Assembly: GCA_017453485.1 (NCBI GenBank) | Contig: JAFTEW010000038.1 | Location: 1 to 53,751 of the forward strand | DNA length: 53,751 nt | Reading direction: 5' to 3' | Source of the DNA: Alphaproteobacteria bacterium | GTDB lineage: Bacteria > Pseudomonadota > Alphaproteobacteria > CAAHEQ01 > UBA3637 | Part shown: positions 1-53,751 of the stretch, one piece after another | Layout: each line of letters begins with the position of its first letter | How positions within the stretch are numbered: the stretch's first letter is position 1 | Translations under genes and position numbers: made by a program | The notes under the pieces: model-generated | The model's database searches: none | What the model saw: the letters and a program-made list of their open reading frames with translations, nothing else | Told to the model about the DNA's origin: nothing

Positions 1-674
1 GGGCATATTTATGGTACCCGACGGTCTTTTTAACAGGAGCCTTATCAGATTATGCTCATTTTTTCGGGAAGATATGGTATCACTGTATCTCATTTGAAAT
101 TTCGGGTGTATTGGCCTTGTTGACGATTTATTTATTGGCTCGCCGGTATTCCCGGACGGCACCGTTATATTTGGCTTTTCGATTTTGGGCAGCGTTGACG
201 GGGGCTCTTTTGTTAGGGGCCTTTGATGCACGCTTTACTTTTATGAATCAAATGCGTGTGCCGGTGTTTGCTAATATGGACTATATAACTGCATTAATTT
301 CCATGCTTGTTTTCGCCGCTTATCCATTTGTTGTTTGTTATAAAAACAGATTGGCCGTTATCGGATTATTGGGGACTGTTATTCTTGGTGGAGTTGCCTG
401 CTTGATTCAAGTTCCGATATGGGGTATTTGTATGACGCTGTTTTTGTTGACGATTTTGGCCGCTTATTGCGCTGTCAATAATAATTTATATGCCTTTAAT
501 ATTGTTATCGGTATTATTTTTGTGCGATTGGTTCTGGCATATTTCCATCTGTTTGCGTCTTTGGCGGTTACAGGAGTCGGATTGATTTTGTTGGGCATTG
601 CGATTTTGATTGGGATTAAAGTATTTATCCGCTATCGAACAAACCTGATTAATTATTTGCAAAAGTTAAAATAA
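1..674 (+). CDS. C-terminal part of a multi-pass membrane protein (DUF2157/DUF4401-like), cut by the window edge
   Basis: The reading frame is open from base 3 and has no convincing start before the left edge. A TTG at 111 is internal, so this is the end of a longer gene. The visible 224 or so residues are almost wholly hydrophobic, with about six membrane-spanning segments, and close with a short basic tail. The last 60 residues, with an N-N-x-x-Y-x-F-N stretch followed by two helices and an R-Y-R end, resemble the tail of DUF2157/DUF4401 membrane proteins. That assignment is by eye only. Function is unknown for that family. The gene converges with the methyltransferase gene, leaving just 2 bases between the two stop codons. 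Confidence 0.6.
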   Translation, partial: AYLWYPTVFLTGALSDYAHFFGKIWYHCISFEISGVLALLTIYLLARRYSRTAPLYLAFRFWAALTGALLLGAFDARFTFMNQMRVPVFANMDYITALISMLVFAAYPFVVCYKNRLAVIGLLGTVILGGVACLIQVPIWGICMTLFLLTILAAYCAVNNNLYAFNIVIGIIFVRLVLAYFHLFASLAVTGVGLILLGIAILIGIKVFIRYRTNLINYLQKLK

Positions 675-676
675 AC

Positions 677-1699
677 TTATCTTTCCAATACGCAGACAAG
701 TTCAATATGATTGGACCATTTGAACTGATCAACGGGTGTCACCTTATTTAAATGCCAACCGGCATCAATCAGGATTTTGCAATCTCTGGCCGCTGTTTTG
801 GGTGAGCAAGAAATCATCACGATTTTCGGAGTGTTTGTGTGTGCGATTTGTTCAACTTGCGCTTTGGCACCGGCCCGTGGCGGATCCAAAACAATCAAAT
901 CCGATTTTTCCATTTCTTCCGGCAATAGGGGAGAACGAAATAAATCCCGCTGAATGCCGTTTGCACCTAAAAGAAGAACGCTGTCTGAACAATCATAACC
1001 GATTACTTTAATTCCTTGCTGCATCATCGGGCGTGTAAATGTGCCGCTGCCACAAAATAAATCAATGGCTCGGTGAATGTTTTGGGTTTCTTCCATCATC
1101 AAGTCGGTCAGGATTTTTTCTCCTTCTGCCGACGGTTGTAAAAAAGCATCCGGCAGAAAGGGTAATTGTGTTTTTTGGGCAATTGGTTCCCCGTTGAACG
1201 TTAAACGAACAACCCGTTCATCGCCGGCCATTTGGGCCAGTTGCTCCAATTTTTGAAAAGTCGGTTGTTTTCCGTCATCGGATTTAATATGGATGTCCAA
1301 TCCCCATTCGGTTGACAGAATAAAAAATTCTCCCCGTCTGCCCAGTTGTTGACTCCATGTCTTTAAAGTTGGCAAAAAAGCAACAATATCCGGTTTTAAA
1401 ATGGGACAATCAACAATCTCAACAATCTGATGACTTTTAGCGGCATGATAGCCGACCAAACCGTTTCCGTATTCAAACGAGGCCCGCCGTCGGGTCTGCA
1501 AAGGCACTTCTCTGATTTCTTGTAATTGAACGGTTATGCCGTAATCTGTAAAGGCACGTTTAATAAATGTTTTCTTTTTTCGGCGATAGTCCTCATCGGT
1601 CAAATTCTGATAAAGGCAGCCGCCACATTTTCCAAAAACGGGGCAAGGTATTTTTATTGTCATAAGGGTCATTTTAGCAATTTTTTTATTGTTTGTCAT
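677..1699 (-). CDS. TrmA/RlmD-family RNA (uracil-5-)-methyltransferase
   Basis: This is a SAM-dependent enzyme that methylates uracil at C5 in rRNA or tRNA. An iron-sulfur cluster motif sits at the N-terminus (C19, C25, C28, with a fourth Cys later in DCPIL). The Rossmann SAM-binding motif is DLFCGSGTF, followed by LDPPRAG. The catalytic Cys lies in ISCSP, and the general-base Glu in the C-terminal HIELVCVLE. At 340 residues it is shorter than E. coli RlmD and lacks the N-terminal TRAM domain, as many alphaproteobacterial members do. Which uridine is modified cannot be told from sequence. The start is uncertain: Met1, Met10 and Met13 are all possible and none has a clear ribosome binding site. 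Confidence 0.88.
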   Translation of the reverse strand: MTNNKKIAKMTLMTIKIPCPVFGKCGGCLYQNLTDEDYRRKKKTFIKRAFTDYGITVQLQEIREVPLQTRRRASFEYGNGLVGYHAAKSHQIVEIVDCPILKPDIVAFLPTLKTWSQQLGRRGEFFILSTEWGLDIHIKSDDGKQPTFQKLEQLAQMAGDERVVRLTFNGEPIAQKTQLPFLPDAFLQPSAEGEKILTDLMMEETQNIHRAIDLFCGSGTFTRPMMQQGIKVIGYDCSDSVLLLGANGIQRDLFRSPLLPEEMEKSDLIVLDPPRAGAKAQVEQIAHTNTPKIVMISCSPKTAARDCKILIDAGWHLNKVTPVDQFKWSNHIELVCVLER

Positions 1700-1708
1700 C
1701 TAAATAAT

Positions 1709-1737
1709 TTGACTTTTTATAAAAAAACGGATAAATT
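1709..1737 (+). promoter_or_regulatory. Probable sigma-70 promoter of lysS
   Basis: TTGACT (1709-1714), a 17-base spacer beginning with a T-tract, then TAAATT (1732-1737). It lies 27 bases before the lysS start codon in the short gap shared with the divergent methyltransferase gene. Confidence 0.55.
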
Positions 1738-1763
1738 ATCCGAAATATAATGAAAGGATACAA

Positions 1764-3245
1764 ATGACAGATACGCAAAATTTGGGCCATGAACAACGGC
1801 AAATTCGGCTGGAAAAGTTGAATAAATTACAGGAACGGGGTATTAATGCCTATCCGCACGATTATAAACCGACGGCGACCAGTAAATCGTTGACCGAAAA
1901 ATATGCCGATTTGGCACCGGATACGCAGACAGAAGATGTCGTTCGCGTTGCCGGCCGTGTTCGGGCTGTTCGCAATTCCGGGATGTTTATGGATATTTAT
2001 GATTCAACCGGAAAGATTCAAATCTATACGTCCAAGGAAAACTCCCCCGCCGAAGTGTTGGATATGTTGGGCGCTGTTGATATCGGAGATGTCATCGGGA
2101 TAAAAGGGACGGTTCGGCGCACCAAGCGGGGAGAATTGTCTGTCAATACTCAGGAAATTACCATGCTGGCTAAGGCTCTGTTGCCGTTGCCGGAGAAATT
2201 CCATGGTTTGACCGATACAGATACCAAGTATCGTCACCGTGAAGTGGATATGATCGTGAATCCCGAAACGATTCAAACTCTGATTAAACGTAGCCAAATT
2301 TTTGAAACGATCCGCCAATTATTGCGGGCAAAGGGTTGCTTTGAAGTGGAAACGCCGATTTTACAGGTTATAAAAGGCGGAGCAGCGGCTAAGCCGTTTA
2401 TTACGCACCACAATACGTTGGATATGGATCTGTTCCTGCGTGTGGCACCCGAATTATTTTTAAAACGTTTGATTGTCGGTGGTATGCCGGGTGTTTTTGA
2501 ATTTGCCAAGGACTTCCGCAATGAAGGAATTGATACAACTCATAATCCGGAATTTACCTGTTTGGAAATGTATTTACCGTATACGGATTACAATGATATG
2601 GCCGATTTGTTTGAGGAAATTGTTCGGACAGCCTGCTTGGCGGTGAATGGTACTCTTCAAATTGAATATGACGGGAAATCATTTGATTTGGCCAAGCCTT
2701 TTGCTCGGGTGACGATGAATGATATGATCAAACAGTATGCCGGCGTTGATTTTCTGGCAATCGAATCGGATGAAGAAGCACGGCAGGCGGCTGATCGTTT
2801 GAATGTGGCTGTTGATGATACCGCCGATTGGGGACATTGTATGGCGGCTGTTTTTGAAGCAAAATGTGAAGAGCATCTGATTCAACCGACAATTGTCATG
2901 GACCATCCGCGTTCCATGAATCCGTTGTGTAAGACTCATCGTTCGGATTCGCGTTTGGTGGAGCAATTTGAACCCTATATCAACGGTAAAGAAATGGGGA
3001 ACGCTTACACTGAATTGACAAATCCGCTGGATCAACGGGAACGCTTTGAAGCACAAGTTGCGGCTCGTGAAGCCGGCGACGAAGAAGCCGATATGATGGA
3101 CGATGATTTTGTTGAGGCTCTGGAACACGGTTTACCGCCCACAGGGGGAATGGGGATTGGTATGGATAGGTTGGTTATGTTTTTAACGGGTAATACATCT
3201 ATACGCGATGTTATTGCCTTCCCCACCATGCGTAAAAAGTCATAA
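1764..3245 (+). CDS. lysS: Lysine--tRNA ligase, class II
   Basis: This enzyme charges tRNA-Lys with lysine in the cytoplasm. At 493 residues it has the normal class II LysRS length. An OB-fold anticodon-binding domain covers roughly residues 55-135. Class II motif 2 is at about 243-255 (FEFAKDFRNEG), and motif 3 (GMGIGMDRL) is at 462-470. The start is set by an AAAGGA ribosome binding site 7 bases upstream. Many alphaproteobacteria instead use the class I LysRS (LysK), so the presence of the class II enzyme here is worth noting. The gene is followed after 11 bases by a small membrane protein and then by tRNA-Arg. Confidence 0.97.
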   Translation: MTDTQNLGHEQRQIRLEKLNKLQERGINAYPHDYKPTATSKSLTEKYADLAPDTQTEDVVRVAGRVRAVRNSGMFMDIYDSTGKIQIYTSKENSPAEVLDMLGAVDIGDVIGIKGTVRRTKRGELSVNTQEITMLAKALLPLPEKFHGLTDTDTKYRHREVDMIVNPETIQTLIKRSQIFETIRQLLRAKGCFEVETPILQVIKGGAAAKPFITHHNTLDMDLFLRVAPELFLKRLIVGGMPGVFEFAKDFRNEGIDTTHNPEFTCLEMYLPYTDYNDMADLFEEIVRTACLAVNGTLQIEYDGKSFDLAKPFARVTMNDMIKQYAGVDFLAIESDEEARQAADRLNVAVDDTADWGHCMAAVFEAKCEEHLIQPTIVMDHPRSMNPLCKTHRSDSRLVEQFEPYINGKEMGNAYTELTNPLDQRERFEAQVAAREAGDEEADMMDDDFVEALEHGLPPTGGMGIGMDRLVMFLTGNTSIRDVIAFPTMRKKS

Positions 3246-3256
3246 AGGAGAAAAAA

Positions 3257-3532
3257 ATGACAGAAGAAGTTAAAACAGAAGTAAAAAAAGAAAATCCGTT
3301 TAAAAAGTTTCTGACTTTGGAACCGGTTTTGATTAATAAAATCGGCAAAAAATTCAAACCGTTTGCCAAGTATATCTATTGGGCTTTGTCCATTATTTTG
3401 GGGTTGAGCTTCATTAAGGCTGTTGTCGATTTGTTTATCAGCGGTTTTTCCGCATTTTTGTTGGAAACAATTTTGATTGCGGTCTATTTTATTGTGGTTC
3501 GGATGTTTTCGGAATATCTGGCCAACAATTAA
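3257..3532 (+). CDS. Small membrane protein, possibly DUF4282-like
   Basis: This 91-residue protein has a charged N-terminal 15 residues rich in Lys and Glu. An F-K-K-F-L-T-L-E-P stretch follows, then two membrane-spanning segments at about residues 40-60 and 63-82. The F-x-K-F...P entry into a two-helix hairpin resembles DUF4282, a family of unknown function. I base this on pattern alone. A GGAG ribosome binding site precedes the ATG, and the gene lies 11 bases after lysS, so the two are probably co-transcribed. No enzymatic residues are visible. It may help membrane or envelope organisation, but no specific role can be argued. Confidence 0.7.
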   Translation: MTEEVKTEVKKENPFKKFLTLEPVLINKIGKKFKPFAKYIYWALSIILGLSFIKAVVDLFISGFSAFLLETILIAVYFIVVRMFSEYLANN

Positions 3533-3541
3533 ACCGGTTTC

Positions 3542-3618
3542 GTTCCCGTAGCTCAGATGGATAGAGCACAGGATTCCTAATCCTGGGGCCGTGGGTTCGA
3601 CTCCCGCCGGGAACGCCA
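3542..3618 (+). tRNA. tRNA-Arg (anticodon CCT)
   Basis: The full cloverleaf is readable. The acceptor stem pairs GTTCCCG with CGGGAAC, the D-arm is GCTC/GAGC, and the anticodon stem CAGGA/TCCTG holds the loop TTCCTAA with anticodon CCT. The T-arm carries GTTCGA, the discriminator is G, and CCA is encoded. It sits between the small membrane protein and hprK, 9 bases before the latter. Confidence 0.97.
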
Positions 3619-3627
3619 GGGAATGTT

Positions 3628-4044
3628 ATGAAGATACAGGCAACTTCTATTGCAATCGGGAATCGGGCATATTTGATTACGGGGCCGTCCGGTTTTGGTA
3701 AATCTTCGTTGGCGTTATCTCTGATACGAAACGGGGCGTATTTGATTTCTGATGATGTGACAATTGTTGACGATCAAGTGGCGTATGCTCCAAAAGATTA
3801 TCGAGGTTGGTTAGAAGTGCGCGGTGTCGGTTTGATTTCCGGTTTCCCTGTGTGTGCGAAGGCATTAATTGCCGGAATAATTGAATTGGTGCCTTCTAAA
3901 CCGGACAGAATCCCCTCTGATGAAAACAGGCAGATAGGCAATCAAAAATTTCCGTTGTTTCGTATTTGGAATCGGGATATGAACGGTGCAGATAAGGTAA
4001 TGGTCATTGACCGGATGATTCAAGGTAAATTAAGAAAGGAATAA
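3628..4044 (+). CDS. hprK: Minimal HPr kinase/phosphorylase (kinase domain only)
   Basis: HprK phosphorylates and dephosphorylates HPr on a serine and so links metabolic state to PTS signalling. This 138-residue protein lacks the N-terminal domain of the roughly 310-residue Firmicutes enzyme and keeps just the catalytic domain, the form usual in alphaproteobacteria. The P-loop GPSGFGKS is at residues 19-26. The HprK signature WLEVRGVGL is at about 58-66. The target Ser is conserved in the HPr encoded two genes downstream. The gene starts the hprK-EIIA-ptsH-slyX run; the EIIA gene begins 2 bases after its stop. No sugar permease is nearby, which points to a regulatory role. Confidence 0.92.
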   Translation: MKIQATSIAIGNRAYLITGPSGFGKSSLALSLIRNGAYLISDDVTIVDDQVAYAPKDYRGWLEVRGVGLISGFPVCAKALIAGIIELVPSKPDRIPSDENRQIGNQKFPLFRIWNRDMNGADKVMVIDRMIQGKLRKE

Positions 4045-4046
4045 AA

Positions 4047-4448
4047 ATGATCGGTATTGTTTTGGTGACGCATGGTCGGTTGGCTTATGAAATGTTGAAT
4101 GTGGCCCAACATGTGGTCGGTCCGCAGACCGGCGTTGAATGCGTCGGTATCAATCCGGACGATGACATGGAATTGAAACGCCATGAAATTCTGGAAAAGA
4201 CGGCTTCTGTTGATACGGGGGATGGTGTTATTGTTATTACGGATATGTTTGGCGGTACGCCTTCTAATTTGGCCATTTCCATTATGGAAGAGCGCAATAT
4301 TGAAGTCATTTCGGGTATGAATATCCCGATGCTGGTTAAATTGATGAGGGAAAGATCTGAAACAATTCCGGATGCTGTTGCAGCAGCTCAAGAGGCCGGT
4401 CGAAAATATATCAATGTTGCTTCTCATTTGTTGAAATTGGATAATTAA
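4047..4448 (+). CDS. PTS EIIA component, mannose/sorbose family
   Basis: This cytoplasmic phosphocarrier accepts phosphate from HPr. At 133 residues it is a single EIIA(Man) domain. The phosphorylated His is H9 in the motif VTHG, and the D-M-F-G-G-T-P-S-N loop at about 67-75 is typical of the family. There is no fused EIIB, and no EIIB, EIIC or EIID gene in the window. In other alphaproteobacteria this orphan EIIA (often named PtsM or EIIA-Man) is part of a regulatory PTS with PtsP, HPr and PtsN. The gene is packed between hprK and ptsH, starting 2 bases after the former and abutting the latter. Confidence 0.93.
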   Translation: MIGIVLVTHGRLAYEMLNVAQHVVGPQTGVECVGINPDDDMELKRHEILEKTASVDTGDGVIVITDMFGGTPSNLAISIMEERNIEVISGMNIPMLVKLMRERSETIPDAVAAAQEAGRKYINVASHLLKLDN

Positions 4449-4724
4449 ATGGAACAAAGTTGCACGATTAAAATCCAAAATTTAAAGGGGCTTCATGCCC
4501 GGGCAACAGCGGCATTTGTCAAAACGGCCGAGCAGTTTACCAGTGATATCACCGTTGAAAAAGATGGTGAAATGCCCGTTTCCGGTAAATCAATTATGGG
4601 ATTGTTGATGTTGGCGGTGCCCTTGGGTGAAGAAATTAAAATAACGGCGGTTGGTTCTGATGCCGATCAGGCTATACAGGCATTATGTGGGTTAATAAAC
4701 AATCGTTTCGGGGAAGGGGTTTAA
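4449..4724 (+). CDS. ptsH: Phosphocarrier protein HPr
   Basis: HPr passes phosphate from EI to EIIA proteins. The active-site His is H16 in GLHARA, and the regulatory Ser kinase site is S48 within SGKSIMGLL, matching the HprK gene two places upstream. The 91 residues fit the family length. The start codon directly follows the stop of the EIIA gene. The stop codon overlaps the slyX ATG by one base (TAATG), so the run hprK-EIIA-ptsH-slyX is likely translationally coupled. Retaining both phosphorylation sites implies that the Ser-dependent control circuit still works. Confidence 0.96.
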   Translation: MEQSCTIKIQNLKGLHARATAAFVKTAEQFTSDITVEKDGEMPVSGKSIMGLLMLAVPLGEEIKITAVGSDADQAIQALCGLINNRFGEGV

Positions 4725-4918
4725 TGGAACAACGGCTGACCGATATTGAAATTTGCCTGGCCGAACAGGAACGAATGCTGGATGATTTAAATACCGAAGT
4801 GTTGCGTCTGGCAAAATTAGTATCTGCTTTGGAAAAACAAGTTGAAATGTTGAAAGCGGAACGGACGGAAACATTGGTAAAACCCTTATCCGAAGAAACA
4901 CCCCCGCCGCATTATTGA
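4724..4918 (+). CDS. slyX: SlyX-family coiled-coil protein
   Basis: This 64-residue protein is mainly a heptad-patterned helix (LTDIEICLAEQERMLDDLN and on to residue 48) ending in a proline- and histidine-rich tail, PPPHY. That tail is the SlyX hallmark. The biochemical role of SlyX is unknown. I take the ATG at 4724, which overlaps the ptsH stop; the frame is open 39 bases further upstream but that extension lies inside ptsH. The last 7 bases overlap the end of the converging gene on the other strand. Confidence 0.82.
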   Translation: MEQRLTDIEICLAEQERMLDDLNTEVLRLAKLVSALEKQVEMLKAERTETLVKPLSEETPPPHY

Positions 4919-5697
4919 TTGGTAAAGGTGCTCCATGTCCATGGTGTTGGCATTAATTGCCATTGCTCGTCTAACGGAAAGTGAGTTTGAATGAAAAAAC
5001 GCGGCTTTGCCAAAAAGTAATGGTTATCAATTCTTTTGCCCCGGGTTAATATGGCTTTTCCGGGGATTGCTTTTTCCCGACGGCGCAAAAAAAGACTCAT
5101 TCCCTGAGCGGATGAGATATTTTGTGCCTCAAACAAATTGGGGTTAGCAATCATCCAATATGTATCCAACAAATACCATTTTTTATCAATTTGGACAGCG
5201 TTCCAAGATGCTTGATACCGTTGTAGCGAATTAGAATTTCCATGCCATAAATTAAGTAATGTTTTACCGGCTTGATAGGCAGAATCCTGGTATTGGGTCG
5301 TGTTAATGTTTTTGCCGGCATAACCTTTAATGGTTGCAACGGTTAATCCGGCGGCTTCCCCCATTGTTTGAAACAATCGGGCAAAATCCTGTGATGTGCC
5401 AATCCGTGTTTGAAACGGATTATTTGTGATTGGTTCAGGGGCTGTCCGATTTTGATGAGAATATTTAATCAATTCTTTATGCCGATATCCGTCCCGTTGC
5501 ATTTGATAAACAATCCAGGCCGCCAGAGCACGGGTTTTTAATTTCTCGTCGGTCAACCCATCGGTCAGATAATCCACCAATTCCTGCTCTGTTTCAAAAG
5601 TCGGGGCATTTTTGGCCCGGGCGTCCACCGGACCATATAACTGGCCTTTGGCCGCCAAAGTAATTAGACAACATCCGATGAATAACAACAAACGCAT
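4912..5697 (-). CDS. Secreted transglutaminase-fold protein lacking the catalytic Cys and His
   Basis: The N-terminus is a signal peptide (hydrophobic to about residue 16, likely cleaved near AAKGQ). The body matches a transglutaminase/kyphoscoliosis-peptidase-like fold: the G-x-C-x-x-x-A-x-L-F block, then a K-G-Y-A strand, the H-A-W-N-A-V block, and W-Y-L-L-D-T-Y-W. In this protein the expected Cys is Ser102 (GTSQDFARLF). The expected His is Ala163 (ASWNAV). Only the Asp (D178) remains. I infer a non-catalytic, probably periplasmic binding protein. It is transcribed alone, towards slyX and overlapping it by 7 bases, and diverges from tpiA. Family assignment is by motif spacing, not by database search. 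Confidence 0.7.
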   Translation of the reverse strand: MRLLLFIGCCLITLAAKGQLYGPVDARAKNAPTFETEQELVDYLTDGLTDEKLKTRALAAWIVYQMQRDGYRHKELIKYSHQNRTAPEPITNNPFQTRIGTSQDFARLFQTMGEAAGLTVATIKGYAGKNINTTQYQDSAYQAGKTLLNLWHGNSNSLQRYQASWNAVQIDKKWYLLDTYWMIANPNLFEAQNISSAQGMSLFLRRREKAIPGKAILTRGKRIDNHYFLAKPRFFIQTHFPLDEQWQLMPTPWTWSTFTNQ

Positions 5698-5799
5698 ATG
5701 TTTTATTTATCTCGGAAAAACGGAAAAGTCAATCTTTTAACTTGAAATCGGAAAAAAAGTATGATAAAACAAATCATCTTATTATGAAAGGAATACAAA

Positions 5800-6549
5800 A
5801 TGCGTCGTAAATTAATTGCCGGTAATTGGAAAATGAATTGTTTAAAGGCAGATGGGTTGGCTTTAGCCAAGGCTGTTTTTGATAAAACAAACGGGACATT
5901 GCCCTTTGATGTGTTGATTTGCCCGCCGATGAGTCTGTTAGGGCAGGTTGCCGCAATGCCGCATCAAATCGGGGTCGGGGCTCAGGATGTAGCCGTTGCT
6001 CCGAAAGCAAACGGTGCTTTTACCGGTGATGTTTCAGCCGAAATGGTAAAAGATTTAGGGGCCAGTCATACAATCGTCGGCCATTCCGAACGGCGTGCCA
6101 TGCACCATGAAACGGATGAAATTGTTCGGACCAAAGCAGAACGGGCAATCGGGGCTGGTTTAATACCGGTTATTTGTGTCGGTGAAACATTGGCTGAGCG
6201 TGAAGCCGGTCAGGCTATTGCTGTTGTGACCAAGCAAATTCGTGGTTCTGTGCCAGCATCGGCAACGGCCGAAAATTGTGTCATTGCGTATGAACCGGTT
6301 TGGGCGATCGGGACGGGAAAGGTGCCGACAACGGCGGATGTGGCCGAAATTCACGGTGCCGTTCGGGCGGAATTGGCCAAAGTTTTGGGCTCGGATATTG
6401 CCGATCAAATGCGTATTTTATACGGCGGTTCCGTTAAACCTGCCAACGCCAAAGAATTACTGTCTGTGTCCGATGTGGACGGGGCTTTAATCGGTGGTGC
6501 CAGTTTAAAAATTGAAGATTTTTGGGCGATTGCTGAAACGCAATTTTAA
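5800..6549 (+). CDS. tpiA: Triose-phosphate isomerase
   Basis: This enzyme interconverts dihydroxyacetone phosphate and glyceraldehyde 3-phosphate in glycolysis. N9 and K11 of GNWKMN, the His in VGHSERR and the catalytic Glu in AYEPVWAIGTGK are all present, as is the phosphate-binding YGGSVKPAN near the C-terminus. The length of 249 residues is standard. A clear GAAAGGAA ribosome binding site precedes the ATG. It opens a rightward run tpiA-secG-kdsA-eno-glycosyltransferase, with gaps of 15 to 22 bases and finally an overlap. The upstream promoter was not identified with confidence. Confidence 0.98.
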   Translation: MRRKLIAGNWKMNCLKADGLALAKAVFDKTNGTLPFDVLICPPMSLLGQVAAMPHQIGVGAQDVAVAPKANGAFTGDVSAEMVKDLGASHTIVGHSERRAMHHETDEIVRTKAERAIGAGLIPVICVGETLAEREAGQAIAVVTKQIRGSVPASATAENCVIAYEPVWAIGTGKVPTTADVAEIHGAVRAELAKVLGSDIADQMRILYGGSVKPANAKELLSVSDVDGALIGGASLKIEDFWAIAETQF

Positions 6550-6564
6550 TGAAAGGAAAGAAAA

Positions 6565-6849
6565 ATGCAATCTGTTATATTAACAATTCACATTATGTTG
6601 GCGGTGGCCATTACGATTTTAGTTCTGTTGCAACGGTCCGAGGGCGGCGCTTTGGGCGGTCTTGGCGGTGGGCAAGGCGCCAATGGCTTATTCACGGGAC
6701 GTCAGGCTGGTAATATCTTGACCAAAATGACAAGTATTTTCTTCGGTTTTTTTATTGTGACCAGTTTAACTTTGGTTATCTTGGCTAAAAATGCAACGGC
6801 TGTTCCGGCAGAAACGATTATTCCGACGGCAACAACGGAACAACAATAA
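6565..6849 (+). CDS. secG: Preprotein translocase subunit SecG
   Basis: SecG is the small third subunit of the SecYEG protein channel in the inner membrane. The 94 residues show two membrane helices (about 2-21 and 52-72). Between them lies the family-typical glycine-rich loop with Q-R-S-E-G-G-A-L-G-G-L-G-G-G and an N-G-L-F-x-G-R stretch. The C-terminus is rich in Thr and Ala. The tpiA-secG order is common in alphaproteobacteria. There, pyrG often lies between secG and kdsA, but it is absent here. A GAAAGGAAAG ribosome binding site lies just upstream. Confidence 0.93.
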   Translation: MQSVILTIHIMLAVAITILVLLQRSEGGALGGLGGGQGANGLFTGRQAGNILTKMTSIFFGFFIVTSLTLVILAKNATAVPAETIIPTATTEQQ

Positions 6850-6867
6850 CCAAGCAATGGGCCCTCT

Positions 6868-9000
<2,133 letters not shown>

Positions 9001-9001
<1 letters not shown>

Positions 9002-9630
9002 TGATGTTACCGAAAGCAACCTTAAAGACAACCGATATACCGACGATTCGACAATATTGTTATCGGTGTCGTGATAGACGTCATATTCGTGCTGTTCAAC
9101 GAAAATACGCCATTCCGTTGGGGATTAAATATTTGCTGGGGCAGGGGGAATGGCCGGATAAAAATTTGATGATTGCTTTGGATGCTTTTGCCGGGTTTAT
9201 TCGAAAATATCAGGTTTCCGATTTATTCTTTGTTGTCCGCGGCCTTTGTCGGTCACGTCAACTGGATTTATTGCGTGAGCGGATAGCGGATATGAATACT
9301 GTTCAATATAAATTAGTGCGAATCGGTCCGGTTGAACAGGCGGATATTGCACCGCTGATGGGTGGGGCTTTTGCTTTCGCAATGCCTGTGTCGGGGCCAA
9401 AAGGTTTCTTACCGGTTTTGGAAGCTATGACATGCGGCTGTCCGGTTATTTGTGCCCGTGATTCAACGGCTTCTAAATTAATTGGGGATGCCGGTATTCA
9501 AATTGACGCGAATACTCGGGAGGAGTTGATTTCGGCCTATCATAATCTCTATTCGGATAAAAAATTTCGGCACGCCTGTATCCGAAAAGGATTAAAACGT
9601 GCCGAACAAATTACGGATTTATTCCGATAA
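9001..9630 (+). CDS. Half-length GT4-type glycosyltransferase (C-terminal domain only)
   Basis: Residues about 35-205 match the C-terminal Rossmann domain of family 4 glycosyltransferases. There is a YLLGQGEWPDKN entry, a G-x-x-x-x-x-x-I-A-P-L-M-G-G segment, and the donor-sugar block GPKGFLPVLEAMTCGCPVICA. That block carries the E-x(7)-E region in altered form, with K-G-F-L where E-G-F is usual. The N-terminal acceptor domain of a normal 350-400 residue enzyme is missing. Its place is taken by about 35 basic, Cys-containing residues. The gene overlaps the eno stop (TGATG); a TTG at 8998 or an ATG at 9004 could also be the start. It may be a decayed remnant or a domain working with a partner. 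No upstream half is visible, because eno directly precedes it. Confidence 0.7.
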
Positions 9631-10395
9631 TTAGAAAGCAACCTTAAAGTTGACACCGACCGAGTAAGCATCAACATTATTCGGTTTTGTGTCCAACAGG
9701 TATTGACCCGTCAGGCCGACAGACATACAGTCGGAAAACACATAGTTCAATGTGGAATCCAAACCTAAGCCACTGGCGTGTTTGCGTTCACCGGTTGTTT
9801 TACGAATGGCATTTGTGGAAGCACTCCAATCATAAATGATACCGGCATCCAAATTGACTTTTTTGCTGAAAGCCGTATTCAAAGCGGCACGGCCTTCCCA
9901 GGTCGGGGCTTCTTCATACTTACCGACCGGTTTTTCCATAGTGGCTGTCACATACGGTAAGAATCTACCCATTTGATAACCGGCTTTGGCATAGGCGGAT
10001 AATGTTTTGTCGTGATGATCAACGCCACCTTGGTCATAATTGGCACCCAATTGGACTTTCCAATTTGTTTTGCAGCAATCCACCAGGTTATATTTCAAAC
10101 CGATACCCCAGGCCGGGTTGTCATAGCGGTCATGACCAGTCACGCCCTTGGCGTCAAACAACCAAGTATCGGCAATAGTACCGTTGACGGAAAAGTTCCG
10201 CGTAATCCCATAGGATAATGTTTCGGCCAATGTGGTGTCTTCACTTTTGCCATGTTCAAAATTGTTATAGGCAATGTTTGTTTCCGACAAAAAATCCCCT
10301 TTCATCGGGACATAGAACGGATTGGAAACATCCATAGCAAAAGCGGCAGAACTGGCCATCAAAGTAGCCGTTAAAACGAATAAAGATTTTTTCAT
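9631..10395 (-). CDS. Outer-membrane beta-barrel protein
   Basis: A classic signal peptide (KKSLFVLTATLMASSAAFA) precedes about 234 mature residues. These alternate polar and hydrophobic residues in repeated amphipathic strands with short turns, for example YGITRNFSVNGTIADTW and LGLDSTLNYVF. The chain ends in the terminal Phe expected for BAM-dependent outer-membrane insertion (NFKVAF). I count roughly ten strands. Two adjacent Cys (DCC) and one later Cys are unusual for a barrel. No specific substrate can be inferred. The gene converges with the glycosyltransferase gene with no base between the stops. Its upstream region carries a perfect 7+3+7 palindrome. Confidence 0.78.
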   Translation of the reverse strand: MKKSLFVLTATLMASSAAFAMDVSNPFYVPMKGDFLSETNIAYNNFEHGKSEDTTLAETLSYGITRNFSVNGTIADTWLFDAKGVTGHDRYDNPAWGIGLKYNLVDCCKTNWKVQLGANYDQGGVDHHDKTLSAYAKAGYQMGRFLPYVTATMEKPVGKYEEAPTWEGRAALNTAFSKKVNLDAGIIYDWSASTNAIRKTTGERKHASGLGLDSTLNYVFSDCMSVGLTGQYLLDTKPNNVDAYSVGVNFKVAF

Positions 10396-10418
10396 ATAAA
10401 ATTCCTTTCATAATCTAA

Positions 10419-10435
10419 TATCGGAACATCCGATA
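10419..10435. promoter_or_regulatory. Perfect 7-3-7 palindrome in the leader of the beta-barrel gene
   Basis: TATCGGA-aca-TCCGATA lies between the probable -10 box and the start codon of the barrel gene. It could be an operator for a dimeric repressor or a 5' mRNA hairpin that protects the transcript; sequence alone does not decide. Confidence 0.45.
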
Positions 10436-10442
10436 GAATCAC

Positions 10443-10469
10443 TTTATACCACCTTTTGTCTGTTTGCAA
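10443..10469 (-). promoter_or_regulatory. Candidate promoter of the beta-barrel gene
   Basis: On the minus strand, TTGCAA (10464-10469) and TATAAA (10443-10448) are separated by 15 bases, slightly short of the usual 17. The predicted transcript start falls at the edge of the palindrome. Confidence 0.4.
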
Positions 10470-10563
10470 CCTTTTTTTTAAAAAAATGTTTTTAAAAGGT
10501 ATTTGTCCTTTGTCTATTGGGAAAAAGAAATCTGTCACCCTTTAAAAGCATATAAAATCCACC

Positions 10564-10880
10564 TGTCATCCCTGCGTAGGCGAAGTTCCATAAAACATGT
10601 AAAATCAATATGTCATCCCTCGCTTGATGGGAGATCCATTAGGCATAATGTCTTCTTTCCCTATGGATGCCCGATCAGGTCGGGCATGACAGAGGGGGGA
10701 CGGGACGGTCTTACCACTCCATGTCATCCTGGGCCAAAGGCGACGCCGTTAGGCGGCCCCGAGTGTCAGCGAGCGAGTGACCAAAGGGAACAATCTGATT
10801 CAGCATCCATAAACACATAAGGCTTTATGTCATCCTTGCATAAGCTGGAATCCATAAACATGTAAATCCATGTGTTATCC
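10564..10880. repeat. Cluster of degenerate TGTCATCC...GGATCCAT repeats in a gene-free 568-base region (10396-10963)
   Basis: The core TGTCATCC occurs at 10564, 10611, 10722 and 10828, and a TGTTATCC variant at 10873. Each is followed 15-30 bases later by a variant of GGA(A/T)TCCATAA or TCCAT. A perfect 8-base hairpin (ATGCCCGA/TCGGGCAT, 10667-10687) lies within. No coding frame in this stretch looks real. The same family recurs inverted at 21217-21293, so it is dispersed in the genome. Apart from these repeats and the terminator at its end, I see nothing else in the region. Confidence 0.7.
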
Positions 10881-10913
10881 TTGAAAAAATGAACAATCTA
10901 TAAAATGAAATCA

Positions 10914-10944
10914 TCAAAAAAATCCCGGGAGAAACCGGGATTTT
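10914..10944 (-). terminator. Rho-independent terminator of the unrecognised gene pair
   Basis: AATCCCGG (10921-10928) pairs with CCGGGATT across a six-base loop. The A-run just upstream on the plus strand gives a U-run in the minus-strand transcript that ends at 10964. Confidence 0.75.
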
Positions 10945-10963
10945 ATATAAGTCCATCGCACCA

Positions 10964-12058
10964 TTAGGCTGCGTCACGACCACGATCCGGGCGCATCCGC
11001 GGATCAGGCGTGCGACCGTCGGAACTGCGGGCGTTATTCAGAATCGTGCGATTTCGGGCATTTTCTTCAACACGCGTATGATGCTCCTCCGCCCGTTGAT
11101 GTAACGCCTTATATGCTTTGGCAAACGGAGCATTGTTGACAGCTTCACCAATGACCGGATCATTCAAAGATATATTATTTAATTCCATCAGTGTGGTTTT
11201 GCCTAAATTCGGATTATTCAAAGCTATCCGAGCATTCTTATCAACTTCATCCATCGTCCATTCGCGATGGGTCGCACTTTCCAGAATATTTTTCATAGCC
11301 AGGATAGCCGCTTTATCCTTTTGTAAAACTTTTGCAACGGCTTGACGAACCTCTTTTGTGATGGGTTTGTCCTGATATTTTTTCAAATCCGGATGATCCG
11401 CAATCGCTGCCCAAACAGCCAAATCTTTATGGTAGGCTTTAACCCCGATATCGGTATCATAGGCTTTGACATTATCTTCATATTCTTTGGCAAGGCGTTT
11501 CTTGTCTTTGCGATGATGATCGGCCCAATTACCGATTAAGTCAAATAAACAGGTCAATGCCGCAAAGGTAGCGGCTTGCGCCACATCTTCCGGAGAATTA
11601 CCGCCGGCGGTTGCCTCTTTAATTTTGGCCTCCAAAGTATCCCAAAAACCTTTATCCACATCGGCTGCAAAGAAACTTTTTGCTTTACCTTTGAACCGAT
11701 CGGCCGATGCACGGAAAGCCTCAGATTGAGCCGGTGTCACCGGAGCCGCCGGCTGACGTGGCGGTTCAGCACCCGGTTGCACTGGGGCATTACCCGGTTG
11801 CCGCGGTGTATTTCCGTTATCGGGCTGTGGTTGTTCCGCATTTGAATCACGGGGGACATCCTCCGAACTGGCCCGACCAGTCGCCGGATCAACAGCCTTG
11901 GCACCATCCCGTTGCTCTTTGACCTTTAACTGATCAACCTCATCTTCCTTAACCATTTGGGAAACCGGCTGACCGCTAGCAGCCTGCGCCTCAGCTGATT
12001 GTCTGCGTGCTTCTTCGGCTACTTTTTTTGCTTCTGCTTCAAAGTCCTGTGTTGCCAT
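10964..12058 (-). CDS. Unrecognised hydrophilic protein with a proline/glutamine-rich linker
   Basis: I do not recognise this 364-residue protein. The first 30 or so residues are a charged helix with Ala, Glu and Arg. Residues about 65-115 form a low-complexity linker rich in Pro, Gln, Asn and Gly. A helical, Lys- and Asp-rich body follows, from about 120 to 340, and the chain ends in an Arg/Asp/Pro-rich tail. There is no signal peptide and no membrane segment except a weakly hydrophobic patch around AATFAALTCLFDLIG. The start at 12058 is fixed by a perfect AGGAGG seven bases upstream; a frame extension to 12076 would place the start before that site. A terminator follows. It stands behind the gene at 12119-12754, in the same direction. 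Confidence 0.75.
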   Translation of the reverse strand: MATQDFEAEAKKVAEEARRQSAEAQAASGQPVSQMVKEDEVDQLKVKEQRDGAKAVDPATGRASSEDVPRDSNAEQPQPDNGNTPRQPGNAPVQPGAEPPRQPAAPVTPAQSEAFRASADRFKGKAKSFFAADVDKGFWDTLEAKIKEATAGGNSPEDVAQAATFAALTCLFDLIGNWADHHRKDKKRLAKEYEDNVKAYDTDIGVKAYHKDLAVWAAIADHPDLKKYQDKPITKEVRQAVAKVLQKDKAAILAMKNILESATHREWTMDEVDKNARIALNNPNLGKTTLMELNNISLNDPVIGEAVNNAPFAKAYKALHQRAEEHHTRVEENARNRTILNNARSSDGRTPDPRMRPDRGRDAA

Positions 12059-12118
12059 TTTATACCTCCTGAACAATACTATATTTATTATAACTCATTT
12101 TTACTATTTTGTCAATTT

Positions 12119-12754
12119 TTATCCCCGAACTTCCTTTAAGAAATGTGCCAAACGGGCATTTTCCTCGGTAGCCTGAGCAGGTGATAAAACAACCTTGTCC
12201 GAATCGTCATGTGCCACAATCGGAGAAAAGTAAGCCGGATTAGTCGTTAAGACTTCCCAGGCTTTTTTGGCATCCTGCCGCATCATTTTTAAATAATTCC
12301 GAATCAGAGATTGACCGTCCACATGGAATTTTTCCTCGGCAATTTTAGCCGCAAAATGATTCACAATTTGTTCCACACGCCGTTCCCGATCCGTCAATTC
12401 CAGCAGAGATATACTGATCTGATCTTGAATTTCTTCCCCTTCTTTTTTTAATTCGGCTTCTTCCACATCTAATTTTAATTCCAAGTAGTCATAAAGCAGA
12501 TTCTGCCAAAAATCTTGTCCGGCATAGGAATCTTTAACGATTTGAACGCATCGGTCAAAGGGTAATTTTGCCACATCCTTTTGCCCCATTAAATAGGAAG
12601 CAACGGAATTCATTTCCTGTAATGCTTTATCAACCGGGAATTCGGTGACCCCCATCGCGTCCACATCGACGCTGAGGGCTGGAGCGGCCGACAAAATATT
12701 TTTTTGGGCATAAAAACGTTGATATAATTGAAAAACTCTATCAGAAACAGACAT
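12119..12754 (-). CDS. Unrecognised cytoplasmic helical protein
   Basis: I do not recognise this 211-residue protein. It is predicted largely helical. A strongly charged Glu/Lys segment at about 110-140 (E-E-A-E-L-K-K-E-G-E-E-I-Q-D-Q) may form a coiled coil, and it has no signal peptide or membrane segment. The start at 12754 is set by an AGGAGG box five bases upstream; the frame is open 57 bases further but without such a site. Together with the next gene (10964-12058), it shares the strong AGGAGG site that most genes in this window lack. I infer a two-gene unit specific to this lineage. It diverges from the PBP1A gene across about 180 AT-rich bases. Confidence 0.72.
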   Translation of the reverse strand: MSVSDRVFQLYQRFYAQKNILSAAPALSVDVDAMGVTEFPVDKALQEMNSVASYLMGQKDVAKLPFDRCVQIVKDSYAGQDFWQNLLYDYLELKLDVEEAELKKEGEEIQDQISISLLELTDRERRVEQIVNHFAAKIAEEKFHVDGQSLIRNYLKMMRQDAKKAWEVLTTNPAYFSPIVAHDDSDKVVLSPAQATEENARLAHFLKEVRG

Positions 12755-12880
12755 AAAACCTCCTGTGCTTATCAGTCCCATTATACAATTTTTCGCAAAA
12801 TAGTCCAGCAAAATTTGATATTTTTTATATTTTATTGATTTTATTTGATATTTTTATAAATTTTCTTTCAAAAAAAAGAC

Positions 12881-12909
12881 TTGCATTTTTTTTAAAAAAA
12901 GGGTATGTT
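12881..12909 (+). promoter_or_regulatory. Probable promoter of the PBP1A-prfB operon
   Basis: TTGCAT (12881-12886), 17 bases of T-tract and A-tract, then TATGTT (12904-12909), ending 29 bases before the PBP1A start codon. Confidence 0.6.
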
Positions 12910-12938
12910 TGGCGCAAGTTTGATGAGTAGGAAAGATT

Positions 12939-15332
12939 ATGCGTTTTTTTTCAACTTTGGTCAGTTTGTTCTTTTTTGGTTGCTTCTTGCTGGCCGCACT
13001 ATTATTTCTTGTTGTTTTACGGTATTCCATGGATTTGCCGGATTACCGTCAGTTGGCCGATTATAGGCCGCAAATCACTAGTCGCTTATATGCGGCCGAC
13101 GGTTCATTGTTGGCCGAATATGCTACCGAAAAACGAATTTTTGTGCCCGTTGATGAAATTCCGCCTCTGTTGAAATCGGCCTTTATTGCCGCCGAAGATA
13201 AAAATTTCTATACCCATGGCGGTGTGGATTTAACCGGTATTGCCCGCGCCGTGGTTGTTAACTTGAAAAATATGGGAAAGGGTCGGCGCAAAGTTGGGGC
13301 TTCTACCATCACGCAACAAGTAGCCAAAAATTTCTTGTTGACATCCGAACAATCATTGTCCCGCAAAATCAAAGAAGCCCTGCTTGCTCGTCGAATGGAA
13401 CAGACCTTTACCAAAGACCATATTTTGGAATTATATTTAAATGAAATTTACCTGGGAATCGGGTCATATGGTGTTGCCAGTGCGGCGTTGAATTACTTTG
13501 ATAAATCCATGTCAGAATTAACACTGGATGAAATTGCCTTTTTGGCCGCTTTGCCAAAAGGTCCCAACAATTACCATCCGATTCGAAAGCCGAAACAAGC
13601 CAAAGAACGGCGGGATTGGGTTTTACGGCGGATGGCAGAAGACGGGTACATTTCCTTCAAAGAAGCCGGATTGGCTATGCAGGTTCCCGTTCATATGACC
13701 GAACGGAAGAATGAAATGTTGGAAGATGCTGGTTATTATGCCGAAGAGGTGCGTCGTTTTGTCACCAAACATTATGGTGATGAAGCTATGTATAATGGCG
13801 GATTATTTATCCGAACATCCCTGGATCCGGCTTTGCAAAAAGCCGCAACCAAAGCCCTCAGAAACGGCCTGTTGGCTTATGATCGGCGACATGGTTATCG
13901 GGGCCCGGTCAAGCATTTTGATACATTTGCGGAAGCACAAGCCTTTATCCGGGAAAATGAAGTTCCTGCTTATGCGCCGAAGACATGGCTTTATGCAGCG
14001 GTTCAATCCGTCACGGGGCAAAAAGCCGTTATTCAATTACCTGACGATAATACGGGCTCTGTTTTATTAGAGGATTTAGAATGGGCTCGTCCCGCTTTGC
14101 CGGATGCCAAAATCGGCCCGAAAGTGCAGGCAGTTGATACTGTTTTGAAAGAAAATGATGTTATCCTGGTTTCTCCCAAGAAAGAAAAAAATCATTATTT
14201 ATTACGTCAGCTTCCGGATGTAGAGGGGGCTTTAATTGCTTTGGATCCTCATACGGGACGAATTTTGGCCATGACAGGTGGTTTTTCATTTGAAAAAAAT
14301 CAATTCAATCGAGCGATTCAAGCGGCCAGACAGCCGGGGTCTTCCTTTAAACCGTTTGTGTATTTGGCGGCACTGGATTCGGGATACACCCCGTCCAGTT
14401 TGATTTTGGATGCACCTTTGGTTATGGAAAATCCGGATGGTACCAAATGGAAACCGAAAAATTACAGTCAGGCCTTCTATGGTCCGACGACTATGCGTGT
14501 CGGATTGGAAAAATCCCGTAACTTGATGACTGTTCGCTTGGCTCAGGCCATCGGAATGCGAAAAATTTTGGAGTATGGTAAAAAGTTTGGTATTTCCGAT
14601 AAATTGGAACCCGTCTTGGCAACGGCATTGGGGTCCGGAGAAACAACTTTGATCAAAATGACAACAGCATACGGTATGCTCGTCAATGGTGGAAAACATA
14701 TCACACCCAGTCTGATTGATCGAATCCAGGATCGGGATGGTAAGACGATTTATAAACACGATACCCGTTCTTGTGAAAATTGTTCGAGGGATACGGCTAA
14801 CTCGGATGAAAAGCCGGATTTACCGGATACACGTGAACAAATTCAGGATCCGGTCAGCGCTTATCAAATGGTTAATATCTTAACCGGGGTCGTTGAACGG
14901 GGAACAGGTCGGGTAGCCCGTGCCGTTAAAAAGACACTCGGTGCCAAAAGCGGTACCAGCAATGATAGTCACGATGCCTGGTTTATTGGTTTTTCTCCGG
15001 ATTTGGTTGTCGGTGTCTGGGTGGGATTTGACACGCCGCAAACCTTAGGCCCGAATGAAACCGGCGGTGTTGCCAGCGGTCCGATTTTCCGTGATTTTAT
15101 GGCGGATGCCTTAAAAGACAAAGCAGATACGCCTTTCCGCGTACCGACCGGTGTTGATTTGGTTCGGGTCAATGCGACCAGCGGCAGACCGGCCGAACCC
15201 GGTGATACCAATGTGATTATAGAAGCTTTTCGGAGCGGGACGGATTTATCCAAACCAACCCCCGTTATCGGTGGTCGCGATATGATTATCCAAGATGATG
15301 ATGCTCTACCCGATATGGGCGGTGTATATTAA
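12939..15332 (+). CDS. mrcA: Penicillin-binding protein 1A (bifunctional transglycosylase/transpeptidase)
   Basis: This inner-membrane enzyme polymerises and cross-links peptidoglycan. An N-terminal membrane anchor covers about residues 8-30. The GT51 transglycosylase domain has the catalytic Glu in AAEDKNFYTHGGVD and the GASTITQQVAKN motif. An OB-like insertion follows. The transpeptidase domain carries the nucleophile in PGSSFKPF, then SRN (SxN motif) and KSGTS (KTGT-like). The length of 797 residues is normal for PBP1A. The gene leads an apparent operon: prfB begins 11 bases after its stop, an order seen widely in alphaproteobacteria. Confidence 0.96.
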   Translation: MRFFSTLVSLFFFGCFLLAALLFLVVLRYSMDLPDYRQLADYRPQITSRLYAADGSLLAEYATEKRIFVPVDEIPPLLKSAFIAAEDKNFYTHGGVDLTGIARAVVVNLKNMGKGRRKVGASTITQQVAKNFLLTSEQSLSRKIKEALLARRMEQTFTKDHILELYLNEIYLGIGSYGVASAALNYFDKSMSELTLDEIAFLAALPKGPNNYHPIRKPKQAKERRDWVLRRMAEDGYISFKEAGLAMQVPVHMTERKNEMLEDAGYYAEEVRRFVTKHYGDEAMYNGGLFIRTSLDPALQKAATKALRNGLLAYDRRHGYRGPVKHFDTFAEAQAFIRENEVPAYAPKTWLYAAVQSVTGQKAVIQLPDDNTGSVLLEDLEWARPALPDAKIGPKVQAVDTVLKENDVILVSPKKEKNHYLLRQLPDVEGALIALDPHTGRILAMTGGFSFEKNQFNRAIQAARQPGSSFKPFVYLAALDSGYTPSSLILDAPLVMENPDGTKWKPKNYSQAFYGPTTMRVGLEKSRNLMTVRLAQAIGMRKILEYGKKFGISDKLEPVLATALGSGETTLIKMTTAYGMLVNGGKHITPSLIDRIQDRDGKTIYKHDTRSCENCSRDTANSDEKPDLPDTREQIQDPVSAYQMVNILTGVVERGTGRVARAVKKTLGAKSGTSNDSHDAWFIGFSPDLVVGVWVGFDTPQTLGPNETGGVASGPIFRDFMADALKDKADTPFRVPTGVDLVRVNATSGRPAEPGDTNVIIEAFRSGTDLSKPTPVIGGRDMIIQDDDALPDMGGVY

Positions 15333-15343
15333 AGGAGACCAAA

Positions 15344-16457
15344 ATGAAAGCAGAAATACTTTCCTTGAACGAAAAATACAGAGAAGTTCTTACCCTTCTT
15401 AAGGAGCGTCTTTGACTGGGATAATGCCCGTCTCAGATTAGAAGAATTAGATGCTTTGACTGCTGCCCCGAATCTGTGGAATGATGCGGAAAGAGCCCAA
15501 AAGTTGATGACAGAACGTAATACGCTATCGGCAGCCGTTCAGCGTATAACCGAATTGGAAACACAAATCGGAAATACTTATGATATGATTGAAATGGCCG
15601 AATCCGAAAACGAGATGGAATTACTGGCTGAAGCCGAACAGGCTTTTACTGCTTTACAACCGGTTGTTGAACAGGCGGAATTGGAAAGTTTACTGTCTGC
15701 CGAAGGAGATAAAAATGATGCCTTTTTAGAAATTCATTCCGGTGCCGGCGGAACTGAAGCTCAGGATTGGGCCGATATGCTCCGACGTATGTATATGCAC
15801 TGGGGCGAAAAAGCCGGATATAAAGTTGATTTATTGGAGGAAAGCGAAGGGGAAGAAGCCGGCATCAAATCATCCACTTTAAAATTTTCCGGACCAAATG
15901 CCTATGGTTGGTTGAAATATGAATCGGGTGTTCATCGGTTGGTGCGTATTTCACCGTTTGATTCAAATGCACGGCGGCATACCAGCTTTGCTTCGGTTTG
16001 GGTTTATCCTGTTGTGGATGATTCCATTCAAATTGATATCAATCCGGCGGATTGTCGTATTGACCTTTATCGGGCCAGCGGGGCCGGCGGACAACACGTC
16101 AATCGGACGGAAAGTGCCATCCGTATTACCCATATTCCAACCGGTATCGTCGTTGCCTGTCAAACACAACGCAGCCAATTTGCCAATCGGGATGAGGCTT
16201 GGCGTATGTTAAAGGCCCGTCTTTACGAAATGGAACTACAAAAACGTCGCGAGCAACAAGGTGCAGTTGAAGCCGCCAAAGGCGACAACGGTTGGGGAAA
16301 TCAAATTCGATCCTATGTTTTACAACCTTATCAAATGGTAAAAGATTTGCGCACCGGTTTTGAAACATCCGATACCCAAGGGGTTTTAGACGGCGACTTG
16401 GACGGCTTTATGCGAGCGTCCCTGGCAGAATTAGCCAAACAAAAACGGGGGGAATAA
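15344..16457 (+). CDS. prfB: Peptide chain release factor 2, expressed by +1 programmed frameshifting
   Basis: RF2 ends translation at UGA and UAA codons. The gene begins at ATG 15344 with GGAG six bases upstream. After 23 codons it meets an in-frame TGA (15413-15415) in the classic context AAGGAG-CGT-CTT-TGA-C, with an internal Shine-Dalgarno three bases before the CTT slip codon. Skipping T15413 resumes at 15414 and gives a 370-residue protein, a normal RF2 length. The GGQ motif (GAGGQHVNRTES) and the SPF anticodon-mimic (ISPFDSN) are both present. The feedback is known: low RF2 lets the ribosome stall and shift, so more RF2 is made. Confidence 0.96.
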
Positions 16458-17102
16458 ATGGAACTGTTCAAAAAGACAAAATTGTTGGAACATAAAATAA
16501 CGACTTTTTTATCTAATATTGATAAAAGCGGTTATTTATTTCAACTGGCTTTTAAAAACTATTTTAAAAATAACATTTCGCCGGAATTTTTGGATTTGCG
16601 GTTAGAGGTCAGCCATTTAGAAGCCGCCAACGATGCGTTGCGTCGTGATATTGAAAACCAACTGTATGCCCAAATGATTATGCCGGATATGCGTTCGGAT
16701 ATCTTAAAGTTGGTTGAAGGATGTGATAAAATTATCAACAAATATGAAACGGATTTGATTTTGTTATCCATTGAAAAACCAAAGATTCCCAAGCAACTGA
16801 AAGCAAAAATTATGGATATGATTGAAACGAATATCCGTTGTGTCACCCTGCTATTGGGAGGAATTCAGGCCTTCTTTGATGGAAAAAGCAGTGCGGATTT
16901 TATTCAAGAAGTGTCTGTTTTAGAACATCAGATTGATATTCAGGCAATGGAATTGAAACAAATGGTTTTTCAGGATATGAAACTGCCTTTGGCTCGTCAA
17001 CTACAATTAAAGGAATTTATCTATGGCATTGAAAAAATATCCGATATGAGTGAGGACATGGCCGATTCCTTATCCGTTTTTGTGGTGAAACACGCCGTAT
17101 GA
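16458..17102 (+). CDS. PhoU-like DUF47 protein
   Basis: This 214-residue, all-helical cytoplasmic protein belongs to the DUF47/PhoU-like group. The helix pattern and the repeated E/D-rich metal-site-like segments fit, for example LEVSHLEAANDALRRDIE near 50 and VSVLEHQIDIQAMELKQ near 155. In other bacteria DUF47 proteins are encoded beside PiT phosphate transporters and are thought to regulate them. That is the case here: the next gene is a PiT transporter and the two overlap by ATGA. It starts immediately after the prfB stop codon. The function as a regulator of phosphate uptake is inferred from context. Confidence 0.85.
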   Translation: MELFKKTKLLEHKITTFLSNIDKSGYLFQLAFKNYFKNNISPEFLDLRLEVSHLEAANDALRRDIENQLYAQMIMPDMRSDILKLVEGCDKIINKYETDLILLSIEKPKIPKQLKAKIMDMIETNIRCVTLLLGGIQAFFDGKSSADFIQEVSVLEHQIDIQAMELKQMVFQDMKLPLARQLQLKEFIYGIEKISDMSEDMADSLSVFVVKHAV

Positions 17103-18082
17103 TTATTATTGCAGGAATTGCGGCGTTGATTTTGGGCTGGTCGTTGGGGAAAAATAACCTCAGCAATCTGTTCGGGACGGCTGTCGGCACGCGTATGATA
17201 CCTTTGTCAGCGGCTGCCTGTTGGGCCGGTGTTTTTATTTTTATCGGCGCTTTTTTCAGCAGTTCTGCCACAACATCCAGTATTTTAAAAATAAGTGATC
17301 TGAAAACCGTTCGGGATATTATCGCTGTCACGTTGTCCGCCATTGTTATTTTGGAATTTTTGTCCCATTTCGGGATCCCCGCGTCCATTGTCCAAACAAT
17401 TGTCGGTTCCCTTATCGGATGGAATGTTTATCATCATCTCAACATTGATTGGCATTCGGTTTGTCAATTGGCGCTGGCCTGGTTGACAGCACCATGCTTG
17501 GCAGCGATTATCAGTTGCCTGTTGATGCGATTTGTGTATTACATATTGCATCGTTGGCCAGTTTCTTTATTTAATCGTTATATGCTTGAAAAATACGGTC
17601 TGTTATTTATGGGAATGATGGCGGCTTATACTTTGGGGGCTAACAATATCGGCACCATTACTGGCCCGTATCTGGATGTTTTCAATACTCTAAATTCATC
17701 TGTCATAACATTTTGTGTTTGTTTGGCTATTGGCATTGGTTGTTTTATGGCAGACAGGAATGTCATAGCCACCGTTGGACAGAAATTGTTTCCGCTGTCA
17801 CCGATGGAGGCAATGGTTGTTATGGTTGGAACGACCGTCAGTATGATTTGTTTTTCAATGCAGAGTTTACGCCTGTTTTTAACGACTTTGAAACTACCGA
17901 CGTTTCCGTTGGTCCCCATCCCGGTATCAAGTGTTATGATTGGGGCTATTTGCGGAATTGCCCTGACAAAAGGTGGTTATGGGTTGCGTTTTTCTGTTTT
18001 GGGGCGTATCATTATATCATGGTTTTTGGTCCCCGTTGCATCGGCGATTTTTTGCTATTTGTTTTTAGCCATATGGAGATAA
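17099..18082 (+). CDS. Inorganic phosphate transporter, PiT family
   Basis: This is a low-affinity, ion-coupled phosphate permease of the inner membrane. The 327 residues form about nine or ten hydrophobic segments. The two family signature repeats are visible as LGKNNLSNLFGTAVGTR near residue 14 and LGANNIGTITGPY near residue 180. In the first, the usual G-A-N-D is replaced by G-K-N-N, an unusual change at the substrate site. The gene overlaps the DUF47 gene by four bases (ATGA), which couples their translation. The length is somewhat short for PiT proteins, which often exceed 330 residues. Ion specificity cannot be read. Confidence 0.88.
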   Translation: MIIIAGIAALILGWSLGKNNLSNLFGTAVGTRMIPLSAAACWAGVFIFIGAFFSSSATTSSILKISDLKTVRDIIAVTLSAIVILEFLSHFGIPASIVQTIVGSLIGWNVYHHLNIDWHSVCQLALAWLTAPCLAAIISCLLMRFVYYILHRWPVSLFNRYMLEKYGLLFMGMMAAYTLGANNIGTITGPYLDVFNTLNSSVITFCVCLAIGIGCFMADRNVIATVGQKLFPLSPMEAMVVMVGTTVSMICFSMQSLRLFLTTLKLPTFPLVPIPVSSVMIGAICGIALTKGGYGLRFSVLGRIIISWFLVPVASAIFCYLFLAIWR

Positions 18083-18083
18083 T

Positions 18084-21000
18084 ATGAAAAAAATCGGTTT
18101 AATTTTCAAAAAGATTTTTCACGTCATCGTTCGCATTATTGAAACGGCGCTTGCGTTTGTTATTGTCGTCGGTGGGTTGGCATTGGGGCGGCTGTATCTG
18201 TCGCCGATTGAAATTAAGGATTTTTTACCGACTTTGGAACGGCACTTGTTGCCACCTGATTCCGGTCTAAAACTGGATGCTGAATCCGTGACACTTCATG
18301 CAGCATTTAGCCGGGAAGGCCTCCTTCATATTGCCGTTAAGGATTTAACCCTGATTCAGAAAAATGAAAAAGCGGCTCTTCGTTTACCCGAGGTTGATGT
18401 TTTTTATCATCTGGGGCATATTTTGACATTGAATTATACGCCTAATAATATTCGAATCCAAAAGGCTTTTTTAAGGCTGATTATTGATAAAAACGGACGT
18501 GTCAGCCTATATAGTTCCGATTTGGAAACCGCCGAAAAAGCACCGCCAGAAAAAGTGGCAACCCTTCCCATAGACAATACGGGGACAAGCGTTTTGGAAT
18601 TATTGATTCAACAACTGTTGTCCCTGGATGGTGTTTCTTTGACAAATGCCGGTATTTTAATTGATGACCGTCAAAAAAATCAAAAATTAGGATTGCGTCA
18701 TTTAAATTTAGAAATTGAAAGACAACCCGGACTCAATCATGCTTTTCAGGCTACCGCAACGGCTAAAATCGGTGATGATACAACCCAAATTTCGGCGGAG
18801 GCACAATTAAATAAACCTTCTCGGAAAATGAGTTTTGATATTGAATTTGATAAATTATATCTGAAAAATCTGGCCCGTATCTTACCTGTCTTATCCAAAG
18901 CCGATTTAATCGTCAGTGCAAAAGTCAATGGTTTGTTTGATTTTAAACAAAGTTGTGAAGACATCGTTAACTGTTTTAAGGAAAGTCAATTTCAAATCAA
19001 AATTTTAGAACCAGGCACATTGGATTTACCCGAACCGCTGACCAATTTATACCGTATTCAATCCGGCACCATTAACGGGGCAGTTTCAAATCATTTGGAA
19101 CAAATTAAAATCGCTAAATCAACGGCCAAGTTGGTCAACGGGCCAAGTGCGACCTTGGAATTAGATGTGACCGGATTGGATGCCTTTTTAAAAGATGGGC
19201 GGTTAGATCACATCAAAACCGTTTTAAAATCGGAACTCTCGTCTTTACCGATAGATCAAGTTCCTTCTGTTTGGCCGGTTGCAACAGGTCCGGATGCTCA
19301 TGCATGGGTTAAGGCAAATATCACCGCCGGAACGGTTGATAAAGCATTTTTTACCTTGAATTTTACTGGTGATGAGTTGGTGGATTTATATGGTGAAATA
19401 CCCGTTCACGGTGTAAAAGTCCGTTATTTGGATGAAATGACACCTGTCCAGGATTTTGCCGGAACGGTCAAACTTTATCCGGATCGAGTTTTGATTACAG
19501 GGAATAAAGGTACCCTTAATCAGATAAAATTAAAGGATGCTACCATTGATTTAACCGATTTACAGAATGACATTTCTCATGCTAAAATTATCTTGTCTGC
19601 GGAAGGACCGGTTCGTGATGCTATGGATTTGATTGCTGAAAAACCGTTGGAATTCCCGCAAATGTTTGGGTTAGATACCACACAAACGGGTGGTCGGGCA
19701 ACGGTTGATTTGGATTTATCTTTTCCATTAATTGATGATTTAGAAACAACCGATGTAAAGGTGATGGTTAAATCCAAGATTACGGATGGTCGTTTCCCGA
19801 CGATATGGGATTCTTATCCTTTAACAAAGGGGGATTTTGATTTATCCGTCACCAATAAAAATTTAAAATTAGCCGGTATCGGCTATTTGGCGGACATTCC
19901 TGTCACACTTTCCTGGACCGAAGATTTTACGGCTATCAAGAAAAATGATATTCATTCCGTTTATGATATCTCTGCCACTGTTGATTGGAAACAATTAGGT
20001 AAACAATTGCCGGCTATTGATCCTTACACAGACGGCACTTTTACTGTTAAGGGACAAATTAAAGAATCTAATACCGGAAAAGTCACAGGGCAATTGCATT
20101 TTGATTTGACTCAATCCGACTTATTCCTGTATCCGATTTCGACCGAAAAACCGACAAAAGCCCCTTTGACGGCGGATATTTCGTTGACAAATTTAAAAAA
20201 TGATACATCTGTCACATATACGGTGAAGGGGGCAGCCGACATTAAATCCGTTAATCCGATACAAATCAGTGGTCAGGCGAATTTCGGGGATAAGACTCAA
20301 ATCACAATTAAGGAATTGATTGCCCCGAAAACAGATTTATCCGGTTCGCTGACGTTGAACAATACGGATAATATTGATATCAGGTTAAAGGGAAACTCTT
20401 GGAATGCGGTCGGTTTCTATCAAAAGCCGAAAGGACAAAGCAATTCTTCTGCTGAAATCAGTATTCCGGCCCGCCTAAAATTAGATGTGGATCTGCGACG
20501 ACTTATTTTAGCAGAAGATTCCCCGATTACTAATCTGCGTATTGCCGGGCAAAAGGAAAACAATTTATGGCAATCTTTATCCGTCAATGCAGTTGCCGGT
20601 TCTCCGTTTAATTTGTCTTATCAGCCCAAAAAGCAAACATTAACGGCGGCAAGTTCCGATTTTGGGGAACTCATCCGTCGCATTGGCATTACCGACCAAT
20701 TGTTAAAGGGAAATTTATCCTTGACGGCCAAACAGCAAAAAAACGGGGGATTTGATGGGAAAATCAATATTAAAAAACTGTCTTTGAAAGACCCCGGTTT
20801 CTTGGTGCAGGCCGCTACCATCTTGGGCATTGTTGACGGTATCCGCGGTCAGGATTTGACTTTTTCCGAAGGGCAGGTTCCCTTTGTTGTTGAACCGCAA
20901 CGGGCTTTAAAAATCCGGCTCACAGACGGTTATTTATCGGGAACAAGCCTGGGGATTACCTTTGAAGGGGATGTTTCAGGGGCAAAGATTGCTATTGTCG

Positions 21001-21197
21001 GTTCTGTTATTCCGGCCTATGTTATCAACAGCTTGCCCGGGAAAATTCCCTTAATCGGAGGATTATTCCGGGATAGTGACGGCGGCGGCCTGATTGGGGC
21101 AAAATATCAAATTAACGGTTCGATTTTTAATCCTGAGGTTTCGTTCAGTGCTCTTAAATCCATGGCACCGGGGATTTTAGGAAAATTGGTTAAATAA
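18084..21197 (+). CDS. Very large AsmA/YhdP-like envelope protein
   Basis: At 1037 residues this is the largest product here. An N-terminal membrane anchor (about residues 10-35) precedes a long periplasmic body of repeated beta-strand units. It closes with a C-terminal region typical of DUF3971/AsmA-C proteins, rich in G-S-V-I-P-A-Y-V-I-N-S-L-P-G-K-I-P-L-I-G. Such AsmA-superfamily proteins are thought to form hydrophobic grooves that carry phospholipids between the membranes (TamB, YhdP, YdbH). By length and C-terminus this is nearest YhdP. It starts one base after the transporter stop and closes the PBP1A-prfB-DUF47-PiT-AsmA run. Confidence 0.85.
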   Translation: MKKIGLIFKKIFHVIVRIIETALAFVIVVGGLALGRLYLSPIEIKDFLPTLERHLLPPDSGLKLDAESVTLHAAFSREGLLHIAVKDLTLIQKNEKAALRLPEVDVFYHLGHILTLNYTPNNIRIQKAFLRLIIDKNGRVSLYSSDLETAEKAPPEKVATLPIDNTGTSVLELLIQQLLSLDGVSLTNAGILIDDRQKNQKLGLRHLNLEIERQPGLNHAFQATATAKIGDDTTQISAEAQLNKPSRKMSFDIEFDKLYLKNLARILPVLSKADLIVSAKVNGLFDFKQSCEDIVNCFKESQFQIKILEPGTLDLPEPLTNLYRIQSGTINGAVSNHLEQIKIAKSTAKLVNGPSATLELDVTGLDAFLKDGRLDHIKTVLKSELSSLPIDQVPSVWPVATGPDAHAWVKANITAGTVDKAFFTLNFTGDELVDLYGEIPVHGVKVRYLDEMTPVQDFAGTVKLYPDRVLITGNKGTLNQIKLKDATIDLTDLQNDISHAKIILSAEGPVRDAMDLIAEKPLEFPQMFGLDTTQTGGRATVDLDLSFPLIDDLETTDVKVMVKSKITDGRFPTIWDSYPLTKGDFDLSVTNKNLKLAGIGYLADIPVTLSWTEDFTAIKKNDIHSVYDISATVDWKQLGKQLPAIDPYTDGTFTVKGQIKESNTGKVTGQLHFDLTQSDLFLYPISTEKPTKAPLTADISLTNLKNDTSVTYTVKGAADIKSVNPIQISGQANFGDKTQITIKELIAPKTDLSGSLTLNNTDNIDIRLKGNSWNAVGFYQKPKGQSNSSAEISIPARLKLDVDLRRLILAEDSPITNLRIAGQKENNLWQSLSVNAVAGSPFNLSYQPKKQTLTAASSDFGELIRRIGITDQLLKGNLSLTAKQQKNGGFDGKINIKKLSLKDPGFLVQAATILGIVDGIRGQDLTFSEGQVPFVVEPQRALKIRLTDGYLSGTSLGITFEGDVSGAKIAIVGSVIPAYVINSLPGKIPLIGGLFRDSDGGGLIGAKYQINGSIFNPEVSFSALKSMAPGILGKLVK

Positions 21198-21216
21198 GTT
21201 TTTGGCATATATTTTC

Positions 21217-21293
21217 CATGGATTCCGGGCCAAGCCCGAAGTGATAAAAGGATTTATATGCTGATGAATCCCCAATCAGGCGAGGGATAACAG
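21217..21293 (-). repeat. Two inverted copies of the TGTCATCC-type dispersed repeat
   Basis: Read on the minus strand, 21266-21293 (TGTTATCCCTCGCCTGAT and on) closely matches the plus-strand copy at 10611. A second unit at 21217-21246 has the CGGGC-caa-GCCCG hairpin. The rest of the 232-base gap between the AsmA-like gene and serS contains no gene I can support. Confidence 0.65.
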
Positions 21294-21385
21294 CAAAGGA
21301 ACGTAGCCGTCATACCACACTCCACCTGTCTCACCATCGCATGGATGGTAGCCGATATATAAGGATAATCTCACGTAAAATAAAT

Positions 21386-21413
21386 CAAAAAAATCCCCGG
21401 ATTGTTCCGGGGA
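21386..21413 (-). terminator. Rho-independent terminator of the serS operon
   Basis: A seven-base stem TCCCCGG/CCGGGGA with a six-base loop is flanked by seven A on the plus strand. These become the U-tract of the leftward transcript ending at serS. Confidence 0.8.
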
Positions 21414-21429
21414 ATGACTTTGACCGATT

Positions 21430-22722
21430 TTATTTTTTCTTGGGTGTTAAAACGGTTTGTCCGCCCATATAAGGTTGTAAAACCTTTGGAATACGAACTG
21501 TTCCATCGGCTTGTAGGTTATTTTCCAAAAAGGCAATCAACATACGTGGTGGGGCAACCACCGTATTGTTCAACGTATGGGCAAAGTATTTTTTCCCATC
21601 TTTGCCGGCAACCCGAATCTTTAAACGACGGGCTTGCGCATCACCCAAAGTTGAGCAAGAACCGACCTCAAAGTATTTTTTTTGCCGAGGAGACCAGGCT
21701 TCCACATCACAGGATTTAACTTTCAAATCCGCCAAGTCACCCGAACAGCATTCCAATGTCCGAACCGGAATATCCATTGATCGGAACAAATCAACAGTAT
21801 TTTGCCATAATTTATTATACCAGGCCATACTGTCTTCTGGTTTGCAAATGACAATCATTTCCTGCTTTTCAAATTGGTGAATCCGATAGACACCGCGTTC
21901 TTCCAAACCATGAGCACCTTTTTCCTTGCGGAAACACGGCGAATAGCTGGTCAAAGTATAGGGCAGGTTGTCTTCCGGAATAATTTGATCAATAAATTTA
22001 CTGATCATAGAATGCTCGGATGTGCCGATTAAGAACAAGTCTTCTCCTTCAATTTTATACATCATGGCATCCATTTCGGCAAAGCTCATCACCCCTTCTA
22101 CAACCTGGGAACGAATCATAAACGGTGGCACACAATAGGTAAAACCACGTCCGATCATAAAGTCACGGGCATAGGCTAAAACAGCCGAATGTAAACGGGC
22201 AATATCACCCATTAAATAATAAAAACCGTTTCCGGCAACCCGGCGGGCGCTGTCTAAATCTATTCCATTGAAAGATTCCATAATATCAATGTGATAGGGT
22301 ATATCAAAATCCGGAACAATAGGCTCTCCGAAGCGTTCGACTTCTACGTTTTCGGAATCATCTTTTCCGACCGGAACAGAATCATCAATAATGTTCGGAA
22401 TAGTCATCATTCGGGTCCGAATTTCTGATTGTAAAATTTCTTGTTCGCCTTCTAATGCCGTAATTTTTTCACCGATAGCGGTGCTTTCGGCCCGGATGGC
22501 TTCGGCTTCTTCTTTCTTTCCTTGCCCCATTAAGGCCCCGATTTGTTTGGATAATTTTGTACGTTGTGCACGCAAGGATTCAACCTCGGTAATAGCGGCC
22601 CGATTCTTTTTGTCCAAATCAATTACTTCATCCACCAGGACCAATTTTTTGTCCTGGAATTTCTTTTTAATATTTTCTTTAACCAAATCCGGATTTTCCC
22701 GAACTAATTTGATATCAATCAT
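21430..22722 (-). CDS. serS: Serine--tRNA ligase
   Basis: This class II synthetase charges tRNA-Ser and tRNA-Sec. The N-terminal 110 residues form the long helical hairpin that grips the tRNA variable arm (rich in Lys, Glu and Gln from residue 28 on). The catalytic domain carries motif 2 in SPCFRKEKGAHGLEERGVYRIHQFEKQE and motif 3 near NNTVVAPPRMLIAFLENN. The 430 residues are standard. It is the last gene of the leftward run SPOR protein-nagZ-M50 protease-serS, starting 11 bases after the protease gene, and a strong terminator follows its stop. Confidence 0.97.
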   Translation of the reverse strand: MIDIKLVRENPDLVKENIKKKFQDKKLVLVDEVIDLDKKNRAAITEVESLRAQRTKLSKQIGALMGQGKKEEAEAIRAESTAIGEKITALEGEQEILQSEIRTRMMTIPNIIDDSVPVGKDDSENVEVERFGEPIVPDFDIPYHIDIMESFNGIDLDSARRVAGNGFYYLMGDIARLHSAVLAYARDFMIGRGFTYCVPPFMIRSQVVEGVMSFAEMDAMMYKIEGEDLFLIGTSEHSMISKFIDQIIPEDNLPYTLTSYSPCFRKEKGAHGLEERGVYRIHQFEKQEMIVICKPEDSMAWYNKLWQNTVDLFRSMDIPVRTLECCSGDLADLKVKSCDVEAWSPRQKKYFEVGSCSTLGDAQARRLKIRVAGKDGKKYFAHTLNNTVVAPPRMLIAFLENNLQADGTVRIPKVLQPYMGGQTVLTPKKK

Positions 22723-22733
22723 ATTTTTCTCCT

Positions 22734-23384
22734 TTACATAAATAACGATACAATTTTAGCAAATAACGGATAAAGCGTTCCGACAAACCAGCCGATGATA
22801 TTTATCCCAGAAACTTGTGACAGCAATATTACACCAATTAAAATAAAAAATCCATACTTTTCTGTTGATTGATATTTTATCGCGTATCTTAAAGGGAGCA
22901 GAGATACTAAAATGCGTCCACCATCCAGGGGCAAAATCGGCAATAAATTGAAAATACCGATGATTAAAGACAAAGATATTCCGTTTCGTAAATTAGCCAC
23001 CAACCAATCTAAAAACAAACCGTCTGGAAGTGTTTCCAATCCGATGCGACCGATAATGACAAACAATATTGCCAACAACAAGTTTGAAAGTGGTCCAGCC
23101 GCAGCCACCAACCCCATGTCTCGTTTTGGATGATTCAGGCGATTAAAATTAACCGGTACCGGCTTTGCCCAACCGAAAAGGATGGGAGCGTTGCTTAAAA
23201 ATAAAAAGGCAGGAAGTAAAAGGCTACCGATTAAATCAATATGCGGGATGGGATTAAGGGTTAATCGATTGGCCTCTAAAGCAGTCCTATCCCCTAATTT
23301 TAATGCCATAAATCCATGTGCACATTCATGTATAATCATGCATAATAACAATGGGATAATCCATGTTGTTAAAGTATATATCAA
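22734..23384 (-). CDS. Site-2 protease family (M50) membrane metalloprotease
   Basis: This multi-pass inner-membrane protein has 216 residues. The zinc motif HECAH lies at residues 19-23 and the downstream metal-ligand block NLLPILPLDGGRI is near 150. Both are diagnostic of the FtsH-unrelated M50B rhomboid-like peptidase group (YwhC/SpoIVFB-like). No PDZ domain is present, so it belongs to the small minimal group. Its substrate is unknown. It overlaps nagZ by four bases at its start (ATGA) and precedes serS by 11, so it is part of that operon. Confidence 0.9.
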   Translation of the reverse strand: MIYTLTTWIIPLLLCMIIHECAHGFMALKLGDRTALEANRLTLNPIPHIDLIGSLLLPAFLFLSNAPILFGWAKPVPVNFNRLNHPKRDMGLVAAAGPLSNLLLAILFVIIGRIGLETLPDGLFLDWLVANLRNGISLSLIIGIFNLLPILPLDGGRILVSLLPLRYAIKYQSTEKYGFFILIGVILLSQVSGINIIGWFVGTLYPLFAKIVSLFM

Positions 23385-24334
23385 ATTAAACTCTCCGCTG
23401 CTTTTAATCGTTTTTGGGATAATGGGGACAGTTTCGTTATACTTGGGAATAAAGCCTCCATATCAGCAAAAATACCATTGCAATGAAGAACGGAATCACA
23501 TCCTGCCATTAGAATTTTGTTGGCAATTTCTGCTGGTGTCCCGAAAGAAGAAAGTGCCCCCATGGTCATATCATCACAAATTAGAAAACCATTGAAACCG
23601 ATTTTATTCCGAATATAATCTATGGCTGTTTTTGAAAGGGTGGCTGGTTTTTCCCTGTCCAACGCCGTGTAAATCACGTGGGCTGTCATTCCCCAAACCG
23701 GCGTATCCACCTGCCTGAATGGATAAAAATCAGTTTTTTCTAAGGTCTTTAAACTAGCCCGAACTGTCGGTAATTTTTGATGCGGGTCAACAATGACACG
23801 TCCGTATCCTGGAAAATGTTTAACAATCGGCATTAACCCGGCAGACAAAGCTGTATCAATGGATATTTGCGCTAATTCGGCCACAATTTCGGGACTGTCC
23901 GAATAACATCGATGAGCCATCACGTTATGATCCCGATGTTGAACATCCAAGCAAGGCCAACAATCGCAATTGATACCTAATTCCAGCAATTCCTTCGCCA
24001 AAGTTTTTGCATGCTTTTTGACGGCACGAATAGCCTTTTTTTTATCATCCAGATATAATTTTCCGAATTCTTCCGCATGGGGCAGTTTTGTCCAATAAGG
24101 CGGTTTTAACCGTTGAACCGTGCCACCTTCCTGGTCAATCAAAACAGGGGCATTTGTGCGTCCGACACATTTTCGAAAATCGACAATTAATTTTTTTAAT
24201 TGCTCGGGATTTTGAATATTTCGTCTGAACAAAATTAACCCAAGCGGATTATACTTTTGAAACAGAGCATACTCTTGTGGTGTTAATTCGGGCCCCTGAC
24301 ATCCGACAATAATGGCCTTGACAGGCGTTTTCAT
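23381..24334 (-). CDS. nagZ: Beta-N-acetylhexosaminidase (NagZ-type)
   Basis: NagZ removes N-acetylglucosamine from muropeptides in the cytoplasm during cell-wall recycling. The 317 residues carry the GH3 family block KHFPGYGRVIVDPHQKLP, with the loop Asp and His, and the nucleophile Asp in ICDDMTMGAL. In most NagZ proteins the first block reads KHFPGHG; here His is replaced by Tyr. The SPOR-domain gene overlaps its start by four bases, and this SPOR-nagZ pairing is typical of alphaproteobacteria, where segregation genes scpA and scpB usually follow. Here the M50 gene follows instead. Confidence 0.92.
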   Translation of the reverse strand: MKTPVKAIIVGCQGPELTPQEYALFQKYNPLGLILFRRNIQNPEQLKKLIVDFRKCVGRTNAPVLIDQEGGTVQRLKPPYWTKLPHAEEFGKLYLDDKKKAIRAVKKHAKTLAKELLELGINCDCWPCLDVQHRDHNVMAHRCYSDSPEIVAELAQISIDTALSAGLMPIVKHFPGYGRVIVDPHQKLPTVRASLKTLEKTDFYPFRQVDTPVWGMTAHVIYTALDREKPATLSKTAIDYIRNKIGFNGFLICDDMTMGALSSFGTPAEIANKILMAGCDSVLHCNGIFADMEALFPSITKLSPLSQKRLKAAESLI

Positions 24335-25233
24335 TTGTTTGTTCCTCCTTTAACAGGAACACATTCTTGCTTTTTGGCTTTTAATTTAGAGCAGAGGGCT
24401 GCTGCCTGATCCCGTGTTTTAAAGCGCCCAACCTGTAAACGATAAAAAGTTCCTTTACCGGCGATATTAGCCGATACGATTTCATGCGACATATCGGATA
24501 ATAAGGCTTTTTGCTTTTTGGAAATTTCGTTCCATGCTTTTTCGGCGGTTCCTTTTTTGCTTGTCGATAAAAGTTGAACACGCCAAAATTCAACCTCTTT
24601 AGAGGGGTGTTTTTCATTGATTTGAGCCGTTTTTTGATTATTTGAAACGGATTGAACCGTTGCTTTTGGCAATTCGGTTTTTGTTTCCTTTGTCAAAGCA
24701 TCCTTATGTTTTTTTTGAGGATTTATTTCTTCTATGATAAAAGATGTATCGGATTGTTGTGTCGGTATGCTTTCAACGGATTCGGCAACTTCACTCATAA
24801 TTTCAGGTAAAACGGGTTCTTCGGGTTCCGGAAACAGTTTTTCGATTTTCGGTGGTATTTCCCGCGAACGGTTATATATGACTTGCCCGGCTTCAACGGA
24901 TTGGCTATTTTTTTGCTCGTCCGGTTTCACTTTAACGGGGGTAGGTGTTGCTGTGATTGTGATAACATCATCCGGTTGTTTGTCATCGCCGAACAAAAAA
25001 ACAACAGTCAATATGATGACCAAGAGACCTATAAAAGCACTTAAAGCAATTAAATGCCCCTTAAAGGATGAAAATGTTTTTTTATCAAACGATTCATCGG
25101 AAATATCTTCCGTTTTTTCAACGGGTAAATTCGGCAAAGGTTCAGAATTTTCGGTATTATTCGATTCAAACACCGGTTCCTTCCGCTTTATAATATCATC
25201 TGACAATTCTTTAATTTTATCAAATTCATCCAT
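24331..25233 (-). CDS. SPOR-domain cell-envelope protein
   Basis: A 300-residue bitopic protein. An acidic cytoplasmic N-terminal segment (about 1-60) precedes one membrane helix (about 64-86). A long periplasmic linker rich in Pro, Glu and Ser follows, then a C-terminal SPOR domain at about 215-298 (EFWRVQLLSTSKK... to QVGRFKTRDQAAALCSKLK). SPOR domains bind denuded peptidoglycan at division sites. The neighbouring nagZ acts in wall recycling, which fits. Ribosome binding at AAAGGATAT just before the ATG fixes the start. Confidence 0.9.
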   Translation of the reverse strand: MDEFDKIKELSDDIIKRKEPVFESNNTENSEPLPNLPVEKTEDISDESFDKKTFSSFKGHLIALSAFIGLLVIILTVVFLFGDDKQPDDVITITATPTPVKVKPDEQKNSQSVEAGQVIYNRSREIPPKIEKLFPEPEEPVLPEIMSEVAESVESIPTQQSDTSFIIEEINPQKKHKDALTKETKTELPKATVQSVSNNQKTAQINEKHPSKEVEFWRVQLLSTSKKGTAEKAWNEISKKQKALLSDMSHEIVSANIAGKGTFYRLQVGRFKTRDQAAALCSKLKAKKQECVPVKGGTNK

Positions 25234-25322
25234 AATTATATCCTTTCAACACTTACATCATAACATTAGCATTGTTTTATCCCAAAAGGCAAGCCTTTTT
25301 TACCCCGGTTAAAAAAAATCCT

Positions 25323-25350
25323 AAAAAAACGGCCCCACTTGGAACCGTTT
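25323..25350 (-). terminator. Probable terminator downstream of ptsN
   Basis: A six-base stem (AAACGG/CCGTTT) with a twelve-base loop has an A-tract on the plus side, giving a U-tract on the minus-strand transcript. Confidence 0.45.
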
Positions 25351-25369
25351 CTTTTGATTCTAAACCTAA

Positions 25370-25825
25370 CTAATCTTCCGTATCATTATCCGAAATGATT
25401 TTATAAGCAGATTCAGGCGTTTTGACTTGTCGTAAGGCCGAAGCAACCGAATCATCCCGAAGTAATCGAGATAACCTGGCCAGAGCTTTTAAGTGATCAG
25501 CCCCGGCTTCTTCCGGAACCAACAGCAGAAAAGCCAAATCAACCGGCTTATCATCTACGGATTCGAAATCAACAGGGGTCGTTTTAATGAAAGCACAAAA
25601 AATATGCTTTAATGTTCCCAGCCGCGTATGCGGCAAAGCAACACCGCGACCGATACCCGTTGTGCCGAGACGCTCCCGCTCAATCAACGCATCCAAAATC
25701 ATGCGCTCATCCATACCGGTTTTTTCCGAAGCCAATTCCGCCAACATTTCCAACAATTGTTTTTTACTGACGGCATCGGCATTACAGATAATCGAATCCG
25801 GTGTTAAAATATCGGTAATTCTCAT
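25370..25825 (-). CDS. ptsN: PTS EIIA-Ntr regulatory protein
   Basis: PtsN is the nitrogen-type EIIA phosphate acceptor that regulates K+ transport, the stringent response and other processes rather than moving sugar. The phosphorylated His is H66 in GVALPHTR, and the 151 residues match the family. It lies 12 bases after hpf, the classic alphaproteobacterial hpf-ptsN pair; rpoN, which normally precedes them, is not present here. HPr and HprK for the same pathway are encoded at 3.6-4.7 kb. Together they suggest a purely regulatory PTS. Confidence 0.95.
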   Translation of the reverse strand: MRITDILTPDSIICNADAVSKKQLLEMLAELASEKTGMDERMILDALIERERLGTTGIGRGVALPHTRLGTLKHIFCAFIKTTPVDFESVDDKPVDLAFLLLVPEEAGADHLKALARLSRLLRDDSVASALRQVKTPESAYKIISDNDTED

Positions 25826-25837
25826 AGGTGACCTGAC

Positions 25838-26386
25838 TTATTTATTCTTCGGATCAATCCAACCGATATTGCCGTCAGCCCGACGATACACCATATTCAA
25901 TCCGCCATGAGCCGTATTTTTGAACATTAACGCCGTCAAACCTTCTAAATCCATCCGCATAACGGCCTCACTGACCGTACAGACGGGAAGAGCCGTTTGC
26001 ATCTCGGCAATAATAATCGGAGCATCGGCGACTTCTTCTTTATCTTTTTCGGCATCAATGACAGACATATCCACCATTTCAACCTTTTGAGCTTTATGAC
26101 CGACTAACTTGTTCTTATATTTACGGAGTTGTCTGGCGATCTTTGCCACGGCTTCATCCAACGAAGCATAAGCATCAGCCGATGTCCCGTAAGCATTGAT
26201 CACCGTTCCGCTGGCCGGACGAACCATGATATCAGTTTTAATCAATGCGCCATCTTTGGCGACCTTGATATCGGCACTGACCGCTTCTTCAAAATATTTG
26301 GAAACTGCTCCGGTTAATGCTTTATCTGCATAATCACGGAGATTTTCACCTAAATTTATTTGTTGTCCTGTAATAATAATTTGCAT
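25838..26386 (-). CDS. hpf: Ribosome hibernation-promoting factor, long form
   Basis: HPF binds the 30S decoding centre and pairs ribosomes as inactive 100S dimers in starvation. The 182 residues comprise the N-terminal S30AE domain (QIIITGQQINLGENLRDYADK... to about 105) and a C-terminal dimerisation domain with the typical GLTALMFKNTAHGG...NMVYRRADGNIGWI. The frame stays open to 26458, but the conserved start is MQIII at 26386. The promoter at 26430-26458 lies inside that extension, which supports this choice. It is followed by ptsN. Confidence 0.93.
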   Translation of the reverse strand: MQIIITGQQINLGENLRDYADKALTGAVSKYFEEAVSADIKVAKDGALIKTDIMVRPASGTVINAYGTSADAYASLDEAVAKIARQLRKYKNKLVGHKAQKVEMVDMSVIDAEKDKEEVADAPIIIAEMQTALPVCTVSEAVMRMDLEGLTALMFKNTAHGGLNMVYRRADGNIGWIDPKNK

Positions 26387-26429
26387 TGTTTTATCTTTCT
26401 TGTTAAAATTAACCGAAAATACAAAATGT

Positions 26430-26458
26430 ATCCTAGCGTTTTTTTTTATCATTGTCAA
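26430..26458 (-). promoter_or_regulatory. Promoter of hpf-ptsN
   Basis: Minus strand TTGACA (26453-26458), 17 bases, TAGGAT (26430-26435). The -35 box ends nine bases from the divergent hemW start, so transcription of hpf may interfere with hemW translation initiation. Confidence 0.7.
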
Positions 26459-26466
26459 GAGGTGTT

Positions 26467-27543
26467 ATGAAAACTTCCCAAAAACCAATCAGTGTCTATA
26501 TTCATTGGCCGTATTGTTTGTCAAAGTGTCCGTATTGCGATTTTGCCAGTTCGGTTTGCTCGGTCATAGATGAAGATAAATTGTTTCAAGGATATCAAAG
26601 GGATATAAAATTATGGTTGGGCAACCGGCCCGTCGATACAGTATTTTTCGGTGGTGGAACGCCTTCTTTAATGTCACCGAGATTGGTTGATAAAATTTTA
26701 AACCAAATTGGACAATTGACATCTTTTACCGGGAATCCGGAAATAACGATTGAAGCAAATCCTGACGCGATTGATATTTGTAAAATGCGACAGTTTCATA
26801 ATTTAGGTATCAATCGATTATCTGTTGGCGTGCAATCATTGGTCGATTCGGATTTACGCTTTTTGGGACGAAAACATACAGTTAAAAAGGCCTTAACCTG
26901 TGTGCGGGAAGCCCAAACCGTTTTTGACCGAATTAATGTGGATTTAATCTATGCCAGACCAGGCCAAACCCTTCAATCATGGGCAGATGAATTAAAAACG
27001 GCCTTGGACCTGGGATTAACACATTACTCCCTATATCAATTGACAATTGAGGATAATACCGTCTTCGGACGAAAAAAAATCAAACCTTTGTCTGATGATG
27101 CGGCCGCCCGATTATATCAATTAACTGATGAAATAATGAATACGGCTAATCTGCCGGCCTATGAAGTATCCAATTATGCCAAATCGGGAGAGGAATGTCG
27201 TCATAATTTAGCCTATTGGACAGGGGAGGATTATGTCGGAATCGGTCCGGCTGCACATGGAAGGGTGGGATTAAAAGCCATCGGTAATCCGCGGGGTTTA
27301 TCTGAATGGCTTGACAAGGGGCCGACGATTGAAAATCTGACCAATTCACAAAAACAAATGGAACGGTTGTTAATGGGGCTCCGCTTGCGCCAAAAATGGT
27401 ATCCTAAAAATGGTTTGAATTCATCAATTATTAAGCGATTCGTTCAGGATGGTTTTCTGGAAGAAAATAATGTCGGTATCAGACCGACTTTATCCGGAAC
27501 CCTTATTTTAGATAAATTGATATTAGATTTAATGCCGAATTAA
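26467..27543 (+). CDS. hemW: Radical SAM heme chaperone HemW
   Basis: HemW is a HemN-like radical SAM protein that delivers heme to membrane proteins rather than oxidising coproporphyrinogen. The cluster motif is C17-x3-C21-x2-C24 in YCLSKCPYCDF. FFGGGTPS and GPAAHGR follow as in the family. The 358 residues are usual for HemW; true HemN is longer (about 450) and has an extra N-terminal segment. The ATG at 26467 has an AGAGGT site just upstream, so the frame's five extra codons upstream are excluded. It converges with fabD with no base between stops. Confidence 0.9.
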   Translation: MKTSQKPISVYIHWPYCLSKCPYCDFASSVCSVIDEDKLFQGYQRDIKLWLGNRPVDTVFFGGGTPSLMSPRLVDKILNQIGQLTSFTGNPEITIEANPDAIDICKMRQFHNLGINRLSVGVQSLVDSDLRFLGRKHTVKKALTCVREAQTVFDRINVDLIYARPGQTLQSWADELKTALDLGLTHYSLYQLTIEDNTVFGRKKIKPLSDDAAARLYQLTDEIMNTANLPAYEVSNYAKSGEECRHNLAYWTGEDYVGIGPAAHGRVGLKAIGNPRGLSEWLDKGPTIENLTNSQKQMERLLMGLRLRQKWYPKNGLNSSIIKRFVQDGFLEENNVGIRPTLSGTLILDKLILDLMPN

Positions 27544-28491
27544 TTATTGGAAAAAATTTAATGCTTCGGTAACGGATGACGAATCACCGACGGAAATGAT
27601 ATTTGCTTCCCCGGTCATTCGACGCACAAGGCCTGCCATTACTTTTCCATTTGCACACTCGATAAAAGTATCAATGCCTTGATTGATGATATAGGTGATG
27701 CTTTCGCGCCACCGAACCGTTCCGGTTATTTGGGCTATCAAATTATTTTTAATAACGGTCGGATCCGTTTCAGGGTGGGCGGTTATATTTGAAACAACAG
27801 GACATTTTGGCGAAGTGATGTTGGCCTTTGTAATCAAGGGGAACATTTGTTCCTGTGCTTTCTGCATAAACGGACAGTGAAAAGCACCCGATACAGCCAA
27901 GGGTATGACTCTTTTAGCCCCTAATTTCTGTGCTTCTTCTTTAACACGTTCCAAGGCTGCCGAATGGCCGCTGACAATAATTTGTCCCGGACAATTGTCA
28001 TTTGCAATAAATGTCTGTTCCGTTGGTGTTGAAGCAAAAGTCAAAACAGTTTGAACTTGTTCAATGCTCAGCCCCAGAATGGCTAACATTCCCCCCGTTT
28101 TTTTCTGCGCCGCATCAGCCATTGCTCGTCCCCGGTGTTGCAGTAAACGGGTCGTTTCGGAAAGGGTGAGTGCTCCCGCTGCACAAAGGGCCGTATATTC
28201 TCCCAAAGAGTGTCCTGCCATCAAAGCAGCCTTCTCGGATATCAGGTATCCCAATTCTTTTTCCAATACCCGAACAACCGCCATACCGACGGCCATAATA
28301 GCCGGTTGGGCATTTTGCGTTTGGGTTAATGTCGCCAAATCGCCTTGAAACATCAAAGTGCTTAAATCTTGGTGTAATGTATCATCTACTTCTTGAAAAA
28401 CGTCTTTGGCAACGGAAAAGTTTTGATACAAATCGAATCCCATTCCAATGGATTGAGAACCTTGCCCGGAAAAAAGAAATGCTGTTTTCAT
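27544..28491 (-). CDS. fabD: Malonyl-CoA:ACP transacylase
   Basis: FabD loads malonyl groups onto acyl carrier protein for fatty acid synthesis. The nucleophile is S95 in GHSLGEY and the catalytic His is H205 in GAFHCPFM. The N-terminal AFLFSGQGSQ is typical. I chose the ATG at 28491 (315 residues) because the family starts at this point; the open frame extends 36 bases upstream. The gene lies 56 bases downstream of uvrB in the leftward direction. It normally lies with fabG and acpP, which are not present here. Confidence 0.95.
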   Translation of the reverse strand: MKTAFLFSGQGSQSIGMGFDLYQNFSVAKDVFQEVDDTLHQDLSTLMFQGDLATLTQTQNAQPAIMAVGMAVVRVLEKELGYLISEKAALMAGHSLGEYTALCAAGALTLSETTRLLQHRGRAMADAAQKKTGGMLAILGLSIEQVQTVLTFASTPTEQTFIANDNCPGQIIVSGHSAALERVKEEAQKLGAKRVIPLAVSGAFHCPFMQKAQEQMFPLITKANITSPKCPVVSNITAHPETDPTVIKNNLIAQITGTVRWRESITYIINQGIDTFIECANGKVMAGLVRRMTGEANIISVGDSSSVTEALNFFQ

Positions 28492-28547
28492 GAAAGAACC
28501 TTTGTTTATTTTTATGCCATTATACATAAATCAAGTCTGAAATCAAG

Positions 28548-30587
28548 TTATTTTAAAACGGCTTTATCAGAAGCCAGCTCTAATTTTTCCAATTCTTTAA
28601 TCTTATCGCGCAAACGGCCGGCTTCTTCAAAATTTAAGGCTTCTGCCTCGGCCAACATTTGTTTCTTTAATCGGGCAATGATATCGGCTACATTTTCAAC
28701 CAAATCAATTTTTAGAGATTTGGAAACGGATGTTTTTTCTTGATCTAACTCGCCGAACTCTTTCATTAAATCAGGTATTTCTTTGCGAATTGTTTTAGGG
28801 GTAATATGATGCGCCGTATTAAATGCCATTTGTTTTTCACGTCGCCGCTTGGTTTCCGTAACAGCGGCCATAATAGATCCTGTCATCTTGTCGGCATACA
28901 AAATGACCCGGCCGTTGGCATTTCGGGCTGCTCGTCCGATTGTTTGGATAAGGGAAGTCGTTGACCGTAAAAAGCCTTCTTTATCCGCATCCAAAATAGC
29001 AACCAATTCTACCTCGGGGATATCCAATCCTTCACGGAGCAGGTTAATACCGACCAACACATCAAATGTGCCTAGACGTAAATCACGAATAATTTGAATC
29101 CGTTCCAAAGTATCAATATCCGAATGCATATATTTTGCTTTGATTTTGTTTTCCAACAAAAATTCGGTTAAATCTTCGGCCATTTTTTTTGTCAGAGTCG
29201 TGACCAATACGCGACCATGTCTTTTGGCAATATCTTGACATTCGGCCATTAAATCTTCAACCTGATTGGCAATCGGGCGAATAATACATTCCGGATCCAA
29301 TAATCCGGTCGGCCGGATAATTTGTTCGGTATAAACACCTTTTGTCTGGTCCATTTCCCAAGGCCCCGGTGTCGCCGATACAAAAATTGTTTTAGGACGC
29401 ATTGCATCCCATTCTTCAAATTTTAACGGTCGATTATCTAAACAACTCGGAAGCCGGAAGCCATATTCTGACAAAGTTGTTTTTCGTGATCTGTCCCCAC
29501 GATACATAGCTCCGATTTGCGGAATGGTCACATGACTTTCATCTACAAACAGTAAAGCGTCTTTCGGTAGGTATTCAAATAGGGTTGGTGGGGCTTCACC
29601 GGGGTTTCGGCCGGTTAAATGCCGTGAATAATTTTCGATTCCCTTACAAGAACCGGTGGCCTCCATCATTTCCAAATCATATTTGGTGCGACTGGCTAAA
29701 CGTTGGGCTTCCAACACTTGCCCGTTAGCCTCGTAAAAGGCCAATCTGTCTTTCAACTCTGCTTTAATAGTCTTGATGGCTTGGGACAGAGCAGGCCTTG
29801 GTGTCACATAGTGGCTTGCCGGGAAAACGATTATTTCATTTAGTACCATTTTTTTTTGCCCGGTGAGTGGATCAAACTCATAAATACTTTCCAGCTCATC
29901 GCCGAAAAAAGATAAACGCCAGGCCAGGTCTTCGTAATGGCTGGGAAAAATATCCAATATATCTCCGTTGCGTCGAAAAGTGCCTCTCTCAAAGGCAATA
30001 TCATTTCGGACATATTGCAATTCGGTCAGCTGACGGGATAGTTCCTGCATATCAACCGTATCACCGGGTCTGAGTTGAAAAGCCATTGATGAATAACTTT
30101 CGGCATCCCCGATACCATAAATGCAGGAAACGGAAGAAACGATAATAACGTCCCGTCGTTCTAAAATATGTCGTGTGGCAGAATGTCGTAATCGATCAAT
30201 TTGTTCGTTAATGGCCGAATCTTTTTCAATATAGGTATCGGTTCGGGGAATATAGGCTTCGGGTTGATAATAATCATAATAGGATACAAAATATTCAACG
30301 GCATTTTCCGGAAAAAAGGCTTTCATTTCGGCATACAGTTGTGCTGCCAATGTTTTATTATGTGCCAAAATCAGGGCAGGGCGCCTGACTGCATTGATGA
30401 TCTGTGCCATGGTAAACGTTTTTCCGGATCCGGTAATACCCAATAGAACCTGATCTTTTCTATTTTCTTCAATACCTTTTATCAATTCGGCAATAGCCTG
30501 TGGCTGATCGCCGGCAGGCTTAAATTCCGAATGCAATTTAAAATCGGCATCCCCCGTTAAATCCGGTTTTTGATAAAGCGGTATCAT
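28548..30587 (-). CDS. uvrB: Excinuclease ABC subunit B
   Basis: UvrB is the damage-verifying helicase-like subunit of nucleotide excision repair. The P-loop GITGSGKT is at residues 50-57. The beta-hairpin region [12 protein letters not shown] follows at about 103-114, and the DEAD-box-like DESHVT lies near 345. Helicase motif VI is in QTIGRAARN. The C-terminal UVR domain ([16 protein letters not shown]... to [13 protein letters not shown]) binds UvrC. The length of 679 residues is standard. Its ATG overlaps the stop of the preceding membrane protein gene, which indicates translational coupling. Confidence 0.98.
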
Positions 30588-31663
30588 TTTTTGGCTTTCC
30601 GAGGTTGCGATTTCTTTTTAATTTGTTTATCTTTTTTTAGAGGGATATGGGTCACTTCTTCTTTAAAATCAATCATTCCTTGTTTTAAATCGGAAAAAAG
30701 ATCCCGGAAAGAAGGTCGCGGTGTTCCCCATCGATTAAGTTGATAATATGTTCCGAACAGGGTAAATCCCAGCAAAACAACCACACTGTAATTCATACCT
30801 TTTTCCAAACTCATAAATGCTAAAAGCGAAAGCAATAACAAGATAAAGAATAAATATCTGGATAAACGGGCAGGGGATATATTTTTTTCAATGGCCTTTT
30901 CGATAAAGAATGTTGGGGATATTTGCCCCCGGTGCAACAACGGATACAATCCGAAGGCCCAAATGACCTCACTTAAATCGTAGGAAAAAGCAATGAATGG
31001 GGCCCAAACAAAACCTTGTGTCACAAGGGCTATCCAAATCAACCCGATCATATAACCGGCTATCAGCGAGGCAAAAGAACCTAAGATGCGGAAACCGGTA
31101 AAAATTCTGGTTGTCTCCGTGATGGCAATTATGGCAATGAATATGTAGAATAAGGGCATCAATAATGTTGTCGGTAAAATGCCCATCTTGGTTAAAAGCA
31201 AAATGAAAAAACCTTGGGTTAATAATGTCAGGACTGATAAATACGGTACCCGATCCATTATTGAAAACAGGTTCATAATTCCATACAAAATAAAGCCGCA
31301 AATCAGGTATGCCGGGACAACCCAATAACCGACATCCGGCAAGGGAAAATGCAGAACGCTAAGTAAACAAATAAGGCATAGAAAACATTCGCGGATGAAG
31401 GGATTGTCTACTTTCAACCGACAAAACAAAAGAACACAAGAACAGAGGAAAGAGAATATGAACGGTAATAAAAGTTGATGGGATACAGCGACACCGGATA
31501 AAGCAACAACAGAGATAGCCACAAGTGTCACTCCTCCTATGAAATCAGTCGGTTGTGATAAAGGAAAATGTTTTCGGTAAAAACGGATGAGCGAACTCAT
31601 GACAACCGTTGTTGTGGACAACACCAACAAAGCCCAGACAAAAGTCAAGACAAAACTTAACAT
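30584..31663 (-). CDS. Degenerate MraY/WecA-like membrane protein
   Basis: This 359-residue protein has about ten hydrophobic helices and a very basic cytoplasmic tail. It aligns by pattern to the polyprenyl-phosphate phosphosugar transferases (MraY/WecA, glycosyltransferase family 4 of Pfam): the [23 protein letters not shown] entry with its P...GG, the [14 protein letters not shown] block (normally N-x-x-N-x-x-D-G-x-D-G-L), and [22 protein letters not shown] (normally I-F-x-G-D-x-G-S). The Asp and His residues needed for catalysis are replaced, so it is probably inactive. The reading is mine from motif spacing. It lies in infA-thisgene-uvrB-fabD, overlapping uvrB by four bases. Confidence 0.6.
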
Positions 31664-31682
31664 CTTTTCCCCTCCTGATTCA

Positions 31683-31904
31683 TTAAGCTTTATGGCGGAA
31701 AGATATGCGTCCCTTTGTTAAATCATAGGGAGTCATTTCAATATCAACTTTATCCCCGACCATGACACGAATCCGAAATTTACGCATTTTACCGGAGGTA
31801 TGTGCCAAAATCTCGTGTCCGTTTTCTAATTTGACACGAAACGTTGCATTCGGCAAGGCTTCAACCACGGTTCCGGTAAATTGTAATACTTCTTCTTTTG
31901 CCAT
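31683..31904 (-). CDS. infA: Translation initiation factor IF-1
   Basis: IF-1 is a single OB-fold protein that binds the ribosomal A-site during initiation. The 73 residues run [22 protein letters not shown] through the usual [19 protein letters not shown] and finish with LTKGRI-x-F-R. AAGGAG lies seven bases before the ATG. The gene heads the leftward run with the MraY-like protein, uvrB and fabD, and shares its upstream region with the divergent orphan gene at 32072. Confidence 0.97.
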
Positions 31905-31938
31905 AAAATCTCCTTAACTTACATTAAAAAACGGAACT

Positions 31939-31967
31939 ATTTTATTCTTTTTTTTCTTTTTTTGCAA
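31939..31967 (-). promoter_or_regulatory. Candidate infA promoter
   Basis: Minus strand TTGCAA (31962-31967), 17 bases made of A and G, TAAAAT (31939-31944), 35 bases before infA. Confidence 0.55.
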
Positions 31968-32017
31968 GAAAAAAATGCAATCTTTTCGGGGATTTTTCAA
32001 AAAAATGAAAAATTATG

Positions 32018-32045
32018 TTGCTTTTTTTGAAATTTGTTTTATACT
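32018..32045 (+). promoter_or_regulatory. Candidate promoter of the 108-residue orphan gene
   Basis: TTGCTT (32018-32023), 16-base spacer beginning with five T, TATACT (32040-32045); the start codon is 27 bases on. Confidence 0.55.
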
Positions 32046-32071
32046 AAAAAGATGTATTGTGAGGTGTTGTT

Positions 32072-32398
32072 ATGTCAGAAAGTTTGGTAGAACAGGAAAA
32101 AAACTTTAATATCTTAAAAAATCCGGCCGGGGATTTGATGATTCTGATTCGGGCCCGGTTGGATGATTCCAATCACCCCAAGATTATTTACAATGGCGGA
32201 AAACATGCCGTTCTATATCGCAATGATGGAAATGTGGTTGTTTTGGATTTTATTCATCCGTCTGTTCGGGCTGATTTAGAGCGAGTTTTAAATCTGTTGG
32301 TTGTGGAAGCGCATGACGGCTCAATTATTCGGGAATATATGGCTGAGGTCAAGCATATGAAAGAAATCCCGCTTCCAAACGGATTACAGTTAAATTAA
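32072..32398 (+). CDS. Orphan 108-residue protein, paralogue of the protein at 43352-43687
   Basis: I do not recognise this protein. It is small, soluble, without signal peptide or Cys, and its strand/helix mix suggests one compact domain. A central 38-residue stretch (RARLDDSN... to VLDFIHPS) aligns without gaps to the 111-residue protein at 43352-43687, with about 14 identical positions by my count, including R-A-R, I-x-Y-x-G, L-D-x-I-x-P-S. The C-terminal VVE and R-x-Y stretches also match. An AGGTG ribosome binding site and a promoter precede it, and a shared terminator follows, so it is a single-gene unit convergent with murA. Function unknown. Confidence 0.75.
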   Translation: MSESLVEQEKNFNILKNPAGDLMILIRARLDDSNHPKIIYNGGKHAVLYRNDGNVVVLDFIHPSVRADLERVLNLLVVEAHDGSIIREYMAEVKHMKEIPLPNGLQLN

Positions 32399-32411
32399 AC
32401 AAGTTTGAAAT

Positions 32412-32443
32412 AAAAAAAGGATGAAGCAATCATCCTTTTTTTT
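32412..32443. terminator. Bidirectional terminator between the orphan gene and murA
   Basis: GGATGA/TCATCC stem (32419-32424 with 32430-32435), extended by seven A and eight T on its flanks. It serves both strands; the right half forms the murA stop region. Confidence 0.8.
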
Positions 32444-33698
32444 CTTGCTTAAAACGAACAATATCGGCTCCCAGGGCTGTTAATTTTTCTTCAACACGAT
32501 GATAACCGCGATCAATGTGGTAAACCCGTTGAACAATGCTTTCACCCTTGGCGACAAGACCGGCTAAAACCAATCCGATTCCCCCTCGTAAATCAGAGGA
32601 AGTCACCGTTGCGCCTGACAATTCTGATACCCCGTGTATCAGTATGTTTTTGTTATCAATAATCTGTATATTTGCCCCCATACGATTCAATTCCGGGACA
32701 TGCATAAATCTGTTTTCGTAAATGCGTTCTGTGACCAAAGAATCGCCCTTGGCAACCGAAAGCATTGTTGTCAACAGTGGTTGGGAATCTGTCGGGAAAC
32801 CCGGATATTCAGATGTTGTAATCGGTGTTGCGACTAAATTGGCATGTGTGGCATCCACCAGCAAGCCATCTTGTGTTTGAGTTAATTCAATTTGGCTGGG
32901 GTAAAGTGTTTCGGCAACGGATTGCATCAATGATATATCACCGCCTTTGATCATAACTCTGCCCCGCGTCAGGGCAGTGGCAACCGCAAAAGTAGCCGTT
33001 TCAATACGATCGGAAATAACCGCATAATCCGTTCCGTGTAATTTTGAAACACCGGTTATGGTCAATGTTCGGGTTCCGACCCCTTGGATATCGGCTCCCA
33101 TTTTTTGAAGCAAACGAATCAAATCCACAGCTTCCGGTTCAAGAGCCGGATTATGTATAACTGTTATCCCAGGTGTCAAGACGGCCGCCATAATCGTATT
33201 ATGGGTTGCCCCGACGGAAATTTTCGGGAACGAAATTTCGGCGGCATGAAGGGGCCCCTTAGCCACGACATAACCATTATCAATTTCGATGGTTGCTCCC
33301 ATTTTTTCCAGGGCTTTAATATACAAATCAACGGGGCGTGCCCCGATGGCGCACCCGCCTGGCAGGGATACTTTTGCTTGATGAAAGCGCCCCAACAGGG
33401 GACCTAAAACCCAAAAAGTAGCGCGCATTTTTGATACATAGTCATAAGATGCAGTTGTACAGGTTATCTGGCTGCATTGAATTGTTATGGAATCAGCATC
33501 TTGAACAACGGATGCTCCCATACTGGTTAACAGATCAGACAGAGTTAAAACGTCCGATAAATAAGAAATATTATGCAAGGTAATCGGCTCATCTGTTAAA
33601 AGGGCTGCTGCCATTAAAGGTAAAATAGCATTTTTAGCTCCTTTTACCTGAACCTGACCGGATAAAGTCCGACCGCCGTTTATTTTGAAGGCATACAT
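32430..33698 (-). CDS. murA: UDP-N-acetylglucosamine 1-carboxyvinyltransferase
   Basis: MurA makes the first committed step of peptidoglycan synthesis by adding enolpyruvyl to UDP-GlcNAc. K22 in GAKNAILPL and the catalytic C116 in LPGGCAIGARPVDL are present, so fosfomycin sensitivity of the active Cys type is expected. The 422 residues match the family. Its start overlaps a 55-residue small ORF (33680-33847) by 19 bases, which itself overlaps dtd, so dtd-small ORF-murA form an operon. The stop codon lies within the shared terminator hairpin. Confidence 0.97.
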   Translation of the reverse strand: MYAFKINGGRTLSGQVQVKGAKNAILPLMAAALLTDEPITLHNISYLSDVLTLSDLLTSMGASVVQDADSITIQCSQITCTTASYDYVSKMRATFWVLGPLLGRFHQAKVSLPGGCAIGARPVDLYIKALEKMGATIEIDNGYVVAKGPLHAAEISFPKISVGATHNTIMAAVLTPGITVIHNPALEPEAVDLIRLLQKMGADIQGVGTRTLTITGVSKLHGTDYAVISDRIETATFAVATALTRGRVMIKGGDISLMQSVAETLYPSQIELTQTQDGLLVDATHANLVATPITTSEYPGFPTDSQPLLTTMLSVAKGDSLVTERIYENRFMHVPELNRMGANIQIIDNKNILIHGVSELSGATVTSSDLRGGIGLVLAGLVAKGESIVQRVYHIDRGYHRVEEKLTALGADIVRFKQEKKG

Positions 33699-33847
33699 TT
33701 TTTCTCTCTTTCCTGTTTCTGCTTTTTTCTGGCTTTTAAATTACGTCGCAGAGCTGCTGCCTGCTTTAAAAAAGATTCCATCTTTTTGTCAGAAAGTGAT
33801 AAGTTTTGACGAGCCTGTTGCTCAAAATTATCATTTTGTTGCTGCAT
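33680..33847 (-). CDS. Conserved-looking 55-residue basic protein between dtd and murA
   Basis: This small frame runs MQQQNDNFEQQ...SLSDKKMESFLKQAAALRRNLKARKKQKQ... and ends in CMPSK. It overlaps dtd by 17 bases and murA by 19 bases, spanning the entire gap between the two genes, as is common for coupled small genes. The L-R-R-N-L-K-A-R-K-K-Q segment is a highly basic helix resembling the L-R-x-N-L-x-R-R-K small proteins often annotated beside murA in alphaproteobacteria. That resemblance is from memory and untested. The acidic-to-basic layout with no hydrophobic core suggests a nucleic-acid- or ribosome-binding peptide. Confidence 0.6.
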   Translation of the reverse strand: MQQQNDNFEQQARQNLSLSDKKMESFLKQAAALRRNLKARKKQKQEREKKCMPSK

Positions 33848-34286
33848 GTGGACTCTCTATAATAAAAGTAGCCGGGCCATCATTTTCAATGTGAACTTGC
33901 ATATCGGCCCGAAAAATGCCTTGCTCAACCGGGACATCTAAATCGGATACCTTTTTTAAAAACAGATGATACAATTCGGCCGCCCTTGTCGGGTCTCCGG
34001 CCCCGATAAATGAAGGCCTTCTACCCTTGATACAGTCGGCTAACAAAGTAAATTGCGAAATGATAAGAACCCCACCACCGATGTCTTTGACGGACAGGTT
34101 CATTTTACCAGAAGAATCCTCAAAAATACGTAATCCGACCAATTTATTGGCCATCCAATCCAAATCTGATTCAGTGTCCGTCGGGGCAATCCCGGCCAAA
34201 ACACACAGACCGCGTCCGATACTTCCGACGACTTGACCGGCGACCATAACAGATGATTCTGTGACACGTTGTATAACTAATTTCAT
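33831..34286 (-). CDS. dtd: D-aminoacyl-tRNA deacylase
   Basis: DTD removes D-amino acids (and glycine from mischarged tRNA-Ala) from tRNA. The active-site SQFTL motif is at residues 77-81, and the cross-subunit Gly-cisPro (G137-P138, NDGPATF) is conserved. The length of 151 residues is usual. It is the first gene of the dtd-small ORF-murA run, with a clear promoter upstream in the 113-base gap shared with the divergent 71-residue gene. Confidence 0.95.
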   Translation of the reverse strand: MKLVIQRVTESSVMVAGQVVGSIGRGLCVLAGIAPTDTESDLDWMANKLVGLRIFEDSSGKMNLSVKDIGGGVLIISQFTLLADCIKGRRPSFIGAGDPTRAAELYHLFLKKVSDLDVPVEQGIFRADMQVHIENDGPATFIIESPHAATK

Positions 34287-34294
34287 GGGTCAAA

Positions 34295-34323
34295 ATTCTA
34301 TCAATATCCTTTATTTTTGTCAA
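34295..34323 (-). promoter_or_regulatory. Promoter of dtd-murA
   Basis: Minus strand TTGACA (34318-34323), 17 bases, TAGAAT (34295-34300), a near-consensus sigma-70 site. The predicted transcript would begin only a few bases before the dtd ATG at 34286, leaving almost no leader. Confidence 0.7.
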
Positions 34324-34347
34324 GAAAATATTTCTTCTGTTTTTAAA

Positions 34348-34376
34348 TTGACATTTTATTTTTTCTTTTATATAAT
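34348..34376 (+). promoter_or_regulatory. Perfect-consensus sigma-70 promoter of the 71-residue gene
   Basis: TTGACA (34348-34353), exactly 17 bases, TATAAT (34371-34376), with an AGAGGTT ribosome binding site before the ATG at 34400. Confidence 0.85.
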
Positions 34377-34399
34377 CGTATTCTGGAAAGAGGTTATTG

Positions 34400-34615
34400 A
34401 TGATAAAATATACAAGGCAGCATCAGGAAAATTGCCGTTTCCAACCGCAAAGTCGGTTGGGACGCACGTTGGCCTCTAACTTAACATGGACGGTAGACGG
34501 GCGTGGTCATCGCATCAAAATGACCGATCAGAGCGGCGTTGTATATGATTTGGATCGGCAAGGTCGAATTATTCGCATGACGGATAGTCAGGGACGGATT
34601 TTTAAATTAAAATAG
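34400..34615 (+). CDS. 71-residue protein with two 19-residue YD-like repeats
   Basis: This small soluble protein consists of a basic N-terminal 30 residues with one Cys, then two adjacent repeats at residues 33-51 and 52-70. Aligned without gaps they share D1, G4, I7, M9-T10-D11, G14 and L19 (8 of 19). The G-R-I-x-R-M-T-D-x-x-G-R pattern is like one YD/Rhs repeat. There is no signal peptide, so it is not an exported Rhs protein. The ATG at 34400 follows an AGAGGTT site, and a perfect consensus promoter sits 24 bases before it, so it should be strongly expressed. It converges with sufE, whose last base follows its stop directly. Function unknown. Confidence 0.7.
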   Translation: MIKYTRQHQENCRFQPQSRLGRTLASNLTWTVDGRGHRIKMTDQSGVVYDLDRQGRIIRMTDSQGRIFKLK

Positions 34616-35008
34616 TTATTTCGCAATTTCTTTTATACGCTCAATCATAGCAAAAAAGCCATTACGTCGGGTAGGGGATATATGTTCTTCTAATCCCAAT
34701 TCGCGAAAATATTTGGCAATATCCAACTGCTGTATTTCTACGGCGGTTTTACCATTGACAAAAGTTAGTAAAATAGCCTCTAATCCGCGGACGATATGAG
34801 CATCACTGGTAGCGTTAAAGACAAATTTATCTCCTTCCTGACGATAAGTAAACCACACCTGTGACATACAGCCGTTTACCTTATTTTCTTCCGTTTTGTC
34901 TGCTTCGGCAAATGGGGGAAGATTATCCCCCAATTCGATTAAGTAACGATATTTATCCTCCCAATCGGTCAGATAAGCAAAATTTTCAAATAATTCTTCC
35001 GATGTCAT
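34616..35008 (-). CDS. sufE: SufE-family sulfur acceptor protein
   Basis: SufE accepts persulfide from the cysteine desulfurase SufS and passes it to SufB. The 130 residues carry the acceptor C47 in KVNGCMSQVW, and the family's ISPTRRNGFFAMIERIK tail. The sufS it serves is encoded 15 kb away in the suf operon, and in this window sufE is instead coupled to a periplasmic-protein gene whose stop overlaps its start (ATGA). I infer loss of the usual linkage. Confidence 0.93.
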   Translation of the reverse strand: MTSEELFENFAYLTDWEDKYRYLIELGDNLPPFAEADKTEENKVNGCMSQVWFTYRQEGDKFVFNATSDAHIVRGLEAILLTFVNGKTAVEIQQLDIAKYFRELGLEEHISPTRRNGFFAMIERIKEIAK

Positions 35009-36408
35009 TGAAGAGCATGTCCATTAATCATAATTGAATCGTTTTCTACCTTAACAGTAACGATGTCCGTTGTTGAACCGTCTGGGTTTATGATTCTTTT
35101 ATCATTGTCAATAAAACGCCGAATACTGTCTAATTGCCCACCTTGTGGCTCACAGGCCTGACGCACAACATACTCGGCAACCATTCGCCTCGATTGTGCA
35201 TCCGTTTCCTCTGGATTAATGGCGTTCAATTGGGCTTGTGCTTCATCGCATTGTTGTTGATTGACAGCCGGCGGAGGCGATAGCTTATCTAAGTTTGTAA
35301 AGGTAACGGTTAAATCAATATCCGGTTGTGGGGTATCGTTTTCAACTTTTGTGGCGATGGTGCCTCTGACAGAAATACCTCCATCCGAGTTTTTAGCCTC
35401 TAACTGATTGACATTCAAAACAATATTATTTGCTAATTTTTGCATTTCCGCTTGAACTTCATCGGATTTTTCCGTTTGATTTTTTATCTTATATAATTTT
35501 TGTAAATCATCTTTATTTAGACCGGATATATCAATATTTAAATTGATTTCCGATGGAATTAGTTGCTGGGTCGGAATCATTTGACGAATATCCGAATTTA
35601 AGGCAATCTTATCCATCTTAACGGTTAAAGTAATAATATCATCATGATAGGCCCCGTTCATATCAAAGGCAGCAGAACCCAGTGCATCATTTAATCCAGC
35701 CTGATTAACAAAAATAGCCGGAATTTTAAATTGATAGGTTGCTTGCTGGCTTGATAAAACCTGTTCCAAACCGTTTCCGGAAATGGTGCTACCGACTATA
35801 TCATCCTGATAGGATAAAGACGGAATTAAAACGGCCAAAGAATCAGCCGTAATACGGATATTGGAAATATCCTGTGAATCGGAACGGTCCATCGTATTTT
35901 CATCAATGGCACGAACAAGTGTATCGGAAACAGCTTCCCCAACCGTAAACGTAAACAAATTTGGAACAGATACATTTAAATCTTTAATTTTTTGTGAATT
36001 GTTTGATATTAAGTTGTAATGAGGTACCCAAATCGTATTGGAAATAGCCTCGGAAGTCGTAAAGGTCGCATCCGGCAGTAAATCTTTTAAAAGAGCCTGA
36101 ATATTTTCAAAGATTGATTCAATCTTATATTGACTCTGACCGTTAAATTCACCGGCATAGGTCAAATGAACGGTGCGCGCCGGTATTTGTAAATTATCCT
36201 TGTTAACAGCTGGCAACGTTAAATTAAAGTCCTGACCATCAGCGGTAACGGTTATTTGATTCAGGTCAAAAATTTTGCCCAATTGTGTTTGTGTCGACAA
36301 AAAATCAGTAAAGGATTTTTTGATGGAATCAGCCGTTTCTGCCGCAAAAGCAACTGTTGTAGTCAGCAAGCAAGCCACAGCACAGCCCAAGAATAGTGAT
36401 TTTTTCAT
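35005..36408 (-). CDS. Unrecognised secreted protein upstream of sufE
   Basis: A signal peptide (KKSLFLGCAVACLLTTTVAFA) leads into a 445-residue mature protein rich in Asn, Asp, Ile and Thr, which suggests an extended beta-rich periplasmic structure. I recognise no domain. The pattern of alternating hydrophobic residues and repeated D-I-D/V-N-L-N-x-D-I-S segments recalls the DUF945/AsmA-like lipid-related families, but without a firm match. Two Cys occur late, in QQQCDEAQ and RQACEPQ, and may form a disulfide. Its stop overlaps the sufE start, a translational linkage whose meaning is unclear. A TTGATT/TATATT promoter-like pair with an 18-base spacer lies upstream. Confidence 0.72.
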   Translation of the reverse strand: MKKSLFLGCAVACLLTTTVAFAAETADSIKKSFTDFLSTQTQLGKIFDLNQITVTADGQDFNLTLPAVNKDNLQIPARTVHLTYAGEFNGQSQYKIESIFENIQALLKDLLPDATFTTSEAISNTIWVPHYNLISNNSQKIKDLNVSVPNLFTFTVGEAVSDTLVRAIDENTMDRSDSQDISNIRITADSLAVLIPSLSYQDDIVGSTISGNGLEQVLSSQQATYQFKIPAIFVNQAGLNDALGSAAFDMNGAYHDDIITLTVKMDKIALNSDIRQMIPTQQLIPSEINLNIDISGLNKDDLQKLYKIKNQTEKSDEVQAEMQKLANNIVLNVNQLEAKNSDGGISVRGTIATKVENDTPQPDIDLTVTFTNLDKLSPPPAVNQQQCDEAQAQLNAINPEETDAQSRRMVAEYVVRQACEPQGGQLDSIRRFIDNDKRIINPDGSTTDIVTVKVENDSIMINGHALQ

Positions 36409-36518
36409 ATTTAATCTCTCCGTAAACTAAAAAAAGTAGTTGTAATATACGACTGTTTCGGGAATAAAATCAAGAACTTTCTTGCTTTTTTTTGAAAAAT
36501 ATGATACAAAAATACTTC

Positions 36519-37196
36519 ATGAAATGGCAAATACATCATTTTGAACAGGTTTTAAGCACCAATGAACTTGCCAAAGATTTCCCGCCGCAAAGTGTTATCA
36601 TTGCCGATATACAGACGGGTGGTCGTGGAAGATATGGGCGTGTTTGGGAAAGTCCGATGGGTAATTTATATTTATCCGCAGTTGTTCGGAATATGGGTCA
36701 ACATACTCCGTTTATGGCTTTTGTTGCCGGAATAGCTGTTGCGGAGAGTTTGTCCGATTTCGGCGTCAGGTTAAAATGGCCGAATGATGTATTACTTGAT
36801 GGAAAAAAATTAGCCGGTATTTTATTGGAACAGACGGATGACGGACGTCTGATTATCGGAATCGGTGTTAATGTTTTGACCGCGCCAAACAAAAAAATGC
36901 TTTATCCGACAGCTGATTTATGTGGAAAAATATCTCGAGAAAAGCTTGCAAAGCGAATCCTGGATACTTTATCTGTTTATATGGATTTATTGCTGGAAAA
37001 AGGATTTGAACCGGTTCGTAAAAAATGGTTGAAATATGCTGATGGTATCGGACATGCAGTAAAAGTGAACTTACCCCACCAAGTGGTGGAAGGTATTTTT
37101 AAAGAAATAAGCCCGAAAGGGGAACTGATTTTGGAAACCCGGGACAAAACAGTTCAAAAAATAACGGCCGGGGATGTGTTTTTAATAGGAAAGTAA
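36519..37196 (+). CDS. Biotin--[acetyl-CoA-carboxylase] ligase
   Basis: This enzyme attaches biotin to the biotin carboxyl carrier protein. The 225 residues start with the typical MKWQIHHFEQVLSTNE. They contain the biotin and ATP-binding block GGRGRYGRVWESPMGNLYLSAV and the RLKWPNDVLLDGKKLAGIL stretch. A C-terminal SH3-like domain follows. There is no N-terminal helix-turn-helix, so it is the monofunctional type and not a BirA repressor. Start choice: ATG 36519 fits the family; 36501 is also possible. Neither has a good ribosome binding site. RNase J begins 2 bases after its stop. Confidence 0.92.
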   Translation: MKWQIHHFEQVLSTNELAKDFPPQSVIIADIQTGGRGRYGRVWESPMGNLYLSAVVRNMGQHTPFMAFVAGIAVAESLSDFGVRLKWPNDVLLDGKKLAGILLEQTDDGRLIIGIGVNVLTAPNKKMLYPTADLCGKISREKLAKRILDTLSVYMDLLLEKGFEPVRKKWLKYADGIGHAVKVNLPHQVVEGIFKEISPKGELILETRDKTVQKITAGDVFLIGK

Positions 37197-37198
37197 TA

Positions 37199-38872
37199 AT
37201 GGAAGAAAAGAAAGAAATGGTTATTCCACGGGATGATTTCGTTTTTATCCCTTTGGGTGGTGCAACCGGTATCGGTATGAATTTTTTTGCTTATGGGTAT
37301 CAGGGAAAGTGGCTATTGGTTGATTGTGGTGTCGGATTCCCGGGGGATGGTTTGCCCGGTGTTGATGTCTTGTTGCCCAATCCCGTGTTTCTGGCAGATA
37401 AAAAACAAGATATTGTCGGGTTGGTTATTACCCATGCCCATGAAGATCATATTGGTGCTATTCCGCATTTGTGGAGAGATTTACAATGCCCAATCTATGC
37501 AACGCCGTTTGCGGCAGAATTGATTGAAAGCAAATTAAATGAATCCGGATTGTTGGGGCGGGCCGATTTGAATGTGGTTGAACGGGGTAGTGAATTGGAA
37601 TTGCCGCCGTTTGATATTGAATTTATTTCAATGTGTCACTCTATTCCGGAACCGAATGCATTGGCTATTAAAACGCCGAAGGGAACGGTTGTTCATACAG
37701 GAGATTGGAAGCTAAATCAAGATCCGATTTTGGGTCAGGAAACGGATGTGGAAACCCTGAAAAATTTAGGTAAAAGAGGTGTTTTGGCACTTGTTTGCGA
37801 TTCGACCAATGTTTTCGGTGAGCCGACAACGGCAACAGAATCAGATGTCCAAAAGACATTAACGGATTTAATCGGGCAATACCCTGACAAACAGATCGCT
37901 GTGACCTGTTTTGCCTCTAATGTCGCCCGTGTTAAAGGAATTTATCAGGCCGCCAAAGCCAATGGTCGAGATGTTTGTCTGATGGGGCGGAGTTTATGGC
38001 GAATGGATGCGGCAGCCAGAGCAACCGGATATTTCCATGATATTCCGGAATTCCTATCCGAACGGGAAGCGATGGAACGCCCCGTTGGCACTGTTCTTTA
38101 TATTTGCACGGGCAGTCAGGGAGAATCTCGTTCGGCTTTGGCATCGTTATCAACAATAACGCCGATAAGAAATTCTGTTTATTTCGGTCCGGATGATGTT
38201 GTTATCTTTTCTTCACGTATTATTCCGGGGAATGAAAAAGCCATTGCTTTATTACAGCGGAAATTAAAAGCCAAAGGTTGTAAAATTATTACGGATCGTG
38301 AAGAAATGGTCCATGTATCCGGACATTATGCCGGTCAAGATTTACAACAAATATATCAATTGTTGATGCCTAAAATTGCTTTACCGGTCCACGGGGAATC
38401 TTTGGAACTGAATGAACATGCCCGGTTGGCAAAAAAATGGGGAACGCCTTATGCCTTTGCATTGGAGGATGGCGAAGTTCTAAATTTATCCGAAACACCG
38501 GAAATATTAGGGCAGGTAGAAACGGGTATTTTGGCTGTTGACGGAAAACAAATCTTACGCTTGGATTCCGAAGTTATCAGAAAACGTCGAAAAATGATGG
38601 ACGATGGTTCTTTTGTTGTGACGCTGGTTGTTGATCGGACCGGGACCGTTCTGGGAGAACCACAGATTTCAACTTTCGGTTTATTGGATACCGATAATGA
38701 ACAAAAAGCAGAACTTATTCAACGTATTAAAGATCAAATTGCCCAGTTAGAACCTGGTGATATTGATTTTAACAACCGGATTGATCAGGCCGTTCGGACA
38801 GTTATTCGTAAATTTTTAGATGAATTTTATGGGAAACATCCGTTGATTGATGTTCATTTGGTTAGGGTTTGA
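37199..38872 (+). CDS. rnj: Ribonuclease J
   Basis: This metallo-beta-lactamase/beta-CASP nuclease has 5'-to-3' exo- and endonuclease activity in mRNA and rRNA processing. The 557 residues show the metal site HAHEDH at 79-84, the GDWKL and CDSTN metal and catalytic blocks, and the beta-CASP motifs including HVSGHYAGQD near 375. Alphaproteobacteria commonly carry a single RNase J, unlike E. coli, which has none. It begins 2 bases after the biotin ligase stop, a pairing widespread in the class. A long hairpin terminator follows. Confidence 0.95.
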   Translation: MEEKKEMVIPRDDFVFIPLGGATGIGMNFFAYGYQGKWLLVDCGVGFPGDGLPGVDVLLPNPVFLADKKQDIVGLVITHAHEDHIGAIPHLWRDLQCPIYATPFAAELIESKLNESGLLGRADLNVVERGSELELPPFDIEFISMCHSIPEPNALAIKTPKGTVVHTGDWKLNQDPILGQETDVETLKNLGKRGVLALVCDSTNVFGEPTTATESDVQKTLTDLIGQYPDKQIAVTCFASNVARVKGIYQAAKANGRDVCLMGRSLWRMDAAARATGYFHDIPEFLSEREAMERPVGTVLYICTGSQGESRSALASLSTITPIRNSVYFGPDDVVIFSSRIIPGNEKAIALLQRKLKAKGCKIITDREEMVHVSGHYAGQDLQQIYQLLMPKIALPVHGESLELNEHARLAKKWGTPYAFALEDGEVLNLSETPEILGQVETGILAVDGKQILRLDSEVIRKRRKMMDDGSFVVTLVVDRTGTVLGEPQISTFGLLDTDNEQKAELIQRIKDQIAQLEPGDIDFNNRIDQAVRTVIRKFLDEFYGKHPLIDVHLVRV

Positions 38873-38876
38873 TATA

Positions 38877-38907
38877 AAGAAAGGGTGCCGTTGAAGCACC
38901 CTTTCTT
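38877..38907. terminator. Bidirectional terminator between RNase J and the dehydrogenase
   Basis: A perfect twelve-base stem AAGAAAGGGTGC/GCACCCTTTCTT with a seven-base loop. The A-rich and T-rich ends let it serve both converging transcripts. Confidence 0.85.
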
Positions 38908-38914
38908 AATAATT

Positions 38915-39823
38915 TTAATAACCTTCCAATTTTTCTTCTAATGTCGAACCGGCCAAATAATCAATCAAGGGCCGTTCAATAAAGGTATAGGTTCCAAATT
39001 CATTTCTTTCTCTTGCCGCAATACAAGCCCGTACACAAGAAACCATGACATTAGCGGTTAATTCAGGATTATTCCCTTCAATGGTATAACGCTGATTGAC
39101 TTGCATACCGGTGCGTTCCAAGTCACCTTCATGATGTAATGTGTTATATTTATCAATTTTTTTAACAAATAATACTTCCGTCGGCTCATTGCGAAAATAA
39201 GAATCGGCTTGAATGGTTTTTGCCACTTTTTCCGGATCCGCTCCGGTGACCAATTCGACATAAACCCGACGTTTTTGTTTACCCCGTCCGTTGGCCAGAG
39301 TTAATGCTACGGCGTCTTTAACTCCTTCAATGGCTTTGACGGCAACGGTATGTCCCATGCTACGGCCGCCTTTTTCCCCGCCGAATGTTGTTGTCGTATG
39401 ACCTGTGTAAGATGCAATCTTCATGATAGCCCGAATACCGGAATCGGTCCCCGGATCCCAACCGGTCCCGAAAATAGAAACAACACGTTTGGCTTTGGCA
39501 TTAATATCTAAGTCCTTTTTTAATGCCGGGATCCGTTCGTGTTCATCAAAACTATCCACCGTACAGATACCCATGGCCTGGTACTCTTTTACTCGTTCTG
39601 GAACTTCACGGGACGGGATGGACAACAATGCTACATCCACTTTCCCTAATTCGCGAATATCAGCCACAACCTTAGTATTTTCCAAACTTGGATCCTGTTG
39701 CTTTAAAGAAATAGGACGCCGCACGACACCGGCTAAAAATAAATCCGGATTTTCGGCAATGGCGCGCTTACAGCCCCGACCGACATTTCCCCATCCGATG
39801 ATGGCAACTGAAATTTTTTGCAT
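38915..39823 (-). CDS. ddh: Diaminopimelate dehydrogenase
   Basis: Ddh makes meso-diaminopimelate directly from tetrahydrodipicolinate, ammonia and NADPH, bypassing the succinylase or acetylase steps of lysine synthesis. The 302 residues begin with the nucleotide-binding IIGWGNVGRGCKRAI. They continue with the family's GTGWDPGTDSGIRAI, SMGHTVAVKAIEGVKDAVALT and an ERNEFGTYTFIERPL-like C-terminus. Its distribution in bacteria is patchy, and alphaproteobacterial cases are uncommon. It follows glgA in the leftward direction with a one-base overlap (TAATG) and an AGGAGG site, so the two are coupled despite unrelated roles. Confidence 0.85.
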   Translation of the reverse strand: MQKISVAIIGWGNVGRGCKRAIAENPDLFLAGVVRRPISLKQQDPSLENTKVVADIRELGKVDVALLSIPSREVPERVKEYQAMGICTVDSFDEHERIPALKKDLDINAKAKRVVSIFGTGWDPGTDSGIRAIMKIASYTGHTTTTFGGEKGGRSMGHTVAVKAIEGVKDAVALTLANGRGKQKRRVYVELVTGADPEKVAKTIQADSYFRNEPTEVLFVKKIDKYNTLHHEGDLERTGMQVNQRYTIEGNNPELTANVMVSCVRACIAARERNEFGTYTFIERPLIDYLAGSTLEEKLEGY

Positions 39824-41286
39824 TAATTACCTCCTGACATTGTTAAATAAAGCTGTTTATAGGCCAGAGACGATTTTGACCAAGAATAATTCTGACGCAT
39901 GGCTAAATGGCGCATAAACCGAATATGTGTTGGCCGATCAAAATAAGTCGCATTAGCCCACCCGATTGTGTTATATAGTGCAGTTGCGGAAACATCTTGA
40001 AATTTAAAGCCGGTACCGACACCATAATATTCATTATAATTGCTGACGGTATCATCTAATCCGCCGGTGGCCCGCGCAATCGGTAAAGCCCCATAAGTCT
40101 GGCTGACCATTTGTTTCAAACCGCACGGCTCATAAATTGATGGCACAAGAGAAAAATCACTGCCGGCATCCATTAAATGTTCCATATCCGGTTCAAAACC
40201 GATTTTAACCGAAATGCGCCCCGGATACTTATAGGGTAGGGAAGAAAAGTAATCCTGTGCCCAACTGTCACCCTGTCCCATAATCACAAACTGGGCCTGC
40301 ATAGTATTTAAAACCGGCTCAATACATTCGGACAGCATCTTAATTCCTTTTTGTTCCGCCAAACGAACGGCCATCCCGAAAATCGGTTGTGACACGCTGG
40401 ATAATCCGGTGCGACGAACCAGTTCTTCCTTATTCTTTTGTTTACCGGCCAAAACGTTGTCAATAGAGTATTGTTCCGGAATAATCAAATCCTTGGACGG
40501 ATTCCAAAGTTGCGTATCAATACCGTTCAAAATGCCGGATAAATCCTTTTGTCTTTCACGTAAAAGAAAATCAAGACCGGCCCCGAATTCGGGCGTTAAA
40601 ATTTCACGGGCATAGTTCGGAGAAACCGTATTTAACTTATCGGCAAAACGCAATCCGCCCTTTAAGAAATTGATTCCGCCATAATCTTCAAAAGCCGATG
40701 GGTTAAAATCACACCAATCAATCTTGGCATAGGGGACCACATCCGACCCGAAACGGCCCTGATACGGTAAATTATGAATAGTCAACAGCGTTTTTGTATG
40801 GGCAAAAAACGGATCATGTTCATGCTTAATATAGTAAGGGATTAAGGAAGTCTGCCAATCGTGTATATGAACAACATCCGGTTTAAATTTTAAATCCCTG
40901 GCAACCTGTAATGCCGCCCGACAAAAGAAAGCATAACGGTAAGCATTATCCTGAAAAGCGACATGATTCCATTTATCATCGTATATGCCATTCCTGTCAA
41001 AATACTTATTAAATTCAATGAAATAAGTTTCTATGCCGGGAATGTAATCGGAACGGTGAACACAGAAAAATTCGTGGCAATTTCCCATTTCAACACAGTT
41101 TCCGTCCATGACCTTATACAGATGATATTTATGATAATCAATGGCTGAATACAACGGAATAACAGCTTTAACAGTGCACCCCTCTTTGATTAAAGACTTT
41201 GGTAGGGCCCCCACTACATCACCCAAACCACCCGTTTTGATAAACGGCGTCATTTCACTGGCGACAAACAGAATGTTCAGACTCAT
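39823..41286 (-). CDS. glgA: Glycogen synthase (ADP-glucose type)
   Basis: GlgA transfers glucose from ADP-glucose to the growing glycogen chain. The N-terminal ADP-glucose motif KTGGLGDV, the HDWQTSL site and the C-terminal catalytic EPCGLKQM are all present. The length of 487 residues is standard. The start at 41286 is chosen for a GAGAGGATTGAG ribosome site and the conserved MSLNILFVASE opening; the frame is open for 17 more codons. No branching enzyme, pyrophosphorylase or phosphorylase lies in the window. Its promoter overlaps the region shared with prfC. Confidence 0.95.
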   Translation of the reverse strand: MSLNILFVASEMTPFIKTGGLGDVVGALPKSLIKEGCTVKAVIPLYSAIDYHKYHLYKVMDGNCVEMGNCHEFFCVHRSDYIPGIETYFIEFNKYFDRNGIYDDKWNHVAFQDNAYRYAFFCRAALQVARDLKFKPDVVHIHDWQTSLIPYYIKHEHDPFFAHTKTLLTIHNLPYQGRFGSDVVPYAKIDWCDFNPSAFEDYGGINFLKGGLRFADKLNTVSPNYAREILTPEFGAGLDFLLRERQKDLSGILNGIDTQLWNPSKDLIIPEQYSIDNVLAGKQKNKEELVRRTGLSSVSQPIFGMAVRLAEQKGIKMLSECIEPVLNTMQAQFVIMGQGDSWAQDYFSSLPYKYPGRISVKIGFEPDMEHLMDAGSDFSLVPSIYEPCGLKQMVSQTYGALPIARATGGLDDTVSNYNEYYGVGTGFKFQDVSATALYNTIGWANATYFDRPTHIRFMRHLAMRQNYSWSKSSLAYKQLYLTMSGGN

Positions 41287-41308
41287 CTCAATCCTCTCTT
41301 CCAAGATT

Positions 41309-41337
41309 AGTATAACCAATAAAGTTTTGGATTGCAA
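41309..41337 (-). promoter_or_regulatory. Promoter of glgA-ddh
   Basis: Minus strand TTGCAA (41332-41337), 17 bases, TATACT (41309-41314), ending 23 bases before the glgA start. Confidence 0.6.
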
Positions 41338-41399
41338 GCACTTTTATACAAAAAACGCAGAAAATAATTTCAATTTTTAATTGCCAATTTAAAAAGTAA

Positions 41400-42986
41400 T
41401 TATTCTTTTATTTTTAGCAATTTAATGTCTGTAAAATCTTCTTCAGCTTTGCCCAGGTGCCAGGCGTTTCTGGCTAAAAAGACAGGTGAACCGTCGTGAT
41501 CCGTAGCCATCGTTCCTGTGTTTTTGGCAATAAAATTTTCAACCGATTTATCCGGTCCGGATACCCAGCGGGCCGTGATATAACTGGTCGGTTCGAAAAT
41601 AACGGGGACATCAAATTCTGTCCGAATTCTGTCGGCCAAAACTTCAAATTGCAAAGCCCCGACGACGCCGACAATCCAATCTGAACCGATGGATGGCTTG
41701 AATACGCTGGCTCCGCCTTCTTCGGCAATTTGCTCCAAAGCCTTCCCCAGGTGTTTTGCTTTTAACGGATCGACAGCCCGCACTTTTTGCAACAATTCCG
41801 GTGCAAAAGAGGGGATCCCTTTAAATGTTAAAACTTCACCTTCGGAAAACGAGTCACCGATTCGCATGCCGCCGTGATTCGGCAAACCGATGATGTCTCC
41901 GGCATAGGCATCTTCGGCTAATTCACGATCTTGTGCTAAGAACATAACCGGATTATGCAGAATCATTTGTTTATTATCCCGCAGGTGCAATAATTTCATG
42001 CCTCTTTTAAAGTGACCGGAGCAAATGCGCATAAAGGCAATTCGATCCCGATGCTTCGGATCCATATTGGCTTGAATTTTAAACACAAAGCCACTGACCT
42101 TATTTTCATCGGGGCGGATTATGCGCTCTGAGGCTTCCTGTGGTTTCGGGGAGGGTGCCAGTGATACCAAAGAATCCAATAATTCACGAACACCAAAATT
42201 ATTAACGGCTGAGCCGAAAAAGACCGGTGTCAGGTAGCCTTCACGGTAGGCCTCCATATCAACCGTTTTACACAAGGCACGCACCATTTCAACGTCTTCA
42301 CGTAATTTAGAGACCTGATTTTCAGGTAATAGAGAATCCAGTTTTGAATCATTAACCCCGTTGATGGTTTCGCCGACGGCTGGTAATTTTGATTTATCCG
42401 CCGCTTTATCAATTAAATTCAATCGATCGTGAATGAGGTCAAAACATCCCTTAAAATCATGGCCCATCCCGATAGGCCAAACGGCTGGTGCCACATCCAA
42501 AGCCAGGGTTTGTTCAATTTCTTCCAATAACGCAAAGGGATCTTGGCCTTCACGGTCTAATTTATTGATAAAAGTAATAATGGGGATATCACGTAAGCGG
42601 CAAACTTCAAACAGTTTTTTTGTTTGTGTTTCAATCCCTTTGGCACAATCAATAACCATGACGGCCGAATCAACCGCCGTTAACACACGGTAAGTATCTT
42701 CCGAAAAATCTTCGTGTCCCGGGGTGTCTAATAAGTTGAAAGTACAGCCGCCGTATTCAAATGTCATAACGGACGAAGCAACTGAAATCCCCCGTTCCTG
42801 TTCCACCTTCATCCAATCGGAATGGGCACGCCTGTTGTCACCGCGTGCTTTGACGGCGCCGGCCTGATTAATGGCACCACCGAAAAGCAGCAATTTTTCG
42901 GTCAGTGTAGTTTTTCCGGCATCCGGGTGTGAAATAATAGCAAAAGTGCGCCTTTTTTGAACGATTTCAGATAAATTTTCTGCCAT
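41400..42986 (-). CDS. prfC: Peptide chain release factor 3
   Basis: RF3 is a GTPase that recycles RF1 and RF2 off the ribosome. The G1 motif SHPDAGKTT is near residue 20, G3 is DTPGHED and G4 is NKLD. The 528 residues are normal. RF3 is patchy in alphaproteobacteria, so its presence alongside the recoded prfB at 15.3 kb is notable. A TTGACT/TATATT promoter lies just upstream. Confidence 0.95.
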   Translation of the reverse strand: MAENLSEIVQKRRTFAIISHPDAGKTTLTEKLLLFGGAINQAGAVKARGDNRRAHSDWMKVEQERGISVASSVMTFEYGGCTFNLLDTPGHEDFSEDTYRVLTAVDSAVMVIDCAKGIETQTKKLFEVCRLRDIPIITFINKLDREGQDPFALLEEIEQTLALDVAPAVWPIGMGHDFKGCFDLIHDRLNLIDKAADKSKLPAVGETINGVNDSKLDSLLPENQVSKLREDVEMVRALCKTVDMEAYREGYLTPVFFGSAVNNFGVRELLDSLVSLAPSPKPQEASERIIRPDENKVSGFVFKIQANMDPKHRDRIAFMRICSGHFKRGMKLLHLRDNKQMILHNPVMFLAQDRELAEDAYAGDIIGLPNHGGMRIGDSFSEGEVLTFKGIPSFAPELLQKVRAVDPLKAKHLGKALEQIAEEGGASVFKPSIGSDWIVGVVGALQFEVLADRIRTEFDVPVIFEPTSYITARWVSGPDKSVENFIAKNTGTMATDHDGSPVFLARNAWHLGKAEEDFTDIKLLKIKE

Positions 42987-43012
42987 AGCGGTTGTCCTTA
43001 ACTGTTTTTGGA

Positions 43013-43041
43013 AATATATCTGAAAATAATAAAAAAGTCAA
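43013..43041 (-). promoter_or_regulatory. Promoter of prfC
   Basis: Minus strand TTGACT (43036-43041), 17 bases beginning with a T-tract, TATATT (43013-43018); 27 bases before the prfC ATG at 42986. Confidence 0.6.
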
Positions 43042-43060
43042 GAAAAGATGAAAAAATGGC

Positions 43061-43088
43061 TTGACAACGTATACCGTTATGCTACAAT
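43061..43088 (+). promoter_or_regulatory. Strong promoter of the 77/111-residue gene pair
   Basis: TTGACA (43061-43066), 16 bases, TACAAT (43083-43088); AAAGGAG follows before the ATG at 43118. Confidence 0.75.
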
Positions 43089-43117
43089 TATAGTATAACA
43101 AGCGAAAGGAGAATACT

Positions 43118-43351
43118 ATGTCATCATCATCAAAATTAAGCGCCGCTTCGGCAAAAAAAACGGTTAAAGTCGATGTAAAGGAAACGGAAACTGCTGGGTT
43201 GACCGAAAAGATCGTTAATGATTTGGAAAGTAAACCAAATAGTAGGGCCGTTAAAAACGTAAACAAAGCCATGTTGGAAGCATGGGGTTGTGAATTGAGT
43301 GTTAAAGACGGTAAATTGATTATGGTCGCTGTTCAGTCACAAGGACGATAA
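43118..43351 (+). CDS. Unrecognised 77-residue protein, first gene of a two-gene unit
   Basis: I do not recognise this protein. The N-terminal 30 residues are low-complexity Ser, Ala, Lys, Val and Glu. From residue 30, KIVNDLESKPNSRAVKNVNKAMLEAWGCELSVKDG looks like a helix-turn-strand fold with one Cys. No membrane segment or signal peptide is seen. It has a strong promoter and AGGAG site and is followed, with a one-base overlap (TAATG), by the 111-residue paralogue of the protein at 32072, so the two are co-expressed. The opposite-strand open frame here is a shadow. The role is unknown. Confidence 0.7.
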   Translation: MSSSSKLSAASAKKTVKVDVKETETAGLTEKIVNDLESKPNSRAVKNVNKAMLEAWGCELSVKDGKLIMVAVQSQGR

Positions 43352-43687
43352 ATGCCGATTTTGCAAAACAGAACCTATTGCATAAAGCCGACGACAAAAG
43401 AGGGGTTTTTTGTCTTGATTATTCGGGCGCGCGATGAAGATGCTAAGGGAGCTTCTATCATGTATGATGGACGGAGTAACGCTCTGTTTTTGCGCCGTCC
43501 GAAGGAGACAATACTATTGGATTATATTAACCCGTCTATCCAAAAAGCATTGGTCGAATCGGCCGAAGTTGGTGTCGTGGAATTAGATATTATCACGGAA
43601 GATGTGACCCGAACCTACAAAGTCCCGATGCGTCGGGTTGACGAAGTATTTGTAGCGACTTACGGCACATCCTATTCGGTTTGTTAG
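43352..43687 (+). CDS. Orphan 111-residue protein, paralogue of the protein at 32072-32398
   Basis: I do not recognise this protein. It is soluble with no signal peptide. The stretch RARDEDAKGASIMYDGRS... to LLDYINPS aligns gap-free to the 108-residue protein at 32072. A VVEL segment and an R-T-Y motif follow at the same spacing, with a two-residue insertion. It differs by a C-terminal extension, TYGTSYSVC, ending in Cys. The gene starts one base inside the stop of the 77-residue gene. It converges with pyk, leaving 2 bases between stops. I infer a small protein family specific to this lineage; no function can be argued. Confidence 0.75.
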   Translation: MPILQNRTYCIKPTTKEGFFVLIIRARDEDAKGASIMYDGRSNALFLRRPKETILLDYINPSIQKALVESAEVGVVELDIITEDVTRTYKVPMRRVDEVFVATYGTSYSVC

Positions 43688-43689
43688 GA

Positions 43690-45105
43690 TTACTCAACAA
43701 CGGCAATATGCAGAATGTTTGTTTTCCCTTTTTTGGCGAAGGGAATGCCGGCTGTGATTACAATTTCATCTCCTTTATTAACCATATTTAAGGATTTTGT
43801 TAATTGTAAGGTCAAGGTTGAAACATCCGTTATCCCTTCTAGTTGTTTTGTTTTTAAAGGTAAAACACCCCATACCAACGCTAATTTATTAGCAACTTTT
43901 TCATCCGGAGTTAAGCCCAAAATAGGGACGGGGACGCGTTCTCGAGCAGCTCGTATCGTCGTTTTACCGGAGATGGAATAGGTCGCAATACATGCAGGAT
44001 GTTCCAAAACTTGAATAATATTTTTCATCCCGGCTGTAATAGCACTGGCTACCGTGTTATCAGGTGGTAAGGAAACAGCCTGCATTGCCATGGCGTAATA
44101 TCTGTCGGATTGAATACTGTCAATGACTTGTTTCATCATGGCAACCGCCTGAACCGGATATTGTCCGGCGGCGGTTTCTGCGGATAGCATGACGCAATCG
44201 GCCCCTTCGTAAACGGCAGTTGCAACATCGGAAACTTCGGCCCGTGTCGGAACAGGGGCATTAATCATACTTTCTAACATCTGAGTAGCCACGATAACGG
44301 GTTTGCCGGCATGTCGGCATCTATCAATAATTTGGCGTTGAAGGGTCGGAACCTGCTCAACGGGACATTCAACTCCCAGGTCACCACGGGCCACCATCAC
44401 ACCATCTGCCAAATCTACAATTTTATCCAAATGTGTAATGGCGGATGGTTTTTCTACTTTGACAATAATACCGGCCTTTCCCTTAATCAGATGTCGCGCC
44501 AATTCCACATCCTGCGGTTTTTGCACAAAGGATAAACAAATCCAATCAACGCCAAGTGACAAAGCAAATTTTAAATCCTTTATATCTTTTTCCGTCAAAG
44601 CCGAAATCGGCAAGACCACATCAGGAACATTTACCCCTTTATGATCTGACAAGACACCCCCGACTAAAACAGTCGTATCAATATAATTCGGTCCGGCGGA
44701 AATAACCTTTAACTTAATTTGTCCATCGTTTAATAAAAGGGTTTGCCCCTTTCGAATAACCTGATAAATTTCCGGATGGGGCAGTAAAACTCTTTTTTCG
44801 TTTCCAGGCTCATGCAACATATCTAACCTGAATTTTTGCCCGTTTTTTAACAGGGTATGACCGTCTTCAAATTCTCCGACGCGTAATTTAGGCCCTTGCA
44901 TATCGGCTAAGACACTATAATGTTGTTTTTTCTTTTTGGATAATTTCCTGATGGTATTAAACCGTTGTTTCTGTTCGGCATGAGTGCCATGGCTGAAATT
45001 TAAACGAAAGACATTGGCTCCGGCATCCATTAAGTGCTCAATTATATCCGGTGTGCCGGAAGCCGGGCCCAGCGTGGCCACAATTTTTGTAAAAACAGAT
45101 TTCAT
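43690..45105 (-). CDS. pyk: Pyruvate kinase
   Basis: Pyruvate kinase converts phosphoenolpyruvate and ADP to pyruvate and ATP, ending glycolysis. The signature IIVKVEKP (active-site Lys), followed by the MVARGDLGVE block and LDKIVDLAD, is present, as is MNRLNFSHG-like VFRLNFSHGTH near the N-terminus. The 471 residues are normal. It lies 3 bases after the galM stop and is the last gene of the leftward run sensor-galM-pyk. It converges with the 111-residue gene. Confidence 0.97.
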   Translation of the reverse strand: MKSVFTKIVATLGPASGTPDIIEHLMDAGANVFRLNFSHGTHAEQKQRFNTIRKLSKKKKQHYSVLADMQGPKLRVGEFEDGHTLLKNGQKFRLDMLHEPGNEKRVLLPHPEIYQVIRKGQTLLLNDGQIKLKVISAGPNYIDTTVLVGGVLSDHKGVNVPDVVLPISALTEKDIKDLKFALSLGVDWICLSFVQKPQDVELARHLIKGKAGIIVKVEKPSAITHLDKIVDLADGVMVARGDLGVECPVEQVPTLQRQIIDRCRHAGKPVIVATQMLESMINAPVPTRAEVSDVATAVYEGADCVMLSAETAAGQYPVQAVAMMKQVIDSIQSDRYYAMAMQAVSLPPDNTVASAITAGMKNIIQVLEHPACIATYSISGKTTIRAARERVPVPILGLTPDEKVANKLALVWGVLPLKTKQLEGITDVSTLTLQLTKSLNMVNKGDEIVITAGIPFAKKGKTNILHIAVVE

Positions 45106-45108
45106 ATT

Positions 45109-46002
45109 TTATCCTTGAATTTTTAAAGTAATATTTCCGGTCAATGATTGGTTGGGACCGATACTGCGAATACCGGTTCCGATGACCCCGTCAGCAGCCA
45201 GATTAAAGGCATTAGACGCATTAGAAGATGGTTCTAAACAAAAGAAATTTTTTCCCTTTGGAGCGAACAGAACAACATGGTGAAAAATATCACTAGTTGT
45301 GATGTCAACAGAAATATCCCGGGCAGGGTAGGAAATGCGGGCCTGCTCCTCAAAACCGCCGAAGCAGGTATCAAAAACGGCATTATTTAACGGTTTTCCT
45401 CCGTCAAAACTCCAAGCCGCCGGTGTTGTGTAAGGCTCATCAAAAATGGGATCGGACTCATTGCTCCAAACAACCTGTGATTTAAAGTTTAATTCAACAT
45501 CCTTTGTTTTGACAAAAAACGGATGAATACCTAAGCCGCACGGCATCGGCAAAGGGGATGGATTACGGACGGACAGTTGAATATCCAAATTTCCTTCATT
45601 CAGTGTATATGTAATTTCCGCCCCGAAAGAAAAGGGAAAACCTGAATCCTTTTTATCATGTGTCATGGTAAGGGTCAGACTGTCATCCGTTTGCTTTTGA
45701 ACCGTCCAGATGCTTTTCCAACCGTCACCATGAATTGGATCGGAAATTCCGTTTTGATTTTTGGAAACTTTACGCAGTATACCCCAGTAAGTAAATGATC
45801 CGCCGCGAATACGACCGCAATAAGGCAACATGGGAAATAATGCTGTTTGGTTTGAATCAAGTTTGTCTTTGCGAATATCTGTCGGCCGTAAAATATCTAT
45901 CCAATCTCCGTTTTTCTGATAGGTTAAAAAGGAAAGGCTTGCCCCCAATTCGGGTAAAATTCCCAATCGAACTTTTTTATTGGATAAAATAATTTCCTGC
46001 AT
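45109..46002 (-). CDS. Aldose 1-epimerase family protein
   Basis: This protein of 297 residues belongs to the galactose mutarotase-like fold that interconverts sugar anomers. The IHGDGWKSIWTV strand, the catalytic-His region LGIHPFF, and the final LEPSSNASNAFN block are family features. The substrate may be glucose or another sugar. It sits 3 bases from each neighbour in the run PAS/GGDEF sensor-epimerase-pyk, which suggests a sugar-uptake role, although no transporter is nearby. Confidence 0.88.
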   Translation of the reverse strand: MQEIILSNKKVRLGILPELGASLSFLTYQKNGDWIDILRPTDIRKDKLDSNQTALFPMLPYCGRIRGGSFTYWGILRKVSKNQNGISDPIHGDGWKSIWTVQKQTDDSLTLTMTHDKKDSGFPFSFGAEITYTLNEGNLDIQLSVRNPSPLPMPCGLGIHPFFVKTKDVELNFKSQVVWSNESDPIFDEPYTTPAAWSFDGGKPLNNAVFDTCFGGFEEQARISYPARDISVDITTSDIFHHVVLFAPKGKNFFCLEPSSNASNAFNLAADGVIGTGIRSIGPNQSLTGNITLKIQG

Positions 46003-46005
46003 GAT

Positions 46006-47088
46006 TTATAATCCTTTCTTTTTACGAGGTTTACTCTTTCCCTTCCTGGAAAGAACAGGTTGTTTTATGGGGGTATTCAGGCTATTTAACGCTTTCAACA
46101 ACATATCATCAAACAAATCTCGATCATTCGTTTTTTCGGCGGCCCCGAAGTGTACCGTGATAAAAAAGCCCCCCTTATATTGTAAGTTTTCCTTATGAAT
46201 TTTTTCCTTAATTCTATTGGCAACTGTCATCGCATTTTTTTGTGATGTTTCCGGCAATATCAATGCGAATTCTACATCACCAACGCGACCGATATAGTCC
46301 GAATCACGGATTATATTTTGGGTAATGGCCACAACCTGTCTGACAATATCATCACTGAAATCACGATGATCATCAACACTGTGAAAATAGTCTAACTGCA
46401 TAATCAAAACAGACAGATTCCGTTTATACCGAACGGCCCGTTTCAATTCGTGATAACCGGCTTCTAAAATAGCCTGCCGGTTTAAAACACCTGTCTGAGG
46501 ATCAACAGATGCCAGGTATTTTAATTCTTCTTCCAATCGTTTACGTTTTGTGATATCGAATCCGACGGAACGCAGTTCTTTTGGCTCACCCGAATCGTCA
46601 TACATCACGCGATTGGTCCACGATATCCAGAAATGTTCTCCGGATTTCTTAACGTTTTCTGTTTCGTTTTCCACATATAATTTGGGATTGGCAAAAATTC
46701 TGGAAATGATATCGGACTGTGGCTGATTATTTTTTGTCTTTTTGGGAAAAATCAGTCCGAAAGCCTCTTTCCCTATCAATTCTTCTTTTGTATAACCGAA
46801 TAATTCACAGGCATAATCGTTCATATCAATCATTCTGCCTTCGGCATCCATAGAGATAATAATACTGCGAGATGATTCAGGAATAAAGGGAGACAACAAA
46901 TCCTGGGCATCGGCTTTGGCCTTATTTAATTCTTTATCTTTTCCGGCCAATGCTTCTACCATATCTGATAATTTTTTGCGTAAGACCTGAGAACGGTTTA
47001 ATAACAAAATCGATATGATGACAAACAGAAGCGTCGTGACGAAAAAGAAAGCCTGTAACACAGTGACACAACTTATTGCTTGCGACAT
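46006..47088 (-). CDS. Membrane-anchored PAS sensor with a degenerate GGDEF domain
   Basis: A single membrane helix (about 10-30) precedes a coiled segment (about 35-65). A PAS domain (about 72-180) follows, with typical D-A-E-G-R-M-I-D-M-N and a PAC-like end DITKRKRLEEEL. The GGDEF domain runs from about 190 to 345, led by DPQTGVLNR. The active-site loop reads GDVEF (270-274) rather than GGDEF, and F-K of the metal/GTP site is F-H (235-236). The G-H of the family is R-D. I infer it is unable to make cyclic di-GMP and may sense or bind nucleotide instead. It leads the galM-pyk run. Confidence 0.85.
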   Translation of the reverse strand: MSQAISCVTVLQAFFFVTTLLFVIISILLLNRSQVLRKKLSDMVEALAGKDKELNKAKADAQDLLSPFIPESSRSIIISMDAEGRMIDMNDYACELFGYTKEELIGKEAFGLIFPKKTKNNQPQSDIISRIFANPKLYVENETENVKKSGEHFWISWTNRVMYDDSGEPKELRSVGFDITKRKRLEEELKYLASVDPQTGVLNRQAILEAGYHELKRAVRYKRNLSVLIMQLDYFHSVDDHRDFSDDIVRQVVAITQNIIRDSDYIGRVGDVEFALILPETSQKNAMTVANRIKEKIHKENLQYKGGFFITVHFGAAEKTNDRDLFDDMLLKALNSLNTPIKQPVLSRKGKSKPRKKKGL

Positions 47089-47120
47089 AAAATCTCATCT
47101 CCTTAAATCTGAACAGGCTC

Positions 47121-47149
47121 AGACTAACTTTTTTTTTGCAAATTGACAA
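47121..47149 (-). promoter_or_regulatory. Candidate promoter of the PAS/GGDEF-galM-pyk operon
   Basis: Minus strand TTGTCA (47144-47149), 17 bases, TAGTCT (47121-47126); AAGGAGAT then precedes the ATG. Confidence 0.5.
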
Positions 47150-47167
47150 GTAAAAAAATGCTTTTTC

Positions 47168-47196
47168 TTGACTTTTTTTGAAAAATGAGGCATCTT
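47168..47196 (+). promoter_or_regulatory. Candidate promoter of the suf operon
   Basis: TTGACT (47168-47173), a 17-base spacer starting with six T, CATCTT (47191-47196). The -10 is weak, which might indicate an activator such as IscR or Fur-type control, but no operator is clear. Confidence 0.4.
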
Positions 47197-47221
47197 ATCG
47201 GAAAAATGATAAAGGAAACAG

Positions 47222-48661
47222 ATGACAAATAGCAACCAACAAATTCGTGATATTGCCGCCGAAAAATACCGTTACGGCTTTGAAACACAGGTTGAAACGG
47301 ATTCTGTGCCAAAAGGCTTGAATGAAGATATTATTCGATTGATATCCCATAAAAAGAATGAGCCGGAATGGCTGCTGGATTTTCGATTAAAGGCTTATCG
47401 ACATTGGTTGACAATGACAGAACCACATTGGGGAAAGTTTGATTACCAACCGATTGATTATCAGGATTTATACTATTATTCGGCCCCACAAAACACGGGG
47501 GTTAAATCGCTGAATGAGGTTGATCCGGAAATCTTAAAAACCTATGAAAAATTGGGTATTCCTTTACAAGAACAAAAGGTGTTGGCCGGTGTTGCCGTTG
47601 ATGCAATTTTTGATAGTGTGTCGGTTGCAACAACCTATCGGGAACAGTTGAAAAAACAGGGGATTTTATTTTGCTCAATTTCCGAAGCGATTCGGGAATA
47701 TCCTGATTTGGTGAAACAATATTTGGGATCTGTTGTGCCTTATACGGATAACTTTTTCGCCTGCTTGAATAGCGCTGTTTTTTCCGATGGCTCTTTTGTC
47801 TATATCCCAAAGGGTGTCAGGGCCCCGTTGGAATTGTCCAGTTATTTCCGAATTAACGCCAGAAACAGCGGGCAATTTGAAAGAACCCTTATCGTTGCAG
47901 AAGATGATTCTTATGTCAGTTATCTGGAAGGGTGCACAGCTCCGCAACGGGATGAAAATCAGTTGCATGCGGCTATTGTAGAGATTGTTGTGAAAGATCG
48001 TGCCGAAGTTAAATACTCTACGGTTCAAAACTGGTATCCCGGGGATGAAAACGGTCGGGGTGGCATTTATAATTTTGTGACAAAACGCGGTATTTGTTAT
48101 AATTATGCCAAGTTGTCCTGGACACAAGTTGAAACCGGCTCTGCCATTACCTGGAAATATCCTAGTTGCATTTTAAAAGGCGATTATTCCGTTGGGGAAT
48201 TTTATTCGGTTGCTATGACAAAAAATTATCAAAAAGCCGATACCGGCACAAAGATGATTCATTTGGGAAAGAATACGTCTTCAACCATTATTTCAAAGGG
48301 AATATCCGCCGGTCATTCCGACAATACGTATCGTGGGGAAGTTAAAATAGCTCCTCAGGCTGTCGGGGCCAGAAATGTATCCAAGTGTGACAGCCTCTTA
48401 ATCGGTGATAAATGCGGAGCTCATACAATACCCGTTATGTCCTGCGGAAATACAAGTGGTATCATTGAACATGAGGCAACAACATCCAAAATATCGGAAG
48501 AACAACTTTTTTACGCCGAATCACGGGGGCTTAACCCGGAACAAGCGGTCGGTTTAATCGTGAACGGTTTTTGTCGGGAAGTCATGCAAAAATTACCGAT
48601 GGAGTTTGCCATAGAAGCACAACGGTTAATCGGTATCAATTTAGAAGGAACAGTCGGATGA
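47222..48661 (+). CDS. sufB: Fe-S cluster assembly scaffold SufB
   Basis: SufB receives sulfur from SufS/SufE and builds clusters within the SufBCD complex in the cytoplasm. The 479 residues contain the beta-helix core (from about 180, [22 protein letters not shown] to [30 protein letters not shown]). The C-terminal conserved Cys and Glu regions are kept. The AAAGGAA site before the ATG supports the start at 47222. The operon continues with a MazG-like gene, sufC, sufD, sufS and sufT. Confidence 0.97.
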
Positions 48662-48942
48662 CATATAAGTACACAACGGAATCGCTTTGTAAGCAGGCAG
48701 TGGAAACCTGGGGTAAAGATAGTCAGTTAATGAAATTGCTGGAAGAAATGAGCGAATTACAGAAGGAAATTATTAAAAATATCAGTTTTGGAAAAGACAA
48801 TTTAAATGAAATTGCCGAAGAAACGGCCGATGTTTTGATTATGTTGGAACGCTTGATTTATATTTACGATATGTCGGATAAAGTGAATGAACAGGCCGCG
48901 TTTAAGGTAAATAGAGTTAAAGGATATTTGGGGATAAAATAA
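48658..48942 (+). CDS. MazG-like nucleotide pyrophosphohydrolase fold protein inside the suf operon
   Basis: This 94-residue all-helical protein carries the two metal-binding motifs of the MazG/all-alpha NTP pyrophosphatase superfamily: E-E-x-x-E at residues 29-33 (LLEEMSEL) and E-x-x-D at 55-58 (EETADVL). Enzymes of this fold hydrolyse (d)NTPs or related nucleotides to monophosphate and pyrophosphate. The ATG overlaps the sufB stop by four bases (ATGA), and sufC starts 2 bases after its stop, so it is fully embedded and co-translated. No known suf operon gene has this fold. I judge it a lineage-specific insertion, possibly of phage or housekeeping origin. Confidence 0.8.
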
Positions 48943-48944
48943 AA

Positions 48945-49688
48945 ATGGCTTTATTGGAAATTAAAGATTTACATGCCTGTGTCGGCGAAAAAGAGATTTT
49001 AAAAGGGGTTAATTTGTGCTTTGAACCAGGGGAGGTTCATGCCATCATGGGACCGAACGGATGCGGAAAAAGCACATTATCTGCTGTTATTGCCGGTCAT
49101 CCTTCGTTTCAAATAACGCAAGGCGATATTTTATTTAAGGGGCAAAGTATATTAAATCAAACACCTGACGTTCGGGCCAACAAGGGTATCTTTTTGGCTT
49201 TTCAGCATCCGGTTGAGTTGCCGGGTGTCGGCTTGGCGCAATTTTTAAAAACAGCCCTGAATGCCAAACGGTCTTTTTTAGGGCAGGCCCAAATGGACGG
49301 TGTTCAGTTCATGAAGCATATGAACCTGCGGGCCAAGGCATTGGGAATCACACCGGATATGTTAAAGCGTCCTGTAAATGTTGGCTTTTCGGGGGGAGAG
49401 AAAAAACGCCTTGAAACGTTTCAAATGGCGATGTTAGAACCGGATTTCTGTATTTTGGATGAAATGGATTCAGGACTTGATGTAGATGCCTTAAAAGTGG
49501 TCGGGCAGGGACTATCCGTTATGCGGGAACCGAACCGCAGTTTTATGATTATTACCCATCATGATGATTTGTTGCAATACATTCAACCTGATAAAGTTTC
49601 TATTATGCGGGACGGTCAAATTGTCACAACCGGTGGGGTTGATTTGGTTCATCAGGTAGAGGAACAGGGATATGATCATTTCCGATAA
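48945..49688 (+). CDS. sufC: Fe-S assembly ATPase SufC
   Basis: SufC is the ABC-type ATPase that drives conformational change of SufB-SufD. The P-loop GPNGCGKST is at 36-44, the signature FSGGEKKR at 148-155, and Walker B at 167-173 (DFCILDE). Its Q-loop HPVELPGV is also typical. The 247 residues are normal. The gene begins 2 bases after the MazG-like gene and overlaps sufD by 17 bases. Confidence 0.97.
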   Translation: MALLEIKDLHACVGEKEILKGVNLCFEPGEVHAIMGPNGCGKSTLSAVIAGHPSFQITQGDILFKGQSILNQTPDVRANKGIFLAFQHPVELPGVGLAQFLKTALNAKRSFLGQAQMDGVQFMKHMNLRAKALGITPDMLKRPVNVGFSGGEKKRLETFQMAMLEPDFCILDEMDSGLDVDALKVVGQGLSVMREPNRSFMIITHHDDLLQYIQPDKVSIMRDGQIVTTGGVDLVHQVEEQGYDHFR

Positions 49689-50292
49689 CCGGTTCTTTTT
49701 ATCTTCAACAGCAGGGGTTGTAGTTGAACGCCCTGCTTCTTCAAAATGGATATTTCAGGTATCTGAAAACGGATTCTTGCAGGGCGATTTCTTGCAAGTC
49801 AACGGTGATTTGGATATATCCGTATTGTTAAATGGCATTGATGCAAAATGTGAATTGAACTGTGGATATTTATTAAATGATAACAATAAGATAAATATAA
49901 AAATTCACGTAGAACATAAATGTTCAAAAACAATTTCGAATCAACAAATCCGCGGGCTTGCTACCGGTAATGGAGAAGCCTGTTTTAACGGAACAATTAC
50001 AATTCCGCATAACAGCCAAAAATGTGACGGTCATCAAAATCACAGAGCCGTTATTTTATCCGATACGGCCAGGGTCCTGTCGGTTCCGCAATTGGAGATT
50101 TGGGCAGATGATGTGAAATGTGCTCACGGTTCGGCAATCGGTCCTCTGAATAAAGAACAACTGTTCTATTTGCAAACGCGCGGATTAACGGAAAGCCAGG
50201 CCAGAAAAATTTTATTATCATCGTTTTTTAATCATTTCTCTTCCATGGAATTTGATGGAATTATTCAGGATTGGATGGCACATTATGTTTAA
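49672..50292 (+). CDS. sufD: Shortened SufD (core domain only)
   Basis: SufD partners SufB and is needed for iron entry. This version has 206 residues against the usual 400 or more; the N-terminal helical part and the first half of the beta-helix are missing. The C-terminal core has the conserved metal/cluster positions: C150 and H152 in VKCAHGSAIG. It also has GATT-like LNKEQLFYLQTRGLTESQARKILL. The 17-base overlap with sufC and the 8-base overlap with sufS argue against a frameshifted longer gene. I see no second half. It may be a minimal functional SufD. Confidence 0.82.
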   Translation: MIISDNRFFLSSTAGVVVERPASSKWIFQVSENGFLQGDFLQVNGDLDISVLLNGIDAKCELNCGYLLNDNNKINIKIHVEHKCSKTISNQQIRGLATGNGEACFNGTITIPHNSQKCDGHQNHRAVILSDTARVLSVPQLEIWADDVKCAHGSAIGPLNKEQLFYLQTRGLTESQARKILLSSFFNHFSSMEFDGIIQDWMAHYV

Positions 50293-51472
50293 AGAAGACT
50301 TTCCGTTATTGAGGAATCAAATTTGTTATTTAGATTCGGCGGCTTCTGCCCAAAAACCGGAGCCTATTTTGCGTTGTATGGACCAATTTTATCGGACGAC
50401 CTATGCTAATGTGCACCGGGGTCAATGTGCCATTGCTACCCGTGCAACGGATTTATATGAACAGGCCCGTCATACTGTTGCTGATTTCATCCATGCCCGA
50501 CCCAAAAACATTATTTTTACCAAGGGGGCGACCGAAAGTATTAATTTGGTTGCCAGCGGATATCGTGAAGTATTAAAACCCGGTGATGAAGTGTTGGTCA
50601 GTATGGCTGAACACCACGCTGATTTTGTTCCCTGGCAGCAGGTCTGTTTACGCACGGGGGCGATATTTAAAGTTTTCAATGTCTTATCGGACGGACAATT
50701 TGATTTAAACGACTTTCGATCAAAGTTATCACCGAGAACGAAAATGGTAGCAGTGACCCAACTATCCAATGTTTTGGGAATTGTTAATCCTATTCGGGAA
50801 ATAGCAGATTTATCACATCAATTCGGGGCGCGCATTCTTGTTGATGGAGCCCAGGGGATTGCTCATTTACCGGTTGATGTAGCAGAGCTTGACTGTGACT
50901 ATTATGCTTTTTCGGGACATAAATTATATGGTCCGACCGGTATCGGGATTTTGTATGGAAAAACAGAAGCGTTGGAACAATTGCCACCATATCAATTCGG
51001 AGGGGATATGATTAAAACCGTTTCAATTGAAAAAACTGAAATGGCCGATATTCCGGCCCGTTTTGAAGCCGGAACAACCCCTTTTGTTGAGGCTATCGGT
51101 TTGGCAGAAGCAATCCGATATATATCCCATATCGGTATGCGATCTATTTGTGAACATGAACGCAAATTGACCGATCTTCTTTTAGATGAATTACATAAAA
51201 TTCCGAATATGGAAATAGTAGGGGATTGCCGGGAAAAGCAAGGGTTAATTTCTTTTAATGTAAAAGGTATTCATCCGACAGATCTGGCTTTTGTTCTGTC
51301 AAAAGAACATATCTGTGTGCGTGTCGGTCATCATTGTGCTATGCCGATTCATCATTTTTTCAATCATGATGTTTCTTTGCGGGTTTCATTCGGATTGTAT
51401 AATGATGAATCCGATGTCAATATCTTTATGGAATCGTTGAAAAAAGCATTGTTATTGTTGGGGGAAGGATAA
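50285..51472 (+). CDS. sufS: Cysteine desulfurase SufS
   Basis: SufS is a PLP-dependent enzyme that takes sulfur from cysteine as a persulfide. The PLP Lys is K213 in FSGHK and the reactive Cys is C351 in VGHHCAMP. Its 395 residues fit the family (about 400). I start at 50285, where the sufD stop overlaps by eight bases; the frame upstream to 50252 lies within sufD. It works with SufE (34.6 kb). Confidence 0.96.
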   Translation: MFKEDFPLLRNQICYLDSAASAQKPEPILRCMDQFYRTTYANVHRGQCAIATRATDLYEQARHTVADFIHARPKNIIFTKGATESINLVASGYREVLKPGDEVLVSMAEHHADFVPWQQVCLRTGAIFKVFNVLSDGQFDLNDFRSKLSPRTKMVAVTQLSNVLGIVNPIREIADLSHQFGARILVDGAQGIAHLPVDVAELDCDYYAFSGHKLYGPTGIGILYGKTEALEQLPPYQFGGDMIKTVSIEKTEMADIPARFEAGTTPFVEAIGLAEAIRYISHIGMRSICEHERKLTDLLLDELHKIPNMEIVGDCREKQGLISFNVKGIHPTDLAFVLSKEHICVRVGHHCAMPIHHFFNHDVSLRVSFGLYNDESDVNIFMESLKKALLLLGEG

Positions 51473-51474
51473 TT

Positions 51475-51891
51475 ATGTCTGATGATAATCAGGTAAAAGA
51501 AAATAACATTGTTCTACCGGAAGCGGATATGCCGGATATGGATTTTGCATTCAAAGTCACCGTGGGAGAAACATTGAAAGAAGGAAAAAGCAAAGCATCA
51601 AAAGACGATATTATCATTGCTTTAAAAGCCGTTCAAGACCCTGAATTAATGTTAAATGTTTATGAACTGGGGCTGATTTACGATATTCGCCAGGAAGAAA
51701 ACGGTGATGTTTACGTGTTGATGACTTTAACTTCTCCGACCTGTCCGATGGCTGGTGAAATGCCCGGTATTGTTGCCAATGCGGTTTCATCTGTTCCTGG
51801 GACAGGTATCGTGACCGTTGAATTGACCTTTGATCCACCATGGACAACCGATCGGTTAAGCGATGATATTAAACTAATGATGGGTATTTAA
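51475..51891 (+). CDS. sufT: SufT / MIP18-family (DUF59) Fe-S maturation protein
   Basis: SufT helps mature iron-sulfur proteins in a way still unclear. The 138 residues contain the DUF59 motifs: DPEL..NVYELGLIYDI near residue 60 and the signature LTSPTCPMAGEMP near 83-96, with the conserved Cys. An N-terminal 40-residue acidic, low-complexity extension precedes the domain. It begins 2 bases after sufS and ends the suf operon. Whether it is true SufT or a paralogue PaaD-type protein cannot be determined here, but context supports SufT. Confidence 0.9.
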   Translation: MSDDNQVKENNIVLPEADMPDMDFAFKVTVGETLKEGKSKASKDDIIIALKAVQDPELMLNVYELGLIYDIRQEENGDVYVLMTLTSPTCPMAGEMPGIVANAVSSVPGTGIVTVELTFDPPWTTDRLSDDIKLMMGI

Positions 51892-51910
51892 AACATATAT
51901 TTCTTTCGGC

Positions 51911-51939
51911 TTGACTTTCCGATGAAATTTTCATACAAT
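51911..51939 (+). promoter_or_regulatory. Probable promoter of recJ
   Basis: TTGACT (51911-51916), 17 bases, TACAAT (51934-51939), ending 29 bases before the recJ start. Confidence 0.65.
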
Positions 51940-51968
51940 CCTTAATTAAATGTTTTAAAGGATAGGTT

Positions 51969-53732
51969 ATGTCTATTTTAAACGGAGAAAAATCGTTCGG
52001 TGGATTTGATTGGCTGTTGGCGGCAAGGGATGAACGCCTAACTCAATTATTATCACAACGTTTCGGACTGTCTGATTTGGTAGCCGGAATTTTAGCAGCC
52101 CGAGGTATTGATGAGAATTCTGCCGAATCATTTTTAAATCCGACATTAAAACAGGATTTGCCGAATCCTATAACCTTGATTGATATGGAAAAAGCCGCCA
52201 ATCGTATGGCCGATTCTATCATAAATGGAGAGCCAATCGGATTGATGGGTGATTATGATGTGGACGGAGCAACATCAACAGCATTACTTAAAATGTTTTT
52301 GGAAGAACTTGGTATTCGTGTCCATACGTTTATTCCTGAGCGGGAAGACGGTTATGGCCCGAACGCGCATAAAATGCAAGAATTTTATGATGCCGGTTGT
52401 CGGGTTGTGGCAACTCTTGATTGCGGAACAACAGCTTTTGAACCGATTGAGGTCGGCAAAAATTTAGGATTAGACATTATTATTTTAGATCATCATGATG
52501 CCGAAAAGACTTTACCGGATGCTTATGCTGTTGTTAATCCGAAACGGTTGGATGAAGATATAAATCATCCGTGTCGGTATATGGCAGCCGTTGGGGTCGT
52601 GTTTTTGTTTACCGTTGCTCTGAATACAGTTTTGAGAAATAGAGGGTTCTACCAATCGGAACGTCATGAACCGAATTTGATCCGTTTTTTGGATTTGGTC
52701 GCCTTTGGGACTGTTTGTGATGTCATGAAATTACAGGGTGTTAATCGGTTGTTTGTCAAGGCCGGTTTAAAACAAATGGCGCGCGGTGAAAATAAGGGAT
52801 TGGTCGCTCTCTCCACGTTGCTCGGGTTGGAAGAGCCGCCCACAACATATCATTTAGGATATGTGTTTGGACCACGGGTAAATGCATGTGGCCGGGTCGG
52901 ACGATCCGACTTGGGGATGCAACTTTTGTCGTGTCAGGATAATATTAAAGCTGCTGCTTTGGCACAACAACTGAATGATTTAAATTTAATGCGTCGGGAT
53001 ATCGAATCAACAGTTTTATTAGAGGCGATAGAGCAATCTGAAAAGAAAGCCAGTGAAGATGCCTTTGTGTTTGTTAAGGGGGAAAATTGGCATCAAGGTG
53101 TTATCGGTATCGTTGCCGGCCGTTTAAAAGATAGATATAATTTACCTGTTTTTGCATTGAGTCTTGAGGGAGACGAGGTAAAAGGATCTTCCCGCTCTGT
53201 TCAGGGAATTGATTTGGGAACACTGGTTATGAATGCTTTAGAAAAGGGGCTTTTAACTCGCGGTGGCGGACATCCGATGGCGGCTGGTTTTTCTCTTAAA
53301 AAAGAAAAGGTGGATGCTTTTTACCGCTATTTACAACAAGAAATCACGTTTGATAAGTTAAAAAACAATGTTTCAACATTAACGGTTGACGGGGCTTTGG
53401 ATATCGGAGGTATCACGCCTGCTTTGGTACGACAATTAAATTTGTTGGCTCCGTTTGGGGAAGCCAATCCTGAACCAAAATTTATAATTAAAAATGTAAT
53501 GGTTCGATATTGTAAATTATTAAATAACGGGCATATTGCCTGCACATTGGCCAATCAGGCTGGCCAATCAATTCGGGCTATTGCTTTTCGGGCGGCAGAT
53601 ACGGAAATCGGTCATCAATTATTAACATCCGGGGACAGGTTGTTTCATGTCCTGGGTGTTTTGAAACAAGACACCTGGCGGGGACAGGATAAAGTCCAAA
53701 TTCAAATTCAAGATATGGCTAATGCTTTGTAA
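51969..53732 (+). CDS. recJ: Single-stranded-DNA exonuclease RecJ
   Basis: RecJ is a 5'-to-3' single-strand exonuclease in recombination and mismatch repair. The 587 residues match the family. DHH-superfamily motifs are present: the first DYDVDG at 95-100, then LDCGTTA, then LDHHDAEK. The DHHA1 signature GRVGRSDLGMQLL and the R-G-G-G-H-P-M-A-A-G-F block follow. An AAAGGATAG ribosome site precedes the ATG. It stands alone after the suf operon with its own promoter. The window ends 19 bases after its stop. Confidence 0.96.
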   Translation: MSILNGEKSFGGFDWLLAARDERLTQLLSQRFGLSDLVAGILAARGIDENSAESFLNPTLKQDLPNPITLIDMEKAANRMADSIINGEPIGLMGDYDVDGATSTALLKMFLEELGIRVHTFIPEREDGYGPNAHKMQEFYDAGCRVVATLDCGTTAFEPIEVGKNLGLDIIILDHHDAEKTLPDAYAVVNPKRLDEDINHPCRYMAAVGVVFLFTVALNTVLRNRGFYQSERHEPNLIRFLDLVAFGTVCDVMKLQGVNRLFVKAGLKQMARGENKGLVALSTLLGLEEPPTTYHLGYVFGPRVNACGRVGRSDLGMQLLSCQDNIKAAALAQQLNDLNLMRRDIESTVLLEAIEQSEKKASEDAFVFVKGENWHQGVIGIVAGRLKDRYNLPVFALSLEGDEVKGSSRSVQGIDLGTLVMNALEKGLLTRGGGHPMAAGFSLKKEKVDAFYRYLQQEITFDKLKNNVSTLTVDGALDIGGITPALVRQLNLLAPFGEANPEPKFIIKNVMVRYCKLLNNGHIACTLANQAGQSIRAIAFRAADTEIGHQLLTSGDRLFHVLGVLKQDTWRGQDKVQIQIQDMANAL

Positions 53733-53751
53733 TTTATGATAAATTTATAAA

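Follow-up and report, generated by a model that had tools for sequence, protein, structure and literature searches.

A 71-residue alphaproteobacterial protein with two YD-like repeats, probably a small binding or self-assembling module

The window, that is the whole 53,751-nucleotide stretch of DNA analysed here, carries at 34400–34615 (+) a small gene, the 71 amino acid ORF P0001, with its ATG at 34400 and its TAG at 34613–34615. The product is basic (pI 10.9, net charge +7.7) and another species of the genus has a relative of it. The protein probably serves as a small module for binding or self-assembly, not as a toxin. The reading preferred here, for which the chances appear about even, is that of a fast-evolving, genus-restricted small protein whose free-standing amphipathic sheet of the YD type would act by dimerising or by covering a partner.

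The ORF is preceded by a sigma-70 promoter, TTGACA-N17-TATAAT, at 34348–34376 (+), composed of a -35 hexamer (34348–34353), a 17-nt spacer and a -10 hexamer (34371–34376); it is the exact consensus that the original prediction had described, with 12 matches in 12 positions. A ribosome-binding site, AGAGG, was read from the sequence at 34389–34393 (+), 6 nt 5' of the ATG. Back to back with the promoter stands an 11/12 promoter-like site (34295–34323, –) of the divergent neighbour dtd (33831–34286, –), which specifies a D-aminoacyl-tRNA deacylase (Pfam Tyr_Deacylase) and lies outside the finding. The convergent neighbour is sufE (34616–35008, –; Pfam SufE), the stop codon of which abuts that of the ORF. 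Within 34616–36408 (–) a 467-aa frame whose start looks like a signal peptide, and which has no Pfam match above the cut-off, overlaps sufE; the pair is retained in several relatives, the long protein being only 20–38% identical.

One full-length relative of P0001 was found, in another species of the genus (genome G003), on contig CASEYR010000002.1 (locus L113), which is labelled 'uncultured Alphaproteobacteria bacterium'. It also has 71 residues and aligns end to end at 39% identity; the frame is thus kept without stops in one relative, in line with the original prediction. The four turns of P0001 (DGRG, DQSG, DRQG and DSQG) all have DxxG equivalents in the relative, and several N-terminal residues outside the repeats are also common to both species' proteins. 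Nucleotide identity at codon positions 1, 2 and 3 amounts to 35, 42 and 26 of 69, the third position being the least conserved, and 15 of the 27 shared residues are written with different codons, as expected for a protein under selection. The coding score of the ORF, 0.156 per codon, is higher than that of any of the 236 out-of-frame or 354 antisense control pieces. It is at the low end for genes, 9 of 118 in-frame pieces being as low, and an ORF opposite a gene (22912–23133) scores higher, so that codon usage alone would not settle the status of the gene; the relative does. The SufE proteins of these two genomes are 73% identical, against which the 39% of the small protein indicates fast evolution. 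With its own promoter and ribosome-binding site, a short leader like those of other genes of this genome and a conserved frame, the ORF is a genuine and, it appears, independently transcribed small gene.

Exact copies of the promoter are clearly non-random: two occur in the window versus none expected (100 shuffles), and 31 in the 1.17-Mb genome versus none for a reversed-pattern control. Thirty of the 31 were inspected and found mostly a few tens of bases 5' of ordinary open frames (two precede tRNAs), which makes a good promoter an ordinary thing in this genome. The claim that the promoter of the small gene is the strongest in the window has to be reduced to a tie, since a site at 12087–12115 (–), which precedes a 370-aa frame starting near 12076, is equally perfect. 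High expression had been inferred as well, and is not supported as written: the relative's gene has a promoter, read by eye, of only 8/12 (TTGAAT-17-TAAAGT), with no site scoring at least 9/12 directly 5' of it, so that strong expression is not conserved between the two. At the relative's locus an exact consensus promoter (L113:4861–4889, –) points away from the small gene, toward an acyl-CoA synthetase-like gene.

The consensus promoter, the tail-to-tail stop codons of the ORF and sufE, and the lack of a listed terminator-like site between the two genes would also suit a transcript that matters in place of the protein, either as a regulatory RNA or as an antisense RNA to the abutting sufE. 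The RNA fold (z -2.04, matched by 4 of 200 shuffles) agrees with such a role. Region 33800–35100 has no Rfam match up to E 1, a search that would miss a new RNA; in the relative the protein is retained, yet its gene and sufE lie on different contigs (C2 and C12 of G003), and the codon-position pattern again speaks for a protein. A functional RNA is accordingly regarded as very improbable.

The two adjacent 19-residue repeats of YD/Rhs type on which the original prediction was built are borne out. They occupy residues 33–51 (34496–34552, +) and 52–70 (34553–34609, +), and form the top-scoring ungapped 19-mer pair in the protein, with a BLOSUM62 score of 42 and 8 of 19 residues identical; shuffled sequences gave a mean of 9.4 (sd 5.1, maximum 37), and 0 of 5000 reached 42. 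Both Pfam RHS_repeat (PF05593; 23.5 bits, cut-off 22) and NCBIfam YD_repeat_2x (TIGR01643; 17.2 bits, cut-off 15.8) match above their cut-offs. The chain ends one residue after the second repeat, and no further Pfam domain was found in P0001 above cut-off. The repeat of the relative is less marked (score 25, reached by 25 of 5000 shuffles), and PF05593 there falls below its cut-off, at 14.1 bits.

In genomes of the family PF05593 also gives 18–25 bits on the repeats of long proteins (frames up to 2454 aa). One of these, L040, was scanned and contains TrbI (113 bits) and beta-flower domains (PF21784/PF21785; 111 and 56 bits). Since the model responds in this range to repeats of the beta-flower type, about 23 bits is no proof of Rhs ancestry, and the YD label seems weaker than it first appears. 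A profile of the two small proteins searched against solved structures nevertheless ranks Rhs cores first (8qja, E 5.2e-7; Tse5, 6.3e-4; RhsA, 9.8e-4), and the beta-flower models PF21784, PF21785 and PF21786 match neither P0001 nor its relative up to E 10; at the level of sequence both results favour the Rhs side.

The long proteins themselves, as far as tested, were rejected as homologues of the ORF, the one scanned carrying TrbI and beta-flower domains. Frames of 2266–2454 aa rich in YDxNGxxIG-like repeats occur in several relatives of the family (L040 in G001:C3; L031, L032, L036, L038 and L039). The layout of L040 is reminiscent of DotG/IcmE of type IVB secretion systems, and the long frames suggest that these uncultured Alphaproteobacteria possess a type IV system.

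The structure of P0001 was predicted with AlphaFold2. From the single sequence the mean pLDDT was 59; with the relative added it rose to 67.5, and to 86–88 in each ten-residue block between residues 31 and 70, a prediction based on two sequences only. Codons 1–27 (34400–34480, +) specify a basic N-terminal tail that is predicted to be disordered (pLDDT below 50 for residues 1–25). Codons 28–71 (34481–34612, +) are predicted, from the model and the alignment, to form a five-strand meander with the four DxxG turns, the strands (residues 29–32, 38–42, 48–51, 57–61 and 67–69) making up an antiparallel, single-layer sheet. In a Foldseek search of the PDB the first 12 rows were all Rhs effectors, Tc-type Rhs shells or teneurins, with a best E-value of 0.036 and no match under 0.001. 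The best VIA-align Z of 4.4 is within the range of common arrangements.

The sheet appears to be amphipathic, with one conserved hydrophobic face. Among the 11 inward-type positions (L28, W30, V32, I39, M41, Y49, L51, I58, M60, F68 and L70) all are uncharged in both proteins and 7 are identical, whereas the 19 other strand positions include 10 and 8 charged residues in the two proteins and 6 identities; the positions were picked by hand from strand alternation and not from coordinates, a choice that leans to hydrophobic residues. The relative has about the same net charge as P0001 at a pI of 10.2, and the positive charge is divided evenly between tail and sheet.

In the preferred reading, five antiparallel strands of YD/Rhs type would make up a single-layer sheet that follows a flexible basic tail. 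A lone sheet of this kind, hydrophobic on one face and open at both edges, would be no catalyst and would enclose nothing by itself, so that it should work by burying the hydrophobic face, most likely in a face-to-face homodimer or beneath a partner protein. For the basic tail and for the other face, which is polar and rich in Lys/Arg, the contact may be an acidic surface such as a nucleic acid, a membrane or an acidic protein. Single-layer beta-sheets may bind peptides or self-assemble.

P0001 resembles the YD/Rhs proteins, among them the Rhs effectors of type VI secretion systems, the BC shells of Tc toxins and the teneurins, in its repeat spacing, its D-x-x-G hairpin turns and a predicted antiparallel sheet whose best fold matches are to Rhs shells. 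In those proteins, according to two reports, many YD hairpins are wrapped into a shell (PMC8765631, PMC6425310), that of RhsA comprising 76 strands (PMC8765631). P0001 differs in having five strands in 71 residues, with no closed shell and no plug, and in lacking the Rhs core/aspartyl protease segment and the variable toxin domain. Of the parts associated with export (PAAR, signal peptide, Tc propeller) none was found by Pfam, and there is no hydrophobic stretch in P0001. The original prediction was therefore right that the protein has no signal peptide, a hydrophobic leader being absent by eye, and that it is not a toxin, as 71 residues hold neither a shell nor a core protease nor a toxin domain. 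With its five strands, and with the remaining hallmarks of the family missing, P0001 qualifies as a protein of YD-type repeats but not as an Rhs toxin. Weak fold matches as an unenclosed antiparallel sheet were also obtained to OspA and to the TCP (G-box) domain of CPAP/SAS-4 (Z 3.8–4.3), with no sequence relation seen and with Z values that common arrangements also reach.

The best rival is a dimeric half-flower. The monomer would be a fragment of 2–2.5 petals of a beta-flower or Tubby-like barrel, dimerising, perhaps at a membrane, to a flower of four or five petals. The report on beta-flowers describes petals with [DNEQ]xxG at the hairpin tips, 8–12 strands per flower, half-flowers, and ten strands in 96 residues (PMC10584680). 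All four turns of P0001 fit this petal motif, the 19-residue period agrees with the last of these figures, and P0001 shares with the clan (PF21784, PF21785, PF21786) hairpin petals of about 19 residues and basic residues. Its basic and aromatic residues, the beta-flower repeats that a relative carries in a long protein and the presence of MORN-repeat viral proteins among the weak fold matches are in keeping with such a fold. No Bflower Pfam model matches either protein at E 10, whereas RHS_repeat does, and the monomer model is an open sheet for which Rhs shells rank first. This model has five strands per monomer, and a flower has 8, 10 or 12 in a closed symmetric barrel. The ranking is no fair test, because beta-flowers are described in the same report as having no PDB similarity by Foldseek or HHPred (PMC10584680). 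On balance this reading is considered unlikely, although it leads the alternatives to the YD-type sheet.

As far as searched, the gene seems restricted to one genus of uncultured Alphaproteobacteria. It is carried by 2 of 43 genomes of the family, the source genome (G000) and G003. Searching 96 genomes gave matches in 18 at E up to 1, of which only these two were below 0.03; the other 16 were dropped for not being so. Five further family genomes, among 7 of 43 matching at E up to 0.1, were set aside as well (E 0.04 to 0.1, in frames of at least 662 aa), as was a weak second place in the source genome (E 0.09). A sample of the class (n=385) yielded the source genome and three partial matches (E 4e-4 to 1e-3) that contain internal stop codons and are unconvincing as homologues, and in a sample of the phylum (n=398) only the source genome matched. 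Contig searches revealed no homologue with a two-row profile and, with the relative's protein, only the relative itself. Neither a phage nor a plasmid origin is convincing: tblastn of P0001 found one record each, at E 0.7 and E 0.6. Three viral-contig scans gave no confirmed relative, PHROGs matched only at E above 0.1, and a distant search of the neighbourhood DNA against plasmids aligned 110 bases only (query 449–558, inside dtd) to one Paenibacillus record.

The gene lies at different loci in the two genomes, between dtd and sufE in the source genome and, in G003, between the acyl-CoA synthetase-like gene and tRNA-Ser/pyrD, the name pyrD being a tentative one given from the sequence. The order dtd-murA is kept in 4 of 4 genomes of the genus, with flanks upstream of dtd and downstream of sufE that differ in each; from different loci and variable flanks, loss, relocation and transfer are not distinguishable.

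Both the position and the distribution bear on whether P0001 is a captured piece or a decaying remnant of a larger Rhs/YD protein, with no present function. Rhs-type repeats are present in the class, PF05593 occurring in 36 of 385 genomes and, among the matches listed, mostly in frames no shorter than about 900 aa, and the gene is placed at poorly conserved junctions in both genomes. A remnant would hardly be expected to keep an equal start-to-stop length and the N-terminal residues outside the repeats in two species, or to have its own promoter and ribosome-binding site, and no other PF05593 match at E 0.01 was found in this genome; we hold this origin to be decidedly unlikely. Frames under 200 aa with PF05593 were among the matches listed in three genomes (G178, G311 and G409), and stand-alone small YD frames appear to be uncommon yet not unheard of. 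A literature search turned up no stand-alone two-repeat YD protein, which does not exclude a published one. BFVD entry A0A874MG55, a 71-aa Synechococcus phage protein annotated 'YD repeat-containing protein', is a weak fold match (E 0.23).

Small size, the sporadic occurrence within the family and an evolution faster than that of SufE would also fit a small inhibitor, an antitoxin or immunity-type protein, or a secreted type IV effector. Such a role is given a similarly low probability: the neighbours, dtd and sufE here and the acyl-CoA synthetase-like gene, tRNA-Ser and pyrD in the relative, are not toxin-like, and no export signal is visible.

YD/Rhs repeats are known mainly from long chains that form toxin shells or adhesion receptors. 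For the protein preferred here, a small YD-type sheet, a stand-alone gene with two repeats and of equal length in two species would offer a minimal unit in which to ask whether one YD sheet folds, what it binds and whether it oligomerises, and it adds a case to the small bacterial proteins confined to one lineage, a neglected class; its impact would be modest should it be only an orphan of unknown role. There is a slim chance that it is a minimal self-assembling YD or half-flower protein, in which identical two-repeat monomers would join by their edges or by their faces to build a ring or a closed shell. If true, it would illustrate a route by which the single-chain cocoons of Rhs proteins could have evolved from a short ancestor working as a homo-oligomer or, read the other way, a route by which a shell protein is trimmed to an adaptor that stands alone.

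Elsewhere in the window two ORFs of 108 and 111 aa (32072–32398 and 43352–43687, both +), neither with a Pfam match, are 28% identical over 82 residues (E 3e-11) and are paralogues of an unnamed family.
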